From positions 62,001 to 126,000 of the forward strand of contig NZ_MWQH01000001.1 in the NCBI RefSeq assembly GCF_002210295.1: a stretch of 64,000 bases of DNA, written 5' to 3'. The DNA is from Fibrobacter sp. UWB5 (GTDB lineage Bacteria; Fibrobacterota; Fibrobacteria; Fibrobacterales; Fibrobacteraceae). Positions 1 to 64,000 of this stretch are shown here, one piece after another (the stretch's first letter is position 1; each line of letters opens with the position of its first letter). The translations under genes and the position numbers were made by a program. Below the pieces are notes generated by a model. The model did not search any database. It saw only the letters and a list, made by a program, of their open reading frames with translations, and was not told the origin of the DNA.

Positions 1-3000
1 ACAAGCCGTTCATCATCCACCGTTTGGAAGAAGAGGGTATCGTTTATACCCTTAAGTCCGCTAAGAAGTACGTGGACGCCGAACGTCCGGAAGTGTGGGA
101 TATCCTCGAAGAAATTATCGAAGACCACCCGGTGATGTTGAACCGCGCCCCGACGCTTCACCGTCTGGGTATCCAGGCGTTCTACCCGCGCCTGATCGAA
201 GGTAACGCAATCCGCCTCCACCCGCTCGTCTGTACTGCATTCAACGCAGACTTCGACGGTGACCAGATGGCTTGCCACCTTCCGCTGTCTTTCGAAACGC
301 AGCTCGAATGCCGCGTTCTCATGCTCTCTTCGAACAACATTCTTCACCCGGCTTCCGGTCAGCCGATCGCTGTGCCGGGCCAGGATATCGTGCTCGGTCT
401 GTACTACCTGACCAAGCCGCGTCCGGCTCGTAAGGGTGAAGGCATGCACTTCTTCGACTCTGCCGAAGCCGTGCGCGCTTATGAAAACGGTGTTGTCGAT
501 CTGAACGCTATCGTTTACCTGAAGCTTAAGGCCGGCAAGAAGATCTACATGGGCGCCCTCGAAAAGGATGCCGTCTGCTTGCGCGAATCTGCCGACGACA
601 ACGGCAACATCGAAGTTGCCGTGAAGGCCGGTGAAAAGATCAAGTTCCTTACTCTTAAGGAAGACAATGTTATCAAGACGACCGTCGGTCGTATCATCTT
701 CAACGAATTCGTTCCGAAGGAACTTGGCTACGCCAACGAAACCTTCGGCAAGAAGGTGATCGCCAAGTCCATTGACGACCTGTACCGCCGCACCGGTAAC
801 CGCGTGACCGTGGATTACCTGGATGACTTGAAGGCCAACGGTTACAAGTGGGCAACTCGCGCCGGTTCTTCTGTGGCTATCGCCGAAATGGTGATCCCGA
901 AGGAAAAGCAGGAAATGCTCGACAAGGCTGCCGAACAGGTTTCCCGCATCCGCGGCCTTTACGAAGACGGTGTGATTACCGACGGTGAACGTTATAACCA
1001 GACCATTGACGTGTGGTCCAAGACCACGTCCGAAGTTGCTGCCAAGCAGTGGGATTTGCTCTCCAGCGACCGTGACGGCTTCAACCCGGTTTACATGATG
1101 GCCGACTCCGGCGCTCGTGGTAGCCGTGAACAGATTAAGCAGCTGTCCGGTATGCGTGGTTTGATGCAGAAGCCGATCAAGCAGCTCGGTGGTCAGGAAG
1201 TTATTGAAAACCCGATTAAGTCTTGCTTCCGTGAAGGCTTGAACGTGATGGAATACTTCATCTCGTCTCACGGTGCTCGTAAGGGTTTGGCAGATACCGC
1301 TCTTAAGACGGCTGACGCTGGTTACCTTACCCGTCGTCTCGTCGACGTGGGCCAGGACCTCGTGATTACCGAAGAAGACTGCGGTACCACGAACGGCATT
1401 GAAGTGTCCGCTTTCAAGGACGGCGACGATACCGTGATCGCTCTTGAAGAACGTCTCCTCGGTCGCGCACCGGTGGACGACATCAAGCACCCGGTGACTG
1501 GCGAAGTGATCGTCAAGGCCGGCGAACTCGTGACCGAACGCGATCTTCCGAAGATCTCCGCTACCGGTCTCGAACACATCAAGATGCGTTCCGTGCTCAC
1601 CTGCGATTCCCGCAATGGTGTCTGCTCCAAGTGCTATGGCCGTATGCTTGCTTCCGGTCGTCCGGTTGACCTGGGCGAAGCCGTGGGTGTGCTCGCTGCA
1701 CAGTCCATCGGTGAACCGGGTACGCAGCTTACCCTCCGTACCTTCCACATCGGTGGTGCTTCTTCCCGTCTGACTGTCGAAAGCGACAAGAAGGCAACCG
1801 TCGATGGCCGCGTTGAACTCGAACAGGTCGAAACTGTCGAACACGAAGGCCAGAAGGTCGTTACCAGCCGCATGGCTGAACTCGTTATCTTTGACAAGAC
1901 CGGCATCAACAAGGGTCGTTACCAGATTCCGTACGGCTCTATCCTCCATGTCGAAAACGGCGCCGCAGTTACTGCTGGCCAGGTAATGTTCGAATGGGAT
2001 CCGTATAACAGCCCGATTATCAGTAACGTTTCTGGTAAGGTTGTTCTTACGGACATGGTTGAAAACCGCACCTACCGTTCCGAAACTGACGAAGTGACGG
2101 GCGTGGAAACCTGGACCGTGATTAGCGACAAGCAGCACGGCAAGAAGGACCTCCACCCGGCAGTTACCATTGTTGATTCTTCTAACACGAAGATTGGTAA
2201 CTACATGCTTCCGGACGGCGCTATCCTTACCGTTAAGGCTGGCGACATGGTGACCGTCGGTCAGACTGTTGCAAAACTTCCGCGCGCTGCCGGTAAGACC
2301 CGCGATATTACGGGTGGTCTTCCGCGCGTGGCCGAACTCTTCGAAGCTCGCGTTCCGAAGAACAAGGCATTCATCGCTCCGATCGACGGTCTCGTCGAAA
2401 AGATTGAAGAAGTCCGCAACAACCAGGTAGTTTATATTAAGATGGATGACCAGGAAGAGAAAGTGCTGGTTCCCCGCGGCGTCCATCTGGCGGTCAACGA
2501 AGGTGACCGTGTCCACATTGGTCAGAAGATCAGTGAAGGCAGCGTGGATCCCCACGATATCCTCGACGTCCTTGGTCCTGAAGAGGTCCAGCGTCACTTG
2601 GTGAACGAAATCCAGGCGGTGTACCGCCTGCAGGGTGTGGCTATCGCAGATAAGCACATCGAATGTATCGTCCGCCAGATGATGCGTAAGGTGAAGGTCA
2701 AGGATTCCGGAGACTCCGAACTGCTTCCGGGCGAAGAAATTTCCAAGGCCCGTCTCCGCGCAGAGAACGACCGCTTGGTCGCACTCGGCAAGACTCCGGC
2801 GACCTTCACGCCGATGCTCCTTGGTATCACGAAGGCATCCTTGGCGACAGACAGCTTCATTTCTGCCTGCTCGTTCCAGGAGACCACCAAGATCCTTACC
2901 CGCGCTTCCATCGAAGGTAGCGTTGACCCGCTCCTGGGTCTTAAGGAAAACGTGATTATGGGTCGTCTTATTCCGTGCGGTACTGGCGCACGCCACCTGA

Positions 3001-3152
3001 GGAACGTCCAGGTGGTGGATGCCGATGCCGAACTGGATGCCGCGGCTCGGCCTATGGGTATCCAGGGCGATTACACCGAATCCGACGATAGCGCCATCCA
3101 GATGCTGGATAACGAAATCGGTATCAATGACGAGGAAGATTCGGATAATTAA
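1..3152 (+). CDS. rpoC: RNA polymerase beta' subunit, 5'-truncated
   Basis: This is the C-terminal three quarters of the beta' subunit, the catalytic clamp subunit of RNA polymerase. The frame is open from base 3 (KPFIIHRLEEEG), so the true start lies upstream of the window; by comparison with E. coli roughly 370 residues are missing. The active-site motif NADFDGDQMA, which holds the catalytic Mg, is encoded near base 241. The zinc-ligand cysteines of the second zinc site (one in CGTTNG, then CDSRNGVCSKC) lie near 1380 and 1600-1640. The bridge-helix and trigger-loop region (GARGSREQIKQLSGMRGLM) is intact near 1110-1170. The C-terminus is acidic and ends DEEDSDN. A strong promoter and a 66-bp gap separate it from rpsL. 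Identity is certain. Confidence 0.99.
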   Translation, partial: KPFIIHRLEEEGIVYTLKSAKKYVDAERPEVWDILEEIIEDHPVMLNRAPTLHRLGIQAFYPRLIEGNAIRLHPLVCTAFNADFDGDQMACHLPLSFETQLECRVLMLSSNNILHPASGQPIAVPGQDIVLGLYYLTKPRPARKGEGMHFFDSAEAVRAYENGVVDLNAIVYLKLKAGKKIYMGALEKDAVCLRESADDNGNIEVAVKAGEKIKFLTLKEDNVIKTTVGRIIFNEFVPKELGYANETFGKKVIAKSIDDLYRRTGNRVTVDYLDDLKANGYKWATRAGSSVAIAEMVIPKEKQEMLDKAAEQVSRIRGLYEDGVITDGERYNQTIDVWSKTTSEVAAKQWDLLSSDRDGFNPVYMMADSGARGSREQIKQLSGMRGLMQKPIKQLGGQEVIENPIKSCFREGLNVMEYFISSHGARKGLADTALKTADAGYLTRRLVDVGQDLVITEEDCGTTNGIEVSAFKDGDDTVIALEERLLGRAPVDDIKHPVTGEVIVKAGELVTERDLPKISATGLEHIKMRSVLTCDSRNGVCSKCYGRMLASGRPVDLGEAVGVLAAQSIGEPGTQLTLRTFHIGGASSRLTVESDKKATVDGRVELEQVETVEHEGQKVVTSRMAELVIFDKTGINKGRYQIPYGSILHVENGAAVTAGQVMFEWDPYNSPIISNVSGKVVLTDMVENRTYRSETDEVTGVETWTVISDKQHGKKDLHPAVTIVDSSNTKIGNYMLPDGAILTVKAGDMVTVGQTVAKLPRAAGKTRDITGGLPRVAELFEARVPKNKAFIAPIDGLVEKIEEVRNNQVVYIKMDDQEEKVLVPRGVHLAVNEGDRVHIGQKISEGSVDPHDILDVLGPEEVQRHLVNEIQAVYRLQGVAIADKHIECIVRQMMRKVKVKDSGDSELLPGEEISKARLRAENDRLVALGKTPATFTPMLLGITKASLATDSFISACSFQETTKILTRASIEGSVDPLLGLKENVIMGRLIPCGTGARHLRNVQVVDADAELDAAARPMGIQGDYTESDDSAIQMLDNEIGINDEEDSDN

Positions 3153-3162
3153 CCCGAGATAC

Positions 3163-3191
3163 TTGAAAAAAATTGGAAAAGAAACTATATT
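3163..3191 (+). promoter_or_regulatory. Promoter of rpsL-rpsG
   Basis: TTGAAA (3163-3168) and TATATT (3186-3191) are separated by exactly 17 nt, matching a sigma-70-type promoter. The predicted transcript starts about 20 nt before the rpsL GTG. An AGGAG ribosome-binding site lies at 3207-3211. Confidence 0.6.
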
Positions 3192-3218
3192 TGCACTCCA
3201 AAATCTAGGAGATTAACA

Positions 3219-3608
3219 GTGCCAACTATTCAACAGCTCGTCCGTAACGGACGTGAACAGATCAGCAACAAGACCGCTTCCGTGGCCTTGAAGTCCTGCC
3301 CCCAGAAGCGCGGCGTTTGCACCCGCGTGTACACCAGCACCCCGAAGAAGCCGAACTCTGCTCTTCGTAAGATCGCCCGTGTGCGTCTTTCCAACAAGAT
3401 GGAAGTGACCGCATACATTCCTGGTGAAGGCCACAACCTCCAGGAACACTCCATCGTGCTCATCCGCGGTGGTCGTGTGAAGGACGTCCCCGGTGTTCGT
3501 TACCACATCATCCGTGGTACTTTGGATACCCAGGCTGTGAACGGTCGTCAGAACGGCCGCTCCAAGTACGGTGTTAAGAAGAAAGGTGCCGCTCCGGCCA
3601 AGAAGTAA
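3219..3608 (+). CDS. rpsL: 30S ribosomal protein S12
   Basis: S12 forms part of the 30S decoding centre. The 129-residue length is usual. The conserved loops [11 protein letters not shown] and [13 protein letters not shown] are present. Both lysines at the streptomycin-contact positions are wild type, so the sequence shows no classic resistance substitution. A GTG start is chosen because AGGAG precedes it by 7 nt and the product begins [11 protein letters not shown] as in other S12 proteins. rpsG follows after 12 nt, so the two are co-transcribed. Confidence 0.98.
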
Positions 3609-3620
3609 GGAAGGTAGAAT

Positions 3621-4097
3621 ATGTCTAGAAGAAGAAAGGCTCTCCATCGCTCCATCCTCCCGGATCCGCGTTACAAGTCCACGCTCGTTACCGAACTCGT
3701 CGGTGTCGTGCTGAAGCAGGGCAAGAAGACCATCGCTGAACAGATCGTCTATACCGCTCTCGAAACCCTCGGCCAGAAGCTCGAAGGCCCGGAATCCCCG
3801 CTTGAAAAGTTCGAAATCTGCCTCGAAAACATCAAGCCGCGTCTCGAAGTGAAGTCCCGCCGTATCGGTGGTGCCAACTACCAGGTTCCGATGGAAGTTG
3901 CTCCGGACCGCGCCAAGGCTCTCGCTCTCCGTTGGTTGCTCGACGCTGCCCGTAACCGCAACGAAGCCAACATGGCTGACCGCCTTGCTGCAGAACTCGT
4001 TGCCGCCAAGAACGGTGAAGGCAACGCTGTCCGCAAGAAGAACGACACGCACAAGATGGCCGAAGCCAACAAGGCTTTCGCCCACTTCCGTTTCTAA
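3621..4097 (+). CDS. rpsG: 30S ribosomal protein S7
   Basis: S7 binds the 3' major domain of 16S rRNA and nucleates assembly of the 30S head. The 158 residues start MSRRRKALHRSILPDPRYKS and include the conserved RRIGGANYQVPMEV and ALRWLLDAAR segments. An AAGGTAG site precedes the ATG. In many bacteria fusA and tuf follow directly. Here the transcript ends in a terminator and the next gene is an unrelated exported protein, so the str operon is split. Confidence 0.98.
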   Translation: MSRRRKALHRSILPDPRYKSTLVTELVGVVLKQGKKTIAEQIVYTALETLGQKLEGPESPLEKFEICLENIKPRLEVKSRRIGGANYQVPMEVAPDRAKALALRWLLDAARNRNEANMADRLAAELVAAKNGEGNAVRKKNDTHKMAEANKAFAHFRF

Positions 4098-4152
4098 TTC
4101 TTGCATTAGCACGGAATTATCCTAGAGGATTAGCACGTAAGGCGAATGTCGC

Positions 4153-4174
4153 AAAATCAAGCTAGCTTGATTTT
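4153..4174. repeat. 22-bp perfect palindrome downstream of rpsG
   Basis: The segment reads AAAATCAAGCT followed by its exact reverse complement. It lies between the rpsG stop and the rpsL-rpsG terminator. A direct repeat ATTAGCACG flanks it on the 5' side (near 4105 and 4128). It could be a transcript-end structure or a protein-binding site; no function is assigned. Confidence 0.6.
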
Positions 4175-4212
4175 ATGACTGAGCCTAAGTGCAGATGTTT
4201 TTAAACATCAAC

Positions 4213-4246
4213 GGCTCGCTGTAAACAGCGAGCCTTTTCTTTTTTG
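4213..4246 (+). terminator. Intrinsic terminator of rpsL-rpsG
   Basis: A 9-bp stem, GGCTCGCTG (4213-4221) with CAGCGAGCC (4226-4234), has a TAAA loop and is followed by TTTTCTTTTTT. Confidence 0.9.
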
Positions 4247-4355
4247 TGCCGTTTATCCTTGTGTTTTTCCCTTTTATCAAAGGATTGGGCTAGGGGAGGC
4301 CTTTCCCGGAGAAAAGGAATTACTTTTAGGGTGAATTTGTTGTGAAGGGAATTTT

Positions 4356-5024
4356 ATGGGTTGGTTAGGAAAATTTAATTTGTTCGTATTTCTTTTCACT
4401 GCAGTGTCTGCGGTGCATGCCTTTGCGCAGCCAGCCGAAGTGGACGGCCCCATTTTGCAGGATTATTGCCCTCGCTGCAATGACAGCAAGCCGCCTGATT
4501 ATATGCCGTATGGGTTTACGGCGGAGATTGCCTATGCAGGGCCGACAGTATTGAGTGTACAACTGGGGGGTCGTTTTTCTTCTATAAAGGGAAAGGCTCT
4601 TGTTGGAATACCCATTCTTTCTGCGGATATCGATTTTGACGAGTGGAGTGAAGGGTGGAAGATTTCCGATGAAGGTATATTAGGTTTTTTCCTCTGTATT
4701 GGTGCCTTCGGAGGGAATGGTCACGACTTTAGGATTTGGCTGGATTACCTCTTGTTCGGCAACACTTACTACCCATTGACAGAAGACGCTAGTATCGGAT
4801 TGTTCGAAACGCATCATATTGTAGATTACCTGATTTATGATACGAGCCTTGGAAAACCCTGGGAATTCGGCTTCTCGGAAGCGGCGGGCGTCAAGTTCAT
4901 TTATAGTAAAAGTAGAACGGGTGACGTGTACTATCTTGACGTGGGCGCCAATGTCCGGTTGACGAATAAGGCATTCCGCTTCGGAGCGTTTGTACAGTTT
5001 GGATTCACTGGAACATACACGTAG
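4356..5024 (+). CDS. Exported protein of unknown function, beta-rich
   Basis: No family was recognised in these 222 residues. Residues 1-25 form a signal peptide (hydrophobic core FLFTAVSAVHAFA, probable cleavage after AFA). The mature protein starts with a CPRC cysteine pair and a Pro-rich segment. It then alternates Gly and aromatic residues and ends FVQFGFTGTYT, which would fit strands of an outer-membrane or cell-surface beta-structure. AAGGGA at 4345-4350 supports the chosen ATG. It is a single gene between the ribosomal-protein terminator and the GH8 gene, and a promoter region of about 180 bp separates it from GH8. Confidence 0.75.
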   Translation: MGWLGKFNLFVFLFTAVSAVHAFAQPAEVDGPILQDYCPRCNDSKPPDYMPYGFTAEIAYAGPTVLSVQLGGRFSSIKGKALVGIPILSADIDFDEWSEGWKISDEGILGFFLCIGAFGGNGHDFRIWLDYLLFGNTYYPLTEDASIGLFETHHIVDYLIYDTSLGKPWEFGFSEAAGVKFIYSKSRTGDVYYLDVGANVRLTNKAFRFGAFVQFGFTGTYT

Positions 5025-5206
5025 TCGCATTTACTTTGCTTCAATGCAATATGTAGACTAAAATTTTAACACAAAAATGCCGAAATTTTGCGTAATTAGG
5101 CGTTTAAAACCGAACAACGCAAATAGTTGGACTTTTATTGCTTTTGTATACAGCGGGATTTATCTTTGCGGTAAAGGGTAAAAACAAAACACTAATGGGA
5201 GTGAAA

Positions 5207-6922
5207 ATGAAAAAACACCTGAAATCCTTTGCCGGCATTTTGGCATCTGCCGCATGCCTTGGCGCATTCGCGACCACCACATCGATGGCTGCAGAAACCT
5301 ACGCGGGAACCTTCTTTGACGAAAACGGAGCCTATTACGGTCCGGATTGCGACAAGGATAAAAACTATTCCGGTGCCTATTATACGGGTAATTACGAAAG
5401 CCCGTTCAAGAAGATTTTGGGCAAGACTGACGCCGAAATTCAGGAAAAGATGGATGCCCTTTGGAATCATTACTTTAAGGGTGATGATAATTCCAAGGTT
5501 TATTATGACAAGGGTAGCGAAGCCTACATCAAGGACATCAACAACAACGATGTCCGTTCCGAAGGCATGTCTTACGGCATGATGATTGCCGTGCAGACGG
5601 GTCACAAAGAAGAATTCGACAAGCTCTGGAACTGGGCGAAGAACCACATGTGGCACAAAAGTGGCGGCTGGGACGGCTATTTCGCATGGCAGCGTAACGA
5701 CAGCGGTACTGGTGGCGATGACAACTGCGCACCTGATGGCGAAATGTACTTTATGATGTCTTTGCTTTTCGCAGCCAACCGCTGGAACGACAGCAAGTAC
5801 ATGGAAGATGCCCAGTACATCTTGAAAAAGATGTGGGACAACGGCCAGCATAGCCTTTTCAACCCGCAACACTATGTGATTACATTCCAGCCGCAGGGTA
5901 ACGAAAACAACTTCTCCGACCCGTCTTACGACTTGCCGGCATACGTTGACCTTTTCGCCCGCTGGTCCACCTCCAATCAGGACAAGTGGAGCAAGGCTGC
6001 AAAGGCAACCCGCGATCACTTGTACAAGTCCTCTAACACGAAGTCCGGCTTGTTCAGCGATTACAACAACTTTGACGGTACTCCGCACGGTGTGAGCTAC
6101 AATGCCCATGCAGAACAGTACATGTACGATGCCATGCGCTGTGCCATGAACTTCGGTATGGACTACTATCTGTTCGGTGTTGATTCTGCTCGTCAAGAAG
6201 AAATGGCCCGCCGCATTATCGATTTCTTTGAAAAGGATGGCTACAAGCACGCCCGCTTTAACTGGGATGGCTCTAATCCGCAGGAACAGTATACGCAGGG
6301 CGAAGCTGGTGCAAATGCCGTTGCGGCCATGGCTTTGATTAATGATTCCAAGTACGATGCCGCCGTCAAGAAAAACTTGGAGTTGGCATGGGATACCAAG
6401 TTCATGACCGGTCAGTACCGCTACTACGATGGCCTGGTGCATTACCTTGCCATGCTCCACTTGAGCGGCACCTTCAAGATTTGGAAGCCGAAGCCGAATG
6501 TCGAATCTGAAGAAAAGACCATTAACGAAACCGAAATCAACGGCGTGACCTATAACGACGGCGACAAGGTGGATTACTTCGAAGGTTGCAAGCTCTACAA
6601 GGCGACCATCAAGGCTGCCGCCCAGACTGGCCCGGGTAATGATTCTACTGTTACCAACCCTGATTCTACCGTTACCAACCCGGATACTACGATTGCAATT
6701 CGCACAACGGTTGCCTTGAACAATAATGTTCGCGTGTGGTCCACCAACAGCGCAATCGTTATTGAAAACGCACCGGCAGGCACCAAGTATACGGTCACTG
6801 ACCTCAACGGTCGCGTGCTGACTGCATCGAAGATTGCAACTTCGACCCAGGAAGTCCGCCTCGCCAAAACGGGCCCGATGCTTGTCATTGTCGGCAACAA
6901 GGCATACAAGGTTGTGAAATAG
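5207..6922 (+). CDS. Secreted glycoside hydrolase family 8 (xylanase/endoglucanase)
   Basis: GH8 enzymes cleave beta-1,4 bonds of xylan, cellulose or chitosan with inversion. The 571-residue product starts at an ATG behind GGGAG (5197-5201); upstream TTG and ATG starts only extend the signal peptide. Residues 1-28 are a signal peptide and about 31-440 form the catalytic (alpha/alpha)6 barrel. Glu119 in RSEGMSYGMM is the expected general acid. The TQGEAGANAVAAMAL segment resembles the conserved C-terminal part of GH8 xylanases. A short TVTNPDS-repeat linker follows. The last ~65 residues (LNGRVLTAS, then MLVIVGNKAYKVVK) form a small beta-domain like the C-terminal modules of many Fibrobacter secreted enzymes, possibly a secretion signal. 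Xylan is the likelier substrate, by family resemblance only. Confidence 0.92.
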   Translation: MKKHLKSFAGILASAACLGAFATTTSMAAETYAGTFFDENGAYYGPDCDKDKNYSGAYYTGNYESPFKKILGKTDAEIQEKMDALWNHYFKGDDNSKVYYDKGSEAYIKDINNNDVRSEGMSYGMMIAVQTGHKEEFDKLWNWAKNHMWHKSGGWDGYFAWQRNDSGTGGDDNCAPDGEMYFMMSLLFAANRWNDSKYMEDAQYILKKMWDNGQHSLFNPQHYVITFQPQGNENNFSDPSYDLPAYVDLFARWSTSNQDKWSKAAKATRDHLYKSSNTKSGLFSDYNNFDGTPHGVSYNAHAEQYMYDAMRCAMNFGMDYYLFGVDSARQEEMARRIIDFFEKDGYKHARFNWDGSNPQEQYTQGEAGANAVAAMALINDSKYDAAVKKNLELAWDTKFMTGQYRYYDGLVHYLAMLHLSGTFKIWKPKPNVESEEKTINETEINGVTYNDGDKVDYFEGCKLYKATIKAAAQTGPGNDSTVTNPDSTVTNPDTTIAIRTTVALNNNVRVWSTNSAIVIENAPAGTKYTVTDLNGRVLTASKIATSTQEVRLAKTGPMLVIVGNKAYKVVK

Positions 6923-6950
6923 TAAAGCTTCTATTTAAGGCTTGTATATA

Positions 6951-6987
6951 AAAAGTCCCGGAAGGAAAATCTTCCGGGACTTTTTTG
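6951..6987. terminator. Bidirectional terminator between GH8 and GH26 genes
   Basis: AGTCCCGGAAG (6954-6964) pairs perfectly with CTTCCGGGACT (6971-6981). T-runs flank both sides, so it can serve both convergent genes. Confidence 0.9.
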
Positions 6988-7008
6988 TTGTTTGGGTTGG
7001 ATTGATGA

Positions 7009-8157
7009 TTATTGCTTAATAGAAAGTTTGTAAATGCTTCGTGTACTTGCCTCGGGTGCATCGATAGCGTGTACGCCCGGGGTGAAGTGCTGTACGGCGC
7101 TCTGCCACAAAATACGCCCCTGGTAGTCGAACTGCACGACGCTTGCCTTTAATGCTTTGTCGGTTTGCATGTAGAGTTTGCCGTCTTGCAGGCGAAAGGA
7201 GTTGCCGGCAGCCCTCCCGGTAGGCTTGATAGCCGTGTTACTCTCCAAAGCCTTCATTTTGGCGATGCCGGCCTTCCAGGCGTCAACGGCGGCCTGCGAG
7301 GTGTTGAGCGCCCAGTCGCCTTCGTTGGCTTCTTTGCTCTGGCTGAACCACATCACCGCGAAAACGCGGGAGAAGTCCGTGACAAAATGCTCGAACATGT
7401 CGGTAATCCATTCGGCCTTGTTCCCGCCGAGTTCGGAACTGGAGATTTCGGCGATGAAGAGTGGCTTGTCGATATTCGCGAGAGCGTTGTAGGCCTTCTT
7501 GAATACCTGCGTGAAAGTCTGCCAGCTGGACCAGCTCTGGCATTTGCCCCAGTTGTAGCCGTCGATGGAGATGTAGTCGACGTATTCGTCGCCGGGGTAG
7601 TTGCCGGTAAGCGTGGAACCCTTTCCTGCGTTCGAGGCGTTAGTGGTCCAGACCCACTTGACGTTTTCGACATTTTCTTCGCGGAAGATTTTCACGATGT
7701 GGCGGAATGCTTCGGCCACGTTTGCGTCGGTGTTGCCGGCACCTTCTTTACCCACGCCCCAGTCGTACCAGTCGCCGTTTGCTTCGTGGAGGGGCCTGAG
7801 CCAGATTTCTTCACCGTAATTCTTGACGCCCTTGGCGTAATCGCGGATGTATTCGTCGGCCCTGCCGTCGACCAAGTCTTGGGCACCGTATCCGTTAGCC
7901 ATCCAAGTGACCACCAGTGTGGAGCCGTTTTCCTTGGCGACGTTGGCGTATTCTTCGGTTGCGTTCCAGTCGTTGATGTCGAAAAGTGCAAAGTAGCTGA
8001 TAAGGTCGAGATGCGTGCCCTGCAAATCCTGGAACGCCTGCACGTTCTGCTGCGTGGGCTGCGGATACTGACCCGGGCCACCGACCCATGCGCCGACCTG
8101 GAATGCCATGGCCGCGACAGGTGCGACACACATAGAGAGGAATAGTTTCTTGTTCAT
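7009..8157 (-). CDS. Secreted glycoside hydrolase family 26, beta-mannanase
   Basis: GH26 enzymes are retaining endo-beta-1,4-mannanases (some are lichenases). The 382-residue product has a signal peptide (about 1-19) and a TIM-barrel catalytic domain (about 20-310). The family motif RPLHEANGDWYDW supplies His124 and the acid/base Glu125. The nucleophile is Glu237 in FIAEISSSE. WFSQSKEANEGDW is the substrate-cleft loop. The final ~65 residues form a beta-rich tail (FDYQGRILW, then SIYKLSIKQ), analogous to the one on the neighbouring GH8 enzyme. A GGGGTT site lies just upstream of the ATG. The gene diverges from a GntR-type regulator, the natural candidate to control it. Confidence 0.93.
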   Translation of the reverse strand: MNKKLFLSMCVAPVAAMAFQVGAWVGGPGQYPQPTQQNVQAFQDLQGTHLDLISYFALFDINDWNATEEYANVAKENGSTLVVTWMANGYGAQDLVDGRADEYIRDYAKGVKNYGEEIWLRPLHEANGDWYDWGVGKEGAGNTDANVAEAFRHIVKIFREENVENVKWVWTTNASNAGKGSTLTGNYPGDEYVDYISIDGYNWGKCQSWSSWQTFTQVFKKAYNALANIDKPLFIAEISSSELGGNKAEWITDMFEHFVTDFSRVFAVMWFSQSKEANEGDWALNTSQAAVDAWKAGIAKMKALESNTAIKPTGRAAGNSFRLQDGKLYMQTDKALKASVVQFDYQGRILWQSAVQHFTPGVHAIDAPEASTRSIYKLSIKQ

Positions 8158-8170
8158 ATAAACCCCGATA

Positions 8171-8183
8171 GGCGTTAAACGCC
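8171..8183. promoter_or_regulatory. Inverted repeat in the GH26/GntR divergent region
   Basis: GGCGT-TAA-ACGCC lies 14 bases upstream of the GH26 start codon. The 131-bp divergent region must hold both promoters. The repeat is a candidate operator or a 5'-UTR hairpin of the mannanase mRNA. Confidence 0.35.
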
Positions 8184-8288
8184 GGTAATGTTGTTTTACG
8201 TTTTAAAGATATGTTCGGGATTTTGTGAAAGACGATTTAATTGTTTATATTTGTATTAAAGTGTATCTAGTGTTATAACGGAGGCTCC

Positions 8289-9608
8289 ATGACTGTCGAT
8301 GAATTTTGCAAGTGGATAGAATCGTCCGGATTCAAGGACGGCGCAAGGCTTCCATCTGTGCGCAAGGTGGCTGCGTCATTGCATGCCTCGACCTTTACGA
8401 TCTTCCAGGCGTACAAGCGCTTGGTAGAACAAGGGAAAATCTACGGAGAGCACGGTAATGGTTACTTTTGGGGCCAAAAGCCCGAAATCGTGGTAGACGC
8501 AAGCGAGCACGAGACCGAACGCCTGGAGCGCCTGCTTTTAGAAGACTGGAAATCCGGCAAGATTTCGGTAGACAGTACGCTACCGTCGATTAAGGACTTG
8601 TGCTTAGTTTACAGGACCACATCGGGTTCCATGAGCCGTACCCTTGAAATGCTGCGTGAAAGGGGAGTGCTTGACCGCAAGGGCCGCGGGCGTTACTACT
8701 TCAAGAACACAAGGTCGTCTGCGTCCAACTTGAAGGAAATCCTCTTGATTATGCGTTGCAATCCGAACGGGGATTTTAACGGGCTTGGCGAACGTGAACT
8801 GACGTTCATGCAGAAGGTGTACGCCGAGGCACGCCGCAACAAACTTAAAGTCAAGGCGCTCGGGTATTATGAAAAAGAGGGCCTTTTTCTAGATGCCGCC
8901 GGAAACCGGGTTCGGCTGGAGGACTGTGGCGAATACTTCGGTGCCGTCGTTTCGACCATGCTGGTGTTCAACATCAACAAACTCTTTGCCCTGCTTGCCT
9001 GCACGCGGTTCCCTATTTCGGTGTGGTGGGAGCACCCGCTGTATGACATTCCCCGCGCGTTGAAAAAAGAAAAGCGCTACGCGTTCTTCAATTTGGCCTT
9101 TGGCGATTTCCCGGGGCGCGCGGTGGGGCATTTCTTGAAAGAAAAGGGAATGGAACGTGTCGCCTTTATTTCGCCTTACCACATGAGCATGTGGTCGAGG
9201 GACCGCCTGAAAGGGCTCAAGAAGGTGGGGCTCGATGTAGTCGAGGCGACCGATGCGAGCCATGCGAGCCATTTTGATTTTATGCAGGAGAAGGGGGCGC
9301 ATGAACATTTTAGCCGTATTTTGCTTAAGCTGGTGAAAGAGATTCCGCCTGTAGATGCGTGGGTCGTGTCTAACGATAGGGTAGGGGTGGAAATTTTGTC
9401 GCTTGTGGAGCAGGGTAAGCTCAAACGCCCGCCTTACATGGTATCGTTTGATAATTCTAACGACAGTTACCGCAACCGTCTGGATTCCTTCGAGTTCAGC
9501 TTGGATGCCCTTGCCGAACAATCCGTATTCCACCTGGTATCCCCTGGTGTTACTTTGTATAAAAAAGACGATTTTAGGGAACTTTCGGGGCTTGTCGTGG
9601 AAAAATAA
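8289..9608 (+). CDS. GntR-type transcriptional regulator with sugar-binding-like sensor
   Basis: This 439-residue DNA-binding regulator probably controls the adjacent mannanase. Residues 1-65 form a GntR winged helix (RLPSVRKVAASLHAS, TFTIFQAYKRLVEQG). Residues about 75-140 look like a second winged helix of the same type (TLPSIKDLCLVYRTTSGSMSRTLEMLRERG), so the DNA-binding part appears duplicated. From about 150 on it resembles the periplasmic-binding-protein fold of LacI/AraR-like sensors (VAFISPYHMSMWSRDRLKGLKK, DAWVVSNDRVGVEILSL). GGAGG precedes the ATG. A ligand, perhaps a manno-oligosaccharide, is inferred only from the context. Confidence 0.8.
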   Translation: MTVDEFCKWIESSGFKDGARLPSVRKVAASLHASTFTIFQAYKRLVEQGKIYGEHGNGYFWGQKPEIVVDASEHETERLERLLLEDWKSGKISVDSTLPSIKDLCLVYRTTSGSMSRTLEMLRERGVLDRKGRGRYYFKNTRSSASNLKEILLIMRCNPNGDFNGLGERELTFMQKVYAEARRNKLKVKALGYYEKEGLFLDAAGNRVRLEDCGEYFGAVVSTMLVFNINKLFALLACTRFPISVWWEHPLYDIPRALKKEKRYAFFNLAFGDFPGRAVGHFLKEKGMERVAFISPYHMSMWSRDRLKGLKKVGLDVVEATDASHASHFDFMQEKGAHEHFSRILLKLVKEIPPVDAWVVSNDRVGVEILSLVEQGKLKRPPYMVSFDNSNDSYRNRLDSFEFSLDALAEQSVFHLVSPGVTLYKKDDFRELSGLVVEK

Positions 9609-9673
9609 GCCGGGCGTTACGGGCTGGCGTCTGAAGCCCGCTAGAAGGGGTAGTGAGTAACAGGATGCGAACG

Positions 9674-9695
9674 AGGGGAAGGCTTTCCCCTTTTT
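9674..9695 (+). terminator. Terminator downstream of the GntR-type gene
   Basis: AGGGGAA (9674-9680) pairs with TTCCCCT (9685-9691), followed by TTTTCTTC. Confidence 0.75.
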
Positions 9696-9709
9696 CTTCA
9701 CATTTTTTC

Positions 9710-9737
9710 TAACCACTAACCACTAATCACTAACCAC
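9710..9737. repeat. Four tandem 7-bp repeats upstream of enolase
   Basis: The array is TAACCAC, TAACCAC, TAATCAC, TAACCAC, head to tail. It ends 5 nt before the TATATT box of eno, so it covers the place where the -35 element would be. Confidence 0.75.
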
Positions 9738-9742
9738 TTTTT

Positions 9743-9748
9743 TATATT
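9743..9748 (+). promoter_or_regulatory. -10-like box of eno
   Basis: TATATT lies 40 nt before the enolase ATG. No good -35 hexamer is visible; the heptamer repeat occupies that position. Confidence 0.45.
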
Positions 9749-9788
9749 TAAGGCACAAAAATTTTCACTTTAACAGAAGGTTAATAAA

Positions 9789-11195
9789 ATGGCTAAAATC
9801 GCTAAAGTTTGGGCTCGTCAGATCCTGGATTCCCGTGGCAATCCGTCTCTCGAAGTCGATGTTACTCTTGACAACGGTATCGTTGGTCACGCTGCTGTTC
9901 CGAGTGGTGCTTCCACCGGCGAACGCGAAGCTTGCGAACTCCGCGACGGTGACAAGAAGACTTACTGCGGTAAGGGCACTCTCACTGCTGTGAAGAATGT
10001 GAACACCAAGATTGCTAAGAAGATCATCGGCATGGATCCGTCCAAGCAGACTGAAGTTGACGACGCCATGATCGCTCTCGACGGCAACCGCATGCTCAAG
10101 AACAAGCTCGGTGCAAACGCCATCCTCGGCGTTTCCATGGCTGTTTGCGTTGCTGCCGCTAAGGACGCTGGCCTTCCGCTTTACCAGTACATCGCCAAGC
10201 TCCATGGCACCAAGAAGCTCACGCTCCCGTGCCCGATGTGCAACGTGATCAACGGCGGTGCTCACTCCTCCGCTCCGATCGATTTCCAGGAATTCATGAT
10301 CGCTCCGGTTGGCGCAAAGACTTTCTCCAAGGGCCTCCAGATGGTCACCGAAATCTTCCACGCCCTCAAGGCTGTGTTGAAGAAGGCCGGCTTCGACACC
10401 ACCGTTGGTGACGAAGGTGGCTTCGCTCCTGGCGTTTCTATCAAGCCGGCTAAGAACAAGTTCGGTTACGAAATCACTGGCGTGATGACCCTCGAAAAGG
10501 CTCTCGACGCTTTGAAGGCTGCAACCACCAATGCCGGTTACAAGTTCGGCACTGACATCAAGATCGCTCTTGACGTTGCTTCCTCTGAATTCTGCGACAA
10601 GAACACCAAGGCTGGCAAGCCGGAAACCTACACCTTCAAGAAGAGCACCAAGAAGACTGTAAAGTCTGCCGACATGGTGAAGCTCTACGAAAAGCTCATC
10701 GACAAGTACTCCATCTTCTCCATTGAAGACGGTCTCGACGAAGCTGACTGGGCTGGCTGGAAGGTCATGACCGACAAGCTCGGCGGCAAGATCAACCTCG
10801 TGGGTGACGACCTGTTCGTTACCAACCCGACCATCTTCGACGAAGGCATCAAGGCTGGCATCGCCAACGCTATCCTCATCAAGGTGAACCAGGTGGGTTC
10901 TGTGTCCGAAACTCTCGCTGCTATCAAGCGCGCTCAGAACGAAGGCTATGCTCCGATCGTTTCTCACCGCTCTGGCGAAACCGAAGACACCTTCATTGCT
11001 GACCTCGCCGTCGGTACCGCCGCTGGCCAGATCAAGACCGGTTCTCTCTCCCGTACGGACCGCGTTTGCAAGTACAACCGCTTGCTCCGCATCGAAGAAG
11101 AACTCGGCAAGGCTGCCGTGTACGCCGGTGACCCGCGCAAGGCTTGCAAGGCCCCTGCTAAGAAGGCCGCTTGCAAGAAGTGCTGCAAGAAGTAA
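9789..11195 (+). CDS. eno: Enolase with a Lys/Cys-rich C-terminal extension
   Basis: Enolase interconverts 2-phosphoglycerate and phosphoenolpyruvate in glycolysis. All hallmarks are present: [32 protein letters not shown], the Mg-binding acids ([29 protein letters not shown]), the catalytic lysine in [10 protein letters not shown] and the signature [18 protein letters not shown]. The body ends near residue 447 with GDPR. About 20 further residues ([18 protein letters not shown]) contain four cysteines and eight lysines and are absent from typical ~430-residue enolases. The start follows an AGAAGG site. Codon use is strongly biased (CTC, AAG, GGC), as expected for a highly expressed gene. Confidence 0.98.
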
Positions 11196-11224
11196 TTTCT
11201 TAAACCAATAGAATTTACTAAGAG

Positions 11225-11263
11225 AAACCGTTCCTGGTTAACGACCGGGGCGGTTTTTCTTTT
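11225..11263 (+). terminator. Terminator of eno
   Basis: AAACCGTTCC with GGGGCGGTTT (G-U pairs included), plus an inner GGT/ACC extension, is followed by TTTTTCTTTT. Confidence 0.8.
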
Positions 11264-11347
11264 GTATGTAACGAGCGTTAGTTTGTGCAAAATACGAAAA
11301 AATGGGTTTGTTTCTAGTGAGTGTAAATTTCCGTAAACATCAATAGC

Positions 11348-11368
11348 CGCAAGGACTGCCGCCTTGCG
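11348..11368 (+). other. Hairpin in the eno to ABC-operon intergenic region
   Basis: CGCAAGG (11348-11354) pairs with CCTTGCG (11362-11368). It lies ~120 bp before the binding-protein gene and upstream of the -10-like TATATT (11432-11437). It has no T-run, so it is not an obvious terminator. Nothing else was seen in this ~295-bp gap. Confidence 0.4.
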
Positions 11369-11431
11369 CTTAAAAGCACGATTGTAAACACTATTTTTGA
11401 AAATCGAAGGAACAAACAAATCTTTTAAATC

Positions 11432-11437
11432 TATATT
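11432..11437 (+). promoter_or_regulatory. -10-like box of the ABC importer operon
   Basis: TATATT lies 53 nt before the ATG of the binding-protein gene, which also has an AGAGGA ribosome site. Confidence 0.4.
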
Positions 11438-11490
11438 ACGAGAGAATTTTTTCACATAAAGCTTATTACAGCTCATAAAAGAGGACACAC

Positions 11491-13314
11491 ATGATTGGAC
11501 TTAAATCGATTGCCAGGACGGCGCTTGCGCTCTCGGCATCCGGTGCACTCCTTTCGGGTTGCGGCGACGCTTCTTCGGAAGGTGATCTGGGTGGTGCGCT
11601 TCCCCGTCAACAGACGCTATACTTGTCGGGCCAGCAGAACGACGCTCCGGGTTCCTTTAACCCGCTAGCCGAAAGCTGGATGGCTTCCTGGCCGGTGGGC
11701 GGACGTTTCAACCTGATGTACGAACCGCTCATCACGTACAACTCCCTGAATGGTAAGATTGAACCCCTTCTGGGTACCTTGGTCGAGGAACTCTCCAATA
11801 ACGACTCTATCGTTGTGGACTTGAACCCCGCCGCCAAGTGGAGCGATGGCAAGCCGGTGACCTCCGTGGACGTGACTTTCATGTTCCTGCGCGGTTCCAT
11901 CAACTCTACCGAACAGATTTCTGCAATCCATATCGACTCCTTGAAGGGTGCCGATGGCGTCATTACCGAACGTCTTTCGTTCATGGTTGCTAAAGACAAG
12001 CGTAACAACCCGTTGACCGTGCGCGACATGTTGCAGGCAACGCGTATCGCTCCGTCTCACGTGTTTGAACCGCTGATCAAGGAAAAGGGCCTCGACGAAA
12101 CGAAGAAGCTCCCGATGGATCAGAACCCGGTCGTTTCCGGTCCGTACAACCTGCGTAGTGCCGACCCGAACAAGATTATTCTTGAACGCCGCGACGACTA
12201 CTGGGGCAATGCCGCCCTTCATGACGGAAAGCTCCCGGCTCCGAAGTTCATTGTTCACCCGATTTACAAGAACAACGAACACAACACGATTGCTATGCGT
12301 GAAGGCAACCTCGATGCCTCCCAGAGCTTCATTCCGCGTATTGCCCGTAAGGCTTCGGCCGGCGTCCACACCTGGTGGAACGAACCGCCTTACTTCCGCC
12401 CGGGTGCAATGCCCATGCTCGTGATCAACACCCTTAAGGAACCCCTGAACGACAAGCGCTTCCGTCGTGCTCTTGCAACTGCAATTGACTACAACGCGCT
12501 CCGCCAGTTCGCTGTTTCCAACTACACCTCTACCCTGAAGGCCGGCCTCATTATGCCGACGGACCTCGAAGGCAAGTACATTGTCGACGAAGACCTCGAC
12601 AAGTATGGCGTGAACCTCCGCATCAGCGATGAAGCCGAACGCCTCGCTGCCGTGAAGCAGATCCTTTCCGAAGCTGGCTTCAAGTCCGTGTTTAATGACG
12701 ACGGTACCTTGGACCACATGGAAAATGCCAAGGGCGAGCGTCTCCCGACTCTCTACATCACTAGCCCGAACGGCTGGACTGACTGGGAAGCCATGGTGAC
12801 GATCGCTGTCGAAGGTATGCGCAAGGCCGGTATCGATATTCGCGAAGGCTTCGTGGACGGCGGTTCTTACTGGCCGGCTATGGGTCTTGGCAACTTTGAC
12901 CTCGTGATGCACAAGCCTGTTGCTGACGTGACTCCGTCTCTTCCGTGGAGCCGCTTCAACGAAATCATGGCAAGCCGCGACTGGCAGCCGCTTGGCGCCT
13001 GGGCCGGTGTGAACATCGGTCGTTACAACCAGCCGGGTACCGAAGGCTTCCGCCCCGAAGTCGACCAACTGTTGTCTGCTATACCTCTGATGACAGACTC
13101 TGTCGAAATCGCAAAGGCTTACCGCGAACTCAACAAGATCTTCATGGAAGACCAGCCCTCTATTCCGCTGGTTTACCTGCCTGAACAGTTCTACGAATTC
13201 AGCGACCGCGTGTGGACGAACTGGCCCACCGCCGAAAACCCGTACGCTCCGGCTCAGCTGCCGTGGGTGGCTTCGGGCACCAAGATCCTCTGGAACTTAA
13301 AGCTTGCTAAATAA
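11491..13314 (+). CDS. ABC importer substrate-binding lipoprotein, family 5
   Basis: This solute-binding protein delivers peptides (or, in some family members, oligosaccharides or nickel) to the permease encoded next to it. It has 607 residues. A lipoprotein signal ends in LLSGC with the lipidated Cys at 24. The SBP_bac_5 fold follows, with typical segments (MYEPLITYN, WSDGKPVTSVDVTFMF, RDDYWGN, FRRALATAIDYNALRQ, EAGF). It is the first gene of a five-gene operon; the permease gene follows after 17 nt. Its length is at the long end for the family. The substrate cannot be told from the sequence. Confidence 0.92.
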   Translation: MIGLKSIARTALALSASGALLSGCGDASSEGDLGGALPRQQTLYLSGQQNDAPGSFNPLAESWMASWPVGGRFNLMYEPLITYNSLNGKIEPLLGTLVEELSNNDSIVVDLNPAAKWSDGKPVTSVDVTFMFLRGSINSTEQISAIHIDSLKGADGVITERLSFMVAKDKRNNPLTVRDMLQATRIAPSHVFEPLIKEKGLDETKKLPMDQNPVVSGPYNLRSADPNKIILERRDDYWGNAALHDGKLPAPKFIVHPIYKNNEHNTIAMREGNLDASQSFIPRIARKASAGVHTWWNEPPYFRPGAMPMLVINTLKEPLNDKRFRRALATAIDYNALRQFAVSNYTSTLKAGLIMPTDLEGKYIVDEDLDKYGVNLRISDEAERLAAVKQILSEAGFKSVFNDDGTLDHMENAKGERLPTLYITSPNGWTDWEAMVTIAVEGMRKAGIDIREGFVDGGSYWPAMGLGNFDLVMHKPVADVTPSLPWSRFNEIMASRDWQPLGAWAGVNIGRYNQPGTEGFRPEVDQLLSAIPLMTDSVEIAKAYRELNKIFMEDQPSIPLVYLPEQFYEFSDRVWTNWPTAENPYAPAQLPWVASGTKILWNLKLAK

Positions 13315-13331
13315 AGGTTAAAGGAATACAA

Positions 13332-14708
13332 ATGCTTAAACAATATCCTATGCTACGCTATGTCCTGCAGAAGGGGTTCTGGTATCTCCTGACCTTCGTT
13401 TTTGCAGTGGCATTGAACTTCGCCTTGCCGCGTCTTGGCGATAACAACCCGGTCGACATTATCATGGGTCAGGCCGGTAAGGGTCTTTCTCCGACTGAAG
13501 CCCAGAAGAAGAAAGCCGAACTCCTGGTGTCCTTCGGTATGGCCGAACTCGACGATCAGGGCAACGTGATTTATGAACCGGAAGTCGACGAAAATGGCCA
13601 AATGGTTACCCGCAAGGTGCCCAAGCTCGACGATGCTGGCAATCCGGTTCTCGTGACTGTGAAGGAAGTCAACGAAGACGGCACCCCGAAGATGGTGGAT
13701 CGCCAGAAGGTTGACGCCGAAGGTAAGCCGGTCTTCGAAGAAAAGCCCGTGCTCGACGCCAAGGGCAAGCCCGTAATGGAAAAGAAGGGCAAGAAGAAGG
13801 TCGCCAAGGTTGAACAGGTCGCTGTCATGGAACAGGTTCAGGCTGAACGCCAGGACACCGTGATGGTTGACGAAGTCGTCCTCAAGACCGACCCGAAGCT
13901 CAGCTCCGCATTCTCCCAGTTCCTCCGTTACATTGCCAACGTGTTCAAGGGTGACCTCGGTCTCTCTTACCAGAACAACGAACCGGTGACCAATGTAATC
14001 AAGAAGTCGCTGCCGTGGACGCTCCTCATCCAGGCTCCGACCATTTTGCTCGGCTGGATTATCGGTAACTTGCTCGGTGCCTTCGCTGCTTACAAGCGTG
14101 GCATCTTCGACAAGGTGTTCTTCCCCTGCGCCATGTTCCTGAACGGTGTGCCGTACTTCGTGTTCGGTATGCTCCTGGTGGCCATGTTCTCCATCACGCT
14201 CGGCTGGTTCCCGGCTATGGGTGCTTACAGTTCCGACATTCCGGAACTCACCTTCTCCTGGACCTGCATCAAGAGCGTCGCTTGGTACTACATCCTCCCG
14301 TTCTTCAGCTGCTTCCCGATTCTTCTTTCGGGTCAGGCAACGGGTATGCGCTCCATGTCGATTTATGAACTCGGTACTGACTACATGAAGTACGCCAAGT
14401 GGCTCGGTCTTCGCGAAGGCAAGATTATCAGCTACGTGTTCCGTAACGCTATGCTTCCGCAGCTCACCGGTCTTGCCCAGTCCCTGGGTGCCATGGTGGG
14501 TGGCGCACTCATTACCGAAATGATCTTCTCTTATCCGGGCCTCGGTATGGCAATGCTCAACGCCATCCAGAAGAACGACTACGCAACGATTCAGGGTTGT
14601 ACGCTCATGATTTCGACCTGCGTGCTCGTGGCTAACTACGCCGTTGACGTGCTCATCGCCGTGTTCGATCCGCGCGTGAAGGCCGGTCTCCAAATGGGAG
14701 GTAAGTAA
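13332..14708 (+). CDS. ABC importer permease, DppB/OppB type, with repeat-containing insert
   Basis: This is the inner-membrane permease subunit of the peptide-type importer. TM1 spans about residues 14-34. The BPD_transp_1 core begins near 225 and carries the EAA-like loop (GTDYMKYAKWLGLREGKI). Family members usually pass from TM1 to the GDLGxS segment in about 60 residues. Here that segment (FKGDLGLSY) starts only at 206 because ~115 residues are inserted from about 73 to 190. The insert holds six units of a ~14-residue repeat (hydrophobic-D-x-x-G-x-P-V), followed by a Lys- and Val/Glu-rich stretch. By family topology the insert is periplasmic. The dppC-like gene starts 2 nt after the stop. 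Confidence 0.9.
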   Translation: MLKQYPMLRYVLQKGFWYLLTFVFAVALNFALPRLGDNNPVDIIMGQAGKGLSPTEAQKKKAELLVSFGMAELDDQGNVIYEPEVDENGQMVTRKVPKLDDAGNPVLVTVKEVNEDGTPKMVDRQKVDAEGKPVFEEKPVLDAKGKPVMEKKGKKKVAKVEQVAVMEQVQAERQDTVMVDEVVLKTDPKLSSAFSQFLRYIANVFKGDLGLSYQNNEPVTNVIKKSLPWTLLIQAPTILLGWIIGNLLGAFAAYKRGIFDKVFFPCAMFLNGVPYFVFGMLLVAMFSITLGWFPAMGAYSSDIPELTFSWTCIKSVAWYYILPFFSCFPILLSGQATGMRSMSIYELGTDYMKYAKWLGLREGKIISYVFRNAMLPQLTGLAQSLGAMVGGALITEMIFSYPGLGMAMLNAIQKNDYATIQGCTLMISTCVLVANYAVDVLIAVFDPRVKAGLQMGGK

Positions 14709-14710
14709 TT

Positions 14711-15556
14711 ATGTTGAAACTCTTAAGAAACCTTCTCAAGTCTCCGATGTTCGTCATCGGTATCTCGATCTTCGTGCTCACGCTCCTGATCGCACTCTTT
14801 GGACCGATCTTCTACAGCGTCGATACTCACGCCCGTGACATTCTCGCTGGTCCGTATGCAGGTTCTTCTTCTGAACACCTGCTCGGTACTGACCACTTGG
14901 GTCGTGACTATGTGTCCCTGTTGATCGCTGGCCTCCGCAGCTCTCTCTATGTGGGCTTTGTGGCCGGTATCATCGCTACCACGATCGGTGTGCTTATCGG
15001 TCTGTTCGGCGGTTTCCGCGGCGGTTGGATTGACGAAGTCCTGAACATGTTCACGAACCTCTTTATCGTGATTCCGCAGTTCGTGATTCTCGTGCTCATC
15101 AGCTCTGCCGTGAAGGACGGTCGTTCTCTCACCTTGATCGGCCTCATCATCGGTCTTACCGCATGGAGCTGGTCTGCTCGTGCAGTGCGTGCCCAGGCAT
15201 CTTCCCTGCGTAGCCGCGACCACATCGCTCTCGCTCGCATCAACGGTGCATCCACGCTCACGATCGTGATCAAGCATGTGCTTCCGTACTTGCTCTCTTA
15301 CGTGTTCATGGTGTTCATCATGCAGGTGGGTTCGGGCATTCTTTCCGAAGCTTCTATCTCCATGATTGGCCTTGGCCCTGTCGATACGACTAGCCTCGGT
15401 ATCATCCTGAACCAGGCAAAGGACAACGGCGCTCTTGCCGACTCCATCTGGATTGCCTTCATTCCGGCAACCTTGGTGGTGACCCTTACGGTGTTTGCCC
15501 TTTACCTCATCAATACTTCTATGGAAGGCGTCTTTAACCCGCGTCTGCGCAAATAA
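14711..15556 (+). CDS. ABC importer permease, DppC/OppC type
   Basis: This is the second permease subunit of the same importer. At 281 residues it has normal family length, with an N-terminal OppC_N segment (residues 1-50), the characteristic HLLGTDHLGRDYVSLLIAGLRSSL motif region, and five further membrane spans. The cytoplasmic EAA loop (RSRDHIALARINGAST) contacts the ATPases. It lies 2 nt after the DppB-type gene and 11 nt before the first ATPase gene, in the classic B-C-D-F order. Confidence 0.93.
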   Translation: MLKLLRNLLKSPMFVIGISIFVLTLLIALFGPIFYSVDTHARDILAGPYAGSSSEHLLGTDHLGRDYVSLLIAGLRSSLYVGFVAGIIATTIGVLIGLFGGFRGGWIDEVLNMFTNLFIVIPQFVILVLISSAVKDGRSLTLIGLIIGLTAWSWSARAVRAQASSLRSRDHIALARINGASTLTIVIKHVLPYLLSYVFMVFIMQVGSGILSEASISMIGLGPVDTTSLGIILNQAKDNGALADSIWIAFIPATLVVTLTVFALYLINTSMEGVFNPRLRK

Positions 15557-15567
15557 GAGGTAACGAA

Positions 15568-16566
15568 ATGTCTGAAAATGTATTTGAAGTAGAAAATCTC
15601 GGCCTCTATTACCTTGGCCGTTTCGGCGACAAGACCCATGCCGTGACGGATGTTTCCTTCTCTATGAAGAAGGGTGAAATCCTCGGTATCGCAGGTGAAT
15701 CTGGTTGCGGTAAGTCCACCTTGGTGTCCGGCCTTATGGGCATGTGCATTCCGCCGCTTTACCCCGAAAAGGGTGACGTGCGTGTTCGTGTGGGTGACCA
15801 CATGGAATCCCTGATGCACCGCAAGCTCGAAGATGTTCGTGCCAACGTGCTCGCTCAGCAGGTTTCCATGATTCCGCAGGGTGCATTCAACGCCCTGAAC
15901 CCGGTGCGTAAAATCAAGGACATCGCAGCCGACGTGATCGCCGCCCACCAGCAGCCGGGCAAGAAGCTCGACAGCAAGGAAATCTACGACCGTCTTTGCG
16001 AACGTTTTGACTTGTTCGGCATGGACACCAAGCGCGTGCTGAACTCCTACCCGATTCAGCTCACCGCCGGTGAACGCCAGCGTTCCGTGATCGGTATTTC
16101 TACGCTTCTCAACCCGCAGATGGTGATCGCTGACGAACCGACTTCCGCTCTGGACGTTTCTACCCAGAAGGAAGTGATCAAGATGATCTTTGATCTTTTG
16201 GACAAGGGCATCTTCTCTACCATGATCTTCATTACTCACGAACTTCCGCTCCTGTACCACGTGGCCGACAATATCGCCATCATGTACGCCGGCGAAATCG
16301 TGGAATACGGTACGGCTGACCAGGTCGTTAAGGACCCGCGTCACCCCTATACGCAGGCTTTGATGGGCGCTATGCTTTCTACCGAAGCTTCTCAGCGTAC
16401 CCGTCATCCGGTGGCTATCGAAGGTGCTCCTCCGAGCCTCAAGAACAAGATTGTGGGTTGCCGCTTTGCACCGCGTTGCAAGAAGGCATGCCCCGACTGC
16501 AAGAAGAATACCCAGAACATCCGCATTGTAGGCGACCGTCAAGTGAGGTGCGATTATGCTGTCTGA
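15568..16566 (+). CDS. ABC importer ATPase, DppD/OppD type
   Basis: This is the first nucleotide-binding subunit of the importer (332 residues). The Walker A motif is GESGCGKST. The signature motif is LTAGERQR instead of the usual LSGGxxQR. Walker B with the D-loop reads MVIADEPTSALD, and the switch histidine is in FITHELPLL. The C-terminal oligopeptide-transporter extension carries four cysteines in the pattern CRFAPRCKKACPDC, which in this family can bind an iron-sulfur cluster. The last 11 bases overlap the start of the next ATPase gene, indicating coupled translation. Confidence 0.92.
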   Translation: MSENVFEVENLGLYYLGRFGDKTHAVTDVSFSMKKGEILGIAGESGCGKSTLVSGLMGMCIPPLYPEKGDVRVRVGDHMESLMHRKLEDVRANVLAQQVSMIPQGAFNALNPVRKIKDIAADVIAAHQQPGKKLDSKEIYDRLCERFDLFGMDTKRVLNSYPIQLTAGERQRSVIGISTLLNPQMVIADEPTSALDVSTQKEVIKMIFDLLDKGIFSTMIFITHELPLLYHVADNIAIMYAGEIVEYGTADQVVKDPRHPYTQALMGAMLSTEASQRTRHPVAIEGAPPSLKNKIVGCRFAPRCKKACPDCKKNTQNIRIVGDRQVRCDYAV

Positions 16567-17368
16567 TAAACCCATTGTATTTTCCGCTAAGCGCATCAGC
16601 AAGGACTTTGGTGCCGGTAAGACCCTGAAGACCGCCGTGAAGGATGTGTCCTTCGACATCTATGACGAAGAATTCATCTCCATCGTGGGTGGTTCGGGTT
16701 GCGGCAAGTCCGTGCTCGCAAAGATCATGCTCGGTCTTTACAAGCCGACTCGCGGCCAGTTCCTGTATCGCGACAAGCCCATCAAGAACCTGAAGGCTCA
16801 CTGGAACGAAGTGCAGTCCGTGTTCCAGGATCCGTTCGGCTGTTTCAACCAGTTCTTTACTATCCGTAGCCAGCTGGAAGACGCCCTGAACATCCTCAAG
16901 GACAAGCCCTCCAAGGAAGAAGTCCGCCGCCGCGTGGACGAAGGCCTGATGGCTGTGAACGTGAAGCCCGAAGATATCGAAGGCAAGTACCCGTTTGAAC
17001 TTTCCGGCGGTCAGATGCAGCGTATGCTTTTGGCCCGTATCTTCGCGCTCCGTCCGAAGGTCTTGATCGCTGACGAAGCCACCTCCATGGTGGACGCCTG
17101 CGTGCGTGCCAACATCCTCGATTACTTGCGTAAGTTGAAAGACGAACTCAAGATGACCGTGGTGTTCGTGACTCACGATATCGGTCTTGCAAACTACGTT
17201 TCTGACCGTATCTTCATTATGCACGACGGTAAGATCGTGAACCAGGGTACTCCGGAAGAAGTGCTCGACAACACGACCGAACCGCACACGCTAAAGCTGC
17301 TTGACGATATCCCGGAAGTCCACAAGACCGAATGGATCAAGAACAGCCATCGCTCTAAGAAAGGCTAA
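16556..17368 (+). CDS. ABC importer ATPase, DppF/OppF type
   Basis: This is the second nucleotide-binding subunit (270 residues). Walker A is GGSGCGKSV, the signature is LSGGQMQR, Walker B with the D-loop is VLIADEATSMVD, and the switch histidine is in FVTHDIGLA. Residue use around the D-loop (ATSMVD for PTSALD) is slightly unusual but keeps the catalytic Glu. The C-terminal extension is shorter than in the partner and lacks the cysteines. It is the last gene of the operon and is followed by a strong terminator. Confidence 0.92.
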   Translation: MLSDKPIVFSAKRISKDFGAGKTLKTAVKDVSFDIYDEEFISIVGGSGCGKSVLAKIMLGLYKPTRGQFLYRDKPIKNLKAHWNEVQSVFQDPFGCFNQFFTIRSQLEDALNILKDKPSKEEVRRRVDEGLMAVNVKPEDIEGKYPFELSGGQMQRMLLARIFALRPKVLIADEATSMVDACVRANILDYLRKLKDELKMTVVFVTHDIGLANYVSDRIFIMHDGKIVNQGTPEEVLDNTTEPHTLKLLDDIPEVHKTEWIKNSHRSKKG

Positions 17369-17373
17369 ACGCT

Positions 17374-17404
17374 ATTGCGAGGCGCCGTAAGGCGACAGCG
17401 CAAT
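17374..17404. repeat. Imperfect palindrome after the ABC operon
   Basis: ATTGCG (17374-17379) pairs with CGCAAT (17399-17404), with an inner CGCC-GTAA-GGCG stem. Its ends resemble the ATTGC...GCAAT ends of the repeat at 39246-39272. It may be a degenerate member of the same family, or only part of the operon's 3' structure. Confidence 0.4.
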
Positions 17405-17410
17405 CTTTGA

Positions 17411-17447
17411 AAACCCGACTCCGTAAGGAGCCGGGTTTCTTTCTTTT
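17411..17447 (+). terminator. Terminator of the ABC importer operon
   Basis: AAACCCGACTCC with GGAGCCGGGTTT (one mismatch) around a GTAA loop is followed by CTTTCTTTTT. Confidence 0.9.
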
Positions 17448-17551
17448 TGGGAGATTTCTGCGTTTTTGTACTAAAAATTATCGTTTATTTTGAATGTAGA
17501 GTTGCATACAAAAGAGAATTATTTTACCTTGTAGCGAAAAAGAAGGGGTTT

Positions 17552-18568
17552 ATGAGACCGGAAACCATCCAAAAGCGCGAAGACGAATTTTTCTCTAACC
17601 TGACCAACTCCGCTGGGGTCAAGTACAAGCTGACCCAGACGACCGATATTGGCCATGGGATAAAGATTTATTCTATCCGCCCGGATTTCACGTCTTACTA
17701 TTACAACACCAAGACAACAAAGAAAAGTATCTGCCTGCATTTTACGGTCGGCTACATCAAATCAGATACGACAGCCCTTTCCACAAAAGACAATTGTGTT
17801 TCGGTGTCCTACGTGGTAGACCGCAGCGGCCGCATTTACGAGATGTTCCCGGATACCGAATGGAGCTATCATTTGGGTAGCGGCGCCGTTGGCGGAAATG
17901 GTGCCATGTCAAAGCAGTCCATTGGCATCGAGATTTCCAATTACGGCCCCTTGAAGCTTTCCGGCGAAAACCTCGTGGACGCCTACAAGAACGAGTACTG
18001 CAAAGTATCCGAGACACAGTTCTACGACAAGCTGAACTACAGGGGCTATGATTATTTTGCCTCCATGACAGAGGTTCAAATCTCTGCGACGGCAGCCCTT
18101 ATCAAGTACCTTGGCAGAAAGCATGACATTCCTATGAACTTTATGCCTAGCGACGCCCCGTTTGCAAATAATGCCGAGGCGTTGGCATTCAAGGGCGTGT
18201 TCTACCATACCAACGTACGAAAGGACAAGTTTGACTGGCCCTTTGGCCCGTCGCTAAAGTCGATTATTGCGGCTTGCACCAATGTGCTCCCGCAGGCAGA
18301 AGAGGCTAAGGCTGACGCGACCAAGACCGCAGCACCCTCGGAAGCCACGAAGGTTGCCGAGCCCGCCCAGAAGCCCGCTGAAGCGTCAATGCCTGTTGAA
18401 ACCCCGAAGGCCGAAGTCAAGGCTCCCGAAGTCAAGAAGTCTCCCGAAATTAAACCCGCCGCAAAACAGCAAGCGAGCAAGCCCAAAACCACCCCGGTAA
18501 AGGCGCCTTCGCTTCTTGGAAGCATTATTTCGTTGCTCCTCCAATTGCTTGGCGGCAAGAAACGTTAA
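17552..18568 (+). CDS. N-acetylmuramoyl-L-alanine amidase-like protein (Amidase_2)
   Basis: Amidase_2 domains are zinc enzymes that cut the bond between N-acetylmuramic acid and L-alanine in peptidoglycan. The ATG at 17552 follows AAGGGG; longer readings add an implausible N-terminus. Of 338 residues, about 40-230 form the domain. The ligands visible are His63 (CLHFTVG) and a later His in GVFYHTNVRKDKFDWPFGP. The substrate-site WSYHLG and IGIEISNYG are also present. No signal peptide is seen. Residues about 250-315 are Ala/Pro/Lys/Glu-rich, and the end (LLGSIISLLLQLLGG) is a short hydrophobic helix that could bind membrane. A coiled-coil membrane protein is encoded 23 nt downstream. A phage-endolysin-like origin is possible, but no phage genes surround it. 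Confidence 0.8.
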   Translation: MRPETIQKREDEFFSNLTNSAGVKYKLTQTTDIGHGIKIYSIRPDFTSYYYNTKTTKKSICLHFTVGYIKSDTTALSTKDNCVSVSYVVDRSGRIYEMFPDTEWSYHLGSGAVGGNGAMSKQSIGIEISNYGPLKLSGENLVDAYKNEYCKVSETQFYDKLNYRGYDYFASMTEVQISATAALIKYLGRKHDIPMNFMPSDAPFANNAEALAFKGVFYHTNVRKDKFDWPFGPSLKSIIAACTNVLPQAEEAKADATKTAAPSEATKVAEPAQKPAEASMPVETPKAEVKAPEVKKSPEIKPAAKQQASKPKTTPVKAPSLLGSIISLLLQLLGGKKR

Positions 18569-18591
18569 CCCCCAAATAGGAAGAAGAAAAC

Positions 18592-19035
18592 ATGGCAACA
18601 GAAACACAAGTGCCGGCTACACCGGATTCTGCCGACAAGGCAAACGCCAAGCTCAACAAGATGGAGCTGATGAAGAAATTCAAGCAGCACAGGGATAGCG
18701 TGAACAAGGCTATCTTGGACTTGCAAAAGGATTCTTTGACGCTCTCGAAGGACCTGGAAATTTGCAATGCCAAGGCCGGCGAATTGCAGGTGAACTTGCA
18801 GCACCTGCAGGGCGCAAATGACTCGCTGAATAACGAAGTGGCCAAGTTGCAGACCGAATTGCAGGAAGCAATCAAGCAGCAGTCTCCTGTTGCCGCCCTT
18901 GCTTCGCCGAGCGGCTGCGCCGTTCTGATTGTTCTGATTATCGCTATCACGGCGATTGCTCTCAAGAAGGGCTTCTCCATCGCCAAGGGCGACACGAAGC
19001 TTTCTGTCGGCGGTGACGACAAGAAAGAAGAGTAA
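18592..19035 (+). CDS. Coiled-coil protein with one C-terminal membrane span
   Basis: No family was recognised. The 147 residues have a polar N-terminus and a heptad-rich helix at about 20-95 (LNKMELMKKFKQHR, LQKDSLTLSKDLEI, LNNEVAKLQTELQEAI), consistent with a parallel coiled coil. One membrane helix follows at about 105-123 (AVLIVLIIAITAIAL), then a short Lys/Glu-rich tail. AGGAAG precedes the ATG. It lies 23 nt after the amidase gene and ends in a terminator, so the two probably form an operon. Confidence 0.75.
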   Translation: MATETQVPATPDSADKANAKLNKMELMKKFKQHRDSVNKAILDLQKDSLTLSKDLEICNAKAGELQVNLQHLQGANDSLNNEVAKLQTELQEAIKQQSPVAALASPSGCAVLIVLIIAITAIALKKGFSIAKGDTKLSVGGDDKKEE

Positions 19036-19054
19036 TCGTCAAAATTAATGTATT

Positions 19055-19085
19055 AAAAAGCCTCTCCTGTTGGAGAGGTTTTTCT
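19055..19085 (+). terminator. Terminator of the amidase/coiled-coil operon
   Basis: CCTCTCC (19061-19067) pairs with GGAGAGG (19072-19078) around TGTT. An A-run precedes it and TTTTTCTT follows. Confidence 0.85.
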
Positions 19086-19087
19086 TA

Positions 19088-19115
19088 TAAAAAAAGAGCC
19101 CGCGAATGCGGACTC
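19088..19115 (-). terminator. Terminator of the beta-barrel protein gene
   Basis: On the minus strand GAGTCCGC and GCGGGCTC pair (one bulge or mismatch) and are followed by a T-run (bases 19088-19095). Confidence 0.7.
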
Positions 19116-19138
19116 CTTTAAAAGCGTTTTAGGCTCGA

Positions 19139-19792
19139 TTACATGAACCAGTAGGTTGCACCGATGGACACCTGCATGTTCTGCACATCGACTTCGACGG
19201 AGCCCAGGGGACCCATGTCGATATCGTCGTAGAGGTTGGTGAGGCCCATGGCGAAGCGGAAGTTCACGTCGAGGTTCGGCATCACGGAGTAGCCGAGGCC
19301 GAAAGCGAGACCGAATTCGAGAGTGTTGGTCTCGTTGCCGATCATGGGACCTGCGCTAGCGTCCATATCCATGTCAAAATCGCTCATGCTAAAGTCGTAG
19401 CCACTCATGTCTACTTCAGCGTCGCCTTCGTCAGAGTCGGCGTCGTCGCTGAGGATGAAGCCGATGGTCGGACCTGCTTCCACATAGAGACCGGCAACCG
19501 GGCTGATGCGGGCGAGAACCGGGATATTCAGGACCCAGAAGGAGAGGGTGCCATCGTCATCGGAGATGCGGCGGAAATCGATACCGACTTCGGGAACGAC
19601 TGCGAACATTTCGTTGACGTTATACTTGGCGGCGACACCGGCGTTGAAGCCGACACCCCAAGGAACGTCATCGGTGTTGTCACCCTTGAGGGTGCTCATA
19701 GTACCAGCAATGCGTCCACCGACATGAACCTGAGCGAAAGAAAGGCCAGTTGCAAGCAGAACAGCAGCAACGATGAGAGATAACTTTTTCAT
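19139..19792 (-). CDS. Outer-membrane beta-barrel protein
   Basis: This 217-residue protein has a signal peptide (1-20, ending LSFAQ). Regular alternating strands follow (VHVGGRIAGTMSTL, VGFNAGVAAKYNVNEMFAVVPEVGIDF, LEFGLAFGLGYSV) up to a C-terminal aromatic strand (VSIGATYWFM). This is the pattern of small OmpA/OmpW-like porin-type barrels. One presumed surface loop at about 110-145 is strikingly acidic (DDADSDEGDAEVDM, then DMDMD). AAGAGG lies before the ATG. It is a single gene with its own terminator. Confidence 0.8.
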   Translation of the reverse strand: MKKLSLIVAAVLLATGLSFAQVHVGGRIAGTMSTLKGDNTDDVPWGVGFNAGVAAKYNVNEMFAVVPEVGIDFRRISDDDGTLSFWVLNIPVLARISPVAGLYVEAGPTIGFILSDDADSDEGDAEVDMSGYDFSMSDFDMDMDASAGPMIGNETNTLEFGLAFGLGYSVMPNLDVNFRFAMGLTNLYDDIDMGPLGSVEVDVQNMQVSIGATYWFM

Positions 19793-19998
19793 TTGTTTTC
19801 CTCTTGATTTAAGGTTAGTAACTGAAATATAACAAAAAGTTTACGAAAGCGGAAGATTTTTTTTTAGAAAAATTCATTTATTTGTATTTGTTAATTTGGT
19901 TGCTGTATTTAGTGTGTAATACCGTGTAAATCCCTTTTTGGTTTCCCCTGAAAACACAAATTGACCGGATTTGCCCACTTTTGGGGGTGGTTTTTAGG

Positions 19999-20004
19999 TA
20001 TATT
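19999..20004 (+). promoter_or_regulatory. -10-like box 6 nt before the GH9 start codon
   Basis: TATATT is separated from the ATG at 20011 by 6 nt. No Shine-Dalgarno site is present. This spacing would place the transcript start at or next to the ATG. Confidence 0.45.
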
Positions 20005-20010
20005 CTAGGT

Positions 20011-21738
20011 ATGAATTTCTCAAAAAGCGCATTTTTAGCAGGTGCGGCTTCTGTAGCCGTGTCTTTTTCGTCTGCTTTTGCAGGTCCCCTTGTAAACCAG
20101 CTGGGTTTTGCCCCCGATGCTGAAAAGATTGTCGTTTACCCCGGTAGCGATGCCAACGGGCTCGAAGTTCGTGATCTCAACGGAAAGACGGTCTTGAAAC
20201 TCAAGGCCCCCATGGTCTACGACTGGGAATACAGTGGCGAAGAAGTGCAGACTTTTGATATTTCTGCCGTCAAGAAACCCGGCACCTACCGCCTTTTCCG
20301 CGGCAAGGAATATGTGGGTACTCCCATCGTAGTGGGAAAGAACGTCTATAATGATTTGGTAAAGGCTAGCCTCAAGTGGTTCTACTACCAGCGCGCCAGC
20401 ATGTCGCTGGAACCCCAGTATGCGGGCAAGTGGGCTCGCGCTGCAGGCCACAAAGACAATCGCGTTATCGTTTACGGCACCGACAAAGTGACTGGCGGTA
20501 AGGGCAACGGTCAGGTAATCAAGTCCGACCGCGGCTGGTACGATGCCGGTGACTACGGCAAGTACATTGTGAATTCGGGCATTACCGTGTTCACCTTATT
20601 GCAGGCTTACGAGAATTTCCCGAAGTATCTGGATTCCCTGACCTGGAACATTCCGCGGGAATTTGCGAAATATCCTGAAATCCTGGAAGAAGTCCGTTAC
20701 AATCTGGACTGGATGCTGACCATGCAGGACAAGGACGGCGGCGTTTACCACAAGGTGACTACGCTTAAGTTCGGCGGAAGCGTATTGCCCGAAAACGATC
20801 GCGACGCCCGTTATGCAATTCTCAAGAATGTAACAGCAACGCTCGACTTTGCGGCCGTGATGGCCCAGGCAAGCGTTGTTTACAAGAATATCGACAAGGC
20901 TTATTCCGACAAGATACTCAAGGCTGCCGAAGATGCCTACGCATGGGCCAAGATGCATCCGCAGCAGTTCTACAAGCAGCCTGCCGACGTGCAGACGGGC
21001 AACTACATGCACGACGGCGAAGACGGCAAGGATGAATTCCGCTGGGCCGCCGCAGAACTTTTCCGCGCCACCAAGAAGCCGTATTACCAGGATGACTTGA
21101 AGAACAACCTCTTCACACCCGATGGTGCCTGGTGGGGCAACGTGAACATGCTCGCCGCTTTCCGCGTGGCACTGGATTCTGCTGACTTCGACAAGGAAAT
21201 TGTTGCTGCCGCCAAGAAGACTGTGCTCACCGAAGCCAACAACCTTCGCACTGTAGGTGACACGAGCGCCTACCGCCTGCCCGCATTCCCGTGGAGCTGG
21301 AACTGGGGCTCTAATAGTGCCATGGCAAACAATGGTATGGTGCTGGTGCATGCTTACCTGCTCACCAAAGACAAGAGTTACTTGGATGGTGCGCAGCAGT
21401 GCCTCGACTACTTGCTCGGTAAGAACCCGCAGGACATGACTTATGTGACCGGTTTCGGTTACAGGAGCCCGCGTAACCCGCATCATCGCCCGAGTGAATC
21501 CGACATGGTCGATGACCCGGTGCCGGGAATGCTCGTGGGTGGTCCGCACCTCGGCAAGCAGGACATCAACCTGGACGGCAAGGAAAATTGGAAGTGCCCG
21601 AACTATGCCGCTGCCGACAAGCCGGCTCTCGCTTATATCGATAACCGCTGCAGCTACGCGACCAATGAAGTGGCCATCAACTGGAATGCTCCGCTGGCTT
21701 ACCTCGCTGCCGCCCTCGAAGCGATTTATAATAAGTAG
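20011..21738 (+). CDS. Secreted glycoside hydrolase family 9 endoglucanase
   Basis: GH9 enzymes hydrolyse beta-1,4-glucan (cellulose) with inversion. The 575-residue product has a signal peptide (1-24, ending SSAFA) and an N-terminal Ig-like CelD_N domain (about 25-105, starting PLVNQLGFAPDAEKIVVYPG). The (alpha/alpha)6 catalytic domain runs from about 110 to the end. DAGDYGKY holds the catalytic base Asp, NPHHRPS is the His motif of the family, and ATNEVAINWNAPL holds the acid Glu. The start chosen (MNFSKSAFLAG) gives a standard signal peptide; the upstream ATG is out of context. Unlike the GH8 and GH26 enzymes it has no added C-terminal module. Confidence 0.95.
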   Translation: MNFSKSAFLAGAASVAVSFSSAFAGPLVNQLGFAPDAEKIVVYPGSDANGLEVRDLNGKTVLKLKAPMVYDWEYSGEEVQTFDISAVKKPGTYRLFRGKEYVGTPIVVGKNVYNDLVKASLKWFYYQRASMSLEPQYAGKWARAAGHKDNRVIVYGTDKVTGGKGNGQVIKSDRGWYDAGDYGKYIVNSGITVFTLLQAYENFPKYLDSLTWNIPREFAKYPEILEEVRYNLDWMLTMQDKDGGVYHKVTTLKFGGSVLPENDRDARYAILKNVTATLDFAAVMAQASVVYKNIDKAYSDKILKAAEDAYAWAKMHPQQFYKQPADVQTGNYMHDGEDGKDEFRWAAAELFRATKKPYYQDDLKNNLFTPDGAWWGNVNMLAAFRVALDSADFDKEIVAAAKKTVLTEANNLRTVGDTSAYRLPAFPWSWNWGSNSAMANNGMVLVHAYLLTKDKSYLDGAQQCLDYLLGKNPQDMTYVTGFGYRSPRNPHHRPSESDMVDDPVPGMLVGGPHLGKQDINLDGKENWKCPNYAAADKPALAYIDNRCSYATNEVAINWNAPLAYLAAALEAIYNK

Positions 21739-21814
21739 TTTTTGAGTTTCATAGGTCACAGGTTTTAGTTTTTTTCATTGATTTCTTAAACCTGCCCCCC
21801 GAATAATATATATT

Positions 21815-21847
21815 ACGGATATGGCTTGATGCCGTATCCGTTTTTTG
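21815..21847 (+). terminator. Hairpin plus T-run between GH9 and DUF4874 genes
   Basis: CGGATATGGC (21816-21825) pairs with GCCGTATCCG (21831-21840), with one G-U pair, followed by TTTTTTG. It starts directly after a TATATT (21809-21814) and ends 14 nt before the next ATG. It may end the GH9 transcript or sit in the leader of the downstream gene. Confidence 0.6.
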
Positions 21848-21860
21848 TGAAGGGGGCTCC

Positions 21861-23540
21861 ATGAAGAAGTTTGTTATTTGGGCGATTGCCGCGGTACTTT
21901 TGCATGCGCCAGTTTTTGCCGTGGGCCTAGTAAAACAGTCAATCGATACGACCGATGCGATGGCGACTCTCGGCAATTATGATCGCGGATTCTATACACC
22001 GCAGGTGTTGCATTTGAAACCTTCGGGCAGCAAGCCAATTGAAAAGCCGTATGGCAAGCTGTTGCACTTGCGTGCGGAAATTTCGGAATTCAGCAGCAAC
22101 GCATGGCTTTCGATTGACACGACCGGCGGAAAGCGCGATACGGTGCGCGGCGTGAGCCAGGACCTGACCGAAGACGCCCTGAATGTTTTGCAGACAACGT
22201 TTGACAACATTCGCAAAAATAACGGCTACGTGATTGTGCGCATCTGTTACGATCCGTGGTACAACGGACGCAGTAATGTGACTCCCGAACACAAGTGGGT
22301 AATGCGTCATGTGGAACAGCTCGCTCCTGTGCTCTCGAAGAATACCGACGTTATCGTGGCGCTCGAGATGGGAATGCACGGTGCCTACGGCGAGATGCAC
22401 AGCGACACGAACATCACCTACGACCGCATTGCCGAGGCGACGAACCTGATGCTGCGCAGTACGCCGCCCGAACTCAAGATTCTCACGCGCACGGGAAACT
22501 ATTCAGCGAAGGTGCTGGGCTTTGACAACTGGGGCGTCGACTTCCATATCGACGGCGATAAATTCAAAGAAATCGCGAAGGCGAAGGGCGACACCATGTA
22601 CCGTGTGGGAATGTTCAACGACGGCTATTTAGGAACGCAGTACGATTACGGCACTTGGGGCGCGGATTGTGCGACGTCTATCTGCCGCGAAGAAGGGGTG
22701 GCCTGGCTCGAAAAGTACAGCATCAACACGCCTTACGGCGGCGAGGCGCTTACGACAGCAGAAAATTATCAGGTCATCAATACACCAGAGTTCTTGGCAT
22801 ACGAAGGCTTCCGCACGCATACGAGCTACCTGAACATTCAGTGGAACAACAAGCTGATTGACAGTTGGAAAAAGACTCCGTTCAAGCAGAAGGATTTCGA
22901 TTATGACCCAGCGCGAGTCGATTCGCTTTCGGGTTTCAAGTACATCAATGACCACTTGGGCTATCGTTTTGTACTGCGCGAATCGTGGATGAGCGATACC
23001 GTAGGGGACGACGGAATTTTACGTGCGAAACTCCGCATTCAGAACGTGGGCTTTGGCAATTTGACATGGAATGCACCGGTGAGGCTTGCCATTTTAACAG
23101 ACCTGGAAGGTACCGGTTTGTTGGAGTGCCCTATGCCGACTTATTACGACCTGCCGGACATTGATTCCCGTGATATCCATAGCCGAACTATATTGATTGC
23201 AGGTGGCGATACTGTGATGACGTTCGACGGAAATAACGAAATTGAAATTTTGACCAAATTAAATATACGAGGCAAAGGACGTTACCAAGTGTTCTTGAAG
23301 GTGGGCGAGGTTCAATTTGCCAACAGTAAGCGTGTGGGTGGCGGAACATGTGGCGACGAGCAGCCTGCCGCCTATTTGGGCAAAATCTACTATGACGAAA
23401 ATGTCAAATCATCGATTCCGCGCGCCCTCCCAGCTGCGGCACAAAAGAAGAACGCCCCCTTCGTGCAGAGGGAACGCCTCAATGCAATTATCCGCGATGG
23501 CAACAAGCGCTACCGCGCCAATGGTGCGACTAGCCGTTAA
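21861..23540 (+). CDS. Exported DUF4874/DUF4832 protein
   Basis: The 559 residues include a signal peptide (1-20, ending APVFA). The N-terminal part (about 35-190, including YDRGFYTPQ and VIVRICYDPWYNG) resembles DUF4874, and the following region (to about 470) resembles DUF4832. Together they form a TIM-barrel-like enzyme family often found with polysaccharide genes; no reaction is established. Acidic residues in ALEMGMHGAYGEMHSD could form an active site. A C-terminal beta-sandwich (RIQNVGFGNLTWN onward) completes the usual layout. GAAGGGGGC precedes the ATG. The last 11 bases overlap the end of convergent rpe. Confidence 0.75.
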   Translation: MKKFVIWAIAAVLLHAPVFAVGLVKQSIDTTDAMATLGNYDRGFYTPQVLHLKPSGSKPIEKPYGKLLHLRAEISEFSSNAWLSIDTTGGKRDTVRGVSQDLTEDALNVLQTTFDNIRKNNGYVIVRICYDPWYNGRSNVTPEHKWVMRHVEQLAPVLSKNTDVIVALEMGMHGAYGEMHSDTNITYDRIAEATNLMLRSTPPELKILTRTGNYSAKVLGFDNWGVDFHIDGDKFKEIAKAKGDTMYRVGMFNDGYLGTQYDYGTWGADCATSICREEGVAWLEKYSINTPYGGEALTTAENYQVINTPEFLAYEGFRTHTSYLNIQWNNKLIDSWKKTPFKQKDFDYDPARVDSLSGFKYINDHLGYRFVLRESWMSDTVGDDGILRAKLRIQNVGFGNLTWNAPVRLAILTDLEGTGLLECPMPTYYDLPDIDSRDIHSRTILIAGGDTVMTFDGNNEIEILTKLNIRGKGRYQVFLKVGEVQFANSKRVGGGTCGDEQPAAYLGKIYYDENVKSSIPRALPAAAQKKNAPFVQRERLNAIIRDGNKRYRANGATSR

Positions 23541-24180
23541 CGAGTTTCACGAATTCGCGGCACACGGCTTCGGGATCGCTCTTGCCGAAGATGGCGGAGC
23601 CTACCACGAAGATGTTTGCGCCGGCTTCCTTGCAGGCGAGGATGTTGTCGAGCTTGACGCCGCCGTCAATCTGGATGTTGAGTTCCGGCTTGAGGGCGCG
23701 GAGTTCGCGAATCTTGTCAAGGCAATAGGGAATCAGGCTCTGGCCGCCGAATCCCGGGTTCACCGACATAATCAAGACCATGTCCACGATGTCGAGCACG
23801 TACTTGATGCTTTCGAGCGGGGTTGCCGGGTTGATGGCCACGGCGGGCTTCACGCCGAGTTCGGCAATCTGGTGCAGCAGACGGTCCAGGTGGTTCGTGG
23901 TTTCGGCGTGCACGCTGATGAGGCTTGCGCCGGCTTTTGCAAATTCGCCCACGTAGTTCTCGGGGTTTTCGATCATCAGGTGGCAATCAAGCGGGAGCTT
24001 GGTTCCCTTGCCCACGCAAGCCGAGATGCCCGGGCCAAAGCTGATATTTGGGACAAAGTGTCCGTCCATGATGTCGAGGTGAACAAGGCCGGCGCCACCG
24101 TTTTCGATAGCCTTGAGGCCGTTGCCGAGTTCGAGGAAATTTGCGTTCAACACGCTAGGGGCGATAATTTGCTTGAGCAT
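23530..24180 (-). CDS. rpe: Ribulose-phosphate 3-epimerase
   Basis: This enzyme interconverts ribulose 5-phosphate and xylulose 5-phosphate in the pentose phosphate pathway. The 216 residues carry the family motifs: APSVLNANF, HLDIMDGHFVPNISFGP (metal-binding His and Asp), LDCHLMIENP, SVHAET and MSVNPGFGGQSLIPYCLDKI, plus IDGGV. Its stop overlaps the end of the convergent DUF4874 gene by 11 bp. No Shine-Dalgarno site is visible. A TATATT box on the minus strand ends 6 nt before the start codon. Confidence 0.97.
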   Translation of the reverse strand: MLKQIIAPSVLNANFLELGNGLKAIENGGAGLVHLDIMDGHFVPNISFGPGISACVGKGTKLPLDCHLMIENPENYVGEFAKAGASLISVHAETTNHLDRLLHQIAELGVKPAVAINPATPLESIKYVLDIVDMVLIMSVNPGFGGQSLIPYCLDKIRELRALKPELNIQIDGGVKLDNILACKEAGANIFVVGSAIFGKSDPEAVCREFVKLVNG

Positions 24181-24186
24181 GGCCCA

Positions 24187-24192
24187 AATATA
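24187..24192 (-). promoter_or_regulatory. -10-like box 6 nt before the rpe start codon
   Basis: On the minus strand the sequence is TGCTATATT, an extended -10 pattern, then 6 nt, then ATG. Confidence 0.5.
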
Positions 24193-24257
24193 GCAAAACT
24201 AGACAGGTTGAAAAAAATTTACTATTATTGGCGCCAAACAAAGCAAGGAGATCAACA

Positions 24258-24740
24258 ATGTCTAAAGGAACAAAAACTGTAGTTGCCAAGGCCGCCGCCA
24301 AGAAGGTTGCCGCTAAGGCTGCTCCGAAGGCCGCCGCTAAGCCGGCTGCCGAAAAGAAGGCCCCGGCCAAGAAGACCGCTGCTAAGCCGGCCGCTGAAAA
24401 GAAGACTGCCGCCAAGCCGGCTGCCAAGAAGGCTGCTCCGAAGGCTGCCGCTAAGCCCGCTGCCGAAAAGAAGGCTCCCGCTAGCGCTGCCAAGAAGACC
24501 GCTGCTAAGGCTCCCAAGAAGGTGACGGTTGTGTTCGAAGCCAACTGCCCGCTCGCAACGACCGTGTCTGTCGCAGGTTCCTTCAACAACTGGGCTGTCG
24601 ACAAGGACATGCTCAAGAAGGACAAGAAGACTGGTCTTTGGACTGGCAAGATCACCCTCGATGCTGGCGATTACGAATACAAGTTCGTTTGTGATGGCCA
24701 GTACTGGGACGAAGGCGACAACAAGGTCAAGCACGTCTAA
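24258..24740 (+). CDS. Lys/Ala-repeat protein with AMPK-beta-like glycogen-binding domain
   Basis: The 160-residue protein has two parts. Residues about 8-90 are repeats of AAAKPAAEKKAPAKK type, resembling histone-H1-like bacterial tails. Residues about 92-160 form an early-set/CBM48 domain of the AMPK-beta type (VSVAGSFNNWAVD, LDAGDYEYKFVCDGQYW), which in other proteins binds glycogen or starch. No enzyme domain is present. The ATG at 24258 follows AAGGAG (24244-24249). Downstream is a terminator and upstream is the divergent rpe. A role in tethering glycogen to nucleic acid or to the nucleoid is a guess from the two halves. Confidence 0.85.
   Translation: MSKGTKTVVAKAAAKKVAAKAAPKAAAKPAAEKKAPAKKTAAKPAAEKKTAAKPAAKKAAPKAAAKPAAEKKAPASAAKKTAAKAPKKVTVVFEANCPLATTVSVAGSFNNWAVDKDMLKKDKKTGLWTGKITLDAGDYEYKFVCDGQYWDEGDNKVKHV
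24282..24520 (+). repeat. Lys/Ala/Pro-coding low-complexity repeat
   Basis: The region encodes imperfect repeats of AAAKPAAEKK and KKAAPKAAAK type. The DNA is rich in GCC/GCT AAG codons and could change length by slippage. Confidence 0.7.
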
Positions 24741-24765
24741 TCCCTTTTTTTGGTTAGTTTATCGG

Positions 24766-24795
24766 AAGGTTCCAGGCGACTGGGACCTTTTTTTA
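24766..24795 (+). terminator. Terminator after the glycogen-binding-domain gene
   Basis: AAGGTTCCA with TGGGACCTT (imperfect) is followed by TTTTTATTTTT. Confidence 0.75.
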
Positions 24796-24820
24796 TTTTT
24801 TTAAGGTATCTTTATGGCAA

Positions 24821-25354
24821 ATGAAAAAAATGATTGCCGTTATTTTGTTTGCTTTATGCTCGATTGCGTTTTCTCAACCCTGTGAGCGGACCGATCGAGT
24901 ATCTGGGGAATGCGCTAGTGATACGCTTTCTGTCGCGGTTTCCGACAGTGCCTTGTACTACGAAGAAATGTCTGCCAAGCTGAAAACCGAAGGCGAACAA
25001 TTGTTGGAAGACTATGTTGACGACATTGTTGCCGGCGTATTTTTGGGAACTCTCGGTGCTGTCGGAACCATATGGAGCGTTAGCGCTTCTTCAGGCGCTT
25101 CCTTAGAGGGTGGTGGCGTTTTAGTCGTGTTTATCATGGCTCCTAGCGCGTGCCTCTTGATGGGCGGTGTTTTCGGTGTCGCTGGCGGCATAGGGAAGGG
25201 TATCAGAGGAAACAGGATGCTGGAACAGTCCGAAGAGTACAAGAATTCGGCAGAAAGATTCCGGACAAAGTCGCAGCAGGTAAAAGTGGATTTTGTTCCG
25301 TTGCTCAATCCGCTGACCAAAACGGTGGGCATGGATTTAGCGCTTAAGTTTTAA
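24821..25354 (+). CDS. Small exported or membrane protein of unknown function
   Basis: No family was recognised in these 177 residues. Residues 1-18 are a signal peptide (KKMIAVILFALCSIAFS). A Cys pair follows in CERTDRVSGEC. Two Gly-rich hydrophobic segments lie near 66-84 and 94-117 (AGVFLGTLGAVGTIW, LVVFIMAPSACLLMGGVFGVAGG), followed by a basic Lys/Arg patch and a charged helix (EQSEEYKNSAERFRTKSQQ). This suggests a short membrane hairpin with both ends in the periplasm. The gene is bounded by terminators on both sides. Confidence 0.65.
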   Translation: MKKMIAVILFALCSIAFSQPCERTDRVSGECASDTLSVAVSDSALYYEEMSAKLKTEGEQLLEDYVDDIVAGVFLGTLGAVGTIWSVSASSGASLEGGGVLVVFIMAPSACLLMGGVFGVAGGIGKGIRGNRMLEQSEEYKNSAERFRTKSQQVKVDFVPLLNPLTKTVGMDLALKF

Positions 25355-25360
25355 AGATTG

Positions 25361-25389
25361 AACGCAGGTATGAACGCCTGCGTTTTTCA
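25361..25389 (+). terminator. Terminator upstream of lysA
   Basis: AACGCAGG (25361-25368) pairs with CCTGCGTT (25377-25384), then TTTTC. Confidence 0.8.
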
Positions 25390-25509
25390 TTTTGTGTAAA
25401 GCCGGCGCGAACTTCGCACTCCGTATTTCGCTTGTCCTAAGCAATGTGGCGTTAAAGCTCATCCGTGCGGCTCTGCACCTCACGCCCATTTTCTAAATTT
25501 TACCCCCGT

Positions 25510-26772
25510 ATGGCAAACTATTCTATTCCTCAAGACGTTTTTGTGAAGGCTGCCGATCAGTACGGCACTCCGCTCTGGATTTATGACCGCGCTACGATTG
25601 AAAAGTGCGTGAAGGATGTCCAGGTATTTGACACCGTTCGCTTTGCTCAGAAGGCATGCCCGAACCTTTCCGTGGTTTCGCTTATCCGTAAGCTTGGCTG
25701 CGTCGTTGACGCCGTTTCGGCCGGCGAAATCGTCCGCGCCCTCAAGGCCGGATTCAAGGGCGGCCAGCAGAAGGGCAAGGCTCCCGAAATTGTCTACACC
25801 GCAGACATCTTCGACAAGGATGCTCTTGAACTCGTCAAGAAGTACGATATCGCCGTGAACGTGGGCTCTCCGGACATGATCCAGCAGCTCGCTGATTTCG
25901 GCGTGAAGTCCGAACTCACCATCCGCGTGAACCCGGGCTTTGGCCACGGTCATTCCCGCAAGACCAACACCGGTGGCGATCTTTCCAAGCACGGCATCTG
26001 GCACGAACAGATCAAGGACTGCATCAAGCTCGCTCAGGCTAACGGCATGTGGATCACGGGTTTGCACATGCATATCGGTTCCGGCACGGACTTCGAACAC
26101 CTCGCACAGGTTTGCGACGCCATGGTCGACGCCAGCCGTCGCCTGGGCTCTCACTTGCGCACCATCAGTGCAGGGGGCGGCCTCCCGATTCCGTATCACG
26201 AAGAAGACAAGGGCAACCGCATCGACGTGAACGCTTACTACAAGCTGTGGGACGATGCCCGCAAGCGCATTCAGCAGAGCATCGGCCACGAGGTTCACTT
26301 GGAAGTGGAACCGGGTCGTTACCTGGTGGCCGAAAGCGGTTACCTGATGGCCGAAATCCGCGCCGTCAAGAAGCAGGGCGACAACCTGTTCTACCTGGTA
26401 GACGCCGGCTTTACCGACCTCGTTCGCCCGAGTTTCTACGGTAGCTACCATGCTATTTCGATTATTGCCCGCGACGGTCGCGAACTGAACGAAACGGTGG
26501 ACGCCGTTGTGGCTGGCCCGCTCTGCGAATCCGGTGACGTGTTCACGCAGGAAGAAGGCGGCTTTGTGGTGACCCGCAAGCTCCCGAAGGCCCAGGTGGG
26601 CGACCTCCTGGTTCTGCATGATGCCGGTGCCTACGGTGCCGCCATGAGCAGCAACTACAACAGCCGTCGCTACGCCGCCGAAACCATGTACACCAAGGGT
26701 GAACTGAAGGTCGTGCGCGAACGCCAGACTTTTGAACAGCTCATGCAGAACGACCGCATTATCGATCTATAA
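25510..26772 (+). CDS. lysA: Diaminopimelate decarboxylase
   Basis: LysA removes CO2 from meso-diaminopimelate to give lysine, using pyridoxal phosphate. The ATG at 25510 (MANYSIPQDVF) gives 420 residues, normal for the family; an upstream in-frame TTG adds a non-homologous Cys/Arg-rich stretch. The PLP lysine lies in FAQKACPN. Other motifs are VVDAVSAGEI, HMHIGSGTD, SAGGGLPIPY, LEVEPGRYLVAESG and GPLCESGDVF (catalytic Cys), and the end has DAGAYGAAMSSNYNSR. No clear Shine-Dalgarno site was found. Codon bias (CTC, AAG) marks it as well expressed. Confidence 0.96.
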   Translation: MANYSIPQDVFVKAADQYGTPLWIYDRATIEKCVKDVQVFDTVRFAQKACPNLSVVSLIRKLGCVVDAVSAGEIVRALKAGFKGGQQKGKAPEIVYTADIFDKDALELVKKYDIAVNVGSPDMIQQLADFGVKSELTIRVNPGFGHGHSRKTNTGGDLSKHGIWHEQIKDCIKLAQANGMWITGLHMHIGSGTDFEHLAQVCDAMVDASRRLGSHLRTISAGGGLPIPYHEEDKGNRIDVNAYYKLWDDARKRIQQSIGHEVHLEVEPGRYLVAESGYLMAEIRAVKKQGDNLFYLVDAGFTDLVRPSFYGSYHAISIIARDGRELNETVDAVVAGPLCESGDVFTQEEGGFVVTRKLPKAQVGDLLVLHDAGAYGAAMSSNYNSRRYAAETMYTKGELKVVRERQTFEQLMQNDRIIDL

Positions 26773-26800
26773 GCGTCGCATAGCTTCGTTATGATTTTTA

Positions 26801-26833
26801 GGCTTTCGTCAGAAATGGCGAAAGTCTTTTTCG
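26801..26833 (+). terminator. Terminator of lysA
   Basis: GGCTTTCGTC pairs with GGCGAAAGTC (G-U pairs included), then TTTTTCG. Confidence 0.75.
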
Positions 26834-26858
26834 ATACGTAGCCTATTGTATGACGACC

Positions 26859-26888
26859 TTGAATTTGGGTATCGAATTATTCTATATT
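26859..26888 (+). promoter_or_regulatory. Promoter of the PRPP synthetase-like gene
   Basis: TTGAAT (26859-26864) and TATATT (26883-26888) are 18 nt apart. The start codon is 42 nt downstream. Confidence 0.5.
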
Positions 26889-26930
26889 TGCCCATAACCA
26901 ATGGTTCAACCTCAACATCAAGGCGTAAAT

Positions 26931-28097
26931 ATGTCTGATCGTTTTATCGTGACCGGAAACTTCACCGATGATCCGTTCGCCATCGACATGGCCCAGTACA
27001 TCGGCCTCCGTGAAGATATTTCCGACGTGGTCTCCTTGAAGACCTTCGCAAACTCCGAATTCTGCCCCCGCTACATGCTCGACGTGGACGATATGGAACA
27101 TATCGGCCGTCGCTTGGAAGGCAAGATCGTTTTGATTTGCTCGGTTTCGAACCATGAACGCAGCCGTAACGACTACGCCATGCGTAACTGCATTTTGGCC
27201 CGCGCCGCTAAGGACAACGGTGCCGAACAGGTGGTGCTCGTGGAGCCCGATTTGTTCTACAGCGCCCAGGACCGCGGTCCGCACCGCGTCGGTCCGCTCG
27301 AAAAGGATCGCCCGGATGTCGACCTCAAGAAGTTCGACGGCCAGGCCTTCACGAGCCTCCTTTACGCCGAACTCCTCAAGAAGTCTGGCGTTGACGCTGT
27401 GGTGACCTGCCACAACCACAGCATCAAGGTGCAGAACCTGTTTACTGAAATTTTTGAAGGCAACTTCCACAACCTGATTCCGACCGACGTTTACGCTCAC
27501 TACATCAAGAGCAGCAACTTCGTTCAGACCGGTAAGGACGGCAACAACCTCGTGATCGTCTCTCCGGACAAGGGCGCACGCCCGTTCATGAACGCTGTGT
27601 TCGACGCTCTCCAGCTCCCCGAATGCAAGCGCGTGGTGATGGACAAGGTCCGTACCGGCGAACGTGAAATCAGCATGACCTTCAACCCGGAACTTTCCGA
27701 CATCAGCATCGAAGAAATCGAAGGCAAGGACGTGATCGTGTTCGACGACATGGTGCGTACCGGTACGACGATCGTGCAGTGCTGCGAACACATCAAGAAG
27801 GGCCATCCGAACCGCGTGTGCTTCGGCGTGACTCACTTCCACACCAGTGCCGAAGCCCGTGAAAAGCTCAACAGCCCGGCTATCGACGAAATCCTCACGA
27901 CTTCGACGCTCCCGGATATTATGAACCGCGACTGCCAGGGTAGGCTCCGCAAGAAGCTCACCGTGCTCAAGCTCGGTAAGTGGATTGCCCGCCACGTGAT
28001 GCAGATGTACGGCATGGACGATGGCCGCTTCGAAAAGGACTTCTACAAGATCGATATGTCCTCGAAGAACCCGCGTTGGCCGCCCCAGTTTTTTTAA
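26931..28097 (+). CDS. prs: Ribose-phosphate pyrophosphokinase-like protein, divergent
   Basis: PRPP synthetase makes 5-phosphoribosyl diphosphate for nucleotide, His and Trp synthesis. The 388-residue product is longer than the usual ~315. The N-terminal half has the ATP-site-like SVSNHERSRNDYAMRNCILARAAKDNGA. The C-terminal half carries the PRPP loop VIVFDDMVRTGTTIVQ and a following THFHTS. Metal/ribose contacts (VVTCHNHS, SPDKGARPF) match the family in order. The last ~70 residues extend past the usual end. The start chosen is MSDRFIV after a weak AAGGCG. Identity to the PRPP synthetase superfamily is firm; whether it is the housekeeping enzyme is less certain. Confidence 0.85.
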   Translation: MSDRFIVTGNFTDDPFAIDMAQYIGLREDISDVVSLKTFANSEFCPRYMLDVDDMEHIGRRLEGKIVLICSVSNHERSRNDYAMRNCILARAAKDNGAEQVVLVEPDLFYSAQDRGPHRVGPLEKDRPDVDLKKFDGQAFTSLLYAELLKKSGVDAVVTCHNHSIKVQNLFTEIFEGNFHNLIPTDVYAHYIKSSNFVQTGKDGNNLVIVSPDKGARPFMNAVFDALQLPECKRVVMDKVRTGEREISMTFNPELSDISIEEIEGKDVIVFDDMVRTGTTIVQCCEHIKKGHPNRVCFGVTHFHTSAEAREKLNSPAIDEILTTSTLPDIMNRDCQGRLRKKLTVLKLGKWIARHVMQMYGMDDGRFEKDFYKIDMSSKNPRWPPQFF

Positions 28098-28148
28098 TAA
28101 GTTCTGTTGCCTCAGCTCGGCGAACATGATAAAATGGAGCAACTTTTT

Positions 28149-28180
28149 AAATCCCCTGGCGAAATGCCGGGGGGTTTTTT
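28149..28180 (+). terminator. Terminator after the PRPP synthetase-like gene
   Basis: AATCCCCTGGC with GCCGGGGGGTT around GAAAT, then TTTTC. Confidence 0.85.
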
Positions 28181-28235
28181 CTATCTCCTTGATATTGATG
28201 TATATTTGGTGAGAAGAGTTATACAAGGAGTTCTA

Positions 28236-29066
28236 ATGAAACATCTGAAATATTTAATGCCTGTCGCTGCATTTGCGCTTGTAACCCTTTTCGGTTGCGA
28301 TAGCGATTCCAACTCTACCGAAGCGAATACCAAATATGAAAATACTAGGTGGTATGCCAATGACGCTGCGGATGCCGATTCCGTAGTAAAGAATTTTGAG
28401 GATGCCGCTTCGACGCCGGACAATTCGACGGTGAAAGATGAACCTGCCGAGCAGGATTCTAATCAAGAAACGTATGATGGTTCTACGGGCTTGATTTCGT
28501 GCTATTACCAAATGGCCGATGTCTTTAGGACGCGCTCCTGCATCCAGGCGGATGTCGACTATGAAAAATATCTGAAGAAGATGTGCACGACGGAAGCCGA
28601 GGGTGCCGACGGGATGGTTGTTTCTGCCACTTTGGGAAACGGATGCCCGTCTGGTGCAACGAAGGTCTGTGTTGATAAGGAAAAAAACACGGCGGTTTCG
28701 GCCAAGATTTATTACTATGGTGCTGTGTTTAACACGATGAGCTGTGCCGAACTTCTGGAAGATGGGGATGATGACACCGAAGTAAAGGATGTCACGAACT
28801 CCGATAAAGAAAATAGTGACCCAAAACAAACGGTTCCTGTAGATGTTCAGGACGGTGAAACTTTCGCATGCTATGGCGAGGACGTTTGTGGCGTGTTCCC
28901 GTTAGACAAGTATAATCGCTCTGAATGCGAAAATGATGGTGGCTCTATTGCGGCAGAGTGCCCGGCAGGTGGAACAAGGTGTGACGGCGTCATCGACGGG
29001 GTTCAATATTATGTTTATCCGGGCGCCTTCTTCGATTGCGAAGATATTCGCGATCTTGCAGAATAA
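28236..29066 (+). CDS. Cys-rich lipoprotein with repeated CY...C...C...CP modules
   Basis: This predicted surface or periplasmic lipoprotein has 276 residues. The signal ends VTLFGC (lipidated Cys at about 20), after which comes an Asp/Asn/Thr/Glu-rich spacer. Two cysteine modules are seen. The first starts LISCYYQMADVF (about residue 87) and ends NGCPSGA. The second starts FACYGEDVCGVF (about 208) and ends ECPAGG. A third cysteine pattern ends the protein (CDGVIDG, then FFDCEDI). AAGGAG at 28225-28230 fixes the start. A TATATT box is at 28201-28206. The same module type recurs in the next lipoprotein gene. Function unknown. Confidence 0.8.
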   Translation: MKHLKYLMPVAAFALVTLFGCDSDSNSTEANTKYENTRWYANDAADADSVVKNFEDAASTPDNSTVKDEPAEQDSNQETYDGSTGLISCYYQMADVFRTRSCIQADVDYEKYLKKMCTTEAEGADGMVVSATLGNGCPSGATKVCVDKEKNTAVSAKIYYYGAVFNTMSCAELLEDGDDDTEVKDVTNSDKENSDPKQTVPVDVQDGETFACYGEDVCGVFPLDKYNRSECENDGGSIAAECPAGGTRCDGVIDGVQYYVYPGAFFDCEDIRDLAE

Positions 29067-29231
29067 GGCAAAGACCGCTCCTTTGTACATGAATGTTTAC
29101 AAAATGGCGGTGCTTGCTAAAAATGTTGTTTTGTAATACAACAAATGTCAATATTTTGTTTAAAAAAAGCAACCTGTTTGAAAAAAATGGATGTATATTA
29201 GGGACTACCTAATTCATTATAAGGAGACAAA

Positions 29232-29771
29232 ATGTTTACTAAAAAAGTTATTCTTCCTGTTGCTGCTCTTGCTATGACCGCTCTCGTGGGTTGCGGTGAC
29301 GACAGCTCTTCTAGCCCGGCTTCTAAGGAAGCTCCGGCTACCTTGAAGCAATTTTTTGACACAAAGGATGTCGCTTGCTCCGCAACGGACAATATGTGTG
29401 CTAAGATTTATATCGAAGAAGATCTGAAGGACACTGTCCAGTGCAATGGTACTTCTTGGGAAATGATGCTTTTCGGTAAGCCGGTTACTGGCTGCGAAAA
29501 TGCTGCTCCGGCTGCCGAAACTCCGGCTGACCCGGCTGCCGAAACTCCGGCTGATCCGGCTGCCGAAACTCCGGCTGATCCGGCCGCTGAAACTCCGGCT
29601 GATCCGGCTGCTGAAACTCCGGCTGACCCGGCCGCCGAAACTCCGGCTGCTGGTGGTGCAACCTGCTACATGGCAAGCGATATTCCGGGTATGGCTGAAT
29701 GCATTCCGGTTACCCAGGATCAGTGCGCAACGATCGCGGGCGAATGGGTTGAAGCTTGCCCGGTGAACTAA
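29232..29771 (+). CDS. Lipoprotein with AAETPADP tandem repeats and Cys module
   Basis: This 179-residue lipoprotein has the signal MFTKKVILPVAALAMTALVGC. Residues about 35-90 form an N-terminal domain with cysteines (VACSATDNMCAKIYIEEDL, VQCNG, PVTGCE). Residues about 94-133 are 8-residue repeats AAETPADP. A C-terminal module follows (ATCYMASDIPGMAECIP, then CATIAGEWVEACPVN). AAGGAG precedes the ATG. The N-terminal domain is clearly related to that of the next gene, so this is a local duplication. Function unknown; a cell-wall-spanning spacer is plausible for the repeats. Confidence 0.8.
   Translation: MFTKKVILPVAALAMTALVGCGDDSSSSPASKEAPATLKQFFDTKDVACSATDNMCAKIYIEEDLKDTVQCNGTSWEMMLFGKPVTGCENAAPAAETPADPAAETPADPAAETPADPAAETPADPAAETPADPAAETPAAGGATCYMASDIPGMAECIPVTQDQCATIAGEWVEACPVN
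29511..29651 (+). repeat. 24-bp tandem repeats coding AAETPADP
   Basis: Five full units run head to tail from 29511 to 29630 and a partial sixth follows. Units differ only at synonymous third positions. Confidence 0.9.
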
Positions 29772-29782
29772 TAAAGCTCTGA

Positions 29783-29849
29783 CAACAGGCTGACGGCCTG
29801 TTGCTTTAGCTCAACAAATGACTTCCCTGCAGAAGGGGAGTCTTTTTTT
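29783..29849 (+). terminator. Two hairpins after the AAETPADP lipoprotein
   Basis: The first, CAACAGGC with GCCTGTTG (29783-29803), has little T-run. The second, GACTTCCC with GGGGAGTC (29820-29842), is followed by TTTTTTT and is a proper intrinsic terminator. Confidence 0.75.
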
Positions 29850-29941
29850 GTGGAAACGCTTCTAAAACGTGACGAAAAGTTCCAAAAAGCGATATTGCCG
29901 CTCCAGAATAGAGCAAGAAAATTTTTTTTACTAGCGCCGCG

Positions 29942-29966
29942 TATCCGATTCTTTTTGAATCGGATA
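29942..29966 (+). other. Hairpin upstream of the GAGEEPAGP lipoprotein gene
   Basis: TATCCGATT (29942-29950) pairs with AATCGGATA (29958-29966) around CTTTTTG. It lies 40 nt before the next start codon in a T-rich region; it could be a leader structure or regulator site. Confidence 0.4.
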
Positions 29967-30006
29967 TATGTTTTCTTTATGGTTTTTAGTTCTATAAGGA
30001 GTCCAA

Positions 30007-30750
30007 ATGCTTAACAAAAAAATCATCCTTCCTATTGCCGCCTTTGCAATGGCATCGTTCGTTGCTTGCGGTGATGACAGTTCCTCTTCTGGCACTGCTG
30101 CTAGCAGCAATCCCGCTAATAACAGCAATGTTCCGGCAAGTGTTCAAACGCTTGAAGAAGCGATCAATCTTGCTTGTTCTTCGACCGAGAATATGTGCGC
30201 CAAGGTATATGTGGAAGAAGATGCCGATACCGTACAGTGCGATGGAACAATCTTTACTCCGATGATGTTGGGCAAACCGGTTGATGGTTGCAAGAATAAG
30301 GCTTCGGCAGACACTCCTGCTGATTCGGAAAACAAGACGCCTGCTGCAGAAGAACCTGCTGGCGATGAAAAACAACCCGCTGGCGAAAATCCGGGTGCCG
30401 GTAAGGAACCTGCCAATCAGGGTGGCGACGAAGAAACTGTCGACCTGGGTGGTGGCGCCGGTGAAGAAGGTGCTGAACCGGGTGAAGGCAAAGAACCTGC
30501 CGGCCCTGGTGCAGGCGAAGAACCCGCCGGCCCTGGCGCTGGTGAAGAACCTGCCGGCCCTGGCGCAGGCGAAGAACCTGCCGGCCCTGGCGCAGGCGAA
30601 GAACCCGCCGGTCCGGGTGCAGGTGAAGAACCCGCCGGTCCTGGCGCAGGTGAAGAACCCGCCGGTCCTGGCGCAGGTGAACAACCTGCCGATCAAGGTG
30701 CAGGCGAACAACCCGCTGAACAGGGTGCAGGTGAACAATCTGCTGAATAA
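30007..30750 (+). CDS. Lipoprotein with GAGEEPAGP tandem repeats
   Basis: This 247-residue lipoprotein has the signal MLNKKIILPIAAFAMASFVAC. Residues about 45-97 resemble the N-terminal domain of the upstream gene (LACSSTENMCAKVYVEED, VQCDG, LGKPVDGC). The rest is low-complexity: a Lys/Ala/Pro/Glu spacer, then ten 9-residue units of GAGEEPAGP type that run to the stop codon. The C-terminal Cys module of the neighbour is absent. AAGGAG precedes the ATG. The protein is very acidic. It is a paralogue of the preceding gene with a replaced C-terminal half. Confidence 0.8.
   Translation: MLNKKIILPIAAFAMASFVACGDDSSSSGTAASSNPANNSNVPASVQTLEEAINLACSSTENMCAKVYVEEDADTVQCDGTIFTPMMLGKPVDGCKNKASADTPADSENKTPAAEEPAGDEKQPAGENPGAGKEPANQGGDEETVDLGGGAGEEGAEPGEGKEPAGPGAGEEPAGPGAGEEPAGPGAGEEPAGPGAGEEPAGPGAGEEPAGPGAGEEPAGPGAGEQPADQGAGEQPAEQGAGEQSAE
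30481..30747 (+). repeat. 27-bp tandem repeats coding GAGEEPAGP
   Basis: Ten units, the last shortened to 24 bp. Units 2-7 encode the exact consensus; the last three change EE to EQ and PAGP to PADQ, PAEQ and SAE. The array stops exactly at the stop codon. Confidence 0.9.
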
Positions 30751-30767
30751 AAAAGTGTGCAACGAAG

Positions 30768-30793
30768 ACTCCCCTGCATAAGGGGAGTTTTTT
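30768..30793 (+). terminator. Terminator of the GAGEEPAGP lipoprotein
   Basis: ACTCCCCT (30768-30775) pairs with AGGGGAGT (30781-30788), then TTTTTATT. Confidence 0.85.
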
Positions 30794-30794
30794 A

Positions 30795-30828
30795 TTCGGA
30801 AAACGACCCCCCGGAAGGAGGGTCGTTT
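30795..30828 (-). terminator. Terminator of the AspT/YidE-type transporter gene
   Basis: AAACGACCC and GGGTCGTTT form the stem around CCCGGAAGGA. On the minus strand a short T-run follows. Confidence 0.6.
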
Positions 30829-30856
30829 AGTGTTCGAGGAGTACTAGAATGAAATG

Positions 30857-32539
30857 TTATATCGCTTGCAGCAGGAGTATCGCGAGCACCTGGCCGCTTA
30901 AGATTCGAAGCAACATGGTGAGCGGGTAAACGGAGGCGTAGCCGATGTTCACTGCTTCGCTGTTCGCTTGGCCGTTGGCAAAGGCCAGAGCGGGCGGGTC
31001 GGTGGTGGCGCCTGCGAGAACGCCGCAGAGCGAAAGGTAGTTGACTTTGAAAACCAGGTGGCCGACAGTCGCGACGATTGCGAGCGGCACGAAGGTAATG
31101 AGTGCTGCAAGTCCCATGTAGTAAACGCCGTCACCGTTCAGGAGCACGTCAAAGAACTTGATGCCTGCATTCAGGCCGACGCAACTTAAGAAGAGCGTGA
31201 GGCCGAATTCACGGAGCATGAGGTTTGCGCTGTTGGCCATGAAGAAGTTCAGCGGACCGATTTTACGCTTGCGGCTCAAAAGAATGGCGACAATCAGGGG
31301 GCCACCGGCAAGACCGAGCTTGAGCGGGGTCGGCATTCCGGGGATAGCGATAGGAATGCTTCCGACAATGACTCCGAGGAAAATGCCCAAGAAGGCGGGG
31401 AGAATTTCGGGGTGGTCAAGAGCGGTGAGCGAATTGCCCAGTTCCTTCTCGGCGGCCTCGATGCCTTCGGCGGTGCCGACGACTCGGAGCTTATCGGCGA
31501 ACTTGATTCTCAAATCGAGTCGGCCAGTGAACTTGAATCCGCTGCGCACGACGCGGCTGATGTTTACGCCGTAGCGTTCCGCAAGAGCCAAGGAACCGAT
31601 GGTGCGGCCGAGAATCTTCTTGTTTGTCACGAGAATCGTCTTGACGACAATCTTCTTGTCAGTGTTGCTGGTTTCAAGCGTAATCGGTTTTTCCAGACGC
31701 TTGCCGATAATTTTTTCCATGGCGCAAACGGCTTCGGGCATGCCCACAATGTGCAGCTTGTCGCCTTGTTCAATCACCGTCTTTCCGTTCGGGGTAAAAA
31801 TGCTTTCTCCGCGCAAGAGGCGGGTGACGACGACTCCGCTCGAAATCAGGTTCGGAATGTCCTTGAGCTGGATTCCGTAAAGGTTCTGGTTTTCGACGGT
31901 AAGGCTGCAAGATTCAATTTCTTTGCTGTGGGCAGCGATTTCCGCTGTATATTTTTCGGCTGACTTGGCGGGGTCTTGCCTAAAGATGAGGCGCACGAGA
32001 ATCATGACCAAGATGATTCCGATGACGCCGAACGGATATGCAACAGCGTACCCGATACCCGTGAGGGACGTGTCCACCCCGGCCGCGGCAAAGGCTGAGT
32101 TAGCGGCTCCAAGGGAAGGCGTGTTCGTGACAGCGCCACAAAGCATTCCTATGAGTACGGGTACGTTGTTATGCATATCTGTAAAGAAGTACAGGCAGAG
32201 CGTTACGATAACGCCGAGCAGCACGATGCTTGTCGAAAGGATGTTCAGTACAAGGCCGTGACGGCGAATGGAATCCATGAATCCGGGTCCCACTTGCATG
32301 CCTATGGTGTAGACAAACAGGATCAAGCCGAATTCCTGAATAAAGTGAAGGACGTTCGGCTCGACACGGAGTCCCAGGTGGCCAAGGCCAATGCCCACGA
32401 AAAGGGCGCCTGCGCTACCGAGCGCGATTCCCTTGACCTTGATTTTTCCGATCATGAGGCCGAGTGCGGCGGTGAGCGCGATTGCTAATACTTGTTGCCC
32501 TACCGAGGGCTTTGCGAATAAATCGATTAGCCAAGTCAT
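30857..32539 (-). CDS. AspT/YidE/YbjL-family transporter
   Basis: Members of this family are anion exchangers or antiporters; AspT swaps aspartate for alanine, and many homologues are uncharacterised. The 560 residues show the expected layout: five or six membrane spans (about 5-180), two cytoplasmic TrkA_C (RCK_C) domains (about 200-370, including IPNLISSGVVVTRLLRG and YGVNISRVVRSG), then a second half of membrane spans that repeats the first (LFVYTIGMQVGPGF and LFLSCVGLNAGIKFF). The substrate is unknown. GGAGGG precedes the ATG. A FISUMP lipoprotein gene lies 21 bp upstream in the same direction and may be co-transcribed. Confidence 0.85.
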   Translation of the reverse strand: MTWLIDLFAKPSVGQQVLAIALTAALGLMIGKIKVKGIALGSAGALFVGIGLGHLGLRVEPNVLHFIQEFGLILFVYTIGMQVGPGFMDSIRRHGLVLNILSTSIVLLGVIVTLCLYFFTDMHNNVPVLIGMLCGAVTNTPSLGAANSAFAAAGVDTSLTGIGYAVAYPFGVIGIILVMILVRLIFRQDPAKSAEKYTAEIAAHSKEIESCSLTVENQNLYGIQLKDIPNLISSGVVVTRLLRGESIFTPNGKTVIEQGDKLHIVGMPEAVCAMEKIIGKRLEKPITLETSNTDKKIVVKTILVTNKKILGRTIGSLALAERYGVNISRVVRSGFKFTGRLDLRIKFADKLRVVGTAEGIEAAEKELGNSLTALDHPEILPAFLGIFLGVIVGSIPIAIPGMPTPLKLGLAGGPLIVAILLSRKRKIGPLNFFMANSANLMLREFGLTLFLSCVGLNAGIKFFDVLLNGDGVYYMGLAALITFVPLAIVATVGHLVFKVNYLSLCGVLAGATTDPPALAFANGQANSEAVNIGYASVYPLTMLLRILSGQVLAILLLQAI

Positions 32540-32560
32540 TTTATCCCTCCGTCTTTAAAT

Positions 32561-33127
32561 TTACTCTTTTATGCAACGGACCGAGGCGGCAATGTTCTTG
32601 TTGAAGTGTTCGTAAGTGATAGTGGAATCGGTGGCGCGGACGAGGTAGGCTCTGGAATCGTCGTAGCTGTCGCTTGTCCAGAAGCTTGCGCTTGCGCCCT
32701 TGTCGGCAAATTTTCCGTCATAGTAGCGGAATCCGGCAAATTGCATGTTGAAGGAACTGTTTTCCTTGAGCGTTACCGAAGAGGCGTCGCCAAAGGCCTT
32801 CTTGAAATCTTCTTGCGAGGGGAGGGTCCAGCCTTTCGGGCAGAGTCCCGTTGTTGCGGCGTTCCAGGTGTAAAGTCTCCCCATGATTTCGCAGTTGACG
32901 TGTTCGTTGCCGTAGCAGACGCTGGAATCGGGGATGTAGGCGGTGATGTTTTCGGCCATCCAGACTTTGCCGCCGAGGTTTGCGGTCTTGTAAGTCTTTT
33001 CGGAACAAGAAAGCGTGTTGGAGGCTTCATCGTACTTGCAGGTATTTGCCTGGTCGCAGGCGGTAAACGTGATGGCGGTGCCTAACGTAATGGTGGCAAG
33101 TGCGATGGTCTTGAATGTCGGTTTCAT
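32561..33127 (-). CDS. FISUMP-domain lipoprotein
   Basis: This 188-residue protein has a lipoprotein signal ending ITFTAC. It carries the Fibrobacter succinogenes major paralogous domain (TIGR02145): YKTANLGGKVWMAENI, then GRLYTWNAAT, LCPKGWTLPSQEDF, FAGFRYYDGKF, SASFWTSDSYD and ASVRCIKE. Such domains occur in large numbers at the cell surface of Fibrobacter; their function is not established, though they resemble C-type-lectin-like folds. AAGGAG precedes the ATG. It is divergent from a LysR regulator, with a 25-bp inverted repeat between them. Confidence 0.9.
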   Translation of the reverse strand: MKPTFKTIALATITLGTAITFTACDQANTCKYDEASNTLSCSEKTYKTANLGGKVWMAENITAYIPDSSVCYGNEHVNCEIMGRLYTWNAATTGLCPKGWTLPSQEDFKKAFGDASSVTLKENSSFNMQFAGFRYYDGKFADKGASASFWTSDSYDDSRAYLVRATDSTITYEHFNKNIAASVRCIKE

Positions 33128-33200
33128 AAGTACTCCTTGTTGTTTTTGCGTGCAAATTTAGAACCGGCGATTCATATTGTCTAATAGATTATTTATATTT

Positions 33201-33225
33201 AATTCATCAATATTTTTGATGAATT
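33201..33225. promoter_or_regulatory. LysR-type operator candidate
   Basis: AATTCATCAA (33201-33210), a 5-nt spacer TATTT, and the exact complement TTGATGAATT (33216-33225). It lies 20 bp upstream of the LysR gene, in the 118-bp divergent region with the FISUMP lipoprotein gene. It contains the T-N11-A pattern known for LysR sites. Confidence 0.65.
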
Positions 33226-33245
33226 GCTTTAGATAAGAAAATTGT

Positions 33246-34148
33246 ATGGAACTCACGCACTTAAAATATTTCTTGGAAGTCGCCCGCACAGAACACGTAA
33301 CGCAAAGTGCGAAAACCCTATGTATTGTGCAGCCTGCGCTCACGCACGCCCTTCATAAACTTGAAGACGAACTCGGCGTAAAACTCTTCAAGACGCAGGG
33401 CCGAAACATCAAATTGACAGAAATCGGGGAATATTTTTATAAGAAAGTGAAACCGCTTTACGAAGATATCGAAGCGCTTCCGGCACAGCTCCGCGCCATG
33501 GAAAACGAACAGTCGGCAACCTTGAACTTGAATGTGCTTGCCGCATCGACGTTCGTGACCAATGCCGTTATCTTGTATAAGCAAAACGATCCGGATCTTC
33601 GATTCAACCTGGTGCAGAACGAAGAAACGACGCTTTACGACATTTGCGTTCGCACGTATGCAGACTACAAGGCGTCTGCGCAAAAATACGGTTCCGACGA
33701 CGAAGAAAGTTTTGTCTGTTCCGAAAACATCTTTCTGGCGGTTCCCAATGTGGCACAGTACCGCAAATGCGACAGTATCAGCCTCAAGGAATTGCAAGAG
33801 ACGAACTTTATCGGGCTTTATGGTTCCAAGCAATTGCGCAATATCTGTAATGAATACTGCGAACGCGTCGGGTTCAAGACGCACATTATTTTTGAAAGCG
33901 ACAACGCCCTTGCTGTAAAGGACGCTATTGCCAGCGGTATTGGTGTGGGGTTCTGGCCCGAATACTCTTGGGGCCGAGTGAACAACCGACGAATACGTCT
34001 ATTAAAAATTACAGATGCCGAATTCAAGCGCGATATCGTGATTACGCTTCGCCGAAACAAGCAAGACAACTCGCGTTCCGAAAGATTTTTCAAGTTCTTG
34101 ACCGGTTTGCTCAAACGGACTGAAAAACGTAAGAAGCCGCATAGGTAA
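33246..34148 (+). CDS. LysR-family transcriptional regulator
   Basis: The 300 residues have a LysR HTH at about 1-60 (MELTHLKYFLEVARTEHVTQSAK, then QPALTHALHKLEDELGVKLF). A C-terminal effector-binding domain of the periplasmic-binding type covers about 88-290. The effector is unknown. No Shine-Dalgarno site is visible. The intergenic 25-bp palindrome is the likely binding site, for autoregulation and for control of the FISUMP lipoprotein and perhaps the transporter behind it. Confidence 0.92.
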   Translation: MELTHLKYFLEVARTEHVTQSAKTLCIVQPALTHALHKLEDELGVKLFKTQGRNIKLTEIGEYFYKKVKPLYEDIEALPAQLRAMENEQSATLNLNVLAASTFVTNAVILYKQNDPDLRFNLVQNEETTLYDICVRTYADYKASAQKYGSDDEESFVCSENIFLAVPNVAQYRKCDSISLKELQETNFIGLYGSKQLRNICNEYCERVGFKTHIIFESDNALAVKDAIASGIGVGFWPEYSWGRVNNRRIRLLKITDAEFKRDIVITLRRNKQDNSRSERFFKFLTGLLKRTEKRKKPHR

Positions 34149-34187
34149 TTTTTTACTATATTTGGCTCCCCAATAAAGGTTGATTTG

Positions 34188-36074
34188 ATGTTTGATTTGA
34201 ATGCATTTTTTGAAGGGATGTCCAAGCCTCTGCTTCGCAATGCCCATGCGAAGGCTTTCGGTCACAAGGGCCTGTTGAACAACGCCCTCATCCAAGATGA
34301 AACGCTCGGTTTTTATAACGACAAAGAACGTGTCGCCGCCTTGTTCCAGAAGATGGAACCGTGGCAGCGCCACTGTATGACTTTGATTTACAATAGTGCA
34401 TCTAGAGGTCTAACTTTTAATGAACTTCGACTGACGGTTCCTGTAAGCAAGTGCCGCGACCTGCAGACTTTCTTGCTCGAAATGTGCCGCGAGTACGTGC
34501 TCTGGCGCAGTCCGTCTACAAATACCTCGGTGTATTACGGCTTTGCGAACTTCCTCGGAATTTTTGATGAACCGCTTGTGGAGGCTCCCGCTGTAAAGGG
34601 TGCAGACCTGTTCTACCAGAACCTGATTGACTGGCATATTTGCGAGGTGCTCGCCCTGGCCATGACCGGCGACCTCAAGGTCAACAACAGCAATGCGTTG
34701 CACCGCCGCAGTTACCAAATTTGCACCGAAGCGTTTACTTCTGCAAGGCGCATCTCCGAAAAGACTGCCGAAAACGAAGTCTCCCTGATTTTCAGTTTCC
34801 TTACCGGTAACGGCTGGCTGGAACAGGAAGACGCATGTCTTGTCCCTACGGAAAAGGCTCTTGAATTTATCCGCAAGAACGGCTTCCGCCTGCACCAGGA
34901 CTTGGTTTCCTGGTGGCTCAAGGAACGTTTCCGCGGCGACCGCAGCCATTGCGTGCGCTTGCTCCGCATGCTCGACAAGCCGCGTACGGCTCTCTTTGCG
35001 TCTTCTATTTTCTGGGTGCTGGACCCGACGTTCCGCCTGCAAGAAAAAGATGGCCTGATCGCTTGGGAATACTTGCCGCGTCCGTTGCGCGAACTTTGGC
35101 TCTTGGGCCTTGTCCGCTTTACCATGGTGGGCGGCAAGGTGGCCGCAGTCTCGCTTGAACAGGCCGGCCGCGACTGGCTGGAATCTTCGATTGCCTCGGT
35201 GCCGGAACAGAACATCTCTTGCTTGCCGAACTTCGAACTGATTGCCTCGACCGGAACTTCGCCACGCGTGCTCTTGATGCTTGCCTGCCTTGCGAAGGTC
35301 GAAAACGACGAAGTGTACTTGCGCTTCTCGCTGAACCGCGAAAGCTACCTCCGCGGCCTCAAGTGCGGCATTGCCGAATCTGAAATCGAAAATTTCAAGG
35401 GCTGGATCAAGCCGCCGGTCAACGTGGAATCGACGATTGCCGAATGGAATTCGTCTTACTACGGCGCCCGCGTGCAGACGGTTCGTTTGCTCAAAATCGA
35501 AAACGCCGAAGTGCTGAACGAACTTTCCCGTTTCCCGCAGTTCATGGAATGCGCCAACGAATACATTGCCGGCTACGGCTTCGTGCTCAAGCCCGAAATG
35601 GAATCGCGCGCCTTCGAAATTCTTACGAACTACGGCTATTGCCCGTTCGTGGAACGCAAGAACGTGAACCGCTCGAGCGCTCCGACCGAAGAATGGCGCA
35701 AGGAATTTGTGGTCGCATGGCCCGAAGCGAAGGCTCCGGATTACGAACTCAAGGATACCGCCAATTCGGAAACCTTGCAGACGGCGCTCAATTCGACGAA
35801 GTACGGCAACAACTACCAGAAGCTGAGTACGTTTGACTTGGTGAAGGTGTTGCGCTATGCGAAGACCGTGGGCGCCCTCATCGGGGCCAAGGTCAAGAAC
35901 CCGACCAAGCGCGGCGACAACGAAGTCGAAAGAAGCTTCTTTGTGCATGCGCTTAAGCTTGCGAAGTCTCCGCAGACAATCGAAATCCAGCCGTACGGAA
36001 GCGAAGTCCCCGAACTGTTGGAACTTTCGTTTATTCAAGAAGTCAAGGTCTATAACGGCCGCCAGCCGCAGTAA
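34188..36074 (+). CDS. Protein with helicase-C-terminal-like (Helicase_C_3) domain
   Basis: This 628-residue cytoplasmic protein has no signal peptide and no Walker motifs. The stretch CLPNFELIASTGTSPRVLLMLACLAKVE with LRFSLNRESYLRGLKCGIAESEI (about residues 345-400) resembles the XPB-type 'helicase conserved C-terminal' domain, which also occurs in stand-alone bacterial proteins. The N-terminal part appears to consist of several winged-helix-like alpha/beta segments (LTFNELRLTVPVSKCRDLQTFL). The C-terminal ~170 residues resemble a WYL-type or other beta-rich ending (SFFVHALKLAKSPQTIEIQPYGSE). A TATATT box is at 34157-34162. Function is not assigned; DNA metabolism is plausible. Confidence 0.6.
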   Translation: MFDLNAFFEGMSKPLLRNAHAKAFGHKGLLNNALIQDETLGFYNDKERVAALFQKMEPWQRHCMTLIYNSASRGLTFNELRLTVPVSKCRDLQTFLLEMCREYVLWRSPSTNTSVYYGFANFLGIFDEPLVEAPAVKGADLFYQNLIDWHICEVLALAMTGDLKVNNSNALHRRSYQICTEAFTSARRISEKTAENEVSLIFSFLTGNGWLEQEDACLVPTEKALEFIRKNGFRLHQDLVSWWLKERFRGDRSHCVRLLRMLDKPRTALFASSIFWVLDPTFRLQEKDGLIAWEYLPRPLRELWLLGLVRFTMVGGKVAAVSLEQAGRDWLESSIASVPEQNISCLPNFELIASTGTSPRVLLMLACLAKVENDEVYLRFSLNRESYLRGLKCGIAESEIENFKGWIKPPVNVESTIAEWNSSYYGARVQTVRLLKIENAEVLNELSRFPQFMECANEYIAGYGFVLKPEMESRAFEILTNYGYCPFVERKNVNRSSAPTEEWRKEFVVAWPEAKAPDYELKDTANSETLQTALNSTKYGNNYQKLSTFDLVKVLRYAKTVGALIGAKVKNPTKRGDNEVERSFFVHALKLAKSPQTIEIQPYGSEVPELLELSFIQEVKVYNGRQPQ

Positions 36075-36551
36075 TTACGGCAACGTTTGGGCAAAGCCTG
36101 CAATGTCGATGAGTTCCTGTAACGTGAACTCGTCAATGTAGGCTTCCATGCCGCGTTCCTTGTCGCCAAAGTTGATCTGGTGCCAGAAGGTGGGCATTTC
36201 TTCGCGTGCGCGGTCGCCAATGAAGGCGGGCTTTTCGTAATAGAGCGAAAAGTTGAAGCGCCTGCCGTCATCGCCATGGCAGGGTCTGCAGTTTTGCATG
36301 AATAGCTTTTTGCCGCGCTCAATGTTGGCTCCCTTGATTTTTCCGTCCTTATCGAGCAGTTTGTACACAAGGAGAGCCATACGGGCGTCTTCGCGCGTGA
36401 GCGTGTCGCCGGGGGAGCCCGGTTCGGGTTTTTGCACTGCCGGTTTCGTTTCGGCCGGCTTGCCGTTTTCGGCAAATGCAGAGGCCCCGAGCAGCATACC
36501 GTAAGCTGCCAAGGCCAATATCCCTGTAGATGCCAACCGAGCGAATTTCAT
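36075..36551 (-). CDS. Exported c-type cytochrome, single heme
   Basis: The 158-residue form starting MKFARLAST has a signal peptide (about 1-27, ending ASAFA) and one heme motif CRPCH preceded by GKKLFMQNC, typical of a class I cytochrome c domain. A Met ligand candidate lies in EEMPTFWHQINFGDKE. A Lys/Pro/Glu spacer joins the signal to the domain. Two upstream in-frame ATGs exist; the one giving MNNRTFHIQ has a GAGGA site but produces an odd two-part signal sequence, so the shorter start is preferred. A TACATT hexamer ends 7 nt before it. Electron partner unknown. It is divergent from the esterase gene. Confidence 0.75.
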   Translation of the reverse strand: MKFARLASTGILALAAYGMLLGASAFAENGKPAETKPAVQKPEPGSPGDTLTREDARMALLVYKLLDKDGKIKGANIERGKKLFMQNCRPCHGDDGRRFNFSLYYEKPAFIGDRAREEMPTFWHQINFGDKERGMEAYIDEFTLQELIDIAGFAQTLP

Positions 36552-36643
36552 GCAAATCAATGTAATAAAATGTTGAATGTGAAATGTGCGATTATTCATT
36601 GCACATTCCTCATCAAACATCACACATTTACTACTATTCCCTT

Positions 36644-37744
36644 ATGCGTTGTTTGAATTGGATTTACTCGACATTGGTGGGTTGTGCCCTCATGTCGTCA
36701 TTCTCATTTGGAGCGGAGGTCTCCGTGGATCAGTTCTCTAAGAACCTGTTGTTCAGCGGCCGCTGGGAACATGGAAAGGAATTCAGCCGTACCAGTGCCC
36801 CGGCTGCCATGGTGCAGTTCAAGGCTACGGCTAAGTCGCTGGAATTTGAACTGGAGGGCGAAGCCAGATTCCGTGTCGACGAAGACGGAAAAGAAATTGC
36901 CGTGTTTACAACAAATGCACGGAATGTGTATAAAGTAAAAACGACCACCGGTGCAGGTTCGCACCTTTATCGCCTGATTAAAATCAGCGAAAGCAATCCG
37001 GGAGGCGTCCACCTATACAGAGTCGCCACCGACAAATCGGGCAAGTTCGATGAACCTCCCAAACCGAGCAACCGCCGCATTGAATTCATTGGCGACTCGT
37101 TTACCGTGGGCTTTGGCGACGAAGGCCAGAATGGTCAGGACGAATCCCTGGTGTTCGAAAAGACGAATGCTTCCAAGAGCTACGCCTTCTTGATTGCCGA
37201 CGGCTACAAGGCGGATTTTCAGGTGAACGCCTTTAGCGGGCGCGGCCTTGTGCGCAATTACGACAACATCGTGCCGGAATGGCCGATTCCGCGTCTGTAT
37301 GACTTTACGGTTCCGGGCGAAGCTCCGGGGGATCTCGCAAACGGCGTTCCCGAGCAGTCCATCCGTTACGATTTCAACTCCTTCCATCCGCAGGTCATAG
37401 TCCTTTTCATCGGGATCAACGATTTCCAGGGGAACCCGCCCTACGCAAAGCATGATGCCTTCAAGAAGGCCTACGCCGAACTTCTCGACAAGCTCCGCAA
37501 GGCCCATCCGGGTGTCAAGTTCCTGCTTTTGTCGACCAAGGTGTGGCCTAACGATGACTTGACTCCGACGGTCAAGGCGATTTATGACGCCCAGAAGGCT
37601 GCCGGCAAGTCCGACCTGGAATTCATGACGCTTACGACGGCGAATGTCGGACTCCTAGGACACCCCGACATACATTCGCACGAAGACATGGCGAAGGCGA
37701 TTCGACCCCTGATCGGGCGCCTCGGAAGGTGGCTTTCCCGCTAG
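36644..37744 (+). CDS. Secreted SGNH hydrolase, CE2-type esterase
   Basis: CE2 enzymes remove acetyl groups from plant polysaccharides such as xylan and mannan. The 366 residues have a signal peptide (1-23, ending FSFGA) and an N-terminal beta-sandwich (about 24-125, FELEGEARFRVDEDGKEIAVF). The SGNH domain (about 130-360) has the catalytic Ser in FIGDSFTVGFG, the Asn in FIGINDFQG and the His in GLLGHPDIHSHEDMA. The N-terminal module and the HP/H pattern fit CE2 better than lysophospholipases. No Shine-Dalgarno site is seen; TACTAT (36632-36637) ends 6 nt before the ATG. Confidence 0.88.
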   Translation: MRCLNWIYSTLVGCALMSSFSFGAEVSVDQFSKNLLFSGRWEHGKEFSRTSAPAAMVQFKATAKSLEFELEGEARFRVDEDGKEIAVFTTNARNVYKVKTTTGAGSHLYRLIKISESNPGGVHLYRVATDKSGKFDEPPKPSNRRIEFIGDSFTVGFGDEGQNGQDESLVFEKTNASKSYAFLIADGYKADFQVNAFSGRGLVRNYDNIVPEWPIPRLYDFTVPGEAPGDLANGVPEQSIRYDFNSFHPQVIVLFIGINDFQGNPPYAKHDAFKKAYAELLDKLRKAHPGVKFLLLSTKVWPNDDLTPTVKAIYDAQKAAGKSDLEFMTLTTANVGLLGHPDIHSHEDMAKAIRPLIGRLGRWLSR

Positions 37745-37753
37745 TTTTTGTAC

Positions 37754-37790
37754 AAAGGGTCCTTTTTTTCATACAAAAGACCCTTTTTCG
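37754..37790 (+). terminator. Terminator after the esterase gene
   Basis: AAAGGGTC and TTTT pair with AAAA and GACCCTTT around TTTCATAC, then TTTCG. Confidence 0.75.
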
Positions 37791-37890
37791 TGCATAATTG
37801 TGTTAGTATCGGCACACTTTTTTACAGAGATTATTGCATTTTGGGTCTTTTTTGTATATTTAAATTGAGGATTTTGGTAGGATAGTTCCC

Positions 37891-39219
37891 ATGTCTAGGA
37901 TACTTGAGAAGATATACGTTCTGTTCAGGATGAACATCCTGATTTTCGTGCTTTTGGCAATTACCGTCATTGCACTCTTTGCGCATCAGAATGGCCTAGA
38001 TGTGATTGAACCTTTGTACCTGCACGACTATCCGTATATCATTGCCGAGACGGACTCTGCAGATGGCGGTGCCTCGGCTGTAAAGCTTTCCCGTACAGAT
38101 TCTTCCATTATCGTGGACTACGAACTGAAGGAAGGCTACGCCTACCCGTATGTGGGCGTCAAGATTTTCTTGGGTGATGGCAAGACCCGCGGTAAGGACC
38201 TCTCCAGGTTCGACAGCATTTTTGTGTGGGTGAAGCCCCGTGGCGAAGGAACCGTACGTCTCTACATGCGCGGCTACGACAGCACGTTCTCCCGCCCCGA
38301 CGACGAACTTTCGCTCAAGTTCAACGAAATTGAATTCTTCCCGCTGGAAGAAACCTACCCGGCCGTGTTTGTCCCGCAGGAATTCCGCGTGGCCAGCTGG
38401 TGGGTGGCACAGAACGGCATTAACGTCCACAATGCAAGGGTCGACCTTTCGAACATTCCGCTGATTGAAATCCAGACGGGTACGAATGCTCCGCTTGGCT
38501 ACGGAACGCTTGAAATCAAGGGTCTCTGCTTCAAGGGCAAGAAGATTTCGAAGGCTGAACTTTCGACGGCACTTGTGGCCCTCTGGTTCATTACCTTCTT
38601 CGTGATTTTGATGATCCGCTTCTTTGACTACAGCCGCGAACGTACGGCCAGCAAGAAGAAGCGCGAAGAACTCGAAAAGAACTTGCGCGCCTTGGAAATC
38701 GAGAAGAGCGAATACGAAAAGTCCAGCAAGGAAGACCCGCTTACGGGTTGCCTGAACCGTGCGGGCTTTAGCAGCGTGCTCATGCGCGAACAGGAAAACC
38801 TGAGCAAGAACGACAGCCCGGTGTCCTTCGTGATCCTGGATATCGACCACTTCAAGCATGTGAACGATACTTACGGCCACATGGTGGGTGACGAAGTCCT
38901 GGTGAACCTCGCGAAGCTCATCCAGAGCAAGATTCGTAATACCGACGCCCTGGTGCGTTGGGGTGGCGAAGAATTCGTGATTCTGTGCGGCGACACGCCG
39001 ATCCAGAACGCCCAGTTCCTTGCCGAAAAGCTCCGTATGGCAATTGAGAACTCGCAGCTGATCAAGCAGCAGAAGATTACCTGCTCCTTCGGTATTGCTG
39101 AAATGATTGCCGGTGAAGACCCGAAGCGCCTGTTCGAACGCGCAGACAAGGCCCTTTACGCCTCTAAGGAAAATGGCCGTAACCGCGTCACGAGTGCGAC
39201 CTTCCGCCATACCCGGTAG
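37891..39219 (+). CDS. Membrane-bound diguanylate cyclase
   Basis: GGDEF enzymes make cyclic di-GMP from GTP. The 442 residues have TM1 (about 14-29), a periplasmic beta-rich domain (about 30-225, carbohydrate-module-like: YLHDYPYIIAETDSADGG, LSRFDSIFVWVKPRG, MRGYDSTFSRPDDE), TM2 (about 226-245), a short coiled coil (REELEKNLRALEIEKSEYEKS) and the GGDEF domain (about 275-435). The active site is RWGGEEF. The inhibition site RNTD lies five residues before it, so product feedback is likely. A TATATT box is at 37855-37860. The periplasmic domain may sense a sugar, by analogy only. Confidence 0.92.
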   Translation: MSRILEKIYVLFRMNILIFVLLAITVIALFAHQNGLDVIEPLYLHDYPYIIAETDSADGGASAVKLSRTDSSIIVDYELKEGYAYPYVGVKIFLGDGKTRGKDLSRFDSIFVWVKPRGEGTVRLYMRGYDSTFSRPDDELSLKFNEIEFFPLEETYPAVFVPQEFRVASWWVAQNGINVHNARVDLSNIPLIEIQTGTNAPLGYGTLEIKGLCFKGKKISKAELSTALVALWFITFFVILMIRFFDYSRERTASKKKREELEKNLRALEIEKSEYEKSSKEDPLTGCLNRAGFSSVLMREQENLSKNDSPVSFVILDIDHFKHVNDTYGHMVGDEVLVNLAKLIQSKIRNTDALVRWGGEEFVILCGDTPIQNAQFLAEKLRMAIENSQLIKQQKITCSFGIAEMIAGEDPKRLFERADKALYASKENGRNRVTSATFRHTR

Positions 39220-39236
39220 TTCGCAGAATTAGAACT

Positions 39237-39644
39237 ATGAAAAACGTCATTGCGAGTGCGACGAAGCAATCCACAGTGGCGTTTTTTTTATTAGCCGCAT
39301 TAATCCTGTTTGGTTGCGCCAAGAAGGAGCCCGAAGTGGACTTCAAGCCGCTCCAGATGCATTGGGTCCTGGCCGAGGGCGAAGACGATTCCCAAATGCC
39401 CCGCAAGGATAACTGTGTGATTTTGCTCACAGCGCGCCTGATGGCCGAACCGCCGGTGCAGGCCTCTACCGCCGGCGAACTGAGCTACAAGGTCACCTAC
39501 GGCCGGAGCTCCGAAAACCCCGAAATCCTCAAATTTGACGGAATTTGCAGGAATTTGTCCATGATGGACAAGCCCGAGTGCCGCTGGGAGGCCACCTGTG
39601 ATGCCGATTGTAAAATCGTTGTAAACTTCCACAACGGAGATTGA
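39237..39644 (+). CDS. Small lipoprotein whose start lies in an intergenic-type repeat
   Basis: This 135-residue predicted lipoprotein has a signal core FFLLAALILFGC. The mature part is beta-like with two Cys (RKDNCVILLTARLM, CRNLSMMDKPECRWEATCDADC) and no recognised family. The first ~12 residues (NVIASATKQS) are the translation of a widespread repeat (see the repeat entry). The reading starts at the first ATG, without a good Shine-Dalgarno site; the true start may be further in. It lies 17 nt after the diguanylate cyclase. Confidence 0.6.
   Translation: MKNVIASATKQSTVAFFLLAALILFGCAKKEPEVDFKPLQMHWVLAEGEDDSQMPRKDNCVILLTARLMAEPPVQASTAGELSYKVTYGRSSENPEILKFDGICRNLSMMDKPECRWEATCDADCKIVVNFHNGD
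39246..39272. repeat. ATTGCGAG...GCAAT type dispersed repeat
   Basis: The element GTCATTGCGAGTGCGACGAA, then GCAATCC, has ATTGC/GCAAT inverted ends. Elements of this type are known from intergenic regions of many bacterial genomes. Here it sits inside the start of a coding region. One copy is clear in the window, and a degenerate relative may lie at 17374-17404. Confidence 0.6.
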
Positions 39645-39690
39645 TTTTACGGCATAGGCTTTTGATAGTCAATGATTTATCTTTATAGTT

Positions 39691-40533
39691 ATGAAGAAGA
39701 TTTTTGAATATACGGACTATCGCGAATGGTTGAGGGATGCTTTTGAGGATTTTAAGCAGCGTAAGACTGTCATTTCGTGGCGCTACATGGCCATGAAGAT
39801 GGGCGCTGATCCTGGCAACCTCCTTCGCGTATCGCAGGGCAAGATCCACTTGCCCCTTAGTCTGATTAAGCCTGCAGCAGAATTCTTCGAACTTGAAGGT
39901 AAAGAAGCCGATTACTGGGCTGAAATGGTGTATTTCGGTCGCGCGAAGACCGACGCCGACGCCTTGCAACACTACGAACGCATGCAGGCCCTGAAGGGCG
40001 TTTCTCTTAAGTTGTTGCAAAAGAAGGAATTGGAATTTTACCGTCATTGGTACTACAATGCCATACGTTCCGTGATTGGCATTTGCAAGTTCAAGGATGA
40101 CTACCAGGGTCTTGCCGAAAGCTGCACCCCGAACATTACCGAAAAAGAAGCCCGCGACGCCGTGAAACTGCTCGCGGACCTCAACATGATTTCTACCGAC
40201 CGCGACGGCTATTGGAAGGTGAACGACACCTTTGTATCGACGGGGGGAAACTGGCGTTCTCAGGCTGTACGTGCATTCCAGCACGAAACAATCCGCCTCG
40301 CCGACGAATCCCTGGACAGGCACCAGCCGTTCTTGAGGGATATTAGCACGGTCACCATGACTTTTTGCATGGACGATATCCAGCTCTTGCGCGAAAAGAT
40401 TAACGCTTTCCGTGAAGATTTACTACGTTTATCCCAAGAAGGGACGGATGACGATACTGTATTCCAGTTGAACATCCAGATGTTCCCCTTGGCGTTCACC
40501 AAACCCCTGAAGGAAAAGGAGAAAGAAAAATGA
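39691..40533 (+). CDS. TIGR02147-family protein, paired with lipoprotein
   Basis: TIGR02147 is a paralogous family found mainly in Fibrobacter (the related Pfam domain is DUF4423). The 280 residues start IFEYTDYREWLRDAFEDFK. A helix-turn-helix-like region follows at about 28-60 (SWRYMAMKMGADPGNLLRVSQGK). The C-terminal region ends VFQLNIQMFPLAF. It is probably a cytoplasmic DNA-binding regulator, though not shown. Its stop overlaps the next gene's start (ATGA, 40530-40533), so translation is coupled. No Shine-Dalgarno site is seen, and TATCTT ends 7 nt before the ATG. A second pair lies at 51405-53112. Confidence 0.85.
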   Translation: MKKIFEYTDYREWLRDAFEDFKQRKTVISWRYMAMKMGADPGNLLRVSQGKIHLPLSLIKPAAEFFELEGKEADYWAEMVYFGRAKTDADALQHYERMQALKGVSLKLLQKKELEFYRHWYYNAIRSVIGICKFKDDYQGLAESCTPNITEKEARDAVKLLADLNMISTDRDGYWKVNDTFVSTGGNWRSQAVRAFQHETIRLADESLDRHQPFLRDISTVTMTFCMDDIQLLREKINAFREDLLRLSQEGTDDDTVFQLNIQMFPLAFTKPLKEKEKEK

Positions 40534-42236
40534 GAAAATCGCTCTTTCTTTTGCCTTTGCTCTCGCTGTCGATAGCGGGTTTGGTGGCCTGTTCCAATAA
40601 CAAGGATGACGTGGCTGGTGGTCCGGGTAGTATTACTACGAACGGACTTGCCCTTATTGATGGTCAGCCCGCCTCTTATGCGACTGTGGCACTCCGCAAG
40701 GTGGACTATAAGGAAAAGTCCGCTGGCGAAGTGAATGCCCTTGTGATTGCGGATTCCTATGCCGACGAAAAGGGTAACTTCAAGGTTGAAATCCCGGCTG
40801 ACGGCAAGTACCGCTTGACGGTCGCCCATGATGGCGTGGCTTACTCCAGGGTTTTGACCCGTAATGAATTTGCTGAAGCCGGTGTCTCGCTCAAGCCCGA
40901 TACCGTGCGTCTCGAACCGACGGCAGTGCTTGCCGGTGTCGTAGATGTTCCTGAAGGATCGTCTACGGTTTGGGTCGGTATTGTCGGTACCGACGTCTTG
41001 GTGAAAACCGACGAATCCGGCTGGTTTGCTCTGTCGTCTATTCCGGCCAATGACTCCTTGCAGCTGTACTTCGTGAACGAAGACTTCGACAAGAGCCTGG
41101 GCGAAAAGGACCTCTTTGTAACCCCGATGGAATCGATTATGCAGGATTACCGCGAAGCCGTGGTTCCTGAAGATACGACTCCGGAAGATACGGTTGAACC
41201 TGAAAAACTGCTGCAAGTCTTGGCTTTGCTCAAGGATGGAACTCCGGCAACGTATGCGACGATTGCCTTGCGTGCCGCCGATGCTAAGGTCGAAGATTAT
41301 GCCGTGCAGAACACGATGGTGGAATCTGAACTGCGTACCGACAAGAATGGCCGTTTTGAAATGGAATGGCCTGACTCGGGCGACTACCGCTTGACGGTTA
41401 CCAAGGACGGCTTTGCCTTCTCCAAGATTTATAACGCCAAGGATTTGGCAAAGCTGGATACGCTCCGTCTGGAAGCCACAGCCTCTATTTCGAGCAAAGT
41501 AACGCTCCGCACCGGCGAAGAATTCCTGTGGGTCGGCGTTTACGGCCTCGATCTGTTGGTCAAGACAAATAACGCGGGCTCTTATGTGTTGCCCAGCGTG
41601 CCGGCAAGGGATTCGCTCGATATCTACTTTGTGATGCCGGATAGCGCAAAGACCCTGTATGCCGAATGGAAGGCGATTGCCGAGCCGTACAATACCAAGT
41701 TCACGAACCCCGTGATGGTGCTGCAGGACTTTGAAGACGGCATCAAGAGCTGGTACGTGAATACGGATGCCCTTTTCAAGGGCACGACGCTCACGCCTAT
41801 GGCCAAGAATGTGGCTGACGGCATTGTGTACGATTCGACTCGCAAGTCCAAGGTGTTCCATGGTGAATACAAGCTTGCCGATGACGATTACGCCTGGGTA
41901 CTTGTCGGAACGACCTTCGAACACGAGATGAATTTCTCCGCGATCGATTCCGTCGTGTTCTACGCCAAGGGCGACGGAAACATTCGCCTCTCGCTTGAAA
42001 ACTACATCAACGACGATAAGAGCCTGAAGGCCGCTACCGAATGGTTGCCGCTTTCCAAAGACTGGCAGCGCATTAGCGTGAATCCGGCTGAACTCTGCGT
42101 CGGAAATGCGAAGACCGAAACCTGCTTTACTTCTTGGAGCGGGGTGAAGTACTTGGTCAAGCAGCTCCATATTTTCCCGCAGGACGGCACCGAATTCTAC
42201 ATTGACGACGTGACGCTTTACGGCGCCTTGTTCTAG
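40530..42236 (+). CDS. Lipoprotein with duplicated regulatory-like domains and sugar-module-like C-terminus
   Basis: This 568-residue surface lipoprotein has the signal SLSIAGLVAC. Two related units lie at about 35-200 and 225-380. Each has a carboxypeptidase-regulatory-like beta-fold (LIDGQPASYATVALRK and LKDGTPATYATIALRA, then DGKYRLTVAHDGVAYS and SGDYRLTVTKDGFAFS, then VWVGIVGTDVLVKT and LWVGVYGLDLLVKT). The C-terminal region (about 395-568) resembles a CBM11/CIA30-type jelly roll (VLQDFEDGIKSWYV, IDDVTLYGALF). It follows the TIGR02147 gene with a 4-nt overlap. Carbohydrate binding is likely, inferred from the fold. Confidence 0.8.
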   Translation: MRKSLFLLPLLSLSIAGLVACSNNKDDVAGGPGSITTNGLALIDGQPASYATVALRKVDYKEKSAGEVNALVIADSYADEKGNFKVEIPADGKYRLTVAHDGVAYSRVLTRNEFAEAGVSLKPDTVRLEPTAVLAGVVDVPEGSSTVWVGIVGTDVLVKTDESGWFALSSIPANDSLQLYFVNEDFDKSLGEKDLFVTPMESIMQDYREAVVPEDTTPEDTVEPEKLLQVLALLKDGTPATYATIALRAADAKVEDYAVQNTMVESELRTDKNGRFEMEWPDSGDYRLTVTKDGFAFSKIYNAKDLAKLDTLRLEATASISSKVTLRTGEEFLWVGVYGLDLLVKTNNAGSYVLPSVPARDSLDIYFVMPDSAKTLYAEWKAIAEPYNTKFTNPVMVLQDFEDGIKSWYVNTDALFKGTTLTPMAKNVADGIVYDSTRKSKVFHGEYKLADDDYAWVLVGTTFEHEMNFSAIDSVVFYAKGDGNIRLSLENYINDDKSLKAATEWLPLSKDWQRISVNPAELCVGNAKTETCFTSWSGVKYLVKQLHIFPQDGTEFYIDDVTLYGALF

Positions 42237-42263
42237 GGAACAAATACAATTTTCTTACAAGTA

Positions 42264-42291
42264 AAAGCCGCCTTAAAAGGGCGGTTTTTTT
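42264..42291 (+). terminator. Terminator after the first paired lipoprotein
   Basis: GCCGCC with GGGCGGT around TTAAAA, then TTTTTTTA. Confidence 0.85.
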
Positions 42292-42374
42292 ATGTGTTTT
42301 TTCGCATCTTGAGGCCTTGTTTCGCTCTGTTTAGTCTTGTATACAATCACGAAATTAAGTATCTTTGGGGTTAT

Positions 42375-43262
42375 ATGGAAACCCTTGAAAAAGAAGCGGC
42401 TGTTGCCCTCGATTACCTGTCCCGCATCTCTAAGGAAGCGGAAAAGAAGTTTGATGAATTTTTGCCGCCCGTAGCCGACCGTCCGGAAAGGCTTCACGAG
42501 GCGATGCGCTATTCGATGTTTGCAGGCGGCAAGAGACTCCGCCCGGCACTGGTGCGTGCTGCATTTGACATGTTCGGCGGCAAGGGCGAATCGGTAGATT
42601 ACGCCATGAGCGCTCTTGAAATGCTCCATACCTTTAGCTTGATTCACGATGACCTGCCCTGCATCGATAACGATGACTTTAGACGCGGTAAGCCCACAAG
42701 CCACAAACAGTTCGGCGAAGCCACTGCCGTGATGGCTGGCGATGCCCTCTGCATTCGTGCTTTTGAACTGATGGGCCGTACCGGTAACGCCAAGGCGATT
42801 GAAGTCCTAGCCCACCTGTTGGGTACCTACGGCATGATCGGTGGCGAAATGATCGACATCGAATGCGAAGGCAAGAAGGTTGACTTGGAAATCGTCGACT
42901 ATATCCATTACCACAAGACGGCCGCTTTGATCGAAGCCTCTCTAGAAGTGGGTGCACGCCTTGCAGGCGCAAGCGAAGACGACATCAAGATTATTCGCGA
43001 CTATGGCCGTTCCATCGGCCTTGCATTCCAGATTGTGGACGACATTCTGGATATCGTTTCTACGACCGAAGAACTGGGCAAGGATGCCGGTTCCGACATC
43101 GAAAAGGGGAAGGCGACATACCCGGCTCTCGTGGGTCTCGACAAGTCCCGCGAGCGTGCGCACGAACTGTACGAGGAATCGCTCAAGGCTTTGGATGGCC
43201 TCAAGTGCGACACCACGATTCTGCGCTCCATTGCCGCATTCATCATTACCAGGGTTAACTAA
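42375..43262 (+). CDS. ispA: Farnesyl/geranyl diphosphate synthase
   Basis: This enzyme condenses isopentenyl diphosphate with allylic diphosphates to make C15 (or C20) precursors for quinones and lipid carriers. The 295 residues contain GGKRLRPAL, the first Asp-rich motif HDDLPCIDNDDFRRGKPTSH and the second one FQIVDDILD, plus the KTAALIEAS loop. The ATG at 42375 follows GGGG. The stop (TAA) overlaps the dxs start by one base, so the two isoprenoid genes are coupled. It heads a five-gene operon. Confidence 0.93.
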   Translation: METLEKEAAVALDYLSRISKEAEKKFDEFLPPVADRPERLHEAMRYSMFAGGKRLRPALVRAAFDMFGGKGESVDYAMSALEMLHTFSLIHDDLPCIDNDDFRRGKPTSHKQFGEATAVMAGDALCIRAFELMGRTGNAKAIEVLAHLLGTYGMIGGEMIDIECEGKKVDLEIVDYIHYHKTAALIEASLEVGARLAGASEDDIKIIRDYGRSIGLAFQIVDDILDIVSTTEELGKDAGSDIEKGKATYPALVGLDKSRERAHELYEESLKALDGLKCDTTILRSIAAFIITRVN

Positions 43263-45130
43263 TGGACCTTAAGAATATCAAGTCCCCCCAGGACATAAAG
43301 CATTGCTCTGTCGAGGAGCTTTATCACCTGGCGTCGCAGATCCGCGAGACCATCATCGGTCAAGTGGCGAAGCATGGCGGTCACCTGGCTTCTAGCCTGG
43401 GTGTCGTGGAACTGACGCTTGCCTTGCATTACGTGTTCAATGCTCCTGACGATAAAATCGTGTGGGACGTAGGGCACCAAGCTTACGTGCACAAGCTTTT
43501 GACGGGTCGCTTTGACCGGTTTGAGACGCTTCGCCAGCAGGGCGGCATTTCTGGATTTTTGAAGAGGAACGAAAGCGAGTACGACTGCTACGGCGCCGGA
43601 CACGCGACGACCTCTATTTCTGCAGCCCTCGGCTTTGCCGTGGCGCGCGACCACTTCAAGCGCAAGAACAGCGTGGTCGCAGTCATCGGTGACGGCTCCA
43701 TGACGGGCGGTATGGCTTACGAAGCCATCAACAACGCCGGTCTTTCGAAGCAGAACATGACCATCATCTTGAATGACAACAAGATGAGCATCGCCCCGAA
43801 CGTAGGTAACTTCAGCAAGTACCTGAACCGCGTGATTTCGGACCCGGTCTACAACAAGATGCGTTCGGACCTCGACCGCCTGATGAAGCGTCTCCCGGGC
43901 ATTCTGGGATCTCGTTTCCGCGACTTGTTCCTGCAGGCGGAAAATGCGGCGAAGACGGTGGTGAAGCCGGGCCGATTCTTCGAAGATCTCGGCATCCGTT
44001 ACTTTGGCCCGATCGATGGCCATGACATTAACGAACTGATTATGCTGTTGCAGCGTGTCAAGGAACAGCCGGGCCCGTGCCTGGTGCATATCTTGACCGA
44101 AAAGGGACGCGGCTTGGATGCTGCGGTGAAGAACCCGACCAAGTGGCACGGCATTGGACCTTTCGACCCCGAAAGCGGTCTTCCGCTTGCTCCGGGAAAA
44201 CCGAACCCGTCTTTGACGCATGTGTTCGGAAACACTTTGCTTGAACTCGCGAAGAAGGATGACCGCATTATCGGCATCACGGCTGCCATGCCTACCGGTT
44301 GCGGTATGGACATTGTGGCCAAGGAACTTCCGGACCGCGTGATTGACGTGGGTATTGCCGAAGAGCATGCGCTCACGTTTGCCTCGGGCCTTGCCTGCGA
44401 TGGCGTGGTGCCTGTGGTCGCGATTTATTCGAGCTTTATGCAGCGCGCCTATGACCAGATTATGCACGACATCGCCTTGCAGAACTTGCATGTGGTGATG
44501 GTGCTTGACCGTGCGGGCCTGGTCGGTGCCGATGGCCCGACCCACCATGGCGCGTTCGACTTGTCGTTCTTGCGCACGGTGCCGGGTATCACCATCTTGG
44601 CGCCGAGCAACGAAAACGAACTGCGCGACATGGTGCGCGCGTCTATCGACATGAAGGGTCCTGTCGCGATTCGATATCCGCGCGGGACCGCACTGGAAGA
44701 ACACCTGAAACCCGCTCCCGAAACCGTGGACGTGAAGCTCCCGAAGGTTCTGGAAGAAGGCAAGGACATCTTGCTCCTGGGTGCAGGATTCATGACGAAC
44801 GAACTCAAGAAGACGGCTGCCGTTCTCCGCGAAAACGGAAAGAACGCCACCGTCGTGGATGCTCGTGTTATCAAGCCGCTGGATACCGAGGCTTACCGCA
44901 AGCTCTTTGACGCACACAAGACGATTGTGACGCTCGAAGACAACACGCTGGTGGGCGGTTTCGGTTCTGCCGTGGCCGAACTTATTGCCGATCTCGGTTA
45001 CACCGACAAGCGCCTGTTGCGCTTTGGCCTGCCGGATCATTTTGTGGAACAGGGCGAAATTCCTGCCTTGTTCAAGCTTTTGAAAATTGACGGGGAATCC
45101 GTCGCCAAACAAATCATGGAAAAAGTATGA
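43262..45130 (+). CDS. dxs: 1-deoxy-D-xylulose-5-phosphate synthase
   Basis: Dxs makes the first committed intermediate of the MEP isoprenoid pathway from pyruvate and glyceraldehyde 3-phosphate, using thiamine diphosphate. The 622 residues have the three transketolase-type domains: thiamine binding (GDGSMTGGMAYEAIN, LNDNKMSI), the pyrimidine region (DVGIAEEHALTFASGLA, AIYSSFMQRAYDQ, DRAGLVGADGPTHHG) and the C-terminal domain (VVDARVIKPLD). ATGA at 45127-45130 joins it to the methyltransferase gene. No long insertion or loss is seen. Confidence 0.97.
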   Translation: MDLKNIKSPQDIKHCSVEELYHLASQIRETIIGQVAKHGGHLASSLGVVELTLALHYVFNAPDDKIVWDVGHQAYVHKLLTGRFDRFETLRQQGGISGFLKRNESEYDCYGAGHATTSISAALGFAVARDHFKRKNSVVAVIGDGSMTGGMAYEAINNAGLSKQNMTIILNDNKMSIAPNVGNFSKYLNRVISDPVYNKMRSDLDRLMKRLPGILGSRFRDLFLQAENAAKTVVKPGRFFEDLGIRYFGPIDGHDINELIMLLQRVKEQPGPCLVHILTEKGRGLDAAVKNPTKWHGIGPFDPESGLPLAPGKPNPSLTHVFGNTLLELAKKDDRIIGITAAMPTGCGMDIVAKELPDRVIDVGIAEEHALTFASGLACDGVVPVVAIYSSFMQRAYDQIMHDIALQNLHVVMVLDRAGLVGADGPTHHGAFDLSFLRTVPGITILAPSNENELRDMVRASIDMKGPVAIRYPRGTALEEHLKPAPETVDVKLPKVLEEGKDILLLGAGFMTNELKKTAAVLRENGKNATVVDARVIKPLDTEAYRKLFDAHKTIVTLEDNTLVGGFGSAVAELIADLGYTDKRLLRFGLPDHFVEQGEIPALFKLLKIDGESVAKQIMEKV

Positions 45131-46344
45131 GCGAAGAAAATAAAAACCGCACCGTAAAAGTGACTCTGGACCGTAAGTTCGGAGTGAGCGAAAAGCCTGA
45201 ACGTCGTCCGCGCCGTGACGATGACCGCGAAGAACGCGGTGGCCGTGAAGGTCGTTCTTTCGACCGTGGCGATCGTAAGTTTGGCGACAAGAAGTTTGGT
45301 GACCGCGAAGGCCGCTTTGACCGTGAACGCCGTCCGCGTCGCGACGGTGATGACCGTGGCTCCTTTGGTCGCCGCGAAGGTCGCCGCCCGTTCGGTGACA
45401 GGGGTCGCTTTGGTGGCGACCGTCGCCCGCGCCGCGAATTTGCTGCAGGCGCTCCGATTTACCGCCAGCGTCCTGAAGAACAGAAGGAAGAAGTCGAAGA
45501 AGTATTGGACGAAGCCGCACTCGAAGCCCGCGTGGCCGAAGTGGAATCCAGCGAAGATTCCAACTTCAACCCGCCTTGGTTCAAGCGCATGCTCGCCCTT
45601 ACGACCGAAAAGGGCCGCGAACGCGAAGGTCGTTTCCTTGGCGAAGGCGTGCATGTGGTGCAGGAACTCGTGAGCAACCACCGCGAACTCGTGATCGGCG
45701 TGTACATGACCGAAGGCTTTAATGACGAAGCCTTGATCGAACAGATTAACGAAGCCGAAATCAAGCTGAACATTCTTACCGACGAACAGATGAAGAAGAT
45801 TTCTTCAACGGTGACGACGCAGGGCATTGTTGCCGTGGCTCGCATTGCAAGCAAGAAGCCGGTGTATGAATCCAGCCGCAGCGTGATTACGCTCGTGGAC
45901 GCCGTGCAGGATCCGGGTAACCTCGGTACGCTTTTCCGCACGAGCCTCGGTTTCGGTTCTGACGGCATGATTCTTGGCCGCGGTACCGTGAGCCCGTTCA
46001 ACCCGAAGGTGGTGCGTGGTTCCTCGGGCACCTTCCTCCGCGTGCCTTTCGAATTCGATGTCGATCTCGTTGACCAGATTAACTTCTTGCGCAGCAAGGG
46101 TTACACCATTATCGCAACCGATTTGCATGCCAAGCAGTCCCTGCGCCAGATTCCGCAGAACAAGCTTCGCAAGATGGCGTTCCTCGTGGGTAACGAAGGC
46201 GCCGGCACCAATCCGTACTTCATTGAACTCGCCGACGAAACGGTGAAGATCCCGATGAGCAGCGAACTCGAATCCCTGAACGTCGCTGTCGCTCACGGTA
46301 TCCTTAGCTACGAAGCCGCCCAGATTCAAGAGGATTTGAAGTAA
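45127..46344 (+). CDS. SpoU/TrmH-type RNA 2'-O-methyltransferase with basic disordered N-terminus
   Basis: SpoU enzymes methylate ribose 2'-OH groups of rRNA or tRNA with S-adenosylmethionine. The 405 residues begin with ~105 of Arg/Asp/Gly/Glu-rich low complexity (REERGGREGRSFDRG, RFDRERRPRRDGDD, RRPFGDRGRFGGDRRPRRE), clearly disordered. An SpoU substrate-binding region lies at about 160-245 (VVQELVSNHRELVIGVYM). The methyltransferase knot is at about 250-400 (DPGNLGTLFRTSLGFG, FLVGNEGAG, IPMSSELESLNVAVA). Overlaps of 4 nt with dxs and 1 nt with pyrF place it inside the operon. The target nucleotide is unknown. Confidence 0.92.
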   Translation: MSEENKNRTVKVTLDRKFGVSEKPERRPRRDDDREERGGREGRSFDRGDRKFGDKKFGDREGRFDRERRPRRDGDDRGSFGRREGRRPFGDRGRFGGDRRPRREFAAGAPIYRQRPEEQKEEVEEVLDEAALEARVAEVESSEDSNFNPPWFKRMLALTTEKGREREGRFLGEGVHVVQELVSNHRELVIGVYMTEGFNDEALIEQINEAEIKLNILTDEQMKKISSTVTTQGIVAVARIASKKPVYESSRSVITLVDAVQDPGNLGTLFRTSLGFGSDGMILGRGTVSPFNPKVVRGSSGTFLRVPFEFDVDLVDQINFLRSKGYTIIATDLHAKQSLRQIPQNKLRKMAFLVGNEGAGTNPYFIELADETVKIPMSSELESLNVAVAHGILSYEAAQIQEDLK

Positions 46345-47237
46345 TGAACTTTCAGGCTCGCTTAGAAGAACGTATTGCCAAGTGCGGTAACCCGATTTGC
46401 CTCGGCATGGATCCGGTCATGAAGCTGATTGACCCGTGCTGCCCCGCAGGCTCTGCCGAAGACAAGATCAAGCGTTTTTATTCCGAAATTCTGGAATGCT
46501 GCCTCAAGCGTAACGTGACGCCCGCCGTAGTCAAGCCGAACAGCGCTTACTACGAATGCGTGAGCGTGCAGGCCATGCTCGTGCTGCAGCAGCTGATTGC
46601 CGACTATCGCAGTGCCGGTATTCCCGTGATTCTGGATGCCAAGCGCGGTGACATCGGTAAGTCGAGCGCTGCTTATGCAACCGCTGCTTACGATGTGTAC
46701 AAGGCTGATGCCGTGACGGTGTCTCCTTGGATGGGTGCCGATTCCGTGGGCCCGTTCATCCGCGAAAATTCTGAAAACGGTGCGTATGTCTTGCTCCGCA
46801 CGAGCAACAAGGGCGCCCACGATTTCCAGGATTTGCCGGTGGTCCGTGGCGACGATCCGCGCGATGTTGCCGAAGCCTTCTATTCCGTAGCCGACAAGAT
46901 TATGGAATGGGACGCCAACCTCGGTTACCTCGGTGCCGTCGTCGGTGCAACGCATCCTGAAGAACTCGAAAAGATTACCGCTTACACGGTGGCTCACAAG
47001 CACGAAATTCCGTTCCTGATTCCGGGCGTGTCTATTCCTGGTGTTCCGGGCGGTCAGGGCGGTGACGCGAAGACCGTGCTTACGGCTATCGCCAACGGCG
47101 GTGGCAAGCGCAAGTTCCACGTGCTCAACAGCTCCAGTGGCTTGAACTTTGCCTACCAGCGCAGCGGCAAGCCCGAAAACTTCGCAAGCGATTGCGTTGA
47201 CGCTCTCGAAAAACTCGCAGAGGCCTGCAACTTCTAA
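46344..47237 (+). CDS. pyrF: Orotidine 5'-phosphate decarboxylase
   Basis: PyrF converts orotidine monophosphate to UMP in pyrimidine synthesis. The 297 residues are of the longer bacterial type-2 form. The catalytic Lys-Asp network is in VILDAKRGDIGKSSAAYA. Further contacts are AVTVSPWMGADS and IPGVSIPGVPGGQGGD. The ATG shares one base with the preceding stop. A 298-residue hypothetical gene starts 3 nt after the stop. Confidence 0.96.
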   Translation: MNFQARLEERIAKCGNPICLGMDPVMKLIDPCCPAGSAEDKIKRFYSEILECCLKRNVTPAVVKPNSAYYECVSVQAMLVLQQLIADYRSAGIPVILDAKRGDIGKSSAAYATAAYDVYKADAVTVSPWMGADSVGPFIRENSENGAYVLLRTSNKGAHDFQDLPVVRGDDPRDVAEAFYSVADKIMEWDANLGYLGAVVGATHPEELEKITAYTVAHKHEIPFLIPGVSIPGVPGGQGGDAKTVLTAIANGGGKRKFHVLNSSSGLNFAYQRSGKPENFASDCVDALEKLAEACNF

Positions 47238-47240
47238 GTT

Positions 47241-48137
47241 ATGCGTTTCCTTGCTGTCATCATATTCGCTATCGCGGTTATCGCAGCGGCTTTTCATTTT
47301 GCGAAGCCTTTGCCCGGTACAAACTTCGACGAGTCATTCTTGCCGAAGGCCTCGACAGTGCATTATGTGGCTGCAGGGCACGACGCATCGGTCGCGGGAC
47401 TTTTCTGGATTAAAGGTCTCACGGAACTTGGCGAAAGTTACTTGACCGGTAAGGAATACGCCTACCTCGGTCATGTGGCTGAACTTTCGACGAGCCTTGA
47501 CTCCTTGTTCTACACGCCGTATTACTTTGTCGGTGGCGTGACACCTGTCGATGCTCCCGATACTTCGGACTTTTCGGTACTACGCCGCGCCAGCCGCGTG
47601 TATCCCGAAAACTGGCGCCTGTCGCTTTACTACGCGCTTCGCTTGGCTCGCGGGCCTTACCCGAACAGGACTGAAGCCGCTAACGTGATGCGCAAGTATT
47701 TCGATAGCCCGGACACGACCATTCCCGACCATATTCGCACGATTTATCGTAGTTTTGAAATCGACGAAATGCAGACGGAAACGGCGCTCGAAACGGTACT
47801 GAACGACGTGATGCAACCGCGCTTCAAGAAATTCCGCGCAAGCTTTTATTCAAAGATTTTAAGGTTGATCGGCTACAAGGGCTTGATTAACGATGTGGAA
47901 AAGGACGAACATTACCAGAAGGTAAAGTACCTCGTAGACGGCATGGCCGATGGAAAGATCCACCCGGCAATCGTTTACCGCGAACTCCTTGCCATGAAGA
48001 AGATTCGTGACGACGAGCTCGCGGAAATCAAGGCGAAAGAAGCCGCTGCGGATTCTGCCGCGGTAATGGATACGACTGCCACGACAGATACAACCGCGGT
48101 CGATACGGTTGCAACGGTCGATAGTTCAGCAAATTAA
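47241..48137 (+). CDS. Exported protein of unknown function, helical
   Basis: No family was recognised in these 298 residues. Residues 1-20 form a signal or anchor (RFLAVIIFAIAVIAAAFHF). The mature part appears mostly helical, with TPR-like spacing (AASVAGLFWIKGLTELGESY, NWRLSLYYALRLARG, YPNRTEAANVMRKYFDS). It ends in an Ala/Thr/Asp-rich tail (TTATTDTTAVDTVATV). It is last in the ispA operon, 3 nt after pyrF. Its stop lies 7 nt from the convergent TPR-like gene, and no terminator was seen between them. Confidence 0.7.
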   Translation: MRFLAVIIFAIAVIAAAFHFAKPLPGTNFDESFLPKASTVHYVAAGHDASVAGLFWIKGLTELGESYLTGKEYAYLGHVAELSTSLDSLFYTPYYFVGGVTPVDAPDTSDFSVLRRASRVYPENWRLSLYYALRLARGPYPNRTEAANVMRKYFDSPDTTIPDHIRTIYRSFEIDEMQTETALETVLNDVMQPRFKKFRASFYSKILRLIGYKGLINDVEKDEHYQKVKYLVDGMADGKIHPAIVYRELLAMKKIRDDELAEIKAKEAAADSAAVMDTTATTDTTAVDTVATVDSSAN

Positions 48138-48144
48138 GTTGAAA

Positions 48145-48912
48145 TTATTCTGCGCAACGCTTGGCGTTGTTCGGAAGCCCCATCAATTCAAAAGCATTCT
48201 TGCAGCGGGCTTTCAGGTCTGCTGCTTCTTTTTTAGGAGTGCTTTTCAATTTAGAGCGGTAATAAAGAATGGTTGCCGTGTTGTAGGGCTTGTTGGCCTT
48301 GATTGCTTTTTCTTCGGCGACGCGGTAAAGGGAATCGGCTTCGCTGCTTCCGGAAAGGTCTGCCATGCGGGCAGCGGTAAAGGCGTAGAATCCGCCCTTC
48401 TTGTCGGAACGCTTGCCGGCCATTTTTAAAGCATCTTCGGCGCGGTCGCTACGAACGGCCGCATAAGCAATGGCGCATTCTCCGTAGAAAGCTGCCTGCG
48501 CCGTTTCTTCAGCTTTTTTCAAGGACTTTTCGTCGTAGGCATTGCAAGTCTTTGTCGCTTCCTTGTATTTCTCTTGGGCGTTCAGAAGGCTGATTTTCAC
48601 CTTCGTGTACTGCAAGAGGGTGCTCTGGTCCAAAACTTCCTTGCGGACGACCGAAAGCAAGGAGTCTGCGAAATTCAGGTCGAGGCTCATGGTACGGATC
48701 TGTGCCATGGCGACCAGCACGCGGCCTTCAGAAAGCAAGTCGGCTTCTTTGCGGCTAGCGAGCAGGGCGCGTTCGAGCTGGTTGTAACCCTTCGCGAATT
48801 TACCGTTGTCCAAGGACCTTTGGGCACGGAAAGAGTAAACGCCGGAATCGGAAGCGCTTGCAATGGAGCCTGCGGCAAGGAGGGCGACGATGGCGGTCTT
48901 AAGCTTTACCAT
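48145..48912 (-). CDS. Exported TPR-like helical protein
   Basis: This 255-residue protein has a signal peptide (1-21, ending AGSIASA). Helical repeats of TPR type follow (KFAKGYNQLERALLASRK, RVLVAMAQIRTM, VSLLNAQEKYKEATKTCNAY, AYAAVRSDRAEDALKMAGK). There are three or four visible repeats and a final Cys-containing CKNAFELMGLPNNAKRC. It is the second gene after the MlaD-like gene on the minus strand; its start codon overlaps the end of that gene, so the two are translated together. It may be a partner of the MCE protein. Confidence 0.75.
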   Translation of the reverse strand: MVKLKTAIVALLAAGSIASASDSGVYSFRAQRSLDNGKFAKGYNQLERALLASRKEADLLSEGRVLVAMAQIRTMSLDLNFADSLLSVVRKEVLDQSTLLQYTKVKISLLNAQEKYKEATKTCNAYDEKSLKKAEETAQAAFYGECAIAYAAVRSDRAEDALKMAGKRSDKKGGFYAFTAARMADLSGSSEADSLYRVAEEKAIKANKPYNTATILYYRSKLKSTPKKEAADLKARCKNAFELMGLPNNAKRCAE

Positions 48913-49907
48913 AACGTCTCCACCATGAAGGGCACAGAATCCTTGTTAGGCATGGAACGCTTCACGATCCACATGTTCGAAACGCCTGACATCAAGTCGT
49001 CTGCATTCTGGAGCGTCTGCTCCGTCGCTTCCATAAAGTCCGAAAGTCCAGAGGTAACGAGGCTTACCTCGTTCAGGAGACCGTCGACGCGGCCGAAGGT
49101 TTTGTCCACCTGACCCATCAAGCCATCGACGCGGCCCATCACGTTGTCCACCTTTTGTGGCAAGGGCCTGACCTCAACCATCATTTCAGAGACAGTCGTT
49201 GCAATGGTATCCACCTTTTCAAGCAAGACCGGAACGTGATATTGGATAGTATCGAACAAACCGGATGCTTGGTGCAAAACTTTTGTGCCTTGGTAAGTAA
49301 TATCGTCAAGACGCACAAGCTGGCGGTTCAAGTTGTCGTACAAAAGTCTGGAACCAAACAGAGCACCAATGGTTGTACCCGTATCCTTGGCCATACCGAG
49401 AATGGTGTCGGCAGCATCGATCAAACCGTTTACGCGGCCCAGAACCATGTCCACTTTTTCCAAGACGGTTTCGATATCCTGCGACTCTTCTGGCGGCAAA
49501 AAACCGCCATCTTCCAATACGGTGCCTTTACCACGGCGAATGTCAATGTTAATCACACGCGCCGCAATCATGTTTTGGTCGCGCATGGCGAACACCTTGG
49601 CGCTATCTGTAATCAGGTTCTGAAACTTTTTCTCGATAATAAACTGAATTTTGACGCCATCGCCTTCGACAGACATACTGTCTACGCGGCCCACCTTTAC
49701 GCCGCTAATCAGGACTTGGGTGCCCGGGCGAATGCCGAATGCCTTTTCGAAGCGGCTATGCAGGTGATATTCTTCCACACCGATCATGCCGGAGGAGAAA
49801 AGCTTTGCATAAAGCACGATACCAAAAACCATCACAGCGACGGCAGAGAAGATACCGACCAGGAGGCCGGAAATTTCCATCCAGTTAATGCGAGGTTTAA
49901 AAGCCAT
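48906..49907 (-). CDS. MCE-domain protein (MlaD family)
   Basis: MCE/MlaD proteins bind lipids in the periplasm as part of lipid-transfer systems, usually with an MlaE permease and MlaF ATPase. The start MAFKPRINW gives 333 residues: one TM at about 13-35, the MCE domain at about 38-125 (IRPGTQVLISGVKVGRVDSM), then a long helix with repeats VDGLMGQVDKTFGRVDGLL that would form a coiled coil or channel. No MlaE or MlaF gene is in the window. A TATATT box on the minus strand (49914-49919) ends 6 nt before the ATG, and no Shine-Dalgarno site is seen. Confidence 0.9.
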   Translation of the reverse strand: MAFKPRINWMEISGLLVGIFSAVAVMVFGIVLYAKLFSSGMIGVEEYHLHSRFEKAFGIRPGTQVLISGVKVGRVDSMSVEGDGVKIQFIIEKKFQNLITDSAKVFAMRDQNMIAARVINIDIRRGKGTVLEDGGFLPPEESQDIETVLEKVDMVLGRVNGLIDAADTILGMAKDTGTTIGALFGSRLLYDNLNRQLVRLDDITYQGTKVLHQASGLFDTIQYHVPVLLEKVDTIATTVSEMMVEVRPLPQKVDNVMGRVDGLMGQVDKTFGRVDGLLNEVSLVTSGLSDFMEATEQTLQNADDLMSGVSNMWIVKRSMPNKDSVPFMVETLW

Positions 49908-49913
49908 GTCAAG

Positions 49914-49919
49914 AATATA
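49914..49919 (-). promoter_or_regulatory. -10-like box 6 nt before the MCE gene start
   Basis: On the minus strand: TATATT, then CTTGAC (6 nt), then ATG. Confidence 0.5.
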
Positions 49920-50003
49920 GATTAAAGACTTGTCAATAAATTCATTAGGTAAAAAAAAGTATGCGAAATAGTTGTAAATCATTGTAATATCTATTTTTAG
50001 GGT

Positions 50004-51209
50004 ATGGAATACTTTGAATTTTTGAACAAATCGGTAACTCCGTACCATACGGTGGAGGCGTTAAAAGTCCTTTTTGACGCAAAATGTGAAAAAAACACCC
50101 GTTTTTTTGAACGCGGTGGCGCCTTGATTGCGGTGCGGACTCCAAAACAAATTTGTTCGGACTCCCAGTTTAGGATTGCCCTGGCCCATACGGACTTCCC
50201 GACTTTGAAAATTACGCCGAACCCGGATGGGGCGGCGGCAGGCGTGCGCACTTTGCACCCCGAAATTTACGGCAGCCCGCTTTTTACGAGTTGGCTGGAC
50301 CGCGACTTGGGCTATGCCGGATTGCTGGCCTATGAACTGGGTGGAAAATTACAGACCAAGTTGATTCGCGGCGATAAGTTGTTCCGCATTCCGCAACTGG
50401 CGGTTCACTTGAATCGCGGCGTGAACCAGGATGGCCTCAAGGTGAACCCGCAGACCGATTTGAATGCTCTGTGGACTGCCGTGGGCGGCAAGGAACGCTT
50501 TGTAGAAGCCTTGCAGGCGGAACTCCCTGCGGGTGCGAAGCTGCTTGATTTTGACGTGCAGCTCTTTGATGCGCAGCCGGCGCAGTTTGGCGGCTTTGAA
50601 AACGAGTGGATTTACTCGGGGCGCCTTGACAACTTGAGCAGTTGCCATGCGATTGCCGAAGCGTTTGCCGCGGCAGGCGAGCTGGAGAAGGATTTCCAGG
50701 TGGCCGCCTTCTTCAATAACGAAGAGGTTGGCTCTACTACGCGCGAAGGTGCTGGTAGCAACTTCCTGAGAAGTGTGCTGGAATCGTCGCTGAGCGGGAG
50801 TGGAACAGGCGATTTGGATTCCATGCTTGCGGCAAGCCTTGCGCTTTCTATCGATATGGCGCATGCCGAACACCCGAACTTTGTGCAAAAGCATGAAAGC
50901 AACCATGCGCCTGTTTTGGGCGGTGGTGTGGTGCTGAAGATGAATTCGCAAAAGCGCTATGCAAGCGATGTTTTCTCGAATGCCCGTTTCAAGCTTCTTT
51001 GCGAACAAAATAACATTCCGTACCAGACGTTCGTGATGCGTAATGACATGCCTTGCGGTTCGACGGTTGGCCCCACGATTTCGGCTTCGCTTGGAATCCC
51101 GACGGTAGACATTGGCGAGCCTATGCTCAGCATGCACAGCATTCGTGAAATGACCGATGTCGCAGATCACGAGAGCATGATTCGATTAGTCACGGCGTTC
51201 TTCGGTTAA
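50004..51209 (+). CDS. M18-family aminopeptidase
   Basis: M18 enzymes are zinc aminopeptidases that prefer N-terminal acidic or other residues. The 401 residues have all metal ligands in order: His in LAHTDFP, Asp in SGRLDNLSSCHA, Glu-Glu in FNNEEVGSTTREGAGS, Asp in SIDMAHAEHPNF, and the later His of MHSIREM. MPCGSTVGPT completes the site. The substrate range is not predictable. It diverges from the MCE gene. TATTTT (49992-49997) ends 6 nt before the ATG, and GGG is the only ribosome-site hint. Confidence 0.93.
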   Translation: MEYFEFLNKSVTPYHTVEALKVLFDAKCEKNTRFFERGGALIAVRTPKQICSDSQFRIALAHTDFPTLKITPNPDGAAAGVRTLHPEIYGSPLFTSWLDRDLGYAGLLAYELGGKLQTKLIRGDKLFRIPQLAVHLNRGVNQDGLKVNPQTDLNALWTAVGGKERFVEALQAELPAGAKLLDFDVQLFDAQPAQFGGFENEWIYSGRLDNLSSCHAIAEAFAAAGELEKDFQVAAFFNNEEVGSTTREGAGSNFLRSVLESSLSGSGTGDLDSMLAASLALSIDMAHAEHPNFVQKHESNHAPVLGGGVVLKMNSQKRYASDVFSNARFKLLCEQNNIPYQTFVMRNDMPCGSTVGPTISASLGIPTVDIGEPMLSMHSIREMTDVADHESMIRLVTAFFG

Positions 51210-51236
51210 GTCTGTACCATACATTGTTGCGATTGG

Positions 51237-51269
51237 ACCCTTATCCCTCTAAGAAGGATAAGGGTTTTT
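51237..51269 (+). terminator. Terminator of the M18 aminopeptidase
   Basis: ACCCTTATCC (51237-51246) pairs with GGATAAGGGT (51256-51265), then TTTTA. Confidence 0.85.
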
Positions 51270-51391
51270 ATATGCTACAGTCTGTAGTATATAAAATTAC
51301 ATTTTTTTTATTATTGAATGAATATGCTTAAATTTGCTTAAATAATTGTATTTTGTAGCACAGAATAATTGCAGCAGAATCAAGAAAAACA

Positions 51392-51397
51392 TATATT
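51392..51397 (+). promoter_or_regulatory. -10-like box 7 nt before the second TIGR02147 gene
   Basis: TATATT lies 17 nt after TTGCAG (51369-51374), then 7 nt separate it from the ATG. No Shine-Dalgarno site is visible. Confidence 0.5.
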
Positions 51398-51404
51398 TAA
51401 GAGC

Positions 51405-52235
51405 ATGAAGCCGATATTTGAGTACTACGATTATCGAGAATATATGCGGGCGTTTTATGAGGAACGCAAGCGTATTTCTGCATTTTCGTGGCGCGAATTT
51501 TCGAAGATTGCCGGGTTTACTTCTCCAAACTATATGAAGGTTGTTTGCGATGGTAAAAGTAGGCTGAGTAAGATTGGCGTTGCCCGTGTTGCAAATGCGA
51601 TGGGACTTGCCGACCACGAAAAACTGTATTTTGAAAAGTTGGTCGCATTAAGTGATGCAACCGATGAGTCCAGGAAGCGAAAGATTTTGTCTGAAATTCA
51701 GGAGATGGCGAAAGTCTACAAAATCAAGATGCTTGATGGCGATGCGTTTGCTTATTTTGAATCGTGGTTGAACCCGGTGCTCCGTGAGCTTGCTCCAATG
51801 AACCCTGGTAAAAAGCCCCTTGCGCTTTCCAAGATGTGCTATCCGCAGGTGAGTGCCACTGAAGTCCGCCGCTCGCTTGACTTTATGGTGCACGCAGGAA
51901 TCCTCAGGAATGTGGGCGAAGATCGTTATGAACAGACGGAAAAAATTGTTTCGGGGGCGACGGAAATTATGCCCTTGGCGATTCGCTCCATGCATCGGCA
52001 AATGGCGAAAAACGCCGTGGATTCCATTGACTCCGTCCCTGTATCCAAGCGTAACTTTAACGGAGTGACGCTTTCGGTGACGCAGAAGGAATATGATTTG
52101 ATTGTCGCGGAAATGGAAATCTTTAGACAGAGAATTTTATCTATTGCAAGCGGTGTGGAATCTGGTGATCAGGTTTATCGTTTGAACTTGCAATTTTTCC
52201 CCTTAACAAAATCCAAGGAGAATGACCATGAATAA
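51405..52235 (+). CDS. TIGR02147-family protein, second pair
   Basis: This is a homologue of the 39691-40533 product: 276 residues, same N-terminal motif (IFEYYDYREYMRAFYEERK), same helix-turn-helix-like segment (SWREFSKIAGFTSPNYMKVVCDGK) and same C-terminal pattern (VYRLNLQFFPLT). The start at 51405 aligns with that of the first copy. Its last codons overlap the lipoprotein start: ATGAATAA at 52228-52235 contains both the next ATG and this stop. It is inferred to act on, or together with, the lipoprotein it is coupled to. Confidence 0.85.
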   Translation: MKPIFEYYDYREYMRAFYEERKRISAFSWREFSKIAGFTSPNYMKVVCDGKSRLSKIGVARVANAMGLADHEKLYFEKLVALSDATDESRKRKILSEIQEMAKVYKIKMLDGDAFAYFESWLNPVLRELAPMNPGKKPLALSKMCYPQVSATEVRRSLDFMVHAGILRNVGEDRYEQTEKIVSGATEIMPLAIRSMHRQMAKNAVDSIDSVPVSKRNFNGVTLSVTQKEYDLIVAEMEIFRQRILSIASGVESGDQVYRLNLQFFPLTKSKENDHE

Positions 52236-53112
52236 GTTTTTGTTTTTCGTAGCTGTTGCGATGGCTGCGGTTTGGGTTGGATGCTCTGATTCCGATTCCA
52301 AGGATATTGCGGGCGCAACGACAGAGCAGAACGGGATTGCCTTGAATTCGTCGAGCTCTGCAGAGTTGTCTAGTTCGTCAGATCTTTCAATCTCTTCTGC
52401 AGTGTTGGCCGGAGACACCTTGAAGGAACTTTCGTCTTCTAGTTCTTTTGAATCTGTGCTGCCGGAAGATACGACTTGCTGCAAACAAGACGATACCTTG
52501 TCTGGCTTTGATCCGAAGCATTTGCGCGACAGCGTGCTTGCAAGATTCGAGGCCGGCGCGGGAACTCCTGGCTACGGACAAAGTCATGATTCCTCCGTGG
52601 TTGATCCCATGCCGGCCACATCGTCGTCACGGACGGAATATATATTCAAAACGGAACAGGAAGTGTTCTATGAAGCAGCCGATTGTTATGTGAGCATTTT
52701 TGAACAAGAATCGGGTGTTAGAATTATTTATAGCGGTAAGGAATTGAAGGGTAGTTTTGCAAGAATTTCGTTGTACTATCCAGAAGACGGCGTGTTGCTG
52801 CGCTTGGTAAACAACTCTTATTGGGGCGGCGCCTGCGAAGAGGATTTGGTCGCTTTCAAGAGCGAATGCGAAAATGAACTGGGCATTTTTAGGGACTACA
52901 AAAATGGCGTAGGCTGCACCCAAAATGGAAAGATGGAAGCCGCATGCGCTACACTTGCCGATGCGGGATCTCCGCGGGCAATGCTCCAGAGGGAGGCGAA
53001 TCTTTACAAGCGGATTTGTGATTCAAACCCAACTCCGGCGGCACGCGAATGTAGTGTCTATTGCCGGATAGAAAACAATGTGAGCGTTTGCGATACAACT
53101 TGTAGCGAATAG
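52228..53112 (+). CDS. Ser/Cys-rich lipoprotein paired with TIGR02147 protein
   Basis: This 294-residue lipoprotein has the signal MNKFLFFVAVAMAAVWVGC, followed by a Ser-rich spacer (about 38-75). A globular Cys-containing region follows from about 80 to the end (TTCCKQDDTLSGF, FYEAADCYVSIFEQE, CEEDLVAFKSECENE, ECSVYCRIENN, CDTTCSE). The ATG at 52228 is 7 nt after AAGGAG and is preferred over 52222, which is 1 nt from it. It shows no clear resemblance to the other paired lipoprotein. Function unknown. Confidence 0.8.
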   Translation: MNKFLFFVAVAMAAVWVGCSDSDSKDIAGATTEQNGIALNSSSSAELSSSSDLSISSAVLAGDTLKELSSSSSFESVLPEDTTCCKQDDTLSGFDPKHLRDSVLARFEAGAGTPGYGQSHDSSVVDPMPATSSSRTEYIFKTEQEVFYEAADCYVSIFEQESGVRIIYSGKELKGSFARISLYYPEDGVLLRLVNNSYWGGACEEDLVAFKSECENELGIFRDYKNGVGCTQNGKMEAACATLADAGSPRAMLQREANLYKRICDSNPTPAARECSVYCRIENNVSVCDTTCSE

Positions 53113-53199
53113 CCGGATAAAAGTTGCATTTTTGCATGTTGACGCTCACACGGATTCCGCGAGGGCGTTCATGTATCGGTCTGAATTTATATTAATAAC

Positions 53200-53205
53200 T
53201 ATATT
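53200..53205 (+). promoter_or_regulatory. -10-like box 6 nt before the GT-C gene start
   Basis: TATATT, then TCCTCT (6 nt), then ATG at 53212. Confidence 0.5.
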
Positions 53206-53211
53206 TCCTCT

Positions 53212-54945
53212 ATGCGTATTTTTTCGAAGCTTAAGGTCCATTTTTCTAGGGATTCTTTTGCCCTTTGGGGGCTACTGGTCATTCTGCTCAATTTCGTGAT
53301 GCTGCACGGAATCGGGTTTGCATCGGATTTGACGTTCTGGCGCCATTGGGTAACGGACTTGCAGCAGGGGGTCGGGAACTTTACCGGCAACTACCCGCCG
53401 CTTTATGTGTTGTGGCTTCGCGTGGTCGGCTGGATTTACCAGGTGACCGGCCTCAACATGGATTTGGAATATGAACTCAAGCAGTTCTGCCTTTTCCCGG
53501 TGATTTTGGCCCACATTTCGCTTGCTCATTTTGTGTGGTTGCGCATTCATAAAAAGAGCTGGCTTCCCGAAGTAAAAACCGTCGTGATGCTCCTAGTGGT
53601 GGCAAACCCGGCATTTTACCTGGATGGCCCCATTTGGGGACAAGTCGACATATTGCCGGTGACGTTCTGCGTGTGGGGCCTTTGGTATGCCAGCAAGCCT
53701 AAAACTTATGGCTTGGGCATGGCCCTGTTCATGCTTGGACTTTTGACGAAGTTCCAGATGATTATGTTCTTGCCGGTGTTCGGTGCGCTTTCTCTGCGTT
53801 ACCGCAAGGTGATGTGGAAAGGTCTCCTCTCGATGGCGGGCGTGTTCTTGCTGGTGTTCTTGCCGTTTATTATCGCGGGAAACTTTAGCAAGGAATTTGC
53901 CCAGGCTTACCTGAGTACGATCGACGAATATCCTTATGCATCGATGAATGCGGGTAACTTGTGGATGGTATTCTCGGGGAACATGACGCCGCAATCGAGA
54001 CCGATTTTTGAATGGGCTCCGGCATTCATGAACCCGGGCCTGCTTGGAAAGATTTTCTTTGTGCTTGTCTCGGTCGCAATCATGGCGCTGACCTTCTTTA
54101 AGCGCTTGCCGGTGTCGCGTATAATGACCTTGGCCGCCTTGAATGCGTTTGCCTTCTTTATGATTTTGCCCTGCATGCATGAGCGCTACGTGCTTGCGGC
54201 AGCTGTTGTTGCCATTGCGGGCGTTGCTTGCAAGGATCGCCCCGTTGTGATTTGGGCGGTGCTCCTTTCGATGGTCGCTTTCTTGAACATTTCGATGATG
54301 ACGTCGGTTCGCGGAAGCGCTCTCTGGTTCTGGATTGCGATGGCGGGCATTGTGGTGATGTTTGCGTACATGGTGCATACCTTTGCCCCGGCGGTACTTG
54401 ACAAGGCCTTGCTGGTATGTAACAAGGTGAAATTGCCCGCGCTTGTGCCGTATGCGCTGTTTGCCTTGATTTATTTGGTGGATGTGGGTGGTAGCTATTT
54501 GCAGCAGGCAAGGACTGCTTACCACCTTAAGAAGGGCGAAAGCTTTGTTTATGACTTGAAATTGCTGCACCAGTCTCAGGGCTACGGCAATACCAATATC
54601 GGTAAGACGGTCGACAACAATCCGCTGCATTTGAAGGGTGTTCTTTACCTGAACGGAATCGGGTCGCACGCGCCGTCGAAACATGTTTATGCACTTCCGG
54701 AAAATGCTTCTCGCTTTACCGTGATTTGCGGTGTTGACGACGAATCGGGCAATGGCGTGGTAGAATTTATCATCAAGCTCGACAATAAGGAAATTTGGCG
54801 TAGTGGACGCATGGAAGGCCGCCAGACGGCGACGGCCGATTTGGATATTCGCGGTGGTAAAAAAATTTCTCTTGAAACCGATGAACTGGGCTCCAAGAAT
54901 TTTGACCATGTCGACTGGGTAAATCCGGTGATATATACGGAATAA
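53212..54945 (+). CDS. GT-C membrane glycosyltransferase fused to an NPCBM domain
   Basis: This 577-residue protein has ~10-11 membrane spans (about 18-450). The membrane part resembles GT-C mannosyl/glucosyltransferases that use lipid-linked sugars. The catalytic Asp is probably in GIGFASDLTFWRHW, and other family features are GNYPPLYVLWLRVVGW, NPAFYLDGPIWGQVD and PCMHERYVL. Residues about 478-575 form an NPCBM domain (NGIGSHAPSKHVYALP, VICGVDDES, FIIKLDNKEIWRSG, FDHVDWVNP). NPCBM modules normally sit on glycoside hydrolases. There is no Shine-Dalgarno site, and TATATT ends 6 nt before the ATG. A role in glycan transfer across the inner membrane is inferred. Confidence 0.85.
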   Translation: MRIFSKLKVHFSRDSFALWGLLVILLNFVMLHGIGFASDLTFWRHWVTDLQQGVGNFTGNYPPLYVLWLRVVGWIYQVTGLNMDLEYELKQFCLFPVILAHISLAHFVWLRIHKKSWLPEVKTVVMLLVVANPAFYLDGPIWGQVDILPVTFCVWGLWYASKPKTYGLGMALFMLGLLTKFQMIMFLPVFGALSLRYRKVMWKGLLSMAGVFLLVFLPFIIAGNFSKEFAQAYLSTIDEYPYASMNAGNLWMVFSGNMTPQSRPIFEWAPAFMNPGLLGKIFFVLVSVAIMALTFFKRLPVSRIMTLAALNAFAFFMILPCMHERYVLAAAVVAIAGVACKDRPVVIWAVLLSMVAFLNISMMTSVRGSALWFWIAMAGIVVMFAYMVHTFAPAVLDKALLVCNKVKLPALVPYALFALIYLVDVGGSYLQQARTAYHLKKGESFVYDLKLLHQSQGYGNTNIGKTVDNNPLHLKGVLYLNGIGSHAPSKHVYALPENASRFTVICGVDDESGNGVVEFIIKLDNKEIWRSGRMEGRQTATADLDIRGGKKISLETDELGSKNFDHVDWVNPVIYTE

Positions 54946-54974
54946 TAAAGGCGCCTTGAACCCTACCGATTGTA

Positions 54975-55001
54975 ATGTCTGGTCATTGGTCAGGCATTTT
55001 T
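54975..55001 (+). terminator. Terminator after the GT-C gene
   Basis: ATGTCTG (54975-54981) pairs with CAGGCAT (54991-54997), with one G-U pair, then TTTT. Confidence 0.65.
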
Positions 55002-55036
55002 GTATATTCTAGCTAACTCAATGTGAAGGCTTGAAA

Positions 55037-55774
55037 ATGCGATTGTTTGTGATATTGTTGTGCATGCTGTCGGCGGCCCTGTGGGCACGCCCCATTAATG
55101 ACGGCAATAAATTGTTTAAGAACGGCGACTATGCCGGTGCGCTCGAAAAGTACATGAAGGCCCGTGAAGCGGAGCCTGCAAACCCGCTTTTGTTCTACAA
55201 TATCGGAACTTGCCAGTACAAGCTCGGCAACTATGACGAAGCCAAGAAAGAGCTTGAGAGCGCCGTGCGCATGCCGGATAAAAAGATGGCGGCGAAGGCA
55301 GCCTACAACTTGGCGAATACGCATTTCCGTATTGGCGAAAAAGCCGCCGAAGGCAGTGAACGCATTGCCGCGTGGCGCGAATCGGTCGCTTACTTGAAGA
55401 AGGCGATTGACCTAGACAATAGTTTCGAAAATGCGAAGAAGAACGTGGAAATCGTTCAGCGCAAACTGAAGGAAGAACTTGACAAGCAAAAGCAAAATCA
55501 GGATCAGAACCAGGACCAGAATAACGACCAGAAGCAGCCGCCTTTAAGCGACAAGGCCAAGGAAGTTCTGGCCCGAGCCTTGCAGCTTTGCAAAGACGGC
55601 AAGTACGCCGAAGCAAAGGAAATGCTTGAGAACCTGATTGCCGAAGACGAAACGGCAGGCCAGCTCAGCGGACATGTGCAGCGCATTGACGACGTCATTG
55701 AAATTAAGGCCGGTCGCAAGCCCAAGGCAAAGATTGACGCCAGCAACACCGATAACGACTTGGAGGTAATCTAA
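55037..55774 (+). CDS. TPR protein, BatC/BatE-like
   Basis: This 245-residue exported TPR protein has a signal peptide (1-17, ending ALWA). Repeats follow (NKLFKNGDYAGALEKYMKAREAEP, YNIGTCQYKLGNYDEAKKELESA, AYNLANTHFRIG, YLKKAIDLDNSFENAKKNVEIV), the layout of the Bat aerotolerance TPR proteins. A Gln/Asn/Asp spacer (KQNQDQNQDQNNDQKQ) separates them from a final repeat. The start at 55037 is preferred over a TTG at 55031; TATATT lies at 55003-55008. The next gene starts in the stop codon. The remaining Bat genes (MoxR ATPase, von Willebrand-type) are not in this window. Confidence 0.75.
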   Translation: MRLFVILLCMLSAALWARPINDGNKLFKNGDYAGALEKYMKAREAEPANPLLFYNIGTCQYKLGNYDEAKKELESAVRMPDKKMAAKAAYNLANTHFRIGEKAAEGSERIAAWRESVAYLKKAIDLDNSFENAKKNVEIVQRKLKEELDKQKQNQDQNQDQNNDQKQPPLSDKAKEVLARALQLCKDGKYAEAKEMLENLIAEDETAGQLSGHVQRIDDVIEIKAGRKPKAKIDASNTDNDLEVI

Positions 55775-56436
55775 TGAAAAAGATTATGTCTATAGTCGCG
55801 GTCTTGTTCCTTGCGGTGGCTGCATTTGCGGCGCCGAAGTCTGCTAGCGCTTATTACAGCGATGCGGCTTTCCAGTACATCGAAAACCGCTTGCCCTCGG
55901 CAGAAATTACTTGTAACGAAGGTCTGCAATATTATCCGAACGACCAGAAACTGCAAATGCTCTTGGATCGTATTCACGAGGCCAAGGACGAGCAGAAGAA
56001 CGAAAACAAGAAGAACGACAAGAATCAGGATAATAACCAGGATCAGAACCAAGACCAAAACAAGGACCAGAATCAGGATCAAAATCAGGACCAGCAAAAC
56101 CAAGATCAGAACAAGGATCAGCAAGATCAAGATAAGGACCAGCAGAATCAGGACCAGAATCAAGATCAAAATGGTGAAAATGGTCAGTCCAGCGATTCAA
56201 AGGCCGAAAGCTCTGACAGCAACGAAGGCGGTGCAGGCCAACAGCCAGAGCAGCAGCCTGAAGGTGAATCTAGCGACAGCAATGGCGGCGAAGAACCGCA
56301 GGAACAGCCGGTGCAGATGGGTGAAATGAGCCCTGAAGACGCTGCCCAGCTCCTCAAAGATTTCGACGAGCAGAATGGCGAACGCAAACCTTGGAAACCT
56401 ATCCGCGGCCAAGCCAGACCTTTAAAAGACTGGTAA
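55774..56436 (+). CDS. Exported protein with NQDQ low-complexity repeats
   Basis: The 220 residues have a signal peptide (1-19, ending AAFAA). A short N-terminal helical region (about 20-70, YYSDAAFQYIENRLPSAEITCNEG) resembles one TPR unit. Residues about 78-133 are repeats such as NQDQNQDQNK, and a Ser/Asp/Glu/Gly stretch follows. A conserved-looking end (MSPEDAAQLLKDFDEQNG, KPWKPIRG) matches the ends of some Bat-like proteins. GGAGG precedes the ATG, which shares one base with the preceding stop. The low-complexity part probably acts as a flexible spacer. Confidence 0.7.
   Translation: MKKIMSIVAVLFLAVAAFAAPKSASAYYSDAAFQYIENRLPSAEITCNEGLQYYPNDQKLQMLLDRIHEAKDEQKNENKKNDKNQDNNQDQNQDQNKDQNQDQNQDQQNQDQNKDQQDQDKDQQNQDQNQDQNGENGQSSDSKAESSDSNEGGAGQQPEQQPEGESSDSNGGEEPQEQPVQMGEMSPEDAAQLLKDFDEQNGERKPWKPIRGQARPLKDW
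56020..56172 (+). repeat. Asn/Gln/Asp-coding low-complexity repeat
   Basis: Imperfect 6-12 bp units of AAYCARGAYCAR type code for NQDQ and KDQQ runs. The array is purine-rich and repetitive, prone to slippage. Confidence 0.75.
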
Positions 56437-56466
56437 GCCGAGTAGTCTTTTTCTCCATAAATAATA

Positions 56467-56472
56467 TATATT
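56467..56472 (+). promoter_or_regulatory. -10-like box 7 nt before the expansin gene start
   Basis: TATATT, then CAAGGGT (7 nt), then ATG. AAGGG is only 2 nt from the start codon, too near for a normal ribosome-binding site. Confidence 0.45.
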
Positions 56473-56479
56473 CAAGGGT

Positions 56480-57556
56480 ATGAGAAATCTTGCCCTTGTT
56501 TTTTGTTTTAGCGCCCTGGTGGGTGCAGGCATTGTCGCTTGCGGTGACGATTCTTCGTCGGCAAATGCCGCCGATACGCCTTCAAGCGAAAGCTCGCTCT
56601 TGTCTAGTTCTTCGGCGGATAATTCTGCCGGAGCAAAGTCTTCGAGCTCGGAGAAAACGTCTTCGGAATCAAAGCCTTCTTCGTCTAGTACAGAACCGGG
56701 TTCTTCGGAGGATGTCGCGAAATCTTCTGAATCGGCTCCGGAGTCTTCTTCATCCGTTGTGTTGGAGGTTTCTTCGTCGAGTGTGGCGCCGGCTTCTTCT
56801 GATTCTGCTCCTGCATCGTCTGACGATGGCAAGTGTACGAATTGCGATAGCTTTACTGCGGCAGACCCCGAACTCACCGAAAATGGCGGCAAGGGTTCCG
56901 TGACCACCTACGGAAGCATTACGGCGAAAGAAACGAGCTTGGGTGGCGCTTGCAATTACGGCCAGACCAACATTCAATACTATGCGGCAATCCATGTGAA
57001 TGTTTCTCCGGGCGATGAAAAGGGCCCGTGGAATGGCGGCGCCGCTTGCGGCGGTTGCGTACATGTGAAGGCGAGAACGCCGGACGGTTGGAAAGAAGTC
57101 ACGGTGCGCATTACCGACCGTTGCCCCGATGCGAACTGCGGCGTGGACTTGGGCGGCGCTCCTGCTAGCGATATCATGGGAATTCAAGTGGGCCGTTACT
57201 CCGGCGAATGGGAATTCGTGAGCTGCGAAGGCGTCGAAGGCGTATGGGGCGATTCCACCTCGATTTGGGTCAAGGAAGGCGCCAGCGAATTCTGGAGCAT
57301 CATCCAGGTACGCAACCCCAAAGACATGGTCAAGTCCATCTCGATTTACGGCGTTGACACTCGTGATGCCCATGAGCTTGAAATGGTCGTGGGCACTGAA
57401 AACTTTTGGACTGTTCCGAAAGCAGTGCTGCAGACCGACAACCGCTATCGTGTGGTGGTCAAGTACCGCACCGGAACCGATGACGAATGGAAAATTAAAG
57501 GCTCCGAACTTGCGGAGCCTGAAGCGAATCTGTATTTGTACGAACACCGCGATTAA
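56480..57556 (+). CDS. Bacterial expansin-like lipoprotein
   Basis: Expansins loosen plant cell walls without hydrolysis by binding cellulose and slipping fibrils. The 358 residues have a lipoprotein signal (SALVGAGIVAC, Cys21), then a ~90-residue Ser-rich linker (SSSSEKTSSESKPSSSSTE). D1, a six-stranded double-psi beta-barrel (about 130-235), follows; it includes GSITAKETSLGGACNYG, VTVRITDRCPDANCGVDLGG and DIMGIQVGRYSGEWE. D2, a CBM63-like domain (about 245-350), includes KEGASEFWSIIQVRNPKDMVKS, close to the D2 cellulose face of B. subtilis EXLX1. The conserved Asp is in ITDRCP. Linked to the outer surface by lipid, it would act at the cell-cellulose contact. It is convergent with the DUF1353 gene, with stops overlapping by 4 bp. 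Confidence 0.88.
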   Translation: MRNLALVFCFSALVGAGIVACGDDSSSANAADTPSSESSLLSSSSADNSAGAKSSSSEKTSSESKPSSSSTEPGSSEDVAKSSESAPESSSSVVLEVSSSSVAPASSDSAPASSDDGKCTNCDSFTAADPELTENGGKGSVTTYGSITAKETSLGGACNYGQTNIQYYAAIHVNVSPGDEKGPWNGGAACGGCVHVKARTPDGWKEVTVRITDRCPDANCGVDLGGAPASDIMGIQVGRYSGEWEFVSCEGVEGVWGDSTSIWVKEGASEFWSIIQVRNPKDMVKSISIYGVDTRDAHELEMVVGTENFWTVPKAVLQTDNRYRVVVKYRTGTDDEWKIKGSELAEPEANLYLYEHRD

Positions 57557-58107
57557 CGGTATTCGAGTTTAGCGACAAACAGGTGCTTGCAATTGTTGTA
57601 GTCGTCGCCCCAATGGCTTGTTGAGCCTGCAAAGACTTTGATTCCGAGGTCGGCGGCGCCTGCGACCACGCGGTCCATGCCGGAGATTCTCCAGATACCG
57701 CGGAGAATATCGTCGCATTCTTCACGAGTGAGGTCTGCGCCGGTGATGGTGCCCTTGTACATGTAAAGACCGTCGTGAATAAACGGTGCGGAGTTGTAGA
57801 CGTCGTTGCCCTTCTTGATATCGGGGACGATCCATTGTGCGAATTTCGGGGCGGATGCGCCGTCGGTCATGAAACCCTTCTTGAAAAGGCATGTCAGCAA
57901 GAAATCGCGGGTTTTACCGTCGGCCTTGGTGTAGCGGGAACCCTTGACGTATACATAGCGGTCAAGCTTGAAGAAATACATTTTGCCGTTGCCTTCGAAG
58001 ACGAGCGGGAAATCGATGGTCACATCGTCCACGGTAATGGAATTGCGGTCTTTTTGCAGGTATTTACGGCTCTGCAGCTTGTCGATATACTTTTTTAAGA
58101 TGGACAT
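57553..58107 (-). CDS. DUF1353 protein
   Basis: The 184 residues have no signal peptide. They match the DUF1353 pattern: KGFMTDGASAPKFAQWIVP, then APFIHDGLYMYKG and an Asp/Glu pair in ECDDIL, plus the C-terminal GIKVFAGSTSHWG. DUF1353 is of unknown function and is common in phage-derived clusters, but no other phage gene is near. The start MSILKKY at 58107 follows AAGGAG. It ends against the expansin gene and diverges from a GGDEF gene. Confidence 0.8.
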   Translation of the reverse strand: MSILKKYIDKLQSRKYLQKDRNSITVDDVTIDFPLVFEGNGKMYFFKLDRYVYVKGSRYTKADGKTRDFLLTCLFKKGFMTDGASAPKFAQWIVPDIKKGNDVYNSAPFIHDGLYMYKGTITGADLTREECDDILRGIWRISGMDRVVAGAADLGIKVFAGSTSHWGDDYNNCKHLFVAKLEYR

Positions 58108-58187
58108 AGACTCCTTTTGGGTGCATCGCAGATGATGCACTCACCTTAAAAGATAATATTTATGTAATTAATTTATTGATAATTGCG

Positions 58188-58204
58188 AGATTATTTGATA
58201 ATCT
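58188..58204. promoter_or_regulatory. AGATTAT-TTG-ATAATCT palindrome
   Basis: A perfect inverted repeat with 7-bp arms and a 3-nt spacer lies in the divergent region between the DUF1353 and GGDEF genes (58108-58257). It is AT-rich and a candidate operator. Confidence 0.5.
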
Positions 58205-58257
58205 TTTTAAATTATTTATGAAAAGAGTAAAAGAATGCCGTGGGAGGGCAAACTTGT

Positions 58258-59634
58258 ATGGATTTTGATCAGATTCTATCGCATTATAGGGCGAATGCCT
58301 GCGTAATGTCCGTAGACCTCTATCCGGATGGTTCTTACGGTAACATTCGCGTGGTGGCGGGGAACAAGGCTCATTGCGAAGAAATGGAATCAACTCAGGG
58401 GCACCCGTTTGTGCCGGGTTGTCCGTATGAGCTGTGTTTTCCGAAGAATCTGAATTTCGAGGACCATTGTTTCCGCTGCGTGCAGTCGGGCAAGCCTCTC
58501 CATGCTTACGTTGACCTGTACATGATGGGTCTTTGGCTGAACATGTTCTTGATGCCGCTGGACTCTGACCGCGAAAATGTCGGTTATTGCATTTACTGTT
58601 ACGATGTGGCGCCCAAGGCGGATTCTTCGGCCATGGCAGACCTTTCTGCAGAAACCGCCACGAATGTCCTCAAGGCCTGTATCAAACTGCGCGGCGCAGA
58701 AAATGTCAAGCAGACTTTTCAGGAAGTGGTCGAAGATATCCGTAAATCTTGCGGTTCCGACCATTGCTGCATTTTGCTCACCGATGCCGAAAATCGCGAG
58801 TGCTCGATTTTTGCGGAATCGATTCGCGATGACCTAAAAATAAAGCCGATGTCGCGGTATGTCGAAGGCTTTTACGCGATTGCAGAAACATGGCCCGAAA
58901 CACTTGCCGGCAGTACTTGCATTATCGCGAAAGACGAACGCGATATGGAAAAGCTTCGCTTGGCCAATCCGATTTGGGGCTCGATGCTTGACCTTTCCGG
59001 CGTAAAGACGATTGTACTTTTCCCGCTGCGCCATGGCGGCGAATTGCTCGGCTACTTGTGGGCAGTTAATTTTAATGTCAACGATACTCTGAAGATTAAG
59101 GAAGCGCTTGAAGTCACGACGTTCCTTATCGCGTCCGAGATTTCGAGCTACCTGCTCTTGAACAAGCTTCAAACGATGAGCACGATTGATTCGCTGACGG
59201 GCGTGAAAAATCGTAATGTGATGAACCATACTATCGATCAGATTGTGGCAGGACGCAAGCCGACGCCTGAAGCCGTTGTATTCGCTGACTTGAACGGTCT
59301 GAAGCGCACCAACGACGAACAGGGACACATCTCTGGCGATAAAGTGCTGTGCTCGGCGGCAGAAATTTTGCGGTACGTTTTCCCGGAAGTAGACGTGTAC
59401 CGTGCCGGTGGCGACGAATTCATGGTGCTTGCTTCAAACATTACGGAAGAGGAGTTGAACACCCGTGTTGCCAAAATCCGCACGATGGCAAAGCTGTCCG
59501 AAAATGTGCGGTTCTCCATTGGCACTTGTTATGGTGATCCCGATGTCCGTCGGGCAATGCATATTGCTGACGAGCGGATGTATGTCGATAAAAATTCTTT
59601 CTACGCCGAACACCCTGAATTAAAATACAGGTAA
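58258..59634 (+). CDS. Cytoplasmic GGDEF protein with Cys-cluster N-terminus
   Basis: This predicted diguanylate cyclase has 458 residues and no membrane span. The N-terminal domain (about 1-125) holds the pattern C55-x4-C60-x10-C71-x2-C74 (CPYELCF, HCFRC), consistent with a metal or iron-sulfur site. A GAF-like domain covers about 150-290 (QTFQEVVEDIRKSCGSDHCCILL, IVLFPLRHGGELLGYLWA). The GGDEF domain runs from about 300 to the end, with active site RAGGDEFMVL. No RxxD inhibition site is present. GGGAGGG is 9 nt before the ATG. The polymerase gene starts 4 nt after the stop. Confidence 0.9.
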   Translation: MDFDQILSHYRANACVMSVDLYPDGSYGNIRVVAGNKAHCEEMESTQGHPFVPGCPYELCFPKNLNFEDHCFRCVQSGKPLHAYVDLYMMGLWLNMFLMPLDSDRENVGYCIYCYDVAPKADSSAMADLSAETATNVLKACIKLRGAENVKQTFQEVVEDIRKSCGSDHCCILLTDAENRECSIFAESIRDDLKIKPMSRYVEGFYAIAETWPETLAGSTCIIAKDERDMEKLRLANPIWGSMLDLSGVKTIVLFPLRHGGELLGYLWAVNFNVNDTLKIKEALEVTTFLIASEISSYLLLNKLQTMSTIDSLTGVKNRNVMNHTIDQIVAGRKPTPEAVVFADLNGLKRTNDEQGHISGDKVLCSAAEILRYVFPEVDVYRAGGDEFMVLASNITEEELNTRVAKIRTMAKLSENVRFSIGTCYGDPDVRRAMHIADERMYVDKNSFYAEHPELKYR

Positions 59635-59638
59635 AATC

Positions 59639-61024
59639 GTGGGACGCACTTATGCGGCCATTGACCTCAAGTCGTTCTTTGCCTCGGTGGAATGCATTCT
59701 CCGGGGCCTTGACCCCTTAAAGGCAAAATTGGTGGTGGCCGACGAAAGCCGTACCGAAAAGACGATTTGCTTGGCGGTAACGCCGGCGCTCAAGGCTTAC
59801 GGGATTCCGGGACGTGCGCGGCTTTTCGAGGTGAACCAGAAGGTACGTGAAGTACAGCGACGCACGGGCGAAAAGATTGAATTCACCATCGCGAAACCGC
59901 AAATGGCGAAGTACGTGGAATATTCCACGAAGGTCTACAATGTTTACCTGAAATATGTGAGCGCCGAAGATATTCACGCGTATTCCATTGACGAATGTTT
60001 TCTGGACTTGACGAAATACCTGAAGTTGTACAAGAAGACCGCCCGCGAACTGGTAAAGACGATTATCCAAGATGTATTCACGACTACGGGAATCACGGCC
60101 ACGGGCGGCATCGGCACGAATCTGTACCTGTGCAAGATTGCGATGGATGTGATGGCTAAGCATGTGGAAGCGGATGCAGATGGCGTGCGCATCGCGGAAC
60201 TAGACGAGATGAGTTACCGCAAACAGCTTTGGTCGCACAGGCCGATTACGAGCTTTTGGCAGGTGGGCCGCGGTATAGCAGAGCGCTTGGAAAATTGCAG
60301 GCTGAATGCGGGGCGTGGCATTTACACGATGGGTGACATTGCCCGCGTGAGTGTCAAGAATCCCGAGGCGCTTTACAAGCTGTTCGGCGTGAATGCAGAA
60401 ATCTTGATTGACCACGCCTGGGGTTACGAGCCCTGCACGATTGCAGACATCAAGAAGGCGAAGCCGCGGAACAGGAGTACGGGCGAAGGCCAGGTGTTGC
60501 AGGATCCGTATCCGTTTGACAAGGCGCGTCTTGTGGTGCGCGAAATGGTGGATACGGTTTCGATGACTTTAATTGCCCACGACCTAGTAACAAATGCGAT
60601 GGTGCTCACGGTAGGTTACGACCGCGAAAACGTGGACAAGGGAATTTACCACGGCGTGACTGTGACCGATTTTTATGGACGCACGATTCCGAAGCCTGCA
60701 CACGGCACGGCAAACATTGGTTATTATACCAGCTCGCAGTCAGTGATGGCGGATGCCGTCATGAAACTTTTTGACCGCATTGTAGACCCGAAACTGACGG
60801 TGCGCCGCTTGAACTTGGTGGCCGCCGATATTGTAGACGCTAGCCACGAACAGTACGACTTGTTTACCGACGTGAAAAAGCAGGAACGCGAAAAGAAACG
60901 CCTGAAGGCGGAACTCCTTATCAAGAAGCGTTTTGGCAAGAATGCCATTGTGAAGGGGATGGACTTGCAAGAGGGCGCCACCACCATTGAACGCAACGGA
61001 CAAATCGGAGGACACCGTGCCTAA
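59639..61024 (+). CDS. Y-family DNA polymerase (UmuC/UvrX-like)
   Basis: Y-family polymerases copy damaged DNA with low fidelity. The 461 residues start with GTG and contain the catalytic-carboxylate motifs YAAIDLKSFFASVEC (with the Phe-Phe of the steric gate) and YSIDECFLDLT. HhH-type motifs lie near ITSFWQVGRGIAERL and a little-finger domain near the C-terminus. The IDLKS-F-ASVEC form and overall layout match Gram-positive UvrX/YqjW-like polymerases. The YolD-like gene overlaps its end by 8 bp, as in those bacteria. No LexA box was recognised upstream. Confidence 0.92.
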   Translation: MGRTYAAIDLKSFFASVECILRGLDPLKAKLVVADESRTEKTICLAVTPALKAYGIPGRARLFEVNQKVREVQRRTGEKIEFTIAKPQMAKYVEYSTKVYNVYLKYVSAEDIHAYSIDECFLDLTKYLKLYKKTARELVKTIIQDVFTTTGITATGGIGTNLYLCKIAMDVMAKHVEADADGVRIAELDEMSYRKQLWSHRPITSFWQVGRGIAERLENCRLNAGRGIYTMGDIARVSVKNPEALYKLFGVNAEILIDHAWGYEPCTIADIKKAKPRNRSTGEGQVLQDPYPFDKARLVVREMVDTVSMTLIAHDLVTNAMVLTVGYDRENVDKGIYHGVTVTDFYGRTIPKPAHGTANIGYYTSSQSVMADAVMKLFDRIVDPKLTVRRLNLVAADIVDASHEQYDLFTDVKKQEREKKRLKAELLIKKRFGKNAIVKGMDLQEGATTIERNGQIGGHRA

Positions 61025-61232
61025 TTTTGATTATAGCGATATTATCGATTTGCCGTATCCGCGGAACGATTGGAATTTCTTAATCAAGCATCCGCGTATG
61101 AGCATGGAAGACCGGGCGAAGATTTTCCACCCGTTTGCGGCGTTGCGCGGGCATGCCGAGGCGCTTGGTGCGACGGCCGAACGCAAGCAAGAGGCGGTCG
61201 CGAACGAGCTCACGCTAGACGAGAATTTTTAA
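61017..61232 (+). CDS. YolD-like protein
   Basis: YolD proteins accompany Y-family polymerases and resemble UmuD-like partners in role; their function is not proven. The GTG at 61017 is 4-5 nt after CGGAGGA, giving 71 residues. The core is HPRMSMEDRAKIFHPFAALRGH, the family signature, preceded by SDIIDLPYP. It overlaps the polymerase end by 8 bp, the classic arrangement in Firmicutes. The EF-G-like gene starts 12 nt after the stop. Confidence 0.88.
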   Translation: MPNFDYSDIIDLPYPRNDWNFLIKHPRMSMEDRAKIFHPFAALRGHAEALGATAERKQEAVANELTLDENF

Positions 61233-61244
61233 ATTAGTGGTATC

Positions 61245-63197
61245 ATGACTCAGCCTGTTCGAAACATTGCAATCCTTGCCCACGTGGATGCCGGAAAGAC
61301 GACTCTTTCGGAGCGTATTCTTTTTGCGGCGGGCGAGGTTCGCCGGCCGGGCAAGGTGGAAGAAGGCCTTGCCACCATGGACTACATGCCCGAAGAAAAA
61401 GAACGCGGCATTACCATTGAAAGCGGCGTGGCGCATTTCGAATGGAAAAACACCTGGTTCAATTTTATCGATACTCCGGGCCATGTGGATTTTGGTGCCG
61501 AAGTCGACACGGCGCTGACAGCCGTCGAGGGCGCGGTACTTGTGGTGAGTGCCGCGAGCGGAGTGGAAACGCAAACGGTAGCCGCCTTCCGTAAACTGCG
61601 CGAAGCGGGCGTGCGGACGATTTTGTTTGTCAATAAGCTTGACAATCCTGATTATTCGCTTGACGAAACGCTAATCAATATTGAAGAAGTTCTGGGCGTG
61701 CGCCCGGTGCTCATGACGCTCCCCGAATACAAGGGTGGACGCATGTCGGGCGTGCTTGATGTGCTCAGCAAGAGTCGCTTGATTCATTCGGATTCGGGCG
61801 AAGAAATTGTAGACGATTCCTGGCCGCAATCGGGCGAAGTGAGCGATTCTACCGAGAAAATAAAGAAGCATTACGCCGAGGCGGTGGAATTCGCGAGCAA
61901 CTTTGACGACGAAGTCTTGCAGCTTGCGCTTGAAGGAAAGCCGGTTCCGCCCAAGACGCTTTTGCGCGGGCTGAAGGAACTGGCGAAGAATAAAGATTAT
62001 GCTCTGTGCTATGCGGGCTCGGCCATTGAAGGCTTCGGGGTACGCAGCCTGACAACTGCGCTATCGTTCTTCTTGCCCGATGTGCCTGAATTTGCAGACA
62101 ATGAATTAGGCCAAGTCATTCGACTGCGCCATTTTAAAGGCGTGGGCGAAATTTCGCTGTTCCGTAGCCATACCAACATGGAACGCAAGGAATGGCCCGC
62201 GGGTTTTGAATTTTCTCGCTTGAAGGCGAACTTGTTGCAGCCTGTCGACGAAATCCGTTCGGGCGATATTTACGCCATGCGCAGCCCCTTCGAAACGGAA
62301 CTCGGACAGACGATTTCTCTGGATGGATCGATTCCTTCTTGCGAAGAAGAGGAAACGAAACCTTCGATTCGCGACAAGTACCAGCCGCTTTTGCAGACTC
62401 GCGTGGAATGCTTGGGCGCCGAAGATTACCACCATGTGGAAAAGAGCTTGAATGTCCTTGCCCGTATGGATCCCTCTTTCCGCGTACAAAAAGACGATGG
62501 CGGATTCTGGTACCTGCATACCGTGGGCGAAGTGCAGCTCGATGTGTTGCTTGCCCGACTCAAGCGCGAATTCGGCTGCGAAGTCAAAGCCGGTAGCCCG
62601 GAAGTACGTTGGCAGGAACGCCTCTGCCGCAATGTGGGTCCTGTCGAAAATACATTCCAGCTGGGTCCCCACAAGATTTCCATTAAGCTTTCGGCAAACC
62701 CGCTCGATGGCGATGCCCATGACATCCGCCTGTCGGCGGAATTCTTGGAAACGGCCCCGCGTGAAATTCTGGCCGGCGTGCGTTCTGCACTTTTGGAATC
62801 GACTGAAATCGGCGTGCTCGGCAAGGGCCCCCTTGTGGGTGTTTGCTTCGAAGTCCATGAATTCACCTGGACCGAAGGGGCACTCCCGCCCATGATCAAG
62901 AAGGCCTGCGCCGATGCGGTCACGAAACTCATTAAACCTGCCGATGTCCAGCTTTTTGAGCCCGTGATGGAACTTTCTCTGGAATGCCCGGTGAATTTTG
63001 CGGGCCTTGTGACGGGCGACATTCAGTCCCGCGACGGCAAGGTGAAAGAAATCGGCGGCGACGGTAAGACCCACTTTTTAAAGGCCGATGTCCCGCTGCG
63101 CAAGATTTTCGGTTACGCCACAGGCGTTCGCAGCATCAGCAAGGGTACGGCATTATATAGTATGAAGCTGCTCGGATATAAACCGGCGACCCTCTAA
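61245..63197 (+). CDS. EF-G/ribosomal-protection-type translational GTPase
   Basis: This 650-residue GTPase is of the EF-G family. The G-motifs are AHVDAGKTT, RGITIES, DTPGHVDF, NKLD and AGSA. Domains II-V follow in normal order (IRLRHFKGVGEISLFRSHTN, LHTVGEVQLDVLLARLKREFG, VTGDIQSRDGKVKEI, YATGVRSISKGTALYSM). It is shorter than EF-G (~690), and the N-terminus (ILAHVDAGKTTLSERIL, GLATMDYMPEEKERGI) recalls tetracycline-protection and EF-G-paralogue proteins. No tetracycline resistance can be claimed. It ends a four-gene run (GGDEF, polymerase, YolD, GTPase) with short gaps. Confidence 0.88.
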   Translation: MTQPVRNIAILAHVDAGKTTLSERILFAAGEVRRPGKVEEGLATMDYMPEEKERGITIESGVAHFEWKNTWFNFIDTPGHVDFGAEVDTALTAVEGAVLVVSAASGVETQTVAAFRKLREAGVRTILFVNKLDNPDYSLDETLINIEEVLGVRPVLMTLPEYKGGRMSGVLDVLSKSRLIHSDSGEEIVDDSWPQSGEVSDSTEKIKKHYAEAVEFASNFDDEVLQLALEGKPVPPKTLLRGLKELAKNKDYALCYAGSAIEGFGVRSLTTALSFFLPDVPEFADNELGQVIRLRHFKGVGEISLFRSHTNMERKEWPAGFEFSRLKANLLQPVDEIRSGDIYAMRSPFETELGQTISLDGSIPSCEEEETKPSIRDKYQPLLQTRVECLGAEDYHHVEKSLNVLARMDPSFRVQKDDGGFWYLHTVGEVQLDVLLARLKREFGCEVKAGSPEVRWQERLCRNVGPVENTFQLGPHKISIKLSANPLDGDAHDIRLSAEFLETAPREILAGVRSALLESTEIGVLGKGPLVGVCFEVHEFTWTEGALPPMIKKACADAVTKLIKPADVQLFEPVMELSLECPVNFAGLVTGDIQSRDGKVKEIGGDGKTHFLKADVPLRKIFGYATGVRSISKGTALYSMKLLGYKPATL

Positions 63198-63215
63198 ATT
63201 TTTTTTGAAAATCGT

Positions 63216-63244
63216 TTGACAAATCAAAAACTAAAAGCGATAAT
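63216..63244 (+). promoter_or_regulatory. Promoter P1 upstream of the short leader ORF
   Basis: TTGACA (63216-63221) and GATAAT (63239-63244) are separated by 17 nt; near-consensus sigma-70 promoter. Confidence 0.7.
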
Positions 63245-63268
63245 GTGGTGTATGCGCTTTTGGTACCC

Positions 63269-63297
63269 TAGACAATGTGAGTTATTTTTACTATATT
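63269..63297 (+). promoter_or_regulatory. Promoter P2 upstream of the short leader ORF
   Basis: TAGACA (63269-63274) and TATATT (63292-63297) are separated by 17 nt. A small hairpin CCTCT-GCTCA-AGAGG follows at 63304-63318, near the predicted transcript start. Confidence 0.6.
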
Positions 63298-63338
63298 GCA
63301 GTTCCTCTGCTCAAGAGGTTTAGGTGTTTGGAGGGGTT

Positions 63339-63395
63339 ATGTCAATAAATGACATTAAATTTAAGCTATATTTAAGGGAGAGCTTCCCGACGTAA
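63339..63395 (+). CDS. 18-codon putative leader peptide
   Basis: A strong GGAGGGG site precedes ATG, then 17 codons (product begins MSINDIKFKL) and TAA. Codons TCA, ATA, CTA, TTA and AGG are rare in the long genes of this window. It lies between the promoters and a terminator-like hairpin, so a translated leader is plausible. It is too short to be sure it is real. Confidence 0.4.
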   Translation: MSINDIKFKLYLRESFPT

Positions 63396-63444
63396 TAGAA
63401 ATCTTAAATCCGACTATCTAGTTGGTTTAATGTTACACATTTGT

Positions 63445-63464
63445 CCTTTGATCGGCCTCAAAGG
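63445..63464 (+). terminator. Terminator-like hairpin in the leader
   Basis: CCTTTGA (63445-63451) pairs exactly with TCAAAGG (63458-63464) around TCGGCC, then GGTTTTC. The T-run is short, so it may be an attenuator-type structure or only a pause hairpin. Confidence 0.45.
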
Positions 63465-63474
63465 GGTTTTCAAC

Positions 63475-63489
63475 TGTCGCCTCGCGACA
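63475..63489 (+). other. Hairpin abutting the ribosome-binding site
   Basis: TGTCGC-CTC-GCGACA forms a 6-bp stem, with AAAAAGGAG of the ribosome-binding site starting directly after it. It could influence ribosome access. Confidence 0.45.
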
Positions 63490-63502
63490 AAAAGGAGCGC
63501 CA

Positions 63503-64000
63503 ATGCGCAAAAATATCGTCCTTGCAATGATCAAGATTGCACAAACCACCCCCTCCGTTTGCGAACAGATCGCAGATCGCCTCTGGAAAGTCCTTGGCGA
63601 GAAGTTGACGGACCGTGCCGTCGCCCTCTTTTACCGCATCAAGCCGGATTTCTCCAAGATGAAGATGAAAATGGATGCTCTTCGTCTGGAATTGGGCGGC
63701 GATATCTATCCGCTGTTTATCGATGCCATTATGCAGTACGACGAAAGCGAAAAAGCGTCTTTTGAAACCTTCGTGACGACCAAGATTTACTGGAAGTTCG
63801 TGGAAGACAAGTGCGAAAACTCGGAACGCACCGCCCACGAAGTGCCGGCGAGCCAGCTTTCGCCCGAAGACCTGATGACCCAGGACGAAACCCTTTCTTT
63901 TGCCGATTACTATAGTGACGATTCCGATTTGACAAATGACGGACCTTGTGACGATAATGAAGATGAAGACACCAGTTGGAAGGAGTTGTTGGCTTTGGCC
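63503..64000 (+). CDS. Possible sigma-factor-like protein, 3'-truncated
   Basis: The frame is open from ATG 63503 (AAGGAG 6 nt before it) to the window end, 166 codons with no stop, so it continues beyond. The N-terminal ~60 residues are helical (MRKNIVLAMIKIAQTTPSVCEQIADRLW). The stretch DIYPLFIDAIMQYDESEKASFETFVTTKIYWKFVEDKCE resembles sigma-70 region 2.1-2.2 (compare the AxxxFDxxxxxSFxTYxxxxIRxxI pattern). A long acidic linker (DDSDLTNDGPCDDNEDEDT) follows and region 4 would lie past the end. The sigma call is tentative; the clear promoters and structured leader show the gene is regulated. Confidence 0.4.
   Translation, partial: MRKNIVLAMIKIAQTTPSVCEQIADRLWKVLGEKLTDRAVALFYRIKPDFSKMKMKMDALRLELGGDIYPLFIDAIMQYDESEKASFETFVTTKIYWKFVEDKCENSERTAHEVPASQLSPEDLMTQDETLSFADYYSDDSDLTNDGPCDDNEDEDTSWKELLALA

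Follow-up and report, generated by a model that had tools for sequence, protein, structure and literature searches.

Within the window, the whole 64,000-nucleotide stretch analyzed here from a 3.36 Mb genome of the rumen bacterium Fibrobacter, we identified a short gene on the + strand (24258..24740; ATG start, TAA stop) coding for a 160-aa protein that joins a Lys/Ala-rich tail to a CBM48 domain. The closest public records were Fibrobacter succinogenes MAGs. Upstream of the gene, a consensus scan detected a promoter-like site (TAGACA, 17 nt, TATTAT; 24200..24228, +; score 10/12), which alone is no proof of function, and a ribosome-binding site, AAGGAG (24245..24250, +), is followed by the ATG 7 nt further on. 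Downstream, a terminator-like hairpin of the intrinsic type (12-bp stem, then a T run; 24764..24791, +) closes the transcription unit. As the gene has its own promoter-like site, ribosome site and terminator-like hairpin, solo transcription is possible. The frame is a real gene, because its domain half evolves under purifying selection (dN/dS 0.03-0.25); together with conservation of the protein and the terminator, this ruled out a spurious or chance ORF. By inspection, no signal peptide was present at the N-terminus of the 160-aa protein, which was therefore taken to be cytosolic.

Codon usage was assessed by CAI against a codon table derived from 23 ribosomal-region ORFs. The gene had a CAI of 0.80 (ribosomal median, 0.76) and ranked second among 50 genes of the window, for which the median was 0.50; its domain half by itself reached 0.83. 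This ribosomal-like codon bias suggests that the protein is abundant. The highest CAI in the window (0.88) belonged to another ORF, at 9789-11195 (+).

The folded part of the protein, residues 87-160 (24516..24737, +), is a CBM48/AMPK-beta glycogen-binding-type domain. It matched PF16561 (AMPK1_CBM; E=6.6e-9, 36.3 bits, above the curated cut-off of 26.8) and PF02922 (CBM_48; E=2e-7, 31.7 bits, above the curated cut-off of 22.4), the latter scoring 32.8 bits in the genome-wide search. The beta domain was confident in the AlphaFold model, for which the best PDB matches in Foldseek were AMPK-beta carbohydrate-binding modules, 6c9g_B and 1z0m_B (probability 1.00; TM 0.71 by length of 1z0m_B). Alignment to AMPK beta1 placed W112 (codon 24591..24593, +) opposite W100, K142 (24681..24683, +) opposite K126 and W150 (24705..24707, +) opposite W133, three residues whose mutation lowers glycogen binding in AMPK (PMC2642990). 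Among 82 tailed orthologues, the FNxW motif bearing W112 was kept in all (and was invariant in A1), as was the YK motif bearing K142; the Trp at position 150 was kept in 81. The preliminary description had read the aromatic positions as intact. This holds for W112 and W150 (with K142), but the C-terminal loop that bears AMPK L146 and T148 is deleted in alignments of Fibrobacter and close genera. Within the stretch YKFVCDGQYW that it had singled out, only the Trp of QYW is conserved; most relatives have Asn in place of the Tyr. With the loop absent, affinity for glycogen may be reduced or altered.

Loss of this canonical loop, visible in the alignments, is the reason to consider that the domain has acquired another ligand and no longer binds glycogen. 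We regard such a change as very improbable, given that W112, K142 and W150 are all retained and that same-synteny orthologues in other genera of the family still have the loop. A canonical-type loop was present in 23 of the 82 tailed orthologues, all of them from other genera or families.

The N-terminal tail, residues 1-86 (24258..24515, +), is rich in Lys, Ala and Pro. It consists of 29% Lys, 43% Ala, 10% Pro and 0% Arg, with a net charge of +22, and contains four KPAA and three AAKPAAEKK units; these counts agree with the basic AAAKPAAEKK-repeat tail initially described. In-frame tandem repeats of 12, 15, 24, 27, 39 and 45 bp build the tail. It is disordered in the AlphaFold model (pLDDT <50 across most of residues 7-79) and, being Lys/Ala/Pro-rich and free of a folded DNA-binding domain, is of the same kind as the tails of PhaF, PhaM and AlgP. 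A search of the same genome for the tail gave nothing else that was convincing, which ruled out Lys/Ala tails as a genome-wide habit. Profiles of histone H1-like proteins scored below their curated cut-offs (HC2, PF07382, 18.3 bits against 40; the Burkholderia H1-like family NF038053, 24.9 bits against 80).

Over the 82 proteins, the tail ranges from 26 to 111 aa and its sequence drifts as well, yet every tail is 20-40% Lys, is nearly free of Arg and is net positive, a pattern that fits selection on charge and composition. Besides DNA, polycationic tails bind RNA and polyphosphate as well as membranes and acidic proteins. It could be argued that the protein merely coats glycogen granules: the CBM48 domain would anchor it, the tail would act as an electrostatic brush (or bind RNA or ribosomes) that keeps glycogen particles soluble and dispersed, and any contact with the nucleoid would be incidental. 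Conservation of charge and composition over sequence and length, disorder of the tail and apparently high expression as judged by CAI are all consistent with a coat, and effects of surface charge on granule fusion were also discussed by the authors of the AlgP study (PMC9239181). However, Lys without Arg, KPAA-like repeats and very low acidity are features of known DNA-binding H1-like tails, a composition that a simple brush would not require, and we consider a coat of this type unlikely.

The fusion is not an oddity of a single genome. A locus search retrieved 79 loci, 55 of which were Fibrobacter-type, and the tail and CBM48 domain were fused in all 55. Together with the composition counts and Pfam scores, this recurrence bears out the two-part anatomy, a basic tail plus a glycogen-binding-type domain, first noticed in the preliminary description; the observation is real. 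A search of the phylum gave matches of some kind in 144 of 168 genomes, many of them to GlgB-sized enzymes. The fusion was kept in every intact Fibrobacterales orthologue examined; among short matches, it occurred in all genera examined from the family, in another family belonging to the order and also in one family of the class. The remaining families had a different N-terminus, either an anti-sigma-like zinc finger followed by a membrane segment or almost nothing. Five such proteins from other Fibrobacterota families (L125, L142, L148, L150 and L152) carry a Cys-rich N-terminus of the anti-sigma type (zf-HC2-like, named by eye), a membrane segment and CBM48, and this fusion is possibly a glucan-sensing anti-sigma factor. 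In addition, a MAG from sheep abomasum, RGIG5144, contains two differing tailed CBM48 genes (L038 and L047), which are either true paralogues or the result of a mixed assembly.

In most genera, the gene lies between divergent rpe and lysA. In the window, these neighbors are rpe, coding for ribulose-phosphate 3-epimerase (23530..24180, -; PF00834), and lysA, coding for diaminopimelate decarboxylase (25510..26772, +; TIGR01048, 362.7 bits, cut-off 297.9); a polyamine role for the downstream decarboxylase was ruled out by its identity as lysA. Both are housekeeping genes, and no glycogen genes were found in the conserved neighborhood. An additional ORF at 24821-25354 (+) codes for 177 aa with a signal-like N-terminus, a membrane segment and no Pfam match. 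It separates the tailed gene from lysA in some Fibrobacter genomes, is missing in others and evolves fast (38-50% identity where found). Elsewhere in the window, two lipoprotein-like ORFs (29232-29771 and 30007-30750, +) contain long tandem repeats of ETPADPAA and EEPAGPGAG units.

CBM48 and related domains frequently target enzymes to alpha-glucan, and the protein might likewise serve as a recruitment scaffold, its tail gripping an acidic partner enzyme (e.g., glycogen synthase or phosphorylase) that CBM48 would deliver to the granule. Glycogen synthases and phosphorylase, which turn glycogen over, are highly expressed in strain S85 (PMC6204037), which speaks for such a function. Nevertheless, the tail has no conserved motif for a specific partner and the conserved neighborhood contains no glycogen gene, leaving a scaffold with little probability.

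The same design was also detected in another phylum, the one that includes Lentisphaerota strain zth2, where 165 of 388 genomes had matches at E<=1e-14, mostly short stand-alone proteins. Lys/Ala/Pro tails of 50-83 aa were present in approximately 14 of the proteins examined from this phylum, a number that gives no rate, as these proteins were picked for longer frames. In Bacteroidota, no Lys/Ala tail was found among the short CBM48 proteins examined. Occurrence of the fusion in other phyla, raised at the outset, is thus confirmed for the Lentisphaerota-containing phylum, but not for Bacteroidota among the short proteins examined. In the domain tree, the Verrucomicrobial tailed clade nests among tail-less relatives. 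With the full set, placing all tailed proteins in a single clade lowered the log-likelihood by 131 and was rejected, but this set includes short tails dispersed among tail-less rows; a cleaner test with two compact clades was borderline (p 0.06), and the 75-90 columns of the domain alignment limit the power of such tests. Because the full set rejects one clade but the two-clade test is borderline, a second, separate origin of the design is suggested rather than proven. A ~440-aa ORF beside four of the Verrucomicrobial tailed genes was rejected as a conserved neighbor; it is Gly-rich, has no Pfam match and is likely an antisense artefact.

Only two proteins in the genome matched CBM48, the tailed protein and one of ~750 aa that is GlgB-like by size and domain layout. 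Genome searches gave no matches for PPK1, PPK2 or PHA synthase (PhaC), which makes polyphosphate or PHA an unlikely target. In F. succinogenes, glycogen can make up as much as 70% of dry weight and is cycled in every phase of growth (PMC10308913). Continuous storage and degradation also bear on the idea of a glycogen-responsive nucleoid protein, i.e., an H1-like DNA binder whose CBM48 domain senses alpha-glucan, so that sequestration on glycogen would couple storage to transcription or compaction of the chromosome: under such cycling, glycogen would provide scant on/off signal. The H1-like tail with its weak HC2 and Burkholderia H1-like matches, the use of the same domain for glycogen sensing in AMPK (PMC2642990) and the ribosomal-like codon bias would suit this function, but the protein offers only a non-specific tail without known DNA-binding fold, and we find the idea rather improbable.

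Taken as a whole, these data lead us to propose, with about an even chance of being right, that the protein is a cytosolic, two-handed tether between glycogen granules and the nucleoid, analogous to PhaF, PhaM and AlgP; glycogen and DNA binding, abundance and a role in positioning are all inferred. The folded CBM48 end would be seated on the surface of intracellular glycogen granules, and the disordered polycationic tail would contact the phosphate backbone of the chromosome in a non-specific manner, as has been reported for the KPAA tails of PhaF and AlgP. With many copies per granule, granules would be held apart, spread along the nucleoid and shared between daughter cells. Such tethering could avert both polar collapse of glycogen, which can reach most of the dry weight, and displacement of the chromosome. 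Such displacement is known from csrA mutants of E. coli, where old-pole glycogen keeps the chromosome out and division comes to an end (PMC4836754). Several observations count against a tether: the tail varies widely in length, down to about 26-30 residues at its shortest; the L146/T148 loop is missing; the conserved neighbors are housekeeping genes; and tails of such charge bind other things. The broader proposal, a dedicated and abundant glycogen-chromosome tether that represents a new kind of positioning protein, arose in a high-glycogen lineage and originated a second time from the same modules in another phylum, is somewhat less probable.

The preliminary description had suggested a possible bridge between polysaccharide granules and nucleic acid, and had not recognized it from described families. 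The bridge itself is partly supported, as it is in line with the evidence and has close functional precedents. Novelty holds for the glycogen version only, since PhaF, PhaM and AlgP had been overlooked (PMC13052382, PMC9239181): granule-binding proteins with such tails are already known, and glycogen as the target is new. We found no paper on this protein or a bacterial glycogen-nucleoid tether in a literature search.

In a 2025 review of how organelles are positioned in bacteria, tethers are listed for PHB and polyphosphate, but glycogen goes unmentioned (PMC13052382). Misplaced glycogen nevertheless has consequences, bringing cell lineages to an end in one mutant of E. coli (PMC4836754). The Fibrobacter protein is possibly the first candidate in bacteria for a factor that positions glycogen granules and distributes them, and since it is only 160 aa long and its parts can be separated, such a function can be tested directly in E. 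coli laboratory strains. It could also provide a modular part for positioning alpha-glucan particles. If the proposal is true, the Lys/Ala tail would emerge as a tether that is re-used with a variety of storage polymers.

Comparison with known proteins places these features in context. Bacterial H1-like proteins (HC2, Burkholderia) have a similar Lys/Ala/Pro tail, but the likeness is compositional, with profile scores below curated cut-offs, and to our knowledge these proteins have no carbohydrate-binding domain. The short stand-alone CBM48 proteins of Verrucomicrobiota/Lentisphaerota, Bacteroidota and other Fibrobacterota have the same domain in a separate small protein; unlike the Fibrobacter protein, most are nearly or completely tail-less or else have a membrane segment and an N-terminus of the anti-sigma type, whereas Lys/Ala tails of 58-83 aa occur in a subset from the Lentisphaerota-containing phylum. 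The glycogen-binding domain of AMPK-beta has the fold and the W100/K126/W133 equivalents in common with it (PMC2642990), whereas the Fibrobacter protein lacks the kinase-binding part and the L146/T148 loop and has gained a polycationic tail.

PhaM, PhaF and AlgP are the nearest working counterparts, each combining a granule-binding part with a histone-like tail that attaches non-specifically to DNA and spaces the granules along the nucleoid (PMC13052382, PMC9239181, PMC3574117). AlgP of Pseudomonas aeruginosa, needed for even spacing of polyphosphate granules (PMC9239181), likewise has a disordered KPAA-repeat tail of H1-like composition, but its target is polyphosphate, for which the Fibrobacter genome has no PPK1/PPK2 match, and its other domain is helical. 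The Pfam scan detected neither a phasin nor an AlgP N-terminal domain in the Fibrobacter protein, CBM48 being present instead. PhaF of Pseudomonas putida and PhaM of Cupriavidus necator likewise consist of a granule-binding domain and a disordered, Lys-rich histone-like tail, which binds DNA and attaches PHA granules to the nucleoid (PMC3574117, PMC13052382). In these two proteins the tail is C-terminal and PHA/PHB is bound by phasin-type helices, whereas in the Fibrobacter protein the tail is N-terminal and the granule-binding part is a CBM48 domain of the alpha-glucan type.
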